From positions 1 to 33,497 of IMG/VR virus record IMGVR_UViG_3300037264_001193: a stretch of DNA of 33,497 bases; one strand, written 5' to 3'. Below the pieces are notes generated by a model that searched no databases, was not told the DNA's origin, and was given only the letters and a program-made list of their open reading frames with translations. Source of the stretch: a virus. The position numbers and the translations under genes were made by a program. Shown here in pieces: positions 1 through 33,497 of the stretch (positions are counted from its first letter, which is position 1; each line of letters starts with the position of its first letter).

Positions 1-1
1 A

Positions 2-130
2 GGACTCCCGGAGACATGGGCCGACGAACTCCCGTTCACGATGCACGGGAAGCGGATGGTGATCGGGACCGGCGTGCCGATTCCGATGGGTCGGCAGCTC
101 GCGGCCGCGATCCGAAAGGCGGGAGTGTGA
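2..130 (+). CDS. DNA cytosine-C5 methyltransferase, C-terminal fragment (5' end outside window)
   Basis: Only the last 42 codons are inside the window, read in frame 2 to a TGA. They encode a tail containing RMVIGTGVPIPMGRQLAAAI. This matches the C-terminal pattern of cytosine-C5 methyltransferases, where an IGNxVPxPxxxxLAxAI element (motif X) closes the catalytic domain beside the S-adenosylmethionine site. Such an enzyme methylates C5 of cytosine in a short target, and in a phage it usually guards DNA against host restriction. The stop overlaps the next start as GTGA, so it is the first visible member of an operon that includes a second methyltransferase at 1386. The catalytic PC motif and recognition domain lie upstream and cannot be checked. 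Confidence 0.7.
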   Translation, partial: GLPETWADELPFTMHGKRMVIGTGVPIPMGRQLAAAIRKAGV

Positions 131-315
131 AGCGCGCCCGCTGGATCGTGACGCGCTGGAACATCCCGGGGAGCGCGGCGCACGGCAGCTACTTCTGCCG
201 CCAGCGCACGACCGGCGGCGATTCGATGCGGACCTGCGGGAAGACGCACCTCACGAGGACCGAGGCGCAGCGGCACGCCGAGGGACTCAATCGGGATCGG
301 GAGGCGGGCGGATGA
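127..315 (+). CDS. Small basic hypothetical protein
   Basis: This 62-residue protein is not a family I recognise. I chose the GTG at 127 because it overlaps the upstream stop as GTGA; the ATG at 16 would overlap the methyltransferase far more. It is rich in Arg with aromatic residues near the N-terminus (RARWIVTRW) and two Cys (YFCRQ, RTCGKTHL). The C-terminal half, THLTRTEAQRHAEGLNRDRE, looks helical and is the kind of short Arg/Glu-rich tail common in small accessory phage proteins. It sits between the methyltransferase fragment and another small gene, both coupled by four-base overlaps. No function is assigned. Confidence 0.6.
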   Translation: MKRARWIVTRWNIPGSAAHGSYFCRQRTTGGDSMRTCGKTHLTRTEAQRHAEGLNRDREAGG

Positions 316-566
316 AAGACTTCGACGAGGAGGCGCACCGGCTGATTCAGTCGCTCGAGTGCTACGGACTCGCTGGACGCGACCCGGACGGGAAGCCGAT
401 CCCGCTGGAGGACGACGTCGGGAGAGTGGCGGCCGTGATCCTGGCGGCGGTCGAGGCCGAGCGCGAGGCGTGCGCGGTCGAGGTCGAGAAGGATCACGGA
501 GTCGGCGATCCCGAAGGTGCAACCGTCGAGGCGGCGGACGCGATCCGCGCGCGGGGGAAGTCGTGA
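312..566 (+). CDS. Small acidic hypothetical phage protein
   Basis: The 84-residue product starts at an ATG that overlaps the previous stop as ATGA. It is acidic and mostly helical. It ends with the pattern EAEREACAVEVEK followed by AADAIRARGK, which I have often seen at the end of uncharacterised phage accessory proteins (EREACAxxxE...AAxAIRxR). That supports a real gene but gives no function. The stop overlaps the GTG of the XRE-type regulator. Confidence 0.65.
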   Translation: MKDFDEEAHRLIQSLECYGLAGRDPDGKPIPLEDDVGRVAAVILAAVEAEREACAVEVEKDHGVGDPEGATVEAADAIRARGKS

Positions 567-886
567 GGTCTCGGAAGCGCAGGTCGTGGCGCAACCCGGA
601 CCAGACGGAGGTCGCCGTTCGACTCATCGAGGCGAGAGAGTGCATCGGCCTCTCACAGCAGCGCGCGGCGGAACTGGTCGGATGGAATCACGCGCACGAT
701 CTCGGCAACATCGAGCACGGGAAGAGCGGAATAAGCGTGCGCAAAGCGGTCGAGTTCTCGAAGCTGTACCGAGTGTCGATTTGCTGGCTTCTCACCGGCC
801 AATCGTGCCGGAAGGGGAAGCCTCGAATGACGGCCGAGGGTCGCTTGCTCGCGTACCGGAAGCTGGTCGCAATGGGGAAAGCGTGA
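563..886 (+). CDS. XRE-type helix-turn-helix transcriptional regulator
   Basis: The 107-residue protein starts at the GTG at 563, coupled to the upstream stop as GTGA. An HTH_3-like domain spans about residues 20-75: IEARECIGLSQQRAAELVG (scaffold and first HTH helix), WNHAHDLGNIEHGKSGIS (recognition region and turn), then VEFSKLYRVSICWLLTG, the usual closing helix of Cro/C1 proteins (LYxVSxxWLLTG). A short basic tail follows. Such proteins bind operator DNA as dimers and control lysogeny or early genes; I cannot tell activator from repressor. Its place beside methyltransferases would also fit a restriction-modification controller. Palindromes at 2447 and 31083 are candidate targets. Confidence 0.8.
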   Translation: MRSRKRRSWRNPDQTEVAVRLIEARECIGLSQQRAAELVGWNHAHDLGNIEHGKSGISVRKAVEFSKLYRVSICWLLTGQSCRKGKPRMTAEGRLLAYRKLVAMGKA

Positions 887-1389
887 CCGCCTACCCGAAG
901 CCCGCCAAGCGCTGCAAGCACAGGTGGGGGAGGACTACGTTGGGGAAGATCGAGGGCGTCTCCGAGCTGGTGCCGGTGAAGTTCTGCGCGTCTACGTGCG
1001 GAAAGGCCAGAGTTGTCCGGTCATCGAAGCCGATCGCGCGCCGGACGCGGCTCTCGCGTGGCGGACCGATCCGCCGAGTCTCGAAGAAGCGCCGCGCGCA
1101 GCTCGTCGAGTACGGGGCGGTCCGGCTGGTCGTGATCGCGCGGGACGGGGGATGCGTGCTGACGAAGCTGGACTCGGGTCTGTGCGCGCTCATGGTGGCG
1201 ACGGGCGGCGTGGGCGCGGCTGCGCTCGAGTGCGAGCACGCCTACGGGCGCCGCGGCAAGCGCCTGCTGGACCCGGACGGGTGCGTCGCGCTGCACCGCG
1301 CCTGCCATCGCCATGTCACCGACCACGCTAAGGAATGGAAACCGCGCCTGCGCGAGTACCTGTCGCGGCTGCCGAGGGTCGCGGCGTGA
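883..1389 (+). CDS. HNH-like endonuclease family protein
   Basis: The 168-residue protein starts at a GTG in a GTGA overlap. The N-terminal third is basic with four Cys and the segment RRTRLSRGGPIRRVSKKRRA, which resembles the basic linker of phage HNH or NinG-like recombination proteins. The C-terminal part has ECEHAYGRRGKRLLDPDGC followed by ALHRACHRHVTDHAKEW. This fits an HNH layout: a catalytic-type His in ECEH, an Asp-Pro-Asp in place of the usual Asn region, and a metal-site His in HRACHRH. The substrate is unknown. A role in cleaving DNA during recombination or packaging is inference. The asparagine expected in classical HNH enzymes is not obvious, so a degenerate copy is possible. Confidence 0.55.
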   Translation: MTAYPKPAKRCKHRWGRTTLGKIEGVSELVPVKFCASTCGKARVVRSSKPIARRTRLSRGGPIRRVSKKRRAQLVEYGAVRLVVIARDGGCVLTKLDSGLCALMVATGGVGAAALECEHAYGRRGKRLLDPDGCVALHRACHRHVTDHAKEWKPRLREYLSRLPRVAA

Positions 1390-2210
1390 CGCCATACTAC
1401 GAGCACGCCGGCATCACGATTTACCACGCGGACTGTCGCGAAGCGGTGAGCTCAATCCAGCCAGGCAGCGTCTCGCTGGTCGTTACGTCGCCGCCCTACA
1501 ACCAGATGACATCCTGCGAGAAACCGGCATCCGGGCTGTGGGCCAAGCGGTCTGGGGGCGAAGGTTTTCTGAGAGCGTGGAAGGATCGCGGCTACAGCGA
1601 CGACATGAGCGAGCCGGAGTACGTCGTCTGGCAAAACGCCCTGTTCGCCGAGATTGGGGCCGTGTGTCGTGATGACGCGAGCCTGTTCTACAACCATCAG
1701 ATTCGCTGGCGCGACGGTGAGTGCCTGCACCCGGTTCGCTGGTTCACTCCCGATGGCTGGAGGATGCGCCAGGAGATCATCTGGAATCGCGGCGGTGGCA
1801 TGATGTTCAACGCGCGCATGTTCGTTCGCTTCGATGAACGCTTTCTGTGGTTCGTTCGCGGCGAGACGTGGAAGTGGAACCAATCCGTCGTTGGGCTGTC
1901 CACGATCTGGAACATCGCCAGAGAGCAGCAACAGCAAGGGAAACTCCACCCGGTGGCGTTCCCCGTCGAGTTGCCGTCCCGGTGCATTGCCGCCGTCACG
2001 GACCCGGGAGACACCGTCCTTGACCCGTTCATGGGCTCTGGGACGACGCTGGTAGCAGCCAAGAACGCCAACAGGCGCGCCATCGGCATCGAAATCGAGG
2101 AACGCTACTGCGAACTCGCCGCCGAGCGGCTGTCGCAGGAAGTCCTGGGGCTGGGGGACCAGCATCGAGTACTCGAACAGCCGGAACTGCCGGCGGGCGC
2201 TGAGGCGTGA
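1386..2210 (+). CDS. Site-specific DNA methyltransferase, amino-methyltransferase class beta (N4-cytosine or N6-adenine)
   Basis: The 274-residue enzyme starts at a GTG in a GTGA overlap. Catalytic motif IV, TSPPYN, is at residues 34-39, and the S-adenosylmethionine-binding motif I, DPFMGSGTTLVAA, is near residues 213-225, followed by GIEIEERYCELAAERL. Catalytic motif first and cofactor motif last is the beta-class order, and the length is usual. TSPPY is frequent in N4-cytosine enzymes but also occurs in N6-adenine ones, so the modified base is left open. The central region, about 60-190 with many Trp and Arg, should hold target recognition. No partner restriction enzyme is visible, so it is likely an orphan enzyme protecting phage DNA. 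Confidence 0.9.
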   Translation: MTPYYEHAGITIYHADCREAVSSIQPGSVSLVVTSPPYNQMTSCEKPASGLWAKRSGGEGFLRAWKDRGYSDDMSEPEYVVWQNALFAEIGAVCRDDASLFYNHQIRWRDGECLHPVRWFTPDGWRMRQEIIWNRGGGMMFNARMFVRFDERFLWFVRGETWKWNQSVVGLSTIWNIAREQQQQGKLHPVAFPVELPSRCIAAVTDPGDTVLDPFMGSGTTLVAAKNANRRAIGIEIEERYCELAAERLSQEVLGLGDQHRVLEQPELPAGAEA

Positions 2211-2344
2211 ACGTCGGCGACTGGACCTGGCTCGACCCGCACCGCGGCGACTGGGTCCGCGCGTGGTACGCTCCGCCACCTGGGGCTAGGCCGGAGGACA
2301 CCCGCGAACGGGCCCACCCACGCGGACGGCCGAAGTTGCCCTAG
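2207..2344 (+). CDS. Small Trp- and Pro-rich hypothetical protein ending the accessory operon
   Basis: A 45-codon reading frame starts at the GTG at 2207, coupled to the methyltransferase stop as GTGA, and ends at TAG 2342-2344. The product begins VNVGDWTWLDPHRGDWVRAW and has a Pro/Arg-rich tail. I do not recognise it. The GTGA coupling seen at every other junction of this operon, and an intrinsic terminator 29 bases after its stop, support it as the last gene of the unit. Its short length leaves doubt. Confidence 0.5.
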   Translation: MNVGDWTWLDPHRGDWVRAWYAPPPGARPEDTRERAHPRGRPKLP

Positions 2345-2372
2345 GGCGTCTGCTGCGAGCGGACCGCCCTCC

Positions 2373-2398
2373 CCCGCGCTTCAGAGGCGCGGGCTTTT
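2373..2398 (+). terminator. Intrinsic (Rho-independent) terminator of the accessory operon
   Basis: A perfect 7-bp GC stem, CCCGCGC (2373-2379) pairing with GCGCGGG (2387-2393), has a 7-base loop and is followed by CTTTT at 2394-2398. It lies 29 bases after the last stop of the upstream operon and before the promoter at 2433, so it should insulate the two units. Confidence 0.8.
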
Positions 2399-2402
2399 CG
2401 GA

Positions 2403-2418
2403 CGTTTCACGCGAAACA
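2403..2418. promoter_or_regulatory. parS-like palindrome (candidate ParB/Noc-type binding site)
   Basis: The 16 bases CGTTTCACGCGAAACA match the bacterial chromosomal parS consensus TGTTTCACGTGAAACA at 14 of 16 positions. The mismatches are the first base and one central base. It lies in the only non-coding gap of the left half, between the terminator and the -35 box. Known: parS is bound by ParB CTPases in most bacteria. Inferred: the phage may recruit host ParB or its own ParB, or the site may serve an unrelated regulator. No parA or parB gene is in the window. Confidence 0.45.
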
Positions 2419-2432
2419 CCACCGCGAGCCGC

Positions 2433-2462
2433 TTGACACGGAGGCTATGCGTGCCGCATAAG
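2433..2462 (+). promoter_or_regulatory. Sigma70-like promoter for the packaging/head operon
   Basis: A perfect -35 box TTGACA (2433-2438) is followed by an 18-bp spacer and CATAAG (2457-2462), which shares ATAA with the -10 consensus TATAAT. Transcription would start about 10 bases later and give a short leader before the GTG at 2506. The upstream terminator makes a promoter necessary here. The inverted repeat TATGCG-TGC-CGCATA (2446-2460) overlaps the -10, so a regulator bound there would control it. Confidence 0.7.
2447..2460. repeat. Inverted-repeat motif ATGCGYGCCGCATA, copy 1
   Basis: ATGCGTGCCGCATA overlaps the -10 region of the promoter at 2433. Near-identical copies (C for T at position 6) occur at 9437-9450 and 26349-26362. 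The arms pair as TATGCG/CGCATA around a 3-base centre, as expected for a dimeric regulator's operator. The regulator is unknown. Confidence 0.4.
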
Positions 2463-2505
2463 CGCGGCAGCCGGTCCCACCCTCCCCGGCCGTGAGGAGT
2501 CCCGC

Positions 2506-3102
2506 GTGGCGAAGCGCCGTGTCGCAGCAGACGCACCGAAGACCGAGAAGAAGCCGAAGGCCGCGAAGCCAGCAGCGGGCGCCGAAACGCCGCCAGCGGC
2601 CGCAGTCGAGGCCGGGAACGGGACGAAGCTGCCGCGACCGCGCCTGCTCGAGCCGTCCTCGGGACCGGGCCCGGAACTCGGCGACGAGGATCTGAAGAAG
2701 GCGGTCGGCAAGGCGAAGGCGAAGCATCCGTGCAAGTGCCCGCACTGCTCCTACCGGTTCGTGTACCGCCAGGACGGGGCGATGCCGGAGCGGCTGCCGT
2801 GCCCGGGATGCTTCCGCGAGTTCGACATCGAGCGGTTCGTGAGCGAGCAGCAGAAGTTCGACCCGACCTTCGGCCCCGAGATCACCTGCGCCAACATCGT
2901 CAACGGGAAGCCGTGCGGACACGTCTACAAGCGCAAGATGCAGGGCGCCGGCGGGGCGGACCTCGAACGCGGAACCGGCGGCATCGACCGGCAGTGCCAG
3001 AAGTGCGGCGCGCTGCCTCCGTCGCTGCCGAAGCGCGGATCCGGTCGGAAGGCCGAGCCGCTGTCGGAGGACTTCGACGCATCGGAACTGCCGAAGCGGT
3101 AG
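2506..3102 (+). CDS. Zinc-ribbon protein upstream of the terminase genes
   Basis: The 198-residue protein starts at a GTG with a GGAG Shine-Dalgarno seven bases upstream. Residues 1-60 are a Lys/Ala/Pro-rich disordered tail. Residues 74-102 form one zinc-ribbon-like unit, CKCPHC (76-81) paired with CPGC (99-102). A second Cys group follows: C128, C137, C164 and C167 (CQKCGA). The product therefore probably binds one or two structural zinc ions. Zinc-ribbon proteins may bind nucleic acid, and its position as first gene of the late operon, just before the terminase pair, suggests a helper of packaging or a transcription factor for the operon. Neither role is proven. The charged C-terminus looks flexible. 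Confidence 0.7.
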   Translation: MAKRRVAADAPKTEKKPKAAKPAAGAETPPAAAVEAGNGTKLPRPRLLEPSSGPGPELGDEDLKKAVGKAKAKHPCKCPHCSYRFVYRQDGAMPERLPCPGCFREFDIERFVSEQQKFDPTFGPEITCANIVNGKPCGHVYKRKMQGAGGADLERGTGGIDRQCQKCGALPPSLPKRGSGRKAEPLSEDFDASELPKR

Positions 3103-3105
3103 CCC

Positions 3106-3612
3106 GTGGCGCGGGAGCGGAAACCGTCGGAAACAGACGAGCCCCTTCCGGAAGGATGCGACGAAATAGACGTCCGAATCTGCCAGATCGTCGAGGAAGC
3201 GCCGTGGAAGACGAACATCGAGATCGGCGAGCAGGTCGGGCTGAGCGATGGAGCGATGCGGGCGCGTCGCAAGCGCGCCTGCTACCTGCGCCTGTTCGTC
3301 CAGCGGAACGCGCCGCAGAAGCTCCGCTGGAAGGAAGAACTGAAGCCGAAGCTCCGACGTCGCCTCGCGGACATCGCCTCGTCCGACGACGACGGCGCCG
3401 CGATCAAGCTCGCGCAGCTCGTGATGCCGAACGAAATCCGGCCGGACGCGGGCGACGCGGGGGCGCAGGATGAGGCGGCGGCGGCGCGGGCCGACCTCGA
3501 TCGATCGCTTGCCGATTGGATCCGCGGGGGATCCGGACGACCCGGACGAGCTGGTCGAACGGATCCGCCTGCTCGCAAGGCGCGTCGGCAGCGCCGGAGC
3601 GTGGCCGCATGA
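3106..3612 (+). CDS. terS: Putative terminase small subunit
   Basis: The 168-residue protein starts at a GTG three bases after the previous stop. It lies directly before the large terminase, the standard place for the small subunit, which binds the packaging site and regulates the motor. Residues 24-65 look like a winged or helix-turn-helix fold: EIDVRICQIVEEAPW, NIEIGEQVGLSDGAMRARRK, ACYLRLFVQR. A helical stretch with several Lys/Arg follows (about 70-110). The C-terminal 50 residues are Ala/Asp then Arg/Pro-rich, of low complexity, and share 143 bases with the start of the large subunit. Homology is inferred from position and the HTH-like segment; the small subunit is poorly conserved between phages. 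Confidence 0.65.
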   Translation: MARERKPSETDEPLPEGCDEIDVRICQIVEEAPWKTNIEIGEQVGLSDGAMRARRKRACYLRLFVQRNAPQKLRWKEELKPKLRRRLADIASSDDDGAAIKLAQLVMPNEIRPDAGDAGAQDEAAAARADLDRSLADWIRGGSGRPGRAGRTDPPARKARRQRRSVAA

Positions 3613-5149
3613 GATAGCGCCGGCCGAGTTCCCGCGCTACCTCGCCAACTTCATCGTCACGCCCGAGAAGCGGCGCTTCTCGTTCGTCGGCCGCCCGTGG
3701 CTGCCCGAGCTGGCGATCGCGCTCGTCACGGAGCGCGAGGTCGCCGAGGAGAAGGCGTCACAGATCGGCGCGTCGGTGCTGAATCTGATCGCCGCCTTCT
3801 ACCTCATGGCGCGCGGCTTCTTCCGCTCGGGCGTCGCCTACTTCTTCCCGACCGACAACGACCTGAAGGATCTGTCGACGACAAAGGCCGACCCGATCCT
3901 CCGCAACAGCTACCTCGCCGACTTCACGGACGAACGCACGAACAACGTCTACCGGAAGGAACTGGGCGGCGTCTGGATCTACTTCCGGGGCTCGAAGGCC
4001 AGCATCCGCCTCAAATCGTTCTCGGTCGATATGGTCGCGATCGACGAGGCCGACGAGATCCCGGCTGAGGCGCAGAAGATGGCCGAGCAGCGGATGCACG
4101 CGAGCGACGTCCAGTGGCTCCGCCACTTCTCGAAGCCGTCGGTCCCCGGCTACGGGATCAACGCCTCGTTCGCGAAGACCGATCAACGCTACTGGACGAT
4201 CCGCTGCCCCGGCTGCCGGCACGAGTTCGCGTTCGAGGACACGTTCCCGAAGTGCGTCGCGGTCGTGCGTGGCGAGGGGTTCCGGTGCTGCCCGAAGTGC
4301 CGGCGCGAAGTGCTGCTCGAGGATGGCCGGTGGGTCCAGCGCAACCCGGGCGCACGCTCGGTCGGGTTCCACGTCTCGCAGATGCTCTCGCCCACGATCG
4401 ACCCCGGCGAGCTGCTGCGCGACTTCGAGACGACGACACGGATCGGGGAGTTCTGGCGCGGCCGGATGGGCGTTCCGTTCGTCGAGTCGTCGGGGCGCGT
4501 GGACGAGAAGACGATCCTCGATCTGTGCAGCCTCGACCGCCCGAACGTGCGGGAATCCGGGTCGGGCTGCTACCTCGGCGTCGACGTCGGGCGCCTGTTC
4601 CATTGGGTCGCGAAGCGGCGCGTAGACCGAAAGCTCGTGACCGTCGGAATCGGTACGTGCGCGTCGTTCGAGGATCTGCGGTATCTGTTGCTGGCGTTCC
4701 GCGTCGAGAAGGCGGTGATCGACGCGCTGCCCGAGGCACACGCTGCGATTCGGTTCTCGCAGGCGCCGGGGCTCTACGGGAAGGTGTGGACCTGCATCTA
4801 CGACACGGGGAAGAAGCCGGTCCCGCCGAAGTGGCAGAGGGTAGAGCAGGACGGCGAGCGCGACTTCCTGCGCGTCACTGCCCACCGGACCAAGACGCTC
4901 GACCAGGTGCTCGCCGGCTACCGGGAGACGGCCGTCGAACTGCCGAAGAAAGACCCGACGGTCGAGGAGTTCGCCCGCCACGTCTCGGCGCTCGTCCGGA
5001 TCGAGGACGAGGACGAAGAGACGGGCGAGGTCTCGCACCGCTACGTCCAGACTGGGCCGGACCACTGGGGCCACGCCGACGGCTACGCCAACCTCGCGGC
5101 GGGTGAGTGGCGTGGTCCGTCCCGCTCGATCGTGGTATACGCTCGGTGA
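3470..5149 (+). CDS. terL: Terminase large subunit, lambda GpA family (packaging ATPase-nuclease)
   Basis: The 559-residue motor ATPase and nuclease packages DNA into proheads. The ATPase has the segment EEKASQIGAS at about 94-102, equivalent to the unusual lambda gpA Walker A (KSARVGYSK) rather than a GKT loop, and a Walker B region SVDMVAIDEADE at 185-196. A zinc-binding insert follows, with CPGC (246-249) and CCPKC (273-277), typical of the GpA family. The nuclease half begins at YLGVDVG (368-374) with candidate metal-binding Asp, and ends in DHWGHADGYANLA, the usual C-terminal acidic/His motif. The ATG at 3470 gives a 143-base overlap with the small subunit; no better in-frame start is visible before the conserved region at about residue 45. 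Confidence 0.93.
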   Translation: MRRRRRGPTSIDRLPIGSAGDPDDPDELVERIRLLARRVGSAGAWPHEIAPAEFPRYLANFIVTPEKRRFSFVGRPWLPELAIALVTEREVAEEKASQIGASVLNLIAAFYLMARGFFRSGVAYFFPTDNDLKDLSTTKADPILRNSYLADFTDERTNNVYRKELGGVWIYFRGSKASIRLKSFSVDMVAIDEADEIPAEAQKMAEQRMHASDVQWLRHFSKPSVPGYGINASFAKTDQRYWTIRCPGCRHEFAFEDTFPKCVAVVRGEGFRCCPKCRREVLLEDGRWVQRNPGARSVGFHVSQMLSPTIDPGELLRDFETTTRIGEFWRGRMGVPFVESSGRVDEKTILDLCSLDRPNVRESGSGCYLGVDVGRLFHWVAKRRVDRKLVTVGIGTCASFEDLRYLLLAFRVEKAVIDALPEAHAAIRFSQAPGLYGKVWTCIYDTGKKPVPPKWQRVEQDGERDFLRVTAHRTKTLDQVLAGYRETAVELPKKDPTVEEFARHVSALVRIEDEDEETGEVSHRYVQTGPDHWGHADGYANLAAGEWRGPSRSIVVYAR

Positions 5150-6933
5150 TGGCGAAGAAGCCGATCACCTGGGGAGGACGGTCCGGGCGGCCGAGACCCG
5201 CGCTCATCGTCGATCCGCCCGCCTACGATCCCGACACGGAGGCGTATCGGCCGGACGAGAAGCTGGCGCGCGCGCTTGAGATCCCGTCGAGCGCGACGAT
5301 CAATCTCCGGATGCGCGAGTCGTCGATCCTCTCGGCAGGGAAGGCGCCTCGTCTGATCGAGGCCAAGGGCATCACCGGCGGCACGAGCGGGCGAGAGGCG
5401 GCTCGTCTGTTCGACGAAGCGCGCAAGCATCTCCGCGAGGGCTGGCTGAAGCGGCTCGGGACTCGCCTCGGCGCCCGAGAGTCGGATGCGTTCGCGCAGG
5501 ACGCCGACAACGTCGTCGGCGTCTTCAACGACAACCCCGATCGAGAGTTCCTGCAAATCCTCGGCGGACCGTTCTCGCGGCAGCTCTACCTGTCGGCGAA
5601 GCTCGAGATGTACGCGAAGGCGTTCTGGGAGCAGTCGCATATGCCGCTGTTCCACCGCGCCTGCCAGATGCTCACCGAGTACGTGGTCGGTCGAGGCGTG
5701 AAGCTGAAGGCGAAGAGCGCGGCCGTCCAGAAGAAGTTCGACGAGTACGCCCGCTCCGACAACTTCTACCGGCGCCTCTGGACGGCGCACTACGACCTGA
5801 CCTGGCAGGGCGAGGTCTTCTGGCGCGTGTTCGTCCAGCCCGACGGACGGGTGACGGTTCGCGAGATCGACGGCTCGACGATCTGGGAAGCGATCACCGA
5901 GCCCGAGGACGTCGAGATCGTGCGCGGCTACTGGCAGCAGTACCCGTCGCCGTTCAATCTCTACTCGATGCAGCGGCCGGACGGGACGTTCGTCGCGCCG
6001 CAGGCGTACTTCATCCGGATCCTGCCGCCCGACGAGATCATCCACGTCCGGATCAACGACACCTACGGCGAGAAGTTCGGGCGCTCCGACGGCTTCTCGA
6101 GCCTCGGCCACTCGAAGCGGATCCGCGACTTCTCGTCCGGCATCACGATCTCGACGATGTACGAGAACGCCTTCGCGTGGATCGTGAAGCTGAAGGGCGA
6201 CCAGGGCGACACGTCGGCGCTCGCGAACCGTCCCGAGTTCCAGAAGGTTCCGAAGCCAGGCTCGCTCATCGTCCACAACGAGGCGCAGGAATGGACGCCG
6301 GCGTCGGCGAAGGGCGCGGGCGGACGCGGGTCGTCGAAGTCGGAGGTCATGCTCGACCTCGTCCGCCTGTTCGCGGCCGGGTTCGGGATTCCGGTCGAGT
6401 ACCTCGGCTGGATCGACACGGGCGGCACGAAGGCGGCGGCGATCTCGAAGACCGAGCCGTTCGGCAAGCACGTCGAGGCGCGGCAGTTCTGGCTCGAGAC
6501 GCAGCTACTCCGGCCGTTCCTCTCGAAGCTGGTCGATGTCTGGAAACGGACGAATCAGATTCCGGCCGACGCGAGCGATGAGGGCGAGTGGACGTGGCCT
6601 GAGATCGAGCCGATGGACGTGACGGAGCGGACGACGCAGATCGCGATGGCGCAGCGCGAGGGCTGGATCACGAAGGCGCGCGCGGCCGCGATGGGTGCGG
6701 CGGAACTCAATATCACCGAGTACGACTACCCGACCGAGCGCGCGGAGATCGAGAAGGAACGGAAGGCCGCGGGCGATGCCGGCATGACATCGCTCGACGA
6801 CCAAGCTGCCGAACTCGCGCGACGTCGGAAGCCGATGGGCTCGGAGGACAAGGCTGCGACGAAGGACAACGACCGGAAGCTGCGGAAGCCCGCCGATCTC
6901 GGCGGTGAGGGCGAGACGGCCGGGGCCGAGTAG
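5149..6933 (+). CDS. Portal protein
   Basis: The 594-residue protein forms the dodecameric portal ring at the capsid vertex through which DNA enters and leaves. I chose the ATG at 5149, which overlaps the terminase stop as TGATG; the upstream GTG at 5107 would overlap by 43 bases. Features expected of portals are a disordered N-terminus, a helix-rich body at about 120-260, SDGFSSLGHSKRIRDFSS near residue 315, and the late segment GGTKAAAISKTEPFGKHVEA, common in siphophage portals. Acidic and Arg-rich helices near the C-terminus would form the crown. Order terminase-portal-Mu gpF supports the call. Confidence 0.88.
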   Translation: MAKKPITWGGRSGRPRPALIVDPPAYDPDTEAYRPDEKLARALEIPSSATINLRMRESSILSAGKAPRLIEAKGITGGTSGREAARLFDEARKHLREGWLKRLGTRLGARESDAFAQDADNVVGVFNDNPDREFLQILGGPFSRQLYLSAKLEMYAKAFWEQSHMPLFHRACQMLTEYVVGRGVKLKAKSAAVQKKFDEYARSDNFYRRLWTAHYDLTWQGEVFWRVFVQPDGRVTVREIDGSTIWEAITEPEDVEIVRGYWQQYPSPFNLYSMQRPDGTFVAPQAYFIRILPPDEIIHVRINDTYGEKFGRSDGFSSLGHSKRIRDFSSGITISTMYENAFAWIVKLKGDQGDTSALANRPEFQKVPKPGSLIVHNEAQEWTPASAKGAGGRGSSKSEVMLDLVRLFAAGFGIPVEYLGWIDTGGTKAAAISKTEPFGKHVEARQFWLETQLLRPFLSKLVDVWKRTNQIPADASDEGEWTWPEIEPMDVTERTTQIAMAQREGWITKARAAAMGAAELNITEYDYPTERAEIEKERKAAGDAGMTSLDDQAAELARRRKPMGSEDKAATKDNDRKLRKPADLGGEGETAGAE

Positions 6934-7967
6934 TGGCCGCACGCACGCAAGGCGCTCTGCTGCGGAGGATCGACGAGCAATCGCGCCGCGCGCTGCGGAC
7001 CGGCGAGGAGGCGGACGTCCGTGGCCTTATCCGGATGTACGACGAGGCGCTCGCGGATCTGCGCGCGATCCTCTCTGACTCGCTCGACGAACTCGAGGAC
7101 GTCGACGGAGACGATCGGCGCCGCGCCTATCTGTCGTGGAAGATCAACCGCGAGCATCAGCTCAGCCAGCAGATCGAGCGGCGTCTCGCGCAGCTTCGAT
7201 CCGACTGGACGCTCGCCTTCCGAGACGGGCTTCTGCGGCAGGCGACCGAGCAGGCGCTCTGGGAAGGCTACGCGATCGACCAGGCGACGCCGCCGTCGAT
7301 CCGCGTAGACGTTTCCGCCATGACGGCCACGATTCCAGACGCGGTCGTCAACGCTCCGTGGAAGGGCGCGATGTTCTCCGATCGGATCTGGCTGCTGACC
7401 GACGATATCGCGCGCGAGATGCAGCAGCAGGTCGGGCAGGGCGCGCTGCTGGGCGAGAGCGTCGATCAGATCGTGCGCCGCATTCGAGATCTCGACGTGC
7501 TCGATGGCAACGTGCCGCCCCGCTACGCAATCGAGACGCTCGCGCGCACCGAACTCATGCGGGCCTCTGACCGCGCGCGCGAGCTGTCCTACGCCGAGAA
7601 CTCGGACGTCGTCACGGGCGAGGAGGTCGTCGTCTCGCTGGACCAGCGGACCTGCGAGATCTGCGGGCCGATCGACGGGAAGCTGCTCGACTCGGACGAG
7701 GTGCAGGACTGGCTGGCGGCGAACAATGCGGAGAGCCGCCCACCTTTTCATCCCCGCTGCCGAGACACGACAGCGCCACGCCTGAAGCCGTGGGGCGAGC
7801 TGCTGAGCGTCGGAGAGGCGCCGGACGATCTCGAGCGGTTCGAGGACGAGGAGCGGGTGATCCGCGATCCACGGACCGGGAAGTCGCGGCTTGCGCCGAC
7901 GATGGACTTCGCAGAGTGGCAGCGGTTTGCACGCGGGACGGCACTCGGTGTAGCGTTGCGCCGATGA
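6933..7967 (+). CDS. Mu gpF / SPP1 gp7-like head morphogenesis (minor head) protein
   Basis: The 344-residue protein starts at a GTG that shares one base with the portal stop (TAGTG). The C-terminal half has the family signature: ARTELMRASDRARELSY (204-220), then LDQRTCEICGPIDGK (236-250) and PPFHPRCRD (270-278), where C241, C244, H273 and C276 resemble a metal site. The N-terminal 115 residues are long Arg/Glu-rich helices. Family members are minor capsid proteins attached near the portal; SPP1 gp7 affects DNA ejection. Length and position are normal. Confidence 0.88.
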   Translation: MAARTQGALLRRIDEQSRRALRTGEEADVRGLIRMYDEALADLRAILSDSLDELEDVDGDDRRRAYLSWKINREHQLSQQIERRLAQLRSDWTLAFRDGLLRQATEQALWEGYAIDQATPPSIRVDVSAMTATIPDAVVNAPWKGAMFSDRIWLLTDDIAREMQQQVGQGALLGESVDQIVRRIRDLDVLDGNVPPRYAIETLARTELMRASDRARELSYAENSDVVTGEEVVVSLDQRTCEICGPIDGKLLDSDEVQDWLAANNAESRPPFHPRCRDTTAPRLKPWGELLSVGEAPDDLERFEDEERVIRDPRTGKSRLAPTMDFAEWQRFARGTALGVALRR

Positions 7968-8179
7968 GCGAGATTGGCGAGGTTCCTCTTGAGCGCCTCC
8001 GTGAGTGCGCTCGGATTCTTCTCGGACACCGAGTTCCGACCGTGAAATGCCTACGGTGCGGCGTGAAGTTCATGGTGATCTGGAAGGCGAGCCAACCCGA
8101 TTCGATCTTCCGGCCTACTGGAACCGTGCCGATCGAAGACGACATGGTCTGCGAGGAATGCGAGTTCGGGAGCCGATGA
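7964..8179 (+). CDS. Small zinc-ribbon protein
   Basis: The 71-residue protein begins at an ATG in an ATGA overlap. It has two CxxC knuckles, CLRC about residue 29-32 and CEEC near the C-terminus, separated by about 30 residues with a beta-rich middle (VKFMVIWK). This is the layout of a single zinc ribbon. Small zinc-ribbon proteins are frequent in phage morphogenesis blocks, but their role there is usually unknown. It is coupled to the head morphogenesis gene upstream and a tiny gene downstream. Confidence 0.7.
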   Translation: MSEIGEVPLERLRECARILLGHRVPTVKCLRCGVKFMVIWKASQPDSIFRPTGTVPIEDDMVCEECEFGSR

Positions 8180-8310
8180 AGCCGATCCAAGAGACGAACG
8201 CGCCGAAGCCGAAGCGCTACGTCGAACCTGCGAAGGAACCGGCGAAGCCAAAGCTGGCACGAGTCCAAGAAGTCAACGGGCAGCCCGCCCGACGGAGGGT
8301 AGAGCGATGA
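8176..8310 (+). CDS. Very small Lys/Pro-rich hypothetical protein
   Basis: The 44-residue product is almost entirely Lys, Pro, Glu and Arg (KPKRYVEPAKEPAKPKLARV) and is probably disordered. It starts at an ATG in an ATGA overlap and ends in another ATGA overlap. That double coupling is the main reason to accept it. No function is suggested. Confidence 0.55.
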   Translation: MKPIQETNAPKPKRYVEPAKEPAKPKLARVQEVNGQPARRRVER

Positions 8311-8720
8311 GCGCAACGAAGATCGGGAACGGTCCTCTGTTCGTCGAGCGGGAGGGCAAGCTCGTCCACCTTCGGATCCACAACGGGCCGAGGCCCTCGG
8401 GTCTCTCGCTAGAGGTCGAAGAGGCGAGGCAGCTCTCGAGTGAGCTGCGAACGATGGTCAAGCTGATCGACTTCGATGCCGAGAAGTTGACGAGGGCGGC
8501 GACCGAGAAGAAGCTGGCGGAAGAGGCGGCCCTGGTGGCTGCGGCGAAGGCGAAGGCCGAGGAGAACGATCGGATCGCTGCCGAGGCGGAAACCAAGGCG
8601 AAGGCGGACGCCGAGGGGGCCGCGAAGGTCGCCGAGGAAGAGGCGCGCCGGAAGGCGGAGGCCGCTGCGGCTGCGCCGCCGGAGGACACGACGACCGAGA
8701 ACACGCCCGCTCCGAAGTAG
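8307..8720 (+). CDS. Coiled-coil, Ala/Lys/Glu-rich hypothetical protein
   Basis: The 137-residue protein starts at an ATG in an ATGA overlap. Residues 1-45 form a compact, probably beta-strand-rich head (GPLFVEREGKLVHLRIHNG). Residues 48-125 are a long charged helix with repeated AKAKAEE and AEEEARRKAEA units, a clear coiled-coil candidate. The tail is Pro/Thr-rich. Such a shape would fit a scaffold or assembly helper in the head region, but the neighbouring protease gene already carries a scaffold-like domain, so the role is open. Confidence 0.6.
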   Translation: MSATKIGNGPLFVEREGKLVHLRIHNGPRPSGLSLEVEEARQLSSELRTMVKLIDFDAEKLTRAATEKKLAEEAALVAAAKAKAEENDRIAAEAETKAKADAEGAAKVAEEEARRKAEAAAAAPPEDTTTENTPAPK

Positions 8721-9205
8721 TGCCCGCATCCCCGCTCGACCTGATCGCACAGGACCGGATCCTCGGCCCGATGGTCCGGAATGCGTCGCTCTCGCAGGCC
8801 GTCTACGGACTCATGCACGGGCTGCTCGGCGCGTGCGCCGACCACGGCTGGACGCCAGAGGCGATCCGGTTCCGCGACGTCTCGCTGAATGACGCCGGTC
8901 TGTTCCTCGCGCGTTTCAACCGTGGCGGATCGGGCTGGTCGCCTGGCGGGATGCACACCGACAGCCTGCGCTCGGTCGCGGAGTCCGGCGCCCGCGAGTC
9001 GCTCGACTTCCTTCGCCGCTGCCGATCTTTTCGACGGCTCATGGAGACTATCTACGATCGCGCGATCCGCTACGCGCACGACGGCGCCGTTCCGTTCGAG
9101 GCGATGGAGTTCGGCCTCGCGCGGATCAACGACGACGGGCGCGTCTGGATGCGTTTCTACCGGAACGACGAGGACCGGATATGCGACGAGCGCGCGGGCA
9201 AGTAG
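8720..9205 (+). CDS. Hypothetical protein of the head module
   Basis: The 161-residue protein starts at a GTG overlapping the previous stop by one base (TAGTG). It appears to be a soluble mixed alpha/beta protein without Cys motifs beyond scattered residues: hydrophobic helix QAVYGLMHGLLGACAD, a central Gly/Ser loop GGSGWSPGGMHT, and a C-terminal strand-rich part (RVWMRFYRND). No membrane segment or signal peptide is visible. I do not recognise the family. Gene order places it among head accessory genes. Confidence 0.55.
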   Translation: MPASPLDLIAQDRILGPMVRNASLSQAVYGLMHGLLGACADHGWTPEAIRFRDVSLNDAGLFLARFNRGGSGWSPGGMHTDSLRSVAESGARESLDFLRRCRSFRRLMETIYDRAIRYAHDGAVPFEAMEFGLARINDDGRVWMRFYRNDEDRICDERAGK

Positions 9206-9477
9206 TCGGGCTGCCGGAGTACACGTTCGGGCGCGCAAACGGGCGCGTCGTTCCGGTCGAGGTCCGGATCACGGTCCTGCTGCCAGCCGGCGACGAGCGC
9301 AAGTCCGTCCTGACGGCAGCGATCGCATGGCGCGAGGCGGCGGTCGTCGCGGCCGCGAAGGCTCGCGTTCCGCAGAAGAAGATCGCGCACGATTGGGGCA
9401 TGACGCAGCCGGGGATCTCGCGGATCCTGTCGGCCCATGCGCGCCGCATATCTCCGGCGTTGCGGAAGGGGCGGTAG
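9181..9477 (+). CDS. Small helix-turn-helix DNA-binding protein inside the head operon
   Basis: The 98-residue protein starts at an ATG overlapping the previous gene by 25 bases. Residues 1-45 look like a small beta domain (VVPVEVRITVLLP). Residues 63-84, VPQKKIAHDWGMTQPGISRI, have the spacing of a helix-turn-helix: hydrophobic I at the first helix, G at the turn, IS-RIL in the recognition helix. This resembles sigma-region-4 or Cro-type units. A DNA-binding regulator here is unusual. The 3' part of the gene contains copy 2 of the ATGCGYGCCGCATA inverted repeat, 46 bases before the next gene's start, so it may act locally. Confidence 0.65.
   Translation: MRRARGQVVGLPEYTFGRANGRVVPVEVRITVLLPAGDERKSVLTAAIAWREAAVVAAAKARVPQKKIAHDWGMTQPGISRILSAHARRISPALRKGR
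9437..9450. repeat. Inverted-repeat motif ATGCGYGCCGCATA, copy 2
   Basis: ATGCGCGCCGCATA lies inside the HTH gene, 46 bases before the protease-scaffold start. It is identical to the copy at 26349 (match extends one further T) and differs by one base from the copy at 2447. It could be an operator, though this copy also codes for protein. Confidence 0.35.
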
Positions 9478-9496
9478 CGGGCGGACTCTCCGCCCG
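9478..9496 (+). promoter_or_regulatory. Hairpin sequestering the start codon of the protease-scaffold gene
   Basis: CGGGCGGA (9478-9485), loop CTC, and TCCGCCCG (9489-9496) form a perfect 8-bp GC stem; a G-U pair (9477-9497) could extend it. The last stem base is the G of the GTG start. No good Shine-Dalgarno is visible. The 1-base to 3-base distance between stem and start suggests translation is held low unless ribosomes from upstream melt it. Confidence 0.5.
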
Positions 9497-10905
9497 TGAT
9501 CCCGAAGTGGTCTCCGAAGATCCGCCTGACGGAAGCGTCGCGCGCGGTCAAGCTCGTCGCCGCGCAGGGCGCCGGAAACGTCCGGCAGGTCGCAGACGCG
9601 ATCGAGGTCTGCGTGATCTCGGAAGGTCCGGGGAACTCGCGCGACGGCCACTGGTACACCGCCGCCGCGATCGAGTCCGGCGTCCAGGTGTTCGACGGCG
9701 CCAAGGCGTTCATGGATCACCCGAGCGCGGACGAGGAGCAGAACCGTCCGGAGAGATCGGGACGCGACATCGTCGGCTACTACCGGAGCCCGCGCGTCGT
9801 GATCGAGGCGGACGGTCGGAAGGCGCTCTACGCGACGTTCGAGCTCGCGGCCCCCGAGGATCCGGCGCGGGAGTCCGACATCGTCAAGCAGGCGAGGGGA
9901 CTGATCGAAACGGCGATTCGGCACGCGCGGACCTACGGGACGGCGCAGCCGTTCTTCGGGATCTCGATCAACGCCGACGGCGAAGAGGCGCCGGCGCAGA
10001 TCGACGGCAAGGAGTTCCGAGCAGTAACGCGATTCCTGGCGGCGACGTCCGCCGATCTTGTCACCTTCCCCGCGGCGCGAGGACGCTTCGTCGGGGATCT
10101 GGCTTCCGTCCGCGAGGCGGTACGGGCCGGAAACATGAGGGAGGCGAAAGCCATGAAGCGGAAAATCGAATCCGAAGCGACCAAGCGGTTTCGTGCCGCG
10201 CTGAAGAAGATGGCGTCGACCGACGACGCCGAGGCGCGCGGTTCGCTCGCCGCCGAGATGGAGGGCTACCTGAAGGCGACCGAAGACGCCGAGAACGCGC
10301 TGAAGCCGGAAGACGAGATGCCGGCGGACGAGGCGAAGGCGAAGGCTGCGGCGGAAGCGAAGTCCAAGGCTGCCGAGGAAGCCAAGGCCGCCGAGGAAGC
10401 GCGCGCGAAGGCCGCCGAAGAGGCGAAGCGCGAGAGCGACGAGGCCGGAGACGGCGAGGCCGAGGAGTCGGCGGCCGCCAAGGCCGGTCAGCTCCGCGAG
10501 TCCGCGAAGATCGTCGCCGAGAAGAACCCCGAGCTGGCGCAGTCGCTCGAGGCGCAGGCGAAGGCGCTCGAGACGCGCGGCGGGCAGTTCGTGAAGAAGA
10601 ACGGCCGGATCCGGTCGCTCGAGGCCGAGAACCGCGCACTCCGCTCGGTCGTCTCGGCGCGTAAGCTGCTCGCCGAGTCCGACATCCCGGCTGGCGTGCT
10701 GTCCGAGTCGGACCTCTACGGTCTGAGCGAGGACGAGCAGCGCCGCGAGATCGAGCGCACCCGGCGGGTCGTGCGCTCGGTCGAGGCGAGCGTCGGTCCG
10801 GTTCGCTCTCTCGTCGAGGGCGCCGGTCCGCGACTGACCGGACACCCGAGCACGGGCGCGGACGAGCTGATCGCTCGTCACAGCCTCCCCACGCGGGCGA
10901 GCTAG
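9496..10905 (+). CDS. Prohead maturation protease fused to a capsid scaffold domain
   Basis: The 469-residue protein has two parts. Residues 35-200 look like a prohead protease: GHWYTAAAIESG (51-62), AFMDHPS with candidate catalytic His75, DIVGYYRSPR, FFGISINADG with candidate Ser157, and TSADLVTFPAARG (184-196), a common phage protease segment. Residues 210-345 are an Ala/Lys/Glu-rich coiled coil typical of scaffolds, and 345-469 is a charged helical tail. The scaffold would template the capsid shell and the protease would then digest it. The GTG start is chosen because no other start keeps the first strands. Start and hairpin are described at 9478. The order portal, gpF, protease-scaffold, decoration, capsid is standard. 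Confidence 0.8.
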   Translation: MIPKWSPKIRLTEASRAVKLVAAQGAGNVRQVADAIEVCVISEGPGNSRDGHWYTAAAIESGVQVFDGAKAFMDHPSADEEQNRPERSGRDIVGYYRSPRVVIEADGRKALYATFELAAPEDPARESDIVKQARGLIETAIRHARTYGTAQPFFGISINADGEEAPAQIDGKEFRAVTRFLAATSADLVTFPAARGRFVGDLASVREAVRAGNMREAKAMKRKIESEATKRFRAALKKMASTDDAEARGSLAAEMEGYLKATEDAENALKPEDEMPADEAKAKAAAEAKSKAAEEAKAAEEARAKAAEEAKRESDEAGDGEAEESAAAKAGQLRESAKIVAEKNPELAQSLEAQAKALETRGGQFVKKNGRIRSLEAENRALRSVVSARKLLAESDIPAGVLSESDLYGLSEDEQRREIERTRRVVRSVEASVGPVRSLVEGAGPRLTGHPSTGADELIARHSLPTRAS

Positions 10906-10940
10906 GGCTCGCCGCACCCACGAAGTAACCGACCGAACCG

Positions 10941-10955
10941 AAGGAGGAACTCCCG
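10941..10955 (+). promoter_or_regulatory. Strong Shine-Dalgarno leader of the putative decoration gene
   Basis: AAGGAGG (10941-10947) sits eight bases before the ATG at 10956 within a short GC-rich leader. The same CGAAGGAGGAA element precedes the capsid gene at 11501. These two are the best ribosome-binding sites in the window and point to very high translation. Confidence 0.8.
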
Positions 10956-11477
10956 ATGGCGACTCAGGACAGGGCAGCGTTCGTGCGCGACACGCTCGAG
11001 GGCGTCCGCATGAACGCGGACATCGCTGCGACGATCGAGTCCGGCGTCTTCGTTCGGCGGGCGACCGTCGTCGGCGAAGAGGTCTTCCAGAAGGCGACGA
11101 CCACCGCGCACGGAACGACGCTGCTCGGCGTCTCGCAGGTCCGCACGCCGCTCCCGAAGGGTGAGCCGGGCGGACCCGAAGAGCCGTCGATCCGCTCCGG
11201 GCTCATCAAGCTCATCGGTCTCTACTCGATGAGCGGGCGCGCCGCCGAGACCTACCAGGCGTTCGACTACCTGGTGATCGACGGCACGCCGGCCGACGGC
11301 CAGTCCGTGCGCCTGTACGACCCGGGCGGCGGCGACACGTTCGACCAGATCGTCGGGATCGTCTGGCCCGGCATGGCGATCGGCGGAGTGGCCGGCTCCG
11401 CGTTCAACATCCCGGTCTGGATCGCGCCGCGCGGTCTCGGTCGTAACAACGGAGTCGACTCGCTCGTCCTGGTCTAG
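10956..11477 (+). CDS. Putative capsid decoration (head stabilisation) protein
   Basis: The 173-residue protein starts at an ATG with a near-perfect Shine-Dalgarno. It lies between the protease-scaffold and the major capsid gene, the normal place of a decoration protein, and shares its leader type with the capsid gene, so it should be abundant. It is strand-rich with many Gly (VIDGTPADGQSVRLYDPG, IVGIVWPGMAIGGVAGSAFN), as expected of a small beta-barrel that sits on capsomers. No detectable motif proves this; the call rests on position, size and expression signals. Confidence 0.6.
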   Translation: MATQDRAAFVRDTLEGVRMNADIAATIESGVFVRRATVVGEEVFQKATTTAHGTTLLGVSQVRTPLPKGEPGGPEEPSIRSGLIKLIGLYSMSGRAAETYQAFDYLVIDGTPADGQSVRLYDPGGGDTFDQIVGIVWPGMAIGGVAGSAFNIPVWIAPRGLGRNNGVDSLVLV

Positions 11478-11500
11478 CGACCAGCCCCCCACGAAACCCG

Positions 11501-11516
11501 AAGGAGGAAATCCCCG
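11501..11516 (+). promoter_or_regulatory. Strong Shine-Dalgarno leader of the major capsid gene
   Basis: AAGGAGG (11501-11507) is nine bases before the ATG at 11517. It repeats the CGAAGGAGGAA element found before the gene at 10956. This fits the high expression needed for the capsid subunit. Confidence 0.8.
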
Positions 11517-12719
11517 ATGCTGACCGCCCGGAAGCTCATGGAGGCCGCAGTGAAGCGCGGCACGCAGCTCGTCGCCGAAGAGACGCCGAGCTACATCCGC
11601 TCGTTCGTCGAGCGGGTCGACATCGACAGCCCCGACTACTCGATCGCGCGCATGGGCGCTGCGGTGCGAGAGGCGGCGCTCGGGTCGATGCGCGAGGCGA
11701 CGCCGTCGGGCGCGATGGGCCAGCTCCTGCGCGCGCAGACGCAGCGGATCATGGATGCGTGGTACACCGAGAATCAGGACAACCTGTCCTATCTCGCTGT
11801 CTGCGCGACCGTGAGCTCGAAGCAGCGGGGCGAGTTCTACAACCCGCTGCACAGCGCGGTCGTCCAGTCCGAGACCGTCGGCGGCGAGCCCTACGGCGAG
11901 TCCGCGGTTCGGGGCGAAGATCTCTTCGTCCGGAACAAGAAGTTCATGGGCGGAGAGTCGTTCGAAATGGAGCTGGTCGACGACGACCAGACCGGACAGA
12001 TCCGGCAGCGTCAGCAGGATCTCGCCGAGGCCGCGCAACGGACGCTCGAGATCTACTTCGCGCAGCGGATGCTCGGCACGGCCGGCACGTTCGGCCCGCT
12101 GACGATCCCGGCGTCGAACTGGATCAACTTCTCCTCGAGCGTGAACGAGTTCAACAACACGCTCGCGGGGCTGTGGACGCCGCGCGTCGGCACCGCCGGA
12201 CTCGGCAACCGTCTCGCGACGATGCGGCCGCTCTCGGCACCGGCACTGAAGGAAGCGAACACGCTGCTCCGGCAGATGCGCGACTTGAACGGCAACCGTC
12301 TCGGCTACAAGGCCGACACGCTGCTGATCTCGCCGAGCGACGAGATCCACGCCGCCATCATCGCGAACTCGTCCTTCTACCCGACCGTCCAGGGCCAGCA
12401 GGGCCAGACGTTCAACACGGCCGACTCCGGCCGTGCCGGGGCGCAGGGAGCGGTGAACCCGTGGAAGGGCGCCTTCGAAGTGGTCATCAACCGCTACCTG
12501 CCGGACTGGTCCTGCTGGCTCGGCATGAAGGGCCGCGGGGTCGTGTTCCAGCTCCGCGACGCGATCCAGATCACGCAGGAAGCGCCGAACGCCGGCAAGA
12601 GCCACGACACGGACACGCTGCGGCTGCGAAGCCGGGCGCGGTGGGAGTTCGAGGTCACCGGTCCGAGGACCTGGATCCAGCTCTCCGACGGCACGGGGGC
12701 CGGCGTGGGTTCCTACTGA
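11517..12719 (+). CDS. Major capsid protein (HK97-fold type, inferred)
   Basis: The 400-residue protein lies after protease-scaffold and decoration genes and has the strongest leader in the region. The N-terminal 90 residues are helical and could be an assembly domain. A probable E-loop region with KQRGEFYNPLHSAVVQSETV (about 102-121) and RNKKFMGGESFEMELVDDD follows. The long helix QQDLAEAAQRTLEIYFAQRM resembles the HK97 spine helix, and DTLLISPSDEIHAAIIANSS with YLPDWSCWLGMKGRG and ITQEAPNAGKSHDTDTLRLR resembles the A-domain of capsids such as Mu gpT. I infer the HK97 fold from this order and from size. Remote family assignment would need structure prediction. Confidence 0.82.
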   Translation: MLTARKLMEAAVKRGTQLVAEETPSYIRSFVERVDIDSPDYSIARMGAAVREAALGSMREATPSGAMGQLLRAQTQRIMDAWYTENQDNLSYLAVCATVSSKQRGEFYNPLHSAVVQSETVGGEPYGESAVRGEDLFVRNKKFMGGESFEMELVDDDQTGQIRQRQQDLAEAAQRTLEIYFAQRMLGTAGTFGPLTIPASNWINFSSSVNEFNNTLAGLWTPRVGTAGLGNRLATMRPLSAPALKEANTLLRQMRDLNGNRLGYKADTLLISPSDEIHAAIIANSSFYPTVQGQQGQTFNTADSGRAGAQGAVNPWKGAFEVVINRYLPDWSCWLGMKGRGVVFQLRDAIQITQEAPNAGKSHDTDTLRLRSRARWEFEVTGPRTWIQLSDGTGAGVGSY

Positions 12720-12740
12720 CCCTGACGGTCAGTTATTCGG

Positions 12741-13247
12741 ATGAACGACGCAGCGCAGAGCGAGGGCCCCGGGGAACTGGGGCCCTCGCCTCTTATCAAG
12801 GTTTGCTCGAAGTGCAAGGAACCGAAGCGTCTGACGGCCGAGTTCTGGTTCCGCAACAAGTCGCGGCCGTCTGGATTCACCGACTTCTACTGCAAAGCGT
12901 GCTGGGTCTGGTGGGTCCGCGAGTATCGAAAGAAGTCACCGGAGAGACACCGACGATGGCAAAAGATCAGCGATCTTCGGCGCCACGGTCACGAGAAGTG
13001 GCGCGGTATATGGCAGAAGTATCGCCTCACCCGCGAGCAATACGAGGCGATGCTCGTTGCTCAGGGCGGAACGTGCGCGAACCCTCTGTGTGGCGATTCG
13101 CTCGCGAAGCCACACGTCGACCACGACCACGCGACGGGCAAGGTTCGCGGCGTCCTCTGCCAAGGCTGCAACATCGCGCTCGGAGCGATTCGAGAGAACG
13201 AGGACCGGCTTCGCGGACTCTCTCTCTACATCCGGAAGGTGCGCTGA
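12741..13247 (+). CDS. Free-standing HNH endonuclease, recombination endonuclease VII family
   Basis: The 168-residue protein has an N-terminal zinc-binding treble, VCSKCKEPKRLTAEFWFRN then YCKAC, followed by a basic linker and the endonuclease VII core: YRLTREQYEAMLVAQGGTCA, then PHVDHDHATGKVRGVLCQGC and NIALGAIREN. The D-H-D-H plus Asn of the core are the metal and catalytic residues of the family, which includes T4 gp49, a Holliday-junction resolvase. Phages often carry such genes as free-standing mobile nucleases. It interrupts the usual step from capsid to connector genes, which supports that. The ATG at 12741 is the only reasonable start; its early codons contain the hairpin at 12760. 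Confidence 0.9.
   Translation: MNDAAQSEGPGELGPSPLIKVCSKCKEPKRLTAEFWFRNKSRPSGFTDFYCKACWVWWVREYRKKSPERHRRWQKISDLRRHGHEKWRGIWQKYRLTREQYEAMLVAQGGTCANPLCGDSLAKPHVDHDHATGKVRGVLCQGCNIALGAIRENEDRLRGLSLYIRKVR
12760..12789 (+). terminator. Strong GC hairpin after the capsid gene (terminator-like, inside the HNH start)
   Basis: GCGAGGGCCCC (12760-12770) pairs perfectly with GGGGCCCTCGC (12779-12789) around an 8-base loop. It is followed by CTCTTATC rather than a long T run. It begins 41 bases after the capsid stop, the usual place for a transcription attenuator or 3' mRNA stabiliser, but overlaps codons 7-17 of the HNH gene. Termination strength is uncertain. Confidence 0.5.
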
Positions 13248-13248
13248 C

Positions 13249-13638
13249 GTGTTCCTGCTGACGGAGCCCGCCGGCGCGCGCGGGGGGGTCGAGGACATCC
13301 TCGATCCCTTCGCGCGTGTCGAGGCCGAAGAGGCGGCGGAGTCGAAGCGAGAGGCACGGCCGCTCACGACCGAGGCTCAGATCGCTCGGGTGCTGGGCGC
13401 GCCGTGCTGGCGGCGCCGCGTCACGTTCCTCGACGTCGAGAAGCGGGTCGCGGCGACCTTCTGGCTCGTATTCGACCGGCCGCGCGTCATCTGCGACGTC
13501 CTGCCGCGCGGGCTCCGAAAGGAGCAGTTCGAGTGGCGGGCGGAAATCGCTCGATCGCACGGGTTCCGGTACGTCGCTTTCGTGGACGGTGTGAAGGTGG
13601 AAGAGACCGAACTCCGGCGAGCTGCCGGGAAGGAGTAG
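13249..13638 (+). CDS. Hypothetical protein between nuclease and connector genes
   Basis: The 129-residue protein starts at a GTG two bases after the HNH stop. The first 45 residues are acidic with the segment GGVEDILDPFARVEAEEAAE. The C-terminal part has a compact alpha/beta look: RRRVTFLDVEKRVAATFWLV, then IICDV-like strand RPRVICDVLPRG, and EIARSHGFRYVAFVDG. This loosely resembles small nuclease-fold domains in having a strand-turn-strand-helix layout, but I see no complete catalytic motif. I do not assign a function. It may be a passenger of the nuclease insertion or a head-completion protein. Confidence 0.55.
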   Translation: MFLLTEPAGARGGVEDILDPFARVEAEEAAESKREARPLTTEAQIARVLGAPCWRRRVTFLDVEKRVAATFWLVFDRPRVICDVLPRGLRKEQFEWRAEIARSHGFRYVAFVDGVKVEETELRRAAGKE

Positions 13639-13641
13639 GCG

Positions 13642-14025
13642 ATGCAAAGCGAACTCACGCGCGACCTGTCGGACCGGATCGGCCAGCAGACCGGAGTCAT
13701 CGTCCCGACCGTCCTCGCTGGCGTCGGGCTGTCGTCGGCCGGGCCCGGCATCACGACCGGCGCCGTCTACTGCGGCGACGTCGAGAACGTGCGGGTCCAG
13801 GTCGTGAATGAGACCGCGAACCCGATCGCGACCTGCAAGGTGCAGGGCTGCGCGGGCCCGGCCGACTCGCCGGATGCGCAGTGGGTCGACGAGCAGGATC
13901 TCTCGCCGATCCCCGCGAACGACCAGAAGACGGCGGTCGTCCAGGGCAAGGGTTGGCGCTGGATGCGGCTCGTCGCCGAGGAAGCGCTCGGCGGCACCAT
14001 GACGATCCGCTGGTCCGGCCGGTAG
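13642..14025 (+). CDS. Hypothetical strand-rich structural protein
   Basis: The 127-residue protein starts at an ATG preceded by GAAGGAGTAGGCG, a good Shine-Dalgarno within the previous stop region. It is rich in Gly, Val and Thr and likely beta-sheet: GVIVPTVLAGVGLSSAGPG, then NVRVQVVNETANPIATCKVQ, and a final strand TMTIRWSGR. It has two Cys and no membrane segment. Position between capsid and connector genes suggests a minor head or head-fibre protein, but this is only positional. Confidence 0.55.
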   Translation: MQSELTRDLSDRIGQQTGVIVPTVLAGVGLSSAGPGITTGAVYCGDVENVRVQVVNETANPIATCKVQGCAGPADSPDAQWVDEQDLSPIPANDQKTAVVQGKGWRWMRLVAEEALGGTMTIRWSGR

Positions 14026-14029
14026 CAGC

Positions 14030-14749
14030 GTGCCCGCGCTGACGCTCGGCACCGCCGTCACCGCGCTTCGGAACGAGATCGAAGACCGCGTGGACGTGAC
14101 GGCGCTGACGACGAACCCGCCGTCGCACCTGTCGCGGCTCGAGCCGGGCATCCCGGTCTCGGGCGTGATCGACGGCGTCAACAAGCGCTTCCGCGTGCGC
14201 CACTATCCCGTTCTGACCGCCGCGACGATCGCGGACGTGATCCAGGTCGAGGACCAGGCCGGGAATGCGTTCCTGGTCGACGTCCCGACCTCCGACTTCC
14301 TGCGCGGCATCATCGCGCTCACGACCGCCCCGGCGAGCGCAACGTCGACCGAAGTCCGCTTCACCTACTTTTCGCGCTGGTTTTTCGACGCGCAGCTCGT
14401 CGAGTTCCTTCAGCGCGCCTGCGAGTTCGTCGGGGTCGGCGCGGTCCCGACGCTCACGACCGATCCGCTCGGGGTAGGCGAATCCCAACAGCCGACCGCG
14501 CTGAAGTTCGCCGCCCACCTGTGCGCGAAGATGCTGTCGACGAAGACGGCCGAGTTCTTCGATGTCAGCGCCGGCGGAAAGGACGCGAGCGCGTCCGAGA
14601 TCCCGAAGATGTACAAGGCGCTCGCGGACGAGCTGTACACCGAGGCGAAGGAGCTGCTCGAGAACCCGTACACGCGGCAGGGTCGCCGAGAGGCGCCGGC
14701 GCTCTCGATCACCGCCTACCCGTCCGGCACCTACACGCCGAGTCGCTGA
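14030..14749 (+). CDS. Putative head-tail adaptor (connector) protein
   Basis: The 239-residue protein starts at a GTG four bases after the previous stop. In siphophages the first gene after the capsid cluster commonly encodes the adaptor that binds the portal, and the following genes here match stopper, neck and tail terminator. The C-terminal half is helical with FFDAQLVEFLQRACEFVGV, LKFAAHLCAKMLSTKTAEFF and MYKALADELYTEAKELL, as in connector helical bundles. The N-terminal half has beta segments (KRFRVRHYPVLTAATIADVI). The family is not recognised by eye, so the function is inferred from order and fold type. Confidence 0.55.
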   Translation: MPALTLGTAVTALRNEIEDRVDVTALTTNPPSHLSRLEPGIPVSGVIDGVNKRFRVRHYPVLTAATIADVIQVEDQAGNAFLVDVPTSDFLRGIIALTTAPASATSTEVRFTYFSRWFFDAQLVEFLQRACEFVGVGAVPTLTTDPLGVGESQQPTALKFAAHLCAKMLSTKTAEFFDVSAGGKDASASEIPKMYKALADELYTEAKELLENPYTRQGRREAPALSITAYPSGTYTPSR

Positions 14750-14750
14750 C

Positions 14751-15242
14751 GTGGGATTCGGTCCTTCGTCCGACCACGGGCAGCAGCTCGGGGGATCTGG
14801 ATTCGGCGCCGGGTCTGGAATGTACGCCGACGAGATGTTCGAGAAGATCGCTCACGGGGCATCCTCGCTCGTCTCGATCCTCGTGACGTGGCGAAGGGCA
14901 ACGGGAACCTCGGCGGGGATTCCAGAGGCCGGCGTCCAGAAGCGACCGACGTTCCGCGACCAACTGATCCGCTGCTACCTCTACTCGATCGACCCCTCGG
15001 ACAAGATGCAGACGGGCGGCTGGTACCAACACGGGGACGTGCTTCTCGGGCTCGAGGAGTTCGCGGTGCGGTCGCTCGAAGGCGTGATCCACGGGGCGTC
15101 GTCCGAGGTCTCGCGCGAGTCGGATCGAGTGGTGTTCCGAAGCGTCGAATACCGCGTGATCGGGCAGGTCGAGTTCAATCCGATCGGCCCGACGCAGGTT
15201 GCATCGGTCGTCCACCTTCGCAAGCTCGGACTCCCGCTCTGA
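14751..15242 (+). CDS. Putative head closure (stopper) protein
   Basis: The 163-residue protein starts at a GTG one base after the preceding stop. It is in the position of the stopper that closes the portal after packaging and is of suitable size. The C-terminal two-thirds looks like a beta barrel: QLIRCYLYSIDPSDKMQTGG, DVLLGLEEFAVRSLEGVIHG and RSVEYRVIGQVEFNPIGPTQ, ending in VVHLRKLGLPL. The 'xYRVIGQVxFNPIGP' stretch is like SPP1 gp16-type closure proteins, which I note as a remembered resemblance. The N-terminal Gly/Ser-rich 20 residues are likely flexible. Confidence 0.6.
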   Translation: MGFGPSSDHGQQLGGSGFGAGSGMYADEMFEKIAHGASSLVSILVTWRRATGTSAGIPEAGVQKRPTFRDQLIRCYLYSIDPSDKMQTGGWYQHGDVLLGLEEFAVRSLEGVIHGASSEVSRESDRVVFRSVEYRVIGQVEFNPIGPTQVASVVHLRKLGLPL

Positions 15243-15772
15243 TGGGCTACCGATGCACGCTCTCGGTCTCGGGCATGGACTCGCTTCGTGAGATCGTGGA
15301 CCCCGTCCGTCTCTCGAAGGATCTGGAACACATCCACCGCAAGCTGGCGTTCATGTCGCTCGAACACGCGATCCGCACTTGCTCGGTGGACACCGGAAGG
15401 GCCAGGGCCGGATTCCTCGCGCTGCACACGAAGCACGGAATCTCGGCCGCGAACGTGATGCGTCGCACGCCTCCGGGCGGGGCGGGGGGAAGGCCGGATC
15501 CAGCAGCCGAGGCCGAGGGGAAGGCGAAAAGCCGTCTGCTCGTGGACCGTCCGTTCGAGATCCGCCTCGCGAACACGGTGAACTATGTCGAGTTCATCAA
15601 CAGCGGGACGAGCCGGATGCGGGGGACGGGGTTCCTCGACAAGACGATCCAGAAGACGATCACGCACGCGCAGAAGGTCGTCGACTGGTACGTCACGGCC
15701 AAGCTCTCGCAGGTCGGACTCGGGAAGGTGAAATCCGATCCGTCCGAGGGGCCGGGAGAGATCCCGACATGA
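15242..15772 (+). CDS. HK97 gp10-like neck/tail-component protein
   Basis: The 176-residue protein starts at an ATG overlapping the previous stop as TGATG. It has the pattern of HK97 gp10-like proteins: a helix with LEHAIRTC, then DTGRARAGFLALHTKHG, a strand LANTVNYVEFINSGTSRMRG and a C-terminal helix beginning with GFLDKTIQKTITHAQK. The middle (about 75-105) carries a Gly/Pro-rich insert. Such proteins sit at the head-tail neck and help attach the tail. The 'NxxxYxxFxNxGTSxMxGxxFLxKT' line is what I rely on. Confidence 0.75.
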   Translation: MGYRCTLSVSGMDSLREIVDPVRLSKDLEHIHRKLAFMSLEHAIRTCSVDTGRARAGFLALHTKHGISAANVMRRTPPGGAGGRPDPAAEAEGKAKSRLLVDRPFEIRLANTVNYVEFINSGTSRMRGTGFLDKTIQKTITHAQKVVDWYVTAKLSQVGLGKVKSDPSEGPGEIPT

Positions 15773-16392
15773 GCGCCCCGACCGTCTCGGAGTCCGGCAG
15801 GTACAACGCCGTCTCGTCGTTCTTCCTGTGGGTCAAGAACCGCGTGGCGACAATGTCGCCGCTACCGGCAACGGGACTCTCGCCGAACACGATCCCGTTC
15901 ACCGTCGAGATGCGCCGACCTGTCACGGTCGCGGATCTCGCGGCTGGACCGATCCTCTGCCTCGCGGACCTCGGACTGTTTTCGCAGGACGCCGCCGACA
16001 CCGACGACGTGATCCTGTACGACACGGCCAACAACAAGCCGATCCGAGGGAAGCTGTGCCAGACCCTGATCGAGTTCACGATCTGGGGGTCGTCGCAGAT
16101 CCGCGCGGACGAGGACGCAAGGATCGCTCGAATCCGAGACGCTATGCTGTCCGCATACCGTCTGGCGGGGCGCAAGGACCCCGCGACGGGCCTGTTTATC
16201 GTGGAACCGGCGTACATCTACAACTACGCGGCGAACGTGGCGGCGCCGACCTTGACGAACAACCGGATCCGAAAGGACCGGGCATCTTCCTGGCTGACCG
16301 AATCCGTGATAGAAGACGAAGCGCACCCGGAGCTGCGAGCCTGGCGCGGCGTGCTTCGAGTGTGGTGGATCGAGTTCTTCGACGCACCATAG
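15769..16392 (+). CDS. Putative tail terminator protein
   Basis: The 207-residue protein starts at an ATG in an ATGA overlap. It lies between the gp10-like gene and the tube gene, the slot of the tail terminator that caps the tube and joins it to the head. It has mixed alpha/beta segments: QTLIEFTIWGSSQIRADEDA and ARIARIRDAMLSAYRLAG, then ELRAWRGVLRVWWIEFFDAP at the end, matching strand-helix-strand elements in terminator proteins. The N-terminus is somewhat longer than usual. Assignment is by gene order plus size. Confidence 0.6.
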   Translation: MSAPTVSESGRYNAVSSFFLWVKNRVATMSPLPATGLSPNTIPFTVEMRRPVTVADLAAGPILCLADLGLFSQDAADTDDVILYDTANNKPIRGKLCQTLIEFTIWGSSQIRADEDARIARIRDAMLSAYRLAGRKDPATGLFIVEPAYIYNYAANVAAPTLTNNRIRKDRASSWLTESVIEDEAHPELRAWRGVLRVWWIEFFDAP

Positions 16393-16401
16393 GAGGCGAA
16401 C

Positions 16402-17562
16402 ATGGCCGCACCCGAAGTCCTGATTGGGCAACGAGCACGAGTCCGAGTTCTCACGAAGACCCGAGGTCCGGTGATCCTCGGAATGAACGACACGGTCGAA
16501 CTGGCGCCGGGTCTGTCGCAGAAGGCCGTCTCTGCGGTCCAGGCGCTCGATCCCCAGGCGATCTACAACGCGCACGGGGCGGGGACCGGCAAGATCAGCC
16601 CGACCGAGACGCAGGCGCTCGAGTTGTACGCGGCGCTTCAGGACATCGAGACGGCTCCGGGGACCACGCCTGCCGGGATCGTGAACGACCTGCGGAACCT
16701 AAAGCCGTTCTCGATCCTCGTCGAGAAGATCGCCGACGACAAGGACGCGCCGTTCGGGTTCATGTTCGCCTACGGATGCCTACCGTCGAACGTCTCGGCA
16801 CCTATGCCGGCGATGGACGCGATGAAGCGGGACATTCCGTTCGGGTTCAAGAGGCTCGACGACCTGCGCGGATTCGGCGCGAGGTATCTGCGCTGCCGTC
16901 CGACGGCTTCGGCCTTTCTCGCGACGCCTTCGATCCCGGCGCTGACGCAGGGCGCGGGTACGTCGCCTTTCGCAATCGGGGATATCGTGTACGTCCGAAC
17001 CGCGATCTGCGATGAGGTCAAGGCGTTTGGAGATGCCGCTCCGACGGCGGCGAATCACCTGACGCGCGCCTGTCAGGAAGTGTCCGAACTCGTCGCGGTT
17101 GCGGCGAACAAGATCACCGTCACGGTCGCAGCTGTCGGGGCCGGAACGAGCCTTGCGGTCTACGTCGGCCGCGCCTCGGGCGTCGAGACCTTCTACGGCT
17201 GGATCGCTGCGGTCGGTACGACCATCGACATCACGGGCTGGAACGATCCCTCGGGACCGCGCCCCCCGTACCACAACAACCTCGCGGCGTACACGACCCC
17301 GGAAGATGCGGTGTTCGGAGCGGTCGGAGCTTTCAGCAATGCCGTTGATCTCACGGCGAACGGCGGGGCGCTTCCGATCCCGTTGATCCCGAGCGGTCTG
17401 CCCTACGTCGCGGTCCTTAAAAACGGCGTCCGGCAGCCGGAGGATCAGGCGGTTTCGAGTGGGTTCGGATTCTCGGACGATCTGAAAACGTTCTACCTCG
17501 CGGTCGCGCCGGATCAGGCCGACGTGTGGGAGCTCGTCATGCCCGTCGCGCCGGGCGCGTAA
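16402..17562 (+). CDS. Major tail tube protein
   Basis: The 386-residue protein starts at an ATG with TAGGAGG seven bases upstream, the second-best type of leader in the window, as expected for the abundant tube subunit. It comes right before the frameshifting chaperone gene and tape measure, a conserved order. N-terminal residues 1-170 are strand-rich with Gly/Pro turns. Residues 205-290 look like an added immunoglobulin-like or lectin-like domain (KITVTVAAVGAGTSLAVYVG, FYGWIAAVGTTIDITGWNDP). The C-terminus (QADVWELVMPVAPGA) is another strand. The protein is longer than the common 150-250, consistent with an extra surface domain. Confidence 0.78.
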   Translation: MAAPEVLIGQRARVRVLTKTRGPVILGMNDTVELAPGLSQKAVSAVQALDPQAIYNAHGAGTGKISPTETQALELYAALQDIETAPGTTPAGIVNDLRNLKPFSILVEKIADDKDAPFGFMFAYGCLPSNVSAPMPAMDAMKRDIPFGFKRLDDLRGFGARYLRCRPTASAFLATPSIPALTQGAGTSPFAIGDIVYVRTAICDEVKAFGDAAPTAANHLTRACQEVSELVAVAANKITVTVAAVGAGTSLAVYVGRASGVETFYGWIAAVGTTIDITGWNDPSGPRPPYHNNLAAYTTPEDAVFGAVGAFSNAVDLTANGGALPIPLIPSGLPYVAVLKNGVRQPEDQAVSSGFGFSDDLKTFYLAVAPDQADVWELVMPVAPGA

Positions 17563-17571
17563 GGGGGCGGC

Positions 17572-18063
17572 ATGGATTCCAACGAGACGAACGCGATGCG
17601 GAAGCTGCTCCGAGAACCGTTCGCGTACTCTGGGCCGAAGTCTCCGGGGTTGGCTCGTGCGCTGCGTTTGCGTGCGGAGGAAACGACCGACGCTGACGAA
17701 AAGGCGGCGTTCGCGAAGCGGGCCGAGGAACTCGAAGCGGAACGGATCGAGGGCGAGATCTGGCCTTTGACGTTCCGCGAGCGATGCTCCGTGGATCTCA
17801 TGCTCGCGGAAGCGGCGGCGGTGGCAGACGAGGAGGGATCCTCGCCTCGGATCAAGAACGCCTACCTCGGAGCTACTACCGTTCGCCTTCACGCGAGGGC
17901 GTGTCTCCGTGTCGCAGGGACGAAGGGGAAGGTCCACGTCCTGACGCACAATGAGGCGCAATCGCTGGACGTCGAAGCGGCGACAGACATCTACGGGAAG
18001 TTCGTCGAGGCGTTCGTTTTGACGGAGAACGAAAGCCCAAAAGGACCGACTCTCCGGTCCTGA
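17572..18063 (+). CDS. Tail assembly chaperone, unshifted form (lambda gpG-like)
   Basis: The 163-residue protein starts at an ATG and ends with TGA 18061-18063. It lies between the tube and tape-measure genes, as gpG does. It is a charged helical protein (FAKRAEELEAERIEGEIWPL, ERCSVDLMLAEAAAVADEEG). The tail chaperone coats the tape measure while the tube polymerises. Its codons 155-157 contain the slip site C CCA AAA, after which a -1 reading gives a C-terminal extension listed separately. The two forms in a fixed ratio are needed in lambda; the same is inferred here. Confidence 0.8.
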   Translation: MDSNETNAMRKLLREPFAYSGPKSPGLARALRLRAEETTDADEKAAFAKRAEELEAERIEGEIWPLTFRERCSVDLMLAEAAAVADEEGSSPRIKNAYLGATTVRLHARACLRVAGTKGKVHVLTHNEAQSLDVEAATDIYGKFVEAFVLTENESPKGPTLRS

Positions 18064-18248
18064 TCTTCGCGCGGAATATCGCCGCGGTCGGGAAGGAGTA
18101 CGGGATGCCGCTCGCGGGAGGGTCAGTGCTGGACCTGCCGAACGCTTGGGTTCAGCTGGCGTTCGCTGGGTTCGCGGCGCAGGCGAATCCGATGGCCGCG
18201 CCCCCGCCTCCGGGGACGTTCCGCTTCGTCGCGACGGGTGACGCCTGA
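17572..18248 (+). CDS. Tail assembly chaperone, -1 frameshift fusion (lambda gpGT-like)
   Basis: This joins 17572-18042 in frame to 18042-18248 after a -1 slip, giving 157 + 68 = 225 residues. The extension starts RTDSPVLIFARNIAAVGKEY, contains LDLPNAWVQLAFAGFAAQA, and ends at TGA 18246-18248, which overlaps the tape-measure start as TGATG. Without the slip this 183-base stretch would be an unexplained gap with no start in a good context. In known phages the extension (T domain) contacts the tape measure. The extended frame has no stop in that span, supporting the reading. Confidence 0.75.
18036..18060 (+). promoter_or_regulatory. Programmed -1 frameshift signal: slippery heptamer and hairpin
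   Basis: The bases CCCAAAA (18036-18042) fit X XXY YYZ with zero-frame codons AGC CCA AAA, so both tRNAs can re-pair after a one-base backward slip. Directly after it, GGACCG (18043-18048) pairs with CGGTCC (18055-18060) around a 6-base loop. The hairpin is closer to the slip site than the usual 5-9 bases, so its role is unsure; the heptamer alone may suffice. Confidence 0.75.
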
Positions 18249-19753
18249 TGGGTGCGCGCGAGGTCGTCCTCTCGTACCGCTCGGCGTTCGATGCGAGCGG
18301 GGCGCAATCGGCGTTCAAGGCTAACGAGGCGGTCGCGGGGAGCGTCCAGCGGTACGGGTCAACGGTCAAGGGTGCGTCGGACCGGATGATCGACTTCGAG
18401 GTCAAGGAGCGTCGCGTCGAGGCGGTGACGAAGAACGTCTCGGCCGCTCTTTTCACGGCGGCGCAGAGCGGAAGCGCGATGCAAGGCGGGATGAGGGCCG
18501 GAGCTGCGGCGCTCGACTTCCTCGGGAACGCGGCCGGGTCGCTGGCCGGTCCGGTTGGGATCGCGATCCTGCTCGCCTCTAATCTGGCGTCCGCGTTCCT
18601 GGCGGTGAAGGCGAACGCGACCGAGGCGAAGGAGAAGGTCGCGGAGGTCATGTCGGCGTCCGAGGCGTACTCGATCGCTCTCGACGCACTCTCGAAGTCT
18701 GGAAGGGCCGAGACCGATTCGACGGTCCAGCGATTGAAGGCGAAGCAGCGCGAGGTCGAAACGGCATCGCAGATCAACCGACTCGCGGAGTCGGGGTCCG
18801 AGGCGATCCGGCGCTACAACGAGGCCGAGGCCGCGCGTCTGGACGTCTCGAACAAGCTGACCGAGGCCAAGGATCGCCTGCGACGACTCACGGAATACGA
18901 GCGGGCCGCGTACCCGCAACAGGCCGTCCAGATCGAAGAGTCGATTCGACGGCTGACGGACGAACTCGGAAAGGCCGCGTCGAAGACGACCGCGCTCGAA
19001 GCGCAGACGCGATCACACACCGAGGCGTCGAAGGGCGTCGCGTCGGCGTTCGAGAATCAGGAAGGCGCGCTCGCGGGGGTCATCGAGGCCGAGGACACTT
19101 GGCAGACTGCCCGGCAGCGCAACCTCGATCTCGGATGGGAGACGATGGCGCTCGAGTACCGAATCGCGTTGCAGCGCGAGATGCTCTCGGCCGGGGAAAC
19201 CGCAAGGATCCAGAAAGAGCGGATGTTGCGGATCGCGGCGGCGCAGAATGTTGCGTCGATCGCCGGAAGCCTCGCGTCGTTCATGGAGGCGACCGGATCG
19301 AAGTCGTTCGGGGTGATGAAGGCGCTTCGCTACGGCGAGGCGGTCATCAACACGGCGGCTGGCGTCATGCAGGCGTTAGGTACGATCGCCCCGCCCTACA
19401 GCTACATCGCGGCTGCAGCTACGGCGGCGGCAGGCGCGGTCCAGATCGCCACGATCGCATCTACGAATCCAGGGGCGGGATCCGTTACTACACCGAGCAT
19501 GGGCGGTGGCGGTGGCGGCGGATTCCCGACCGGAGGGGGCGGCGATGGTCCCGGCCCGTTCACGCTCGGCGCCGGGGGAGCTCCCGGAGGCTCGATGGCT
19601 GGCGCCACGGTCACGGTCACGATCGAGTCGCTCGTGTTCCAGGGACTCGACCCCGACTCCGTTCCGGCCGGGCAGATGCGCCGATTCGTGCGACGCTTCG
19701 CCGAGATGCTTTCCTTCGAGTTCAACGCGCTCGGAAACCGGATCGGGAGGTAG
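18248..19753 (+). CDS. Tape measure protein
   Basis: The 501-residue protein starts at an ATG overlapping the frameshift-product stop. It is largely helical and has a hydrophobic N-terminal part, AGSLAGPVGIAILLASNLAS (about 98-117), then long coiled-coil (about 130-270). The segment FGVMKALRYGEAVINTAAGV, followed by APPYSYIAAAATAAAGAVQI (378-397), is the characteristic C-terminal tape-measure motif. A Gly-rich linker and a beta tail close the protein. By the rule of about 1.5 angstrom per residue, a tail near 75 nm is expected. It is short for a siphophage. No lysozyme or peptidase domain was seen. Confidence 0.85.
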   Translation: MGAREVVLSYRSAFDASGAQSAFKANEAVAGSVQRYGSTVKGASDRMIDFEVKERRVEAVTKNVSAALFTAAQSGSAMQGGMRAGAAALDFLGNAAGSLAGPVGIAILLASNLASAFLAVKANATEAKEKVAEVMSASEAYSIALDALSKSGRAETDSTVQRLKAKQREVETASQINRLAESGSEAIRRYNEAEAARLDVSNKLTEAKDRLRRLTEYERAAYPQQAVQIEESIRRLTDELGKAASKTTALEAQTRSHTEASKGVASAFENQEGALAGVIEAEDTWQTARQRNLDLGWETMALEYRIALQREMLSAGETARIQKERMLRIAAAQNVASIAGSLASFMEATGSKSFGVMKALRYGEAVINTAAGVMQALGTIAPPYSYIAAAATAAAGAVQIATIASTNPGAGSVTTPSMGGGGGGGFPTGGGGDGPGPFTLGAGGAPGGSMAGATVTVTIESLVFQGLDPDSVPAGQMRRFVRRFAEMLSFEFNALGNRIGR

Positions 19754-19756
19754 GCC

Positions 19757-20440
19757 GTGGGTCTCTCGGAAGGTGGCGTCGAACTCACCTACGGCCTGGA
19801 ACTCGGACTCGCGGCGTTCCCGCCGACGACCTCGAACATGGTCCGATTCCCGACGGTCCCGGTCTCGGTTCAATGGACCGACGAATCCGCACGGGCCGAG
19901 CACCAGAACCTCGCCGGGGACGATCGGGTGTCGTACCAGAAGATCGTCGCCCCGAAGGTGTCGGTCTCGCTCGATGCGCTCTCGTTCGAGGACAGGGCCA
20001 AGTGGCGGTCGCTCGCGATCACAACCTCGGCCTTCTACTTCGTCCGGCTTCTGCGGACGGAGAAGCTGCTAGGTCTAGCGGCGATCACGTTCTCGGAGAG
20101 TGGGGCGATCAAGGTTCGTCTCCCGCACTCGTCCTACAGCCTCGCCTCGAAGCGGTCCGTCGCGGTGGGCGGGGCAAGCCTGCTCTCGGGCTTCCTCGTA
20201 CACACGATCTGGGGGAACGCCTGGCAGGAACTCGGATCGACGATCACGGTCCCGTCCTACGACGACGCGACCGAGACGCTCACGCTCGGGGGCGTGGGTG
20301 TGCCTGTAGCCGGAGTGGTCGTCTACATCAACTTCGCGGCTTCGGCTTGGCTCGCGAAGCTCGCGAAGGGACCGCAGATCTCGCCCGTCGTCGGAGCGCC
20401 TAGCCTGCACGCGGGGTCCGTGACGTTCGAGGGGGCGTGA
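19757..20440 (+). CDS. Putative distal tail (Dit-like) protein
   Basis: The 227-residue protein starts at a GTG three bases after the tape-measure stop. The gene after the tape measure in siphophages usually encodes the distal tail hub protein, followed by the large tail-tip gene, as here. It is strand-rich: LTYGLELGLAAFPPTTSNMV, KVSVSLDALSFEDRAKWRSL and ITFSESGAIKVRLPHSSYSL, then a Gly-rich beta C-terminus. A hexameric ring joining tube to tip is inferred from position. I do not see a decisive motif. Confidence 0.6.
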   Translation: MGLSEGGVELTYGLELGLAAFPPTTSNMVRFPTVPVSVQWTDESARAEHQNLAGDDRVSYQKIVAPKVSVSLDALSFEDRAKWRSLAITTSAFYFVRLLRTEKLLGLAAITFSESGAIKVRLPHSSYSLASKRSVAVGGASLLSGFLVHTIWGNAWQELGSTITVPSYDDATETLTLGGVGVPVAGVVVYINFAASAWLAKLAKGPQISPVVGAPSLHAGSVTFEGA

Positions 20441-23400
20441 GTGTTCCCGACCTCCGCAGCCTTCGAGTCGCAGCGCACGTCCGACGCGAACATCGTCTCG
20501 GATCGCGTGACCATGTTTTTCGGAGACTACGGAGCCGTGGCACAAGGCGCGGACTGGAACGCGAAGGGGATCGAATCGCTGGCAACCGACGACTCGCTTT
20601 TCGAGTCCGACACCTACTCGCCGGATCAGGTCGGGAGCGGGCGGCGGGATCACCGGAACTTCGGGGGCGTCGAGGACAACACGGGGAACGGGATCGGCTG
20701 GAAGGGGTGCCAACGGTCGAAGGCGGCGGGAACCTATCCGGGCGTTGTGATTCGGAACCTGGATGCTCCGACCGACGGGACGAAGAACAACGACGGGAAG
20801 CGGCTGGCGCAGCGGTTCCTCGTCCCGACACCTGGGGGCGGCGTCCTCACGGCGACGCTCGAGCAGATCCGCGTCCGACTCGGGATCACCGGGGCACCCG
20901 CAGGGACGACAATCGCGATCTACGCGGACGCGCTCGGTCTTCCTTCCGGCGCCGCGCTCGGATCGTTCGCTGTCGCGACAACCGATATCCGCGACGGGTG
21001 GGTCTGGATAGACACGGCAGTCGTAGGTCTCACGGTCGGAGCGTTCTACTGGATCGTCCTCGATACGACGGGGACGGCGGCGAACAACTGGACCTGGGGC
21101 TACGTCAACACGTCCACGGGCACCGAGTTCGCGGCCGAAAAGTCCGGCGTCCCCTGGGTCGCGCAGACCTACCGTCTGCACTATTCGACGGTGTTCTCGT
21201 GGACGGCGAGTCCGAAGGGCGAGTTTTTGCACGTCGCTTTCGGGGCCGACCGGAAGATCAATACCGTTCGGATCTACGCCTACCCGTCAACGCGGACGGT
21301 CAAGAAGCAGGGTCCGCAAACGGTGACGCTACGAAGGCGAACGGCACCGAACGTCTACGCCGACGTCACCGTGACGGAACTTCGGGCCTGCGACTACGCC
21401 GAGGAGACTTCGGCCGCGAGCATCGCCGGAGCTCAGGTTTCATCCGCGACCGCCACCTTCTGGGAAGCGCGTTTCGGAGAGGTAACGACCGACGGATTCG
21501 AGATCCAGATTGCCAAGGCGCAGACCGACTTCGACCTTTCGAGAATCGTCGCGGTCGAGTTCTACTTGGCCGAGGACATCACCGAGCGCGTCAACGGCTA
21601 CGATGTCTCGATCCGACGGGACACTTTCCTCGTCACCGATCAGGCCCGCGACCTCACGATGGGATGCTCGAACGTCGATCGGTTCTTCTCGCCCCGCTAC
21701 GCCCCTTCGAGTCCGCAGCTGGCCGATGGGTTCCGAAACCCAGAGCTGCGGCCGGAACTGGAAGTGAAGATCGAGGCGGGGTTCTCGACAACCGAGCTCG
21801 TCCCGCTCGGGACGTTCTTCCTCGATGCGATCGGCATCCGTCCGAAGGAACGAGTTGCGAACCTAAGGGGTCGCGACTTCGGCAAACGGTTCGAGACGAC
21901 GACTCTGTCGGAGGCCACGCAGCAATCCAGCCGGATCGAGGATCTGATCGAGTTGTGCGCGAACCGCGCGAACTGGAGCTCGAGCCGGTACTTCCCGGCG
22001 CAGACGGAAAACATCGTGCCTTTCTTCTTCCCGGCCGGAACGACCGTTCGCGAGGAGATCGACAAACTCGCCGAGGCCGCGCCGTTCGGGACCGTCCGCT
22101 TCGACGAGCGCGGGGATCTCCGGTTCCTGACCTACCTTCCGTCGACCTCGACGCGGGACTTCACCGTTCAGGGGCAGAGCTACTACCTCGGCATCGGCCC
22201 CCCCGACAGGTGCCACGCGCTGCCGACGGGAGAGAAGGTCTACCTCTCGTCGCACGAGACGCAGCCAGGCCCGGATGACGTTGCGCTGATCGAATACGAC
22301 ATTCCGACGCGGACCTATCGGCAGTTGTACGCGGTGACCGAGGTTGACGCGACGTCGTTCGGGCAGTTCGCGACCGATGGCACGTTCCTGTTCTGGACCT
22401 ACGGGAACTTCGCGTACCGGATGGACCTGTCCTCGCTGGCCGTGATCTCGCTCGACGTGTCGGCCTTGGTCGCGGGATTCACGGGGGTCGGGTTCTCGAA
22501 CTCGTGGGGGCAGGTCGTCTCGGGCCGGTACTACTTCGTCGTCTCGGACGCGGCGAACACGATCCTCTGCTCGGTGACGACCGCTCTCGCTGGGTTCACG
22601 AATCACGGGAACGTGGCGCCGACCACGAACGCCGTCGGGCGGATCGTTCGGTGGACCCCGACAGGCGCGATTGATCGTTTGTACTGGACCGTCGAGGCCG
22701 GGGCGCACACTCAGACGCACTGGGACTTGGTCGGAGCGGCCTTCGGGAACGACGGCGTGACGCGCCGAGGGGTAGCTACCGACGGAACCCTGCTCTACGA
22801 GCTGACCTCTGGAAACGTGCTGCAAAGCCGGACCTCTGCGGCGGTCCTTTCGACGATCGACGCGGCGGTGCCGGCGCCCGGAACGAACCAGAACGGTACC
22901 GGGATCGGATTCGCCGCAGGGCGTATCTGGATGAGCCGAAGGGACGCCACGAGGACGGACTTGCTTCGGGTCTACAACCTCGTCGACCTCTCGCGGTTCG
23001 ACATTCAGATTCCTGGGCCGTTCCAGCGTAGCAGCGTTCTCGAGGACCGGACCACGGGCCGACTGATTCTCGTTTCCGACTCGTCGGAAGCCACCGCATC
23101 GGTCCCGGCGATCCGTGTCGTCCAGGGTCCGAACGCCCCGACCGCGTCGGTTCTGACGGCGTCCTACGACGGGGAACTGCTCGCGGCCGACTACGAGTTG
23201 ACCGGCGAGAACGGTGGACAGTCCGCGATCATCTCGGGCGTGCGGTGGGTCTTCAATCCCGTCGTCCTTGGATCAGCTACGACGGTCTGGCGCATGACGC
23301 GGAACGGGCAACAACTCTCGTCCACGAACCTGCTCACTGTCCCGGCGAACACGCCGGCGATCAACCTAAATCAGACCGGAGTCGGGGGTCCGTACTTCAA

Positions 23401-24106
23401 GCCGATTCCGGCGAAGCCCTACGGGAACGTCTCGACGCACGCGGACATTGTCGGGTTCATCTGTCCGACGGCGGCGGGGGATGTGACGTTCGGTCCCGCG
23501 ATCTCTCGCTCTCTGCCTCCTGGCGAACCGAGTACGACGACACCGCAGCAGCTCGTCTGGACGGGATCGGGCGGTCAGATCTCGGCGGTCCTCTCTCCGC
23601 ATCCGACAGCGCCCGGAATCGTCCTCGCGAACGCAAGCGGGACGGACAACAACCTGTCCATGCTCGAGATCAGGGCACTCGTCTTCGTTCGCCTCGGGAT
23701 GCAAGTGGTCGAGGTTCTCGCCGACGAGGTCCTGACAGACGGAGCCTCGATCGTCCAGCGGTTCGGGGAAAACGTCCTCGAAATCCAGAACGACTACATC
23801 TCTGACACGGCGCTCTTGAAGCTGGCGGCATTCGAGTTGGTCCGTCTGTACGGCAGGCCGCAAGATCAGGTGCGGTCCGTCCAGCTTCGACCTACCTGGC
23901 CGCTGCAACTCGAAGATGTGATCGTGGTCGTCGAGCCGGAATCGGGGATCAACTTCCGATTCGCGGTCGTCGGGATCGGACACTCTCGCGCGGTGGGGAC
24001 GGCGCACACAAACGCGACGCTTCTCATGCTGCCCGTGGCGTCCACGGCGGGACTCGGACAGAACCCGAACCCGTCCCCGAGCTACCTCGGGCCGGTGCCG
24101 GCGTGA
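20441..24106 (+). CDS. Large tail-tip / baseplate hub protein with putative carbohydrate-binding and propeller-like parts
   Basis: The 1221-residue protein starts at a GTG right after the previous stop. Residues about 120-235 resemble secreted jelly-roll domains (IRVRLGITGAPAGTTIAIYA, GAFYWIVLDTTG). Residues 260-395 look discoidin-like (KINTVRIYAYPSTRTVKKQG). Residues 390-560 resemble a tail hub: DLTMGCSNVDRFFSPRYAPS, RIEDLIELCANRANW, PAGTTVREEIDKLAEAAPFG. Residues 610-900 contain repeated strand units (FATDGTFLFWTYGNFAYRMD, GVATDGTLLYELTSGNVLQS), which could be a beta-propeller. The last 150 residues return to hub-like strands (DVIVVVEPESGINFRFAVVG). It likely forms the tip and contacts the host surface. 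Domain borders are estimates. Confidence 0.75.
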   Translation: MFPTSAAFESQRTSDANIVSDRVTMFFGDYGAVAQGADWNAKGIESLATDDSLFESDTYSPDQVGSGRRDHRNFGGVEDNTGNGIGWKGCQRSKAAGTYPGVVIRNLDAPTDGTKNNDGKRLAQRFLVPTPGGGVLTATLEQIRVRLGITGAPAGTTIAIYADALGLPSGAALGSFAVATTDIRDGWVWIDTAVVGLTVGAFYWIVLDTTGTAANNWTWGYVNTSTGTEFAAEKSGVPWVAQTYRLHYSTVFSWTASPKGEFLHVAFGADRKINTVRIYAYPSTRTVKKQGPQTVTLRRRTAPNVYADVTVTELRACDYAEETSAASIAGAQVSSATATFWEARFGEVTTDGFEIQIAKAQTDFDLSRIVAVEFYLAEDITERVNGYDVSIRRDTFLVTDQARDLTMGCSNVDRFFSPRYAPSSPQLADGFRNPELRPELEVKIEAGFSTTELVPLGTFFLDAIGIRPKERVANLRGRDFGKRFETTTLSEATQQSSRIEDLIELCANRANWSSSRYFPAQTENIVPFFFPAGTTVREEIDKLAEAAPFGTVRFDERGDLRFLTYLPSTSTRDFTVQGQSYYLGIGPPDRCHALPTGEKVYLSSHETQPGPDDVALIEYDIPTRTYRQLYAVTEVDATSFGQFATDGTFLFWTYGNFAYRMDLSSLAVISLDVSALVAGFTGVGFSNSWGQVVSGRYYFVVSDAANTILCSVTTALAGFTNHGNVAPTTNAVGRIVRWTPTGAIDRLYWTVEAGAHTQTHWDLVGAAFGNDGVTRRGVATDGTLLYELTSGNVLQSRTSAAVLSTIDAAVPAPGTNQNGTGIGFAAGRIWMSRRDATRTDLLRVYNLVDLSRFDIQIPGPFQRSSVLEDRTTGRLILVSDSSEATASVPAIRVVQGPNAPTASVLTASYDGELLAADYELTGENGGQSAIISGVRWVFNPVVLGSATTVWRMTRNGQQLSSTNLLTVPANTPAINLNQTGVGGPYFKPIPAKPYGNVSTHADIVGFICPTAAGDVTFGPAISRSLPPGEPSTTTPQQLVWTGSGGQISAVLSPHPTAPGIVLANASGTDNNLSMLEIRALVFVRLGMQVVEVLADEVLTDGASIVQRFGENVLEIQNDYISDTALLKLAAFELVRLYGRPQDQVRSVQLRPTWPLQLEDVIVVVEPESGINFRFAVVGIGHSRAVGTAHTNATLLMLPVASTAGLGQNPNPSPSYLGPVPA

Positions 24107-24411
24107 GTCTCGCCGCCCACAGCCACTCCGAGGACGACGTCGAGTCGGCGCGCCGGTCGATCAATCCGGCGTTTGGCAAGCAGACGATCACCCGCAACGC
24201 GGACGGGACGCTGCTGCGCAAGACGCGCTACCGGGATACGGCGGGGACGGTCCTCGACAGCATCCAGACCTACGCGCGCGCGACGGACGGGACGATCGAG
24301 TCGGTGACGATCGAGGTCTACGACCCGGCGGGCGGGGCCGTGGTAGAAACCCGCGTGAACACAGCGGCGCGGGCCAGCGACGGATCGCTGCTGTCGGAGA
24401 CGAACTCGTGA
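24103..24411 (+). CDS. Small tail-associated hypothetical protein
   Basis: The 102-residue protein starts at a GTG in a GTGA overlap with the tail-tip stop. It has a repeated Asp/Thr/Arg-rich unit: ITRNADGTLLRKTRYRDTAG, SIQTYARATDGTIESVTIEV and NTAARASDGSLLSETNS, which look like strand-turn-strand repeats with DG turns. Such repeats suit a short beta-solenoid or tip appendage. It is probably part of the virion tail tip, but position is the main evidence. Confidence 0.55.
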   Translation: MSLAAHSHSEDDVESARRSINPAFGKQTITRNADGTLLRKTRYRDTAGTVLDSIQTYARATDGTIESVTIEVYDPAGGAVVETRVNTAARASDGSLLSETNS

Positions 24412-24986
24412 ACAACGTCGTCGCCATCGAGCGCGATCCGATCTACCTGCCGTTCGTCGACTACAACGTGTCGGCGCAGTGGAACGGGCCGCTCGTGCCG
24501 GCGAACTTCCGGACGCTCATCAAGCTATCGGACGTCGTCAACTGGAAGCACACGGGGACAAGCTGGCTCATCGTCGTCCGGTCGTTCACGATCGTCTCGA
24601 AGGAGATGGCAGGGTCGGGCTTCAACGTCGACGTCGGGGTCGTGCTGGCGGTCTCGCCTGCGAACGTGACGGTTGCCTATCTCGAACCGATGACGCTCGG
24701 GGTGCGAGGCGACGACCCGCAAAGGCTCGAAGAGATTCGGGACTTCAAGGATTTTCCGCTCTCGCTCCGTCCGACGACTCCGGCGGGCGGGCTTCAGTTC
24801 GGAGTCGCGGCGTCGGGGATCGTGGTCGAGACGGCCATCACGAATGCGACACCGATCTCGAACGCGGCCGGCGTGACGGCGGTTGCACCGGCTGTCGGCG
24901 ACCTCATCATGCGAGTCTTGAAGACGTCGAATCCGGAGATGGACACTTGCCGGATCCGGCAGTTCATCCAGTACCGGGGGGCGTGA
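24408..24986 (+). CDS. Hypothetical tail-region protein
   Basis: The 192-residue protein starts at a GTG in a GTGA overlap. It is strand-rich: DPIYLPFVDYNVSAQWNGPL, SWLIVVRSFTIVSKEMAGSG, FNVDVGVVLAVSPANVTVAY, and has a C-terminal MRVLKTSNPEMDTCRIRQFI. It has no signal peptide, unlike the five genes that follow. The family is not recognised. Position after the tail tip suggests a tip or fibre-attachment protein. Confidence 0.5.
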   Translation: MNNVVAIERDPIYLPFVDYNVSAQWNGPLVPANFRTLIKLSDVVNWKHTGTSWLIVVRSFTIVSKEMAGSGFNVDVGVVLAVSPANVTVAYLEPMTLGVRGDDPQRLEEIRDFKDFPLSLRPTTPAGGLQFGVAASGIVVETAITNATPISNAAGVTAVAPAVGDLIMRVLKTSNPEMDTCRIRQFIQYRGA

Positions 24987-25384
24987 CGATGACGACGCTA
25001 CTGCTGCTGCTCGGACTCGGGACGGCGCTCGCCGACACCGACACGTTCACCGCGACGCCTACGGCCACTGCGACCCCGACCGCGACGGCGACCTCGACCA
25101 GGACCGCGACCGCGACCCAGACGCCGCGGTGGGTCTGCGTGGCGATCGGGATCACGCCAGTCCTCATCACGACGCCGCTTCCAAACTGCGCGCTCACGAT
25201 CCTCTCGAACGACGGACCGCTCGAGGTCCGGCTCGGCGACGCGATCGTGACGGCGAGCGGAGGGATCCCGTTGCAGCCGAAGGATCTGCTGCTGCTGCGG
25301 CGGGACGAGGCGATCCGCGATGAGTGGTGGGGGATCGTCGCGGCCGGGACGTGCGTCGTCTGTGTCCAATGCTCGCCGCGGTAG
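24983..25384 (+). CDS. Predicted secreted protein 1 of 5, Thr-rich linker
   Basis: The 133-residue protein begins at the GTG in the GTGA overlap; an in-frame ATG at 24989 is an alternative start. The N-terminus MTTLLLLLGLGTALA then DTD is a signal-peptide pattern: hydrophobic core, then ALA before the cleavage point, though no basic residue precedes it. Residues 19-48 are a Thr/Ala/Pro linker (TATPTATATPTATATSTRTA). The rest (about 85 residues) is a small strand-rich domain with WVCVAIGITPVLITTPLPNC, GPLEVRLGDAIVTASGGIPL and a final Cys pair CVVCVQC. No function is known. The stop overlaps the next gene's signal peptide by 16 bases. Confidence 0.6.
   Translation: MTMTTLLLLLGLGTALADTDTFTATPTATATPTATATSTRTATATQTPRWVCVAIGITPVLITTPLPNCALTILSNDGPLEVRLGDAIVTASGGIPLQPKDLLLLRRDEAIRDEWWGIVAAGTCVVCVQCSPR
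25037..25126 (+). repeat. Thr/Ala-codon repeat tract of secreted protein 1
   Basis: A GC-rich run of near-repeated six-base units of the type ACCGCG or ACGGCG encodes T-A or T-x-T-P linkers. It is the shortest of four similar tracts in genes 24983, 25369, 26420 and 28284. Such near-repeats can slip or recombine. Confidence 0.6.
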
Positions 25385-26346
25385 CTCTCGCGCTGGCGTC
25401 CTCTGCCTCGGCGGCGACGCGGTTCTACTTCCCGGCGGACACTGCGGCGCAGGTCGCGCCGGTCGCAAACGGGGCGTGGGGCTACACGTCCGAGGCGGTG
25501 AACCGATACCTCGCCATGACGCCGAAGACGAACACGGCGCTCGCCGATGGGACGAGCATCGGGCCGTGGACGGCCGGGCAGACGGCGCTCGATCGGCGCT
25601 ACGTCTCGGACCCGCTGGCGGCCGGAACGCTGTCGGGCACGATCGCGTGCGTGCTGATGGCGCGGGAGTTCGCGACGCAGGACAACACGACCAGCCGTTT
25701 CGAGGTCTACGTGGTCCACGAGGACGGGCAAACGGTCCGGGGGACGTCGCTCGCTATCGGCCAGTACGGTCCGGCGACCGAACTGCTGAATAGCGCGATC
25801 AGAAACAAGCGGTTTGCTGACGGAGACACCATCGGCAGCGTCAGCATGAGCGAGGGCGACCGGATCGTGGTCTGCATCGGCTACACGGACGCCTCGGGTA
25901 GCACGCCCGAGGGACTCGCGCACTACGGCGACCCGACTGCCGGGACGGACCTCGCGGAGAACGAGACGAACACGACGGCGAATCCGGGATGGGTCGAGTT
26001 CTCGGCGTCGCTGGCGAAGGCGAACACGAAGACGTTCACGCCGACGGCGACCTCGACTTCGACCGCAACCGCCACCGCGACGGCCACGACGACGTCGAGC
26101 TCGACGACCACGGCAACGGTCACCGCCACCGAGACCGCGAGCGCAACCTCGACCGTCACCGGGACCGAGACGAGCACGGCCACGGCGACCGCGACCGCGA
26201 CCGCGAGCGCGACCGGGACCGAGTCCGCTACGGACACCGCAACCGCCACGGCAACCGCCACGGCGACACCGACCACCCCCGGGGCCGTGACGCCCACCTT
26301 CACGTTCCGACCACCCCGCATCTGGCGATCCGGCGGGAGCGGGTAG
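25369..26346 (+). CDS. Predicted secreted protein 2 of 5, virion-like beta domain with C-terminal Thr-rich tail
   Basis: The 325-residue protein starts at the ATG at 25369, chosen because it opens a signal peptide: MLAAVALALASSASA then ATRFYF. It overlaps the previous gene by 16 bases. The sequence ATRFYFPADTAAQVAP, with RYVSDPLAAGTLSGTIACVL, REFATQDNTTSRFEVYVVHE and GDRIVVCIGYTDASG, resembles domains I recall in phage virion proteins that lack a signal. The last third is almost pure Thr/Ala/Ser (about 220-306) and ends in RPPRIWRSGGSG. Whether it joins the virion or is exported is unknown. Its linker is C-terminal, unlike neighbours 1, 3 and 5. Confidence 0.7.
   Translation: MLAAVALALASSASAATRFYFPADTAAQVAPVANGAWGYTSEAVNRYLAMTPKTNTALADGTSIGPWTAGQTALDRRYVSDPLAAGTLSGTIACVLMAREFATQDNTTSRFEVYVVHEDGQTVRGTSLAIGQYGPATELLNSAIRNKRFADGDTIGSVSMSEGDRIVVCIGYTDASGSTPEGLAHYGDPTAGTDLAENETNTTANPGWVEFSASLAKANTKTFTPTATSTSTATATATATTTSSSTTTATVTATETASATSTVTGTETSTATATATATASATGTESATDTATATATATATPTTPGAVTPTFTFRPPRIWRSGGSG
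26029..26283 (+). repeat. Thr/Ala-codon repeat tract of secreted protein 2
   Basis: About 250 bases of near-repeats of GCGACC, GCCACG and ACCGCG code for TATATATATT-like sequence. On the opposite strand it reads as an artificial Val/Ala open frame. It shares many short identities with the tract at 26477. Confidence 0.65.
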
Positions 26347-26348
26347 GG

Positions 26349-26362
26349 ATGCGCGCCGCATA
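26349..26362. repeat. Inverted-repeat motif ATGCGYGCCGCATA, copy 3
   Basis: ATGCGCGCCGCATA lies just after the stop of secreted gene 2 in the 73-base gap before gene 3. With copy 1 it is one of two copies in non-coding DNA. No -35 box is visible at the matching distance, so an operator or RNA structure is more likely than a promoter. Confidence 0.4.
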
Positions 26363-26419
26363 TTCGGGGTTCGAGAAGCGCTCGGCCTGCGTGATACGGT
26401 CCGCGCGGAGGTACAGCCG

Positions 26420-27298
26420 ATGAACCGACTTGTCCTCGTCCTGCTGTGCCTGGCGGCGCCGACTCCGGCTCTCGCGGCCAGTGAGACTGCGACCGTGACC
26501 TCGACCGCGAGCCGGACCGCCACCGCGACCCGCACGTCCACCGTCACGCTGACCGAGACATCCACGACGACCGACACCCGGACCGCTACGGCGACGCGGA
26601 CCGCGACCGTTACGCCTACGGCGACTCATTCGGCGACCGCGACAGCGACCGCAACCGTCACCGGGACGAGCACGTCGAGCCGAACGGCCACCGCGAGCCG
26701 GACCTCGACCGCCACGCGCACCGACACGAAGACGCTCACCCACACGTCCACCGCGACCCGCACGTCGAGCGCGACGTCGAGTTCGACCCGCACGTTCACC
26801 AGGACATCGACAGCGACTCGGACGCAGTCGCTCACGCCGACGATCACGACGACGCGATCGCCGACGCCGATCGGATGGCGGCTGACGGACCTGTCGATCC
26901 AAGAGGCCGTCAACATCGAGGCGCGGCTCGATCAGGCGTGGGAAAGCGGGACGCCGCGCGCGATCACGGGCGGCGGATCGTTCGTGTTCGTCGCGCCGGT
27001 CCAGACCTCGACGCAGACGACCGGGCAGGCGAACTGCAACACGACGGCCGATCTCGTGTTCCTCTACGACTCGACGATCGAGGATGGGTCGATCACGCAC
27101 ACCGGGCTGAATGCCGCCGGGACTCCGACGAGCGATGGCGTCTTCCTCGGGTCCGATGCGCTGGTAACGACTTCGAGCGGGCAGTTCCTCGCGGCGGGCT
27201 CGTCGATCCCGCTCGGACGGAGCGCGGCAAATCAGTGGTACGGCATCACGCTCTCCGGGGACGTCAAGCTGACGTTCCTGCGCGTCCCGAGGCAGTAG
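26420..27298 (+). CDS. Predicted secreted protein 3 of 5, long Thr-rich linker
   Basis: The 292-residue protein starts at an ATG after a 73-base gap. MNRLVLVLLCLAAPTPALA then ASETA is a classical signal peptide: Arg at position 3, hydrophobic core, and ALA before the likely cleavage. The Cys is not in a standard lipobox. Residues 20-150 are Thr with Ala, Ser and Arg (TATATRTSTVTLTETSTTTD and similar). The C-terminal 140 residues form a domain with RLTDLSIQEAVNIEARLDQA, SFVFVAPVQTSTQTTG and a final strand KLTFLRVPRQ; it could be a beta adhesin. No family is recognised. Basic Arg within the linker separates it from the tail of gene 2. Confidence 0.7.
   Translation: MNRLVLVLLCLAAPTPALAASETATVTSTASRTATATRTSTVTLTETSTTTDTRTATATRTATVTPTATHSATATATATVTGTSTSSRTATASRTSTATRTDTKTLTHTSTATRTSSATSSSTRTFTRTSTATRTQSLTPTITTTRSPTPIGWRLTDLSIQEAVNIEARLDQAWESGTPRAITGGGSFVFVAPVQTSTQTTGQANCNTTADLVFLYDSTIEDGSITHTGLNAAGTPTSDGVFLGSDALVTTSSGQFLAAGSSIPLGRSAANQWYGITLSGDVKLTFLRVPRQ
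26477..26868 (+). repeat. Thr-codon repeat tract of secreted protein 3
   Basis: About 390 bases of near-repeated ACC/GCG and ACG units encode T-A, T-R and T-S pairs. It is the longest of the four tracts. The units are imperfect, so selection on the protein, or past slippage followed by drift, could both explain it. Confidence 0.65.
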
Positions 27299-27300
27299 CG

Positions 27301-28287
27301 GTGCGCGCGCTCTCTCTGCTCTTCGCGCTGCTCGCGCCGTCGGTCGCGTCGGCAGGTGCCGGTGCCATCTACGCGCCGGACCCCCGCTACATCCCGGGGA
27401 CGTACCTGCCGTTCCAGACCTACCTCGGCGGGCTCGGGATCTCGGCGTCGCTCGCGGGGCCGAGCTTGCAGGCGATCAACACCGGGACAGGGAACGCCTT
27501 CGAGGCGTACACCGGAACAGGGTCGGTCGGGATTCTGCTGAGTGCCGGCGGAGCCTTCCCTGGCCCGGGACTCGGAAGCCTTCCGTACAGCAACAGCAGC
27601 GACGTTCCGTTCGGGCAGTACGTCGGGCTCTACGGCTCGGGCGGCTTCTCTCAGATGCAGAACGGAAACGACTTCGCGGGCGTTCACTTCGGGGTTAACA
27701 ACACGACGAAGCGTGGCGCGATTGTCTACTCGAACAGCTTCTCGATCGTCGGGCTGCTGTCGTCCACGGGAAGTTTCGCGTTCGCCAGCGGGACCAACAA
27801 CGGCGTGGCATCGGGGACGGCCATCTCGAACGGAATCAACACGCACATCATGTCCGTCAACGTAGGCGCGGGCGGTAAGTGGACGCACTTCCTGCGGACC
27901 ATGACCGGCGACACCGCGCGCTCGGCGTGGGAGTGGGCGTTCCGAAACAAGAACAACAACCTCCAGGCGATCCACACGTCGTGGAGCAAGGTGGACGACA
28001 CCACGCAGGCTGTGACGAACCTCGTCGATTTGACATACGCGGCCGAGTTCGTGCCGACCGTCGACAACACAGGGGCGCTCGGCACGAACGCGCTGCGGTG
28101 GGGGAGCGTGCGCGCCGTCACCGTCACCACCGGCGATCTCGGTTTCGACGACGAATGCTGCCCGGTCTGCGGGGCGTGTTTCAACACGGGCGAGGATGTC
28201 GTGTGGCGGATCCGACGACAGAAGCGCGAGGACGACGGCAAGACCGTCTCGTTCGCCGTCCCCGTCCATGTCGTGTGTTCCAAGTGA
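27301..28287 (+). CDS. Predicted secreted protein 4 of 5, tail-fibre-like with Cys-rich tip
   Basis: The 328-residue protein starts at a GTG two bases after the previous stop. VRALSLLFALLAPSVASA then GAG is a signal-peptide pattern with Arg at position 2. The body is Gly/Ser/Asn-rich beta sequence (GGLGISASLAGPSLQAINTG, SGGFSQMQNGNDFAGVHFGV), like fibre shafts. Near the end, TVDNTGALGTNALRWGSVRA and TTGDLGFDD match the 'GxxxxRWGxVxAxTVxxGDLxF' pattern common at the ends of phage tail fibres. A Cys-rich segment, ECCPVCGACFNTGEDVVWRI, and a last VHVVCSK could bind zinc. It is the clearest receptor-binding candidate. No Thr-rich linker is present. Confidence 0.75.
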   Translation: MRALSLLFALLAPSVASAGAGAIYAPDPRYIPGTYLPFQTYLGGLGISASLAGPSLQAINTGTGNAFEAYTGTGSVGILLSAGGAFPGPGLGSLPYSNSSDVPFGQYVGLYGSGGFSQMQNGNDFAGVHFGVNNTTKRGAIVYSNSFSIVGLLSSTGSFAFASGTNNGVASGTAISNGINTHIMSVNVGAGGKWTHFLRTMTGDTARSAWEWAFRNKNNNLQAIHTSWSKVDDTTQAVTNLVDLTYAAEFVPTVDNTGALGTNALRWGSVRAVTVTTGDLGFDDECCPVCGACFNTGEDVVWRIRRQKREDDGKTVSFAVPVHVVCSK

Positions 28288-28865
28288 TCGCGCTGCTGCT
28301 CGGCCTGCTGCTCGGGACGGCGCGCGCGGACTTCTGCTTCCCGACCACCTGCACTCCGACCGCTACGGCCACGGTCACGACCGCAGGATCCGCCACGTTC
28401 ACGAGGACCGCCACGGCGACCGCGACGAACACCCCAACGACCGCCCCGACGAAGTTCTCCGTCTCCGGCCAGGTCACGGCCTACGCGGGCGAGGCGGCGG
28501 CGGGGCACGGCGTAGGCGCAGTCGTCGCGTCGGCGCAGGACGTGGCGTCGGCCGGCGGCGGCGTCCAGGACACCACCATCGTCTCCTTCACCGTCGCCAC
28601 TGGCGGGCTGTACGAGGTCGTCGGATCGGTGTCGGTCACGACGACCGACACGGTGACGGTCGCGGTGACGTACACGGACGCCGTGAACCTGACGAGCCAG
28701 ACCGTCAACATCGTCGACGCAATCCTGATCGCCGCGAACGCGACGCGCCCCTTCAGCTACACGGCGCGCGCGAAGGCTCCGCCCGGCAGCACGGTCACCG
28801 CCAAGTACACGCTCTCGACGCAGACGAGCACGAAGGCGAGCGGCACGATTCGGAGACTTCAGTAG
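28284..28865 (+). CDS. Predicted secreted protein 5 of 5, jelly-roll-like domain
   Basis: The 193-residue protein starts at a GTG in a GTGA overlap. VIALLLGLLLGTARA then DFCF is a signal-peptide pattern. Residues about 20-57 are a Thr-rich linker (TPTATATVTTAGSATFTRTA). The C-terminal 135 residues are strand-rich, including VATGGLYEVVGSVSVTTTDT, VTVAVTYTDAVNLTSQTVNI and RPFSYTARAKAPPGSTVTAK. This resembles small jelly-roll domains found on phage tails and fibres, by memory only. It probably is a surface-binding module. Two Cys occur right after the signal (FCFPTTC). Confidence 0.65.
   Translation: MIALLLGLLLGTARADFCFPTTCTPTATATVTTAGSATFTRTATATATNTPTTAPTKFSVSGQVTAYAGEAAAGHGVGAVVASAQDVASAGGGVQDTTIVSFTVATGGLYEVVGSVSVTTTDTVTVAVTYTDAVNLTSQTVNIVDAILIAANATRPFSYTARAKAPPGSTVTAKYTLSTQTSTKASGTIRRLQ
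28345..28450 (+). repeat. Thr/Ala-codon repeat tract of secreted protein 5
   Basis: Short near-repeats of GCCACG, ACGGTC and GCGACC encode T-A and T-V pairs. It is the fourth such tract within 3.4 kb and follows directly after the signal-peptide region. Confidence 0.5.
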
Positions 28866-28945
28866 TGCATCTGATCCGCGACCTCGCGTACACGGCGCTC
28901 GGGGTCGTGGTGCTTCTGTTCCTGCCGGACGATCGCGGGGACTGA
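28865..28945 (+). CDS. Tiny single-span membrane protein
   Basis: A 26-residue product starts at a GTG sharing one base with the previous stop (TAGTG). It has one hydrophobic stretch, AYTALGVVVLLFLP, with charged ends (HLIRD and DDRGD). It could be a lysis accessory peptide, since it begins the lysis block. Its size leaves doubt, but the overlap style fits the surrounding genes. Confidence 0.4.
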   Translation: MHLIRDLAYTALGVVVLLFLPDDRGD

Positions 28946-28948
28946 CCC

Positions 28949-29206
28949 GTGGCTCGGCCGAGGTCGCAGCTCGACAGGATCGAGCGGCAGGTATCGAAGA
29001 TCGGCGCGCACGTCTACGGCGGGATCGACCCCGACAACGGCGAGCCTGTCGTCTCGCATCGGGAACGGCTGGACAAGATCGACTCGGTTCTGCTCCGAGA
29101 GGAAGGCGCGAAGAAGTGGGGCCGCGTCAAGGGACTCGTCCGCGAGGGATTGAAAACGGCGGCGGCGGTGGCGGCGGGATTCGTGGGCGGTCGCGCGAGC
29201 CAGTAG
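28949..29206 (+). CDS. Small protein with C-terminal hydrophobic segment, possible lysis accessory
   Basis: The 85-residue protein starts at a GTG three bases after the previous stop. The first 60 residues are charged and helical (RSQLDRIERQVSKIGAHVYG, SHRERLDKIDSVLLREEGAK). The last 20 include GLKTAAAVAAGFVGGRA, a short weakly hydrophobic segment. This soluble-helix-plus-C-terminal-anchor plan resembles holin-helper proteins placed before endolysins. The next gene is the endolysin. Function is inferred by position and shape. Confidence 0.55.
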   Translation: MARPRSQLDRIERQVSKIGAHVYGGIDPDNGEPVVSHRERLDKIDSVLLREEGAKKWGRVKGLVREGLKTAAAVAAGFVGGRASQ

Positions 29207-29207
29207 A

Positions 29208-29792
29208 GTGGCCGACCTCGCTCCTGCGCTCCGCAAGGTTCTGCGTCATGAAGGGGTAGAGTTCCTCGTCAACGGCGAGCCGGTTCCCGGGCGCACGGGC
29301 CTTGTGAATCATCCGGACGATCCGGGAGGCGAGACGAACTACGGGATCACTCGTGCCGAGGCGACGGCGAACGGATGGCCGGGGCCGATGGCAGACATTC
29401 CGTTCGACCTCGTTCGGACGATCTACAGGACGCGGTACTGGGACAAGATCCGCGGCGACGAGATCGCGGATCAACAGATCGCCGAGGAACTGTTCGACAC
29501 GGCCGTCAACTGCGGGGTCGGGACGGCGGTCAAGTTCCTGCAGCGGACTCTCAACGCTCTGAATCGGAGGGGCGAGCGGTACGACGATGTACCGACCGAC
29601 GGGGTTCTCGGGACGCTGACGGTGAGGGTGCTCGACGAGGCGCTCGCGATTGCCCCGTGGTACCGACTCGTCATTCTGCGCGCTCTCGATTCGCTCCAAT
29701 GCGTGCGCTATATCGTTCTCGCGGAGTCGGATCCGAAGTTCGAGTCGTTCGTTCCCGGCTGGATCCGGGCGCGGGTAGGGGTTCCGGATTGA
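29208..29792 (+). CDS. Endolysin, glycoside hydrolase family 108-type N-acetylmuramidase
   Basis: The 194-residue enzyme starts at a GTG next to the previous stop. GH108 muramidases cleave peptidoglycan and have an N-terminal E-G-G...VNHPxDPGGETNxGIT signature. Here RHEG gives the catalytic-type Glu15, and LVNHPDDPGGETNYGITRAE (32-51) is nearly complete, with an insert of about eleven residues (GEPVPGRTG) between them. Then IYRTRYWDKIRGDEIADQQI and AEELFDTAVNCGVGTAVKFL follow, matching the family, and the C-terminal part corresponds to its usual peptidoglycan-binding domain (QRTLNALNRRG, DGVLGTLT). No signal peptide, so a holin is needed. The insertion is unusual. Confidence 0.88.
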   Translation: MADLAPALRKVLRHEGVEFLVNGEPVPGRTGLVNHPDDPGGETNYGITRAEATANGWPGPMADIPFDLVRTIYRTRYWDKIRGDEIADQQIAEELFDTAVNCGVGTAVKFLQRTLNALNRRGERYDDVPTDGVLGTLTVRVLDEALAIAPWYRLVILRALDSLQCVRYIVLAESDPKFESFVPGWIRARVGVPD

Positions 29793-30478
29793 CGGCCGCG
29801 GTCGCCCTGGCGCTCGCGCACCTGGAACTTGCGGACGGGGTCGGCCTTCACTTCGGGCCGCATCCTACGGTGGTCGAACTCGAACGGTTCGAGCAGAGGG
29901 TCCAGGCCGCGATCCCTCTCTATCGAAACCTTTCGGGGTACCGCGTGGCGTTCGTCGACGTGTGGGCGGATGCGGCTTTCGAGAGCAGGTTCCACAAGAC
30001 GAACTGGGACAACCTGCGCGGGCCGAGGGCGAGCCGGTACTGCCAAGCGACCGGGTATTTCGGGATGCATCCGAACTTTTTTTCTCGGTACGCGCGGGCG
30101 CATGGGTACAGACCGCCAGAGAGGAATCCGGGCGAGACGACCCAGGACCACGCCTTGCGGATAACCGCGTACATGCGGCAGGACTTGGATCGAGAGATCG
30201 CTGTCCACGCGCGAGGGATGGCCGACTGCCTACGGATCGGGAAGGGCGACTATCCGGTCGCCGTCTCGTACTACCGGCACGGGTACACGGGAGCGAAGGA
30301 CTCGAACGAGACAGCGGCGGCGTACTACCTGCGAGCGAACGGCGGCGACGTCTCGCGGTTCTTCTCGATCTGGCGGTGGGGGTATCCGACCGAGACGACC
30401 TACGCCGCTCGCTGCGCTCGAATATGGCGCGACAGGTTCGGGACGTACCCGCCAACGGGTAGGCTGCGGAAGCCGTGA
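29789..30478 (+). CDS. Hypothetical protein of the lysis block
   Basis: The 229-residue protein has no ATG or GTG in a good place; a TTG at 29789 overlaps the endolysin stop by three bases (TTGA), so I choose it. The protein is soluble with several aromatic residues: WNDLRG-like segment KTNWDNLRGPRASRYCQATG, GMHPNFFSRYARAHGYRPPE, DLDREIAVHARGMADCLRIG and SIWRWGYPTETTYAARCARI. No clear signal peptide or membrane span. The family is not recognised. A cell-wall role is possible from its neighbours, and regular Trp/Tyr/His could fit a carbohydrate-active protein, but no catalytic motif is seen. Confidence 0.55.
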   Translation: MTAAVALALAHLELADGVGLHFGPHPTVVELERFEQRVQAAIPLYRNLSGYRVAFVDVWADAAFESRFHKTNWDNLRGPRASRYCQATGYFGMHPNFFSRYARAHGYRPPERNPGETTQDHALRITAYMRQDLDREIAVHARGMADCLRIGKGDYPVAVSYYRHGYTGAKDSNETAAAYYLRANGGDVSRFFSIWRWGYPTETTYAARCARIWRDRFGTYPPTGRLRKP

Positions 30479-30579
30479 GGGCGCCGATCCTGACCGACCT
30501 CGGCGTCCTGGTGGCTTGTCTTGCCATTCTCGCCGTCGTCGGCGTGGCGGCGATGGCGATCTCCCGCTGGCTCTGGTAG
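30475..30579 (+). CDS. Small single-span membrane protein (possible holin or anti-holin)
   Basis: A 34-residue product starts at the GTG in a GTGA overlap and ends at TAG 30577-30579. It is one hydrophobic helix, LGVLVACLAILAVVGVAAMA, with Asp before it and RWLW at the end, so one transmembrane span with a basic C-terminus. It sits just before the holin-like gene, a typical place for a lysis regulator. It is below common length cutoffs. Confidence 0.55.
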   Translation: MRAPILTDLGVLVACLAILAVVGVAAMAISRWLW

Positions 30580-30601
30580 GGTCTCGCCCAAGGAGGCACC
30601 C

Positions 30602-30892
30602 ATGAACGCACTCGCCAATCTCGCCAACCTCGTCACGCGGATCCCGCTGCTCGGGACGCTGATCCAGAAGTACCTGCCGAACGACAAGCCGTGGTTCCAG
30701 AGCGCGACGGTCTGGGCGGGCGTGGCGTGGACGGCGTCGCTCGTGCTGGCCTCCGCCGACATCCAGGGGATCGACGCGCAGGCCGACAAGGTCTCGGCCG
30801 CGTTCAACGTCCTCGGGCCCGTCCTGATGCTGCTCGGCGTCCGCAAGGCCGCGACGACCACGGCGCCCGGAGCGACGCCGCCCACCAAGTAG
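30602..30892 (+). CDS. Holin-like membrane protein
   Basis: The 96-residue protein starts at an ATG with AAGGAGG eight bases upstream. It has hydrophobic segments WAGVAWTASLVLASA and FNVLGPVLMLLGV and a Lys/Pro-rich motif PNDKPWFQSATVWAGV. The 'KPWxxSxTxW' element is common at the start of small phage holin-type proteins, as I recall it. The C-terminus is Thr/Ala/Pro-rich. It lies last in the lysis block, followed by a strong terminator. A holin would make pores that let the endolysin reach the wall. The number of spans (two) is an estimate. Confidence 0.65.
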   Translation: MNALANLANLVTRIPLLGTLIQKYLPNDKPWFQSATVWAGVAWTASLVLASADIQGIDAQADKVSAAFNVLGPVLMLLGVRKAATTTAPGATPPTK

Positions 30893-30931
30893 CCGACAAC
30901 CCTCCGCGTCCTTCATCCAGCCGCAGAGGCC

Positions 30932-30969
30932 AGAACCCGCCGGAGCCCCCTTCGGCGGGTTCTCTTTTT
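30932..30969 (+). terminator. Strong intrinsic terminator at the end of the late operon
   Basis: AGAACCCGCCG (30932-30942) pairs perfectly with CGGCGGGTTCT (30953-30963) in an 11-bp stem with a 10-base loop, followed by CTTTTT (30964-30969). It lies 40 bases after the holin-like gene stop and before the promoter at 31072. This should end all head-tail-lysis transcription. Confidence 0.9.
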
Positions 30970-30998
30970 CGGGGGGCGGTGGGCGGGGGCGCCAGGAA

Positions 30999-31099
30999 CC
31001 GGATAGGAATCGATCGGCGGGGGGTAGGACGCGAGGGGCGTCCGAATCGTACCCGAAGACACCGAAGGGGCTTGACACCGGATATCCGGCCGGATAGGA
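30999..31099. repeat. Direct repeat CCGGATAGGA (two copies) flanking the right-hand promoter region
   Basis: CCGGATAGGA occurs at 30999-31008 and again at 31090-31099, where it overlaps the -10 box. The two copies are 91 bases apart. The 30893-31143 gap also holds the terminator and promoter. The repeated element could be a regulator half-site, since CCGGAT is also present twice within the palindromes listed at 31078. Confidence 0.4.
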
Positions 31100-31100
31100 T
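31072..31100 (+). promoter_or_regulatory. Consensus sigma70 promoter of the right-hand operon
   Basis: TTGACA (31072-31077), a 17-bp spacer and TAGGAT (31095-31100) give a perfect -35 and four of six -10 matches at ideal spacing. It is the best promoter in the window. The first start codon of the operon is 44 bases downstream with a GAGGAGG site, so a leader of about 33 bases is expected. Confidence 0.85.
31078..31096. promoter_or_regulatory. Palindromic operator inside the right-hand promoter
   Basis: The spacer contains two overlapping perfect palindromes: CCGGATATCCGG (31078-31089) and TATCCGGCCGGATA (31083-31096). They lie between the -35 and -10 boxes and reach into the -10, so a dimer bound there would block RNA polymerase. 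The regulator could be the XRE protein at 563 or one outside the window. Confidence 0.6.
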
Positions 31101-31143
31101 GTCGTCGGATGAAGGACAGGGGTAGCCCCCCGAGGAGGCCGAG

Positions 31144-31302
31144 ATGCTCGACGGATCGAACGAGGCGGATCCGATGGTGCAGTACACGCGGTTCGTGCTG
31201 ACGACGCTTTCGATCGCGTCGGTGCGGGTGCGGGCGGACGGGACGATCGTGTTCGCGCTCGGTGAGCAGACGCACGAGTTCGCGGTTGGGGGTGTTCGGT
31301 GA
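31144..31302 (+). CDS. Small hypothetical protein, first gene of the right-hand operon
   Basis: The 52-residue product starts at an ATG six bases after GAGGAGG and is first behind the strong promoter. It has a mixed sequence: MLDGSNEADPMVQYTRFVLT followed by a strand-turn-strand, ASVRVRADGTIVFALGEQTH. No Cys, no membrane span. It is too short for confident family recognition. Good leader, GTGA overlap with the next gene and steady codon use support it. Confidence 0.65.
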   Translation: MLDGSNEADPMVQYTRFVLTTLSIASVRVRADGTIVFALGEQTHEFAVGGVR

Positions 31303-31490
31303 GCCTCCCCGAAACCGAACGCGATCGACTGGGGATGGCCGTCGAAGCGGCCGGGGCGGCGTTGGACCAGGCGCGTTCGATCCTCGGCAGCACGGAAGCC
31401 GCCCACACAGCCGCGCGCACGGCGCACGCCGAGGCGCTGGCTGCGTATGACGCGGCGCTTGCGAAGTACGAAGCGGCGGGCGGGCGATGA
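31299..31490 (+). CDS. Small helical (coiled-coil) hypothetical protein
   Basis: The 63-residue protein starts at a GTG in a GTGA overlap. From residue 5 on it is an Ala/Glu/Arg-rich helix, GMAVEAAGAALDQARSILGS and TAHAEALAAYDAALAKYEAA, with a heptad-like hydrophobic pattern. It may form a coiled coil with another small protein of the operon. No function is known. Confidence 0.6.
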   Translation: MSLPETERDRLGMAVEAAGAALDQARSILGSTEAAHTAARTAHAEALAAYDAALAKYEAAGGR

Positions 31491-31696
31491 GCGCCGCCTC
31501 CGACGCCAACGCGGGCGGAGACGGGTGGAACGACCCGGCGCACCTCCGCTCGATCGCGACGGTCTGCCGCGAGCTCGCGGCGACGCTCTCGGGCCCGCCG
31601 CGCTTCGACCTCATCCGCTACTGCCGGCAGCTCGAGAAGCGCGCCGGCCAGGTCGAGCGGCGGGTGGCGCCGAGCGGATGGCGGAGCGCGGCATGA
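31487..31696 (+). CDS. Small helical hypothetical protein
   Basis: The 69-residue protein starts at an ATG in an ATGA overlap. After a Gly/Asp-rich start it has DPAHLRSIATVCRELAATLS and FDLIRYCRQLEKRAGQVERR, two amphipathic helices with Cys in each. It is basic at the C-terminus. No family is recognised. It is coupled on both sides by ATGA. Confidence 0.55.
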   Translation: MSAASDANAGGDGWNDPAHLRSIATVCRELAATLSGPPRFDLIRYCRQLEKRAGQVERRVAPSGWRSAA

Positions 31697-31950
31697 GCGA
31701 CCGCATCCCGAGGGGCGTAGCGGTAGGACGTTCGGACGTCGCCTACATCGAGATCGGCACGCGGACGATCGGCGTGGTCGAGTGGGTCGAGGACTGGTAC
31801 GCGATCGTCCGGCGACCGGGGGGTGGGCAGTCGTATCTCGCGGAGCGGTGCGTTGACCGAGACGGTTCGCGGCTCCCGACGTGGCGCCTCGTCGGCGTCG
31901 TGACGATCTCGCCGGACGGGTCGGCGTGGAACCTGCGGAGGGCGGCGTGA
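31693..31950 (+). CDS. Small beta-rich hypothetical protein
   Basis: The 85-residue protein starts at the ATG at 31693 in an ATGA overlap, preferred over the in-frame ATG at 31678. It is strand-rich with turns: DVAYIEIGTRTIGVVEWVED, WYAIVRRPGGGQSYLAERCV and LVGVVTISPDGSAWNLRRAA. This is a plausible small SH3-like or OB-like barrel, though no signature is visible. The function is unknown. Confidence 0.6.
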   Translation: MSDRIPRGVAVGRSDVAYIEIGTRTIGVVEWVEDWYAIVRRPGGGQSYLAERCVDRDGSRLPTWRLVGVVTISPDGSAWNLRRAA

Positions 31951-32237
31951 GCGCCTCCGCGAAGCTGTTCCCGAACGCGACCGAGAGGCCGTGGCTCGAC
32001 GGCGACTTGCGCCACGTTGTAACTGCGACGGGATCTTTCATGGCGCGCGAGGACGATCTTCGACTTGCGTTTCACGCCGTCAACACCTACGACGCCCGCG
32101 ACGAGGCGCTGCGGCACGCCGCCCTGGCGTTCGCGTCGATCGAGAGGCGGACAACCTGCACGTTTGGAGACTGCATCCACTGCACGGCCGGATCGAACCG
32201 GATGGCAATCGAGGCCGAGTTGGTGGTGAAGCCGTGA
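31947..32237 (+). CDS. Small hypothetical protein with a Cys pair
   Basis: The 96-residue protein starts at a GTG in a GTGA overlap. It has a helix RLAFHAVNTYDARDEALRHA, then SIERRTTCTFGDCIHCTAGS, where the Cys (TTC, GDC, IHC) may bind metal. It ends VVKP with the repeated junction GGTGGTGAAGCCGTGA. The family is not recognised. Confidence 0.55.
   Translation: MSASAKLFPNATERPWLDGDLRHVVTATGSFMAREDDLRLAFHAVNTYDARDEALRHAALAFASIERRTTCTFGDCIHCTAGSNRMAIEAELVVKP
32222..32237 (+). repeat. Repeated gene-junction element GGYGGTGAAGCCGTGA, copy 1
   Basis: GGTGGTGAAGCCGTGA spans the end of one gene and the GTG start of the next. The same 16 bases, with C for T at position 3, occur at 32371-32386 and 33402-33417. 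Each encodes a C-terminal V-K-P and then a start. It may be a duplicated translational-coupling unit. Confidence 0.45.
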
Positions 32238-32386
32238 GGCGTTTCGCCTGCTTTTTCGGTTTCCACCGCTGGAATCGCTCGTGTCTGGAAATCCCGATTC
32301 ACGGAGACAGGAGAGAGTGCCTCGTGTGCGACCGATGGGAGCGGTACGAGGAATGGGCTGGGCGGTGGTGGGCGGTGAAGCCGTGA
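32234..32386 (+). CDS. Small Cys/His-containing (zinc-finger-like) protein
   Basis: The 50-residue protein starts at a GTG in a GTGA overlap. It contains CFFGFHRWNRSC near the N-terminus, then ECLVCDRWERYEEW. The Cys/His spacing C-x4-H ... C-x2-C is that of many tiny phage zinc proteins (often 'CxxFGHxW...CxxC'). A single zinc site is likely. The role is unknown. It ends with the second copy of the V-K-P junction element. Confidence 0.6.
   Translation: MRRFACFFGFHRWNRSCLEIPIHGDRRECLVCDRWERYEEWAGRWWAVKP
32371..32386 (+). repeat. Repeated gene-junction element GGYGGTGAAGCCGTGA, copy 2
   Basis: GGCGGTGAAGCCGTGA is identical to the copy at 33402. It ends one gene with V-K-P and starts the next with GTG. 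Both downstream genes begin V-T after it (GTGACC). Confidence 0.45.
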
Positions 32387-32631
32387 CCGCCTGCGCCTGC
32401 TGCGGGACGAACCTCGCAACCGAAGACGCGGACCTCGCGCGAGTGGACCGGGACAGCCGTTGCAACCGCTGCTTCCTCGGCCTCTGCCGCTGCCAGCTCT
32501 CGACGTCGGAGCAGGCGGAGGCCGACGCGAAGATCGACCGCCTCGCCGCCGAGGGGGACCGCATGGAGCGGGACGCTCGGCCGTGGCGGGATGAGGACGA
32601 GATCGGAGAGGGGGTGCGCGATGGACGTTGA
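32383..32631 (+). CDS. Small Cys-rich hypothetical protein
   Basis: The 82-residue protein starts at a GTG in a GTGA overlap. The N-terminal 45 residues hold CACCG, then SRCNRCFLGLCRCQL, seven Cys in total, so at least one zinc site is probable. The remainder is an acidic charged helix (TSEQAEADAKIDRLAAEGDR). Function not known; it may be a small regulator or inhibitor. Confidence 0.6.
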   Translation: MTACACCGTNLATEDADLARVDRDSRCNRCFLGLCRCQLSTSEQAEADAKIDRLAAEGDRMERDARPWRDEDEIGEGVRDGR

Positions 32632-32866
32632 TCCGAAGGTGACGCTCGCGGCGACCGAGGAGTCGTACCGCACGCACAAGGTCTTCTGCCTCCCGTGCCT
32701 GCTGCCGACCGAGGCGGCGGGCGTCGGGGATCGGTGCTCGACCGGCGGTCCCGCGATGCAGTCCGAGATCCACCGGCTCCGCGACATCGTCGCCAAGGCC
32801 GACCGGGACGCGCGCGCCGAGCTCGCCGACTGGGGCGCCGATCGCGCGCGGGCGGGGATCCTGTGA
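32621..32866 (+). CDS. Small hypothetical protein with CLPC motif
   Basis: The 81-residue protein starts at ATG 32621, preceded by a purine-rich GAGAGGGGG; an upstream in-frame ATG at 32591 would give ten more residues and a larger overlap. It contains THKVFCLPCLLPTEAAGVGD and a third Cys in RCSTGGPAM, then a helix SEIHRLRDIVAKADRDARAE. The Cys pair could bind metal or be redox-active. No family is recognised. Confidence 0.5.
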   Translation: MDVDPKVTLAATEESYRTHKVFCLPCLLPTEAAGVGDRCSTGGPAMQSEIHRLRDIVAKADRDARAELADWGADRARAGIL

Positions 32867-33417
32867 GCGACCGGGACATCAGGACGGCCGAGGACTTCCT
32901 GTCGGCGTGGGACAACGCGAGCCTCGGCCACGACGAACAGGGGAATCACGTACCGGATCCGCAGTCATCGATGGCGAAGGATCTGCGCCAGGTTCTTGCC
33001 GCCCGCGACGCCGAGATCGCGAAGGCGCAAGCAACGGTCGCCGCGATGCGCGAGGCGGTTCTCGAGCAGCAGCTCTGCCCGTCTGGACCGAAGATGTTCC
33101 TCGCCTGGAAAGACGGAAAGGAATGGGCGATGACTTCCAACCAGGCGACCGGGTTCCTCGAGGCGCTCGACGCGGCGTGGAAGAGCGACGACGTCCGACG
33201 GTGGTCGGAGGAGTTTCGTCACGCGCGAGACGTCGAGGTTCCGTCGCTCCGCCTCGCGCTGACGAAGGCGCAGGAGCGGATCCTCGAACTCGACGACGCG
33301 GTCGAGAAGCGAGACGAGCTACTGCGGGAGGCGGCGCGTAGGTTGCGAGATACGGACCACTCGGACGACGAGCCATTTGCAGACGCCATTGACGCCGCGC
33401 TGGCGGTGAAGCCGTGA
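32863..33417 (+). CDS. Coiled-coil hypothetical protein
   Basis: The 184-residue protein starts at a GTG in a GTGA overlap. It is mostly helical: SSMAKDLRQVLAARDAEIAK, a mid-part NQATGFLEALDAAWKSDDVR, and LRLALTKAQERILELDDAVE with strong heptads near 135-165. An N-terminal EDFLSAWDNASLGHDEQGNH may be a small domain. It ends in AVKP with copy 3 of the junction element. No function assigned. Confidence 0.6.
   Translation: MSDRDIRTAEDFLSAWDNASLGHDEQGNHVPDPQSSMAKDLRQVLAARDAEIAKAQATVAAMREAVLEQQLCPSGPKMFLAWKDGKEWAMTSNQATGFLEALDAAWKSDDVRRWSEEFRHARDVEVPSLRLALTKAQERILELDDAVEKRDELLREAARRLRDTDHSDDEPFADAIDAALAVKP
33402..33417 (+). repeat. Repeated gene-junction element GGYGGTGAAGCCGTGA, copy 3
   Basis: GGCGGTGAAGCCGTGA at the end of the gene at 32863, identical to copy 2, 1031 bases away. 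The next gene starts at GTG 33414. Confidence 0.45.
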
Positions 33418-33497
33418 CCTCCCCGCTCCGCTCGTGGGCTGAGATCGCGCAGGCGAAGTTCGAGGACCACGTCCTCGGGTGCGCCGAGTGCCGGGGC
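33414..33497 (+). CDS. Hypothetical protein, 5' part only (runs off the window)
   Basis: Twenty-eight codons are visible from a GTG in a GTGA overlap. They encode VTSPLRSWAEIAQAKFEDHV then LGCAECRG. The CAEC pair suggests another zinc-type small protein like the neighbours. The rest lies outside the window, so nothing more can be said. Confidence 0.55.
   Translation, partial: MTSPLRSWAEIAQAKFEDHVLGCAECRG

Follow-up and report, generated by a model that had tools for sequence, protein, structure and literature searches.

A conserved slippery heptamer and a probable programmed −1 frameshift in a sequence-divergent family of phage tail assembly chaperones

The chaperone gene, its neighbours and its predicted fold

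We analyzed a window of 33,497 nucleotides from an uncultured phage, i.e., positions 1 to 33,497 of IMG/VR virus record IMGVR_UViG_3300037264_001193. The record is siphovirus-like and GC-rich (about 67%), with a GpA-type terminase and with Mu F-like and Mu gpT-like head genes. An ORF on the plus strand (17572–18063) encodes a product of 163 residues that we assign as a gpG-like tail assembly chaperone, based on the fold and on homologous proteins encoded by five further, distinct viral genomes. The other parts of this locus lie on the same strand. Upstream of the ORF is a putative major tail (tube) protein gene (16402–17562), assigned from its position and conserved in four relatives; it had no informative family match, and its structure model was of low confidence. 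Directly downstream, the gene at 18248–19753 encodes the tail length tape measure protein (501 residues), as shown by its matches to two tape-measure families of PHROGs (E-values 3.3e-8 and 5.6e-8). The order of chaperone and tape measure is common to the five relatives. In one of them, L012, the ORF after the chaperone had no PHROGs match, yet it is collinear.

Pfam and PHROGs gave no match naming a chaperone for any of the six family members. Tail assembly chaperones share little sequence among themselves (PMC5009743), we hence do not regard the lack of a known sequence family as a defining property. The zero-frame product was modeled with AlphaFold2 at a pLDDT of 88.9, and the PDB entry closest to it in fold was 2ob9, the tail assembly chaperone of HK97, with a Z of 7.2 for 102 of 107 residues; the next match reached 3.7. 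This is a distant likeness, with a Z-score under 8, an rmsd of 6.6 and 6% identity, and the window protein, at 163 residues, is longer than its HK97 counterpart. Because Foldseek gave the HK97 match no significance, we take the fold as supporting but not decisive. In the viral structure library BFVD, several structure matches were named tail assembly chaperone. The modeled fold thus lends some support, independent of gene order, to the assignment of the ORF as encoding a tail assembly chaperone.

The heptamer and the −1 frame in the window and in distant relatives

Close to the 3′ end of the ORF lies the heptamer CCCAAAA (18036–18042). The zero-frame codons around it are AGC CCA AAA GGA, i.e., its phase is C CCA AAA, and the first-pass annotation had correctly read it as a zero-frame X XXY YYZ site. 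This in-phase heptamer is significantly more than chance in the window genome. Among 16 hand-picked genes of the window (6,055 codons) it was the sole in-phase X XXY YYZ sequence with Y being A or T, and in an automatic gene set of 10,064 codons it was one of three, corresponding to P ~0.007 for the 36-codon overlap. Annotated phage frameshift sites show all four bases at each position according to PRFect (PMC10885494). In the literature searched, no phage paper turned up that links CCCAAAA to a tail-gene frameshift, which is weak evidence.

The −1 frame is free of stops from 17955 to the TGA at 18246–18248. Past the heptamer it forms an extension of 68 residues (18043–18248), the candidate gpT-like tail, in agreement with the length given earlier. 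Its TGA shares one base with the tape-measure ATG at 18248, and the frame thus does end at the tape-measure start, as had been noted. Openness of the −1 frame was dropped as evidence: at 67% GC, 36% of random Markov sequences with the composition of the window have 61 open codons by chance, and so do 50% of the stretches of real window genes when read in a wrong frame. An open −1 frame hence means little here, and we therefore tested its conservation. The codon-position GC of the tail (18066–18245) is 0.72/0.57/0.85 in the −1 frame, and only in this frame does the stretch show the gene-like pattern of this phage.

Searched directly, the window chaperone and tape measure had no relatives in IMG/VR or among GenBank phages, portal and capsid-protein alignment searches yielded none in GTDB genomes, and capsid, chaperone and tape measure had no match in 50,697 GenBank phage records. 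Relatives were reached via the major capsid protein and via the tail gene. The chaperone family comprises six distinct viral genomes, i.e., the window, L002, L003, L008, L012 and L087. Over the stretch that was compared, L088 does not differ from L087, and it was not counted separately. A scan with the chaperone profile found no family members beyond these six. The five relatives' chaperones share 20–36% identity with that of the window; all are distant, and no close relatives were found in the collections searched.

In all six members, the homologous codon position has an X XXA AAA heptamer in phase, which is CCCAAAA in the window and L002, GGGAAAA in L003 and L012, and AAAAAAA in L008 and L087. 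L087 is AT-richer, and an in-phase heptamer is not rare there (chance about 0.23). In the five relatives, a conserved Phe-x-Leu-(Thr/Ser)-x-x-Glu motif precedes the heptamer. The −1 tail is likewise open and homologous in all five and ends at the tape-measure start. Conservation of heptamer and −1 frame, which the first-pass annotation had proposed as a check, hence extends to five of five relatives, none of which has a stop within the −1 tail; these relatives are distant ones.

Alignment of the window tail with that of L002 gave an E-value of 9e-8 in the −1 frame; in the two remaining frames it was 0.003 and 0.06. Tails of the close pair L003 and L012 match in every frame, as expected, and best in −1. 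A profile built from the other members recovered the window tail (E 1.4e-4) as the top non-training match among 9,644 ORFs. In the same leave-one-out test, the tail of L087, the most diverged member, was not recovered (E 4.1), and L002 was absent among the matches listed for its profile. The view that a shift would account for 18064–18247, a stretch otherwise without a gene, fits a tail that is homologous and coding-like in the −1 frame, and the −1 extension corrects the annotation of this gap.

A layout of the same kind, i.e., an ORF, an in-phase heptamer, a −1 ORF and a long tape-measure-like ORF, was seen in many capsid-protein relatives that have different tail genes (L017, L020, L023, L025, L026, L032, L038, L045, L046, L058, L061–L064, L066 and L070; further L072, L074, L075, L078–L081 and L084). 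These candidates come from a mechanical scan only, their heptamers are mostly A-rich, and a few are likely to be chance hits.

Possible stimulatory elements around the heptamer

We folded the 60 nt past the heptamer and found unusually stable predicted hairpins in four of the six members, starting 4–6 nt downstream; hairpin length in the family is 45–60 nt, and the hairpins of L008 and L012 are the strongest. Mean z was −3.14 at the family site and near zero to −0.9 in the flanks. For 22 candidate sites that the same scan found in other tail families, the mean was −0.42. The window hairpin (18046–18103), a possible 3′ stimulator, has a z of about −1.9 (−1.99, −1.85) and is the weakest or weakest but one in the family, with an outer-stem p of 0.17. 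The combined hairpin p of 2e-6 is optimistic, since the statistic was designed after the folds had been seen. In the six-member alignment there is no single column-consistent stem, as pairing in the window and L002 is shifted by about five columns versus the other four members. Covariation was therefore counted on these four only: their common stem has 96% pairing and two double-sided changes, a result equalled by 36 of 500 shuffles. Both arms often encode Gly-Ala (GGCGCC, self-complementary), coding may hence explain part of the hairpin.

On the 5′ side, the Shine-Dalgarno-like GGAG at 18024–18027, 8 nt upstream of the heptamer, is a possible stimulator with an anti-Shine-Dalgarno pairing energy of −6.6 kcal/mol (p 0.10 alone). 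Most members have such a stretch; the combined p for the family of 2e-4 is confounded by conserved Glu/Asp codons. Neither the downstream hairpin nor the upstream stretch had been part of the first-pass annotation. It is plausible for the family, and possible for the window, that they carry a three-part stimulated signal like that of E. coli dnaX, which consists of a Shine-Dalgarno sequence, the heptamer A AAA AAG and a hairpin, with the family hairpin placed 4–6 nt downstream of the heptamer. The P-site-to-hairpin distance of 11–12 nt in dnaX (PMC7282821) would fit this layout. In contrast, dnaX is another gene with another purpose, its shift yields the shorter product, and in the window family both stimulators are predictions.

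Two further hairpins were observed. One is a perfect 6-bp hairpin, GGACCG/CGGTCC, at 18043–18060, which abuts the heptamer and reaches the zero-frame stop; it is disfavored as a stimulator because no spacer separates it from the heptamer. The other follows a CCCAAAA in another tail family and is strong (L075:16535-16601, z −3.05).

Two probable chaperone forms by proposed ribosomal slippage, and competing explanations

We consider it very likely that a programmed −1 frameshift on CCCAAAA gives two forms of the chaperone. Most ribosomes would stop at the TGA at 18061 and release the short form of 163 residues. A minority would slip back by one base on C CCA AAA: tRNA-Pro would re-pair from CCA to CCC, and tRNA-Lys would exchange one AAA for another. 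These ribosomes would add the −1 tail, which leads to a fusion of about 224 residues, with the predicted junction ...SPKRTDSPV..., ending at the start of the tape-measure gene. With less certainty, the hairpin 4–6 nt downstream and the upstream Shine-Dalgarno-like stretch may raise the slip rate, as in E. coli dnaX.

Alternatively, the tail could be a separate small protein with its own start in the −1 frame at ATG 18105, where AAGGAG-TACGGG-ATG (18093–18107) is a good ribosome-binding-site match with AAGGAG 6 nt upstream of the ATG. This ATG, 69 nt past the heptamer, is the first ATG/GTG/TTG of the window −1 frame, and a protein starting there would lack the first third of the tail, a conserved part that can be aligned across the six members. 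Moreover, L003, L008 and L012 have no start codon with such spacing at the homologous place, and in L003 and L008 there is no ATG/GTG/TTG ahead of the conserved tail core at all; the −1 frame of L008 becomes open only 3 nt ahead of the heptamer and has none for 99 nt after it. Due to the lost third and the missing equivalents, independent initiation does not account for the conserved tail, it would also leave the conserved heptamer unexplained, and we regard it as very improbable. The AAGGAG at 18093 is also part of the predicted hairpin, in which it belongs to the 3′ arm. The window could additionally make an internal product of 47 residues from ATG 18105. Stop-and-restart was rejected because there is no start codon near the TGA at 18061.

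As the window comes from a metagenome, one real ORF might have been split by an indel that arose in assembly or sequencing. The two-frame layout is found, however, in five other distinct genomes from other records and with three different heptamers; an error would not be repeated in these genomes precisely at the slippery site, and we exclude it as the cause with very little remaining doubt. Hardly any weight falls on slippage of RNA polymerase instead of the ribosome as the source of the fusion: L008 and L087 do have A7 runs, but the run is no longer than A4 in the window, L002, L003 and L012, and the runs at which bacterial transcriptional slippage has been described comprise about 9 A or T (PMC5009743). 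That the zero-frame chaperone acts alone and −1 ORF and heptamer merely coincide would agree with the frequency of long open frames at 67% GC. Against such a coincidence stand the frame-specific conservation of the tail and the in-phase heptamer in six of six members, which make it extremely unlikely.

Ribosomal slippage on the heptamer would place the locus beside lambda G/GT. The first-pass annotation had drawn this parallel and had noted the different heptamer. The layout supports the former: as in lambda, a small gene adjoins the tape measure, an X XXA AAZ site for a −1 slip lies near its 3′ end, and the −1 tail finishes at the tape-measure start. The heptamers do differ, being G GGA AAG in lambda and C CCA AAA in the window, but this is unremarkable given that three occur within the six-member family. 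Further differences to lambda are that the window sequence is unrelated at the level tested, with no Pfam or PHROGs match, and that the family has a predicted 3′ hairpin, whereas some tailed-phage shifts seem to need no stimulators (Atkins et al. 2016, PMC5009743). Systems of this class make the two products in a fixed proportion and require the fusion for building the tail. In the lambda model of Xu, Hendrix and Duda, the tape measure protein is bound by the short form and by that part of the fusion which both forms share, and recruitment of the tube protein falls to the −1 tail (PMC5009743). By analogy, the shared part of the window chaperone would coat the tape measure protein, and its −1 extension would recruit the tail tube subunit. 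We hence place the window protein in the lambda G/GT class as a new member of divergent sequence, for which we infer the shift itself.

In lambda-like phages, the fusion share is a few per cent. A three-part signal that raises this share far above the lambda-like level, and thereby sets a different ratio of short form to fusion in the tails, is a tentative and rather doubtful proposal.

Judged from its conservation among distant genomes, the programmed −1 signal is real and well conserved in a new, divergent tail-chaperone family. Frameshifting in the tail chaperone is a well-known phage strategy and a rule for most phages with long tails, which now extends to a chaperone family of novel sequence that Pfam and PHROGs do not contain. 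If the hairpin stimulates slippage, the family would lend itself to testing what sets the proportion of short and fused chaperone, and also whether this ratio follows tail length.
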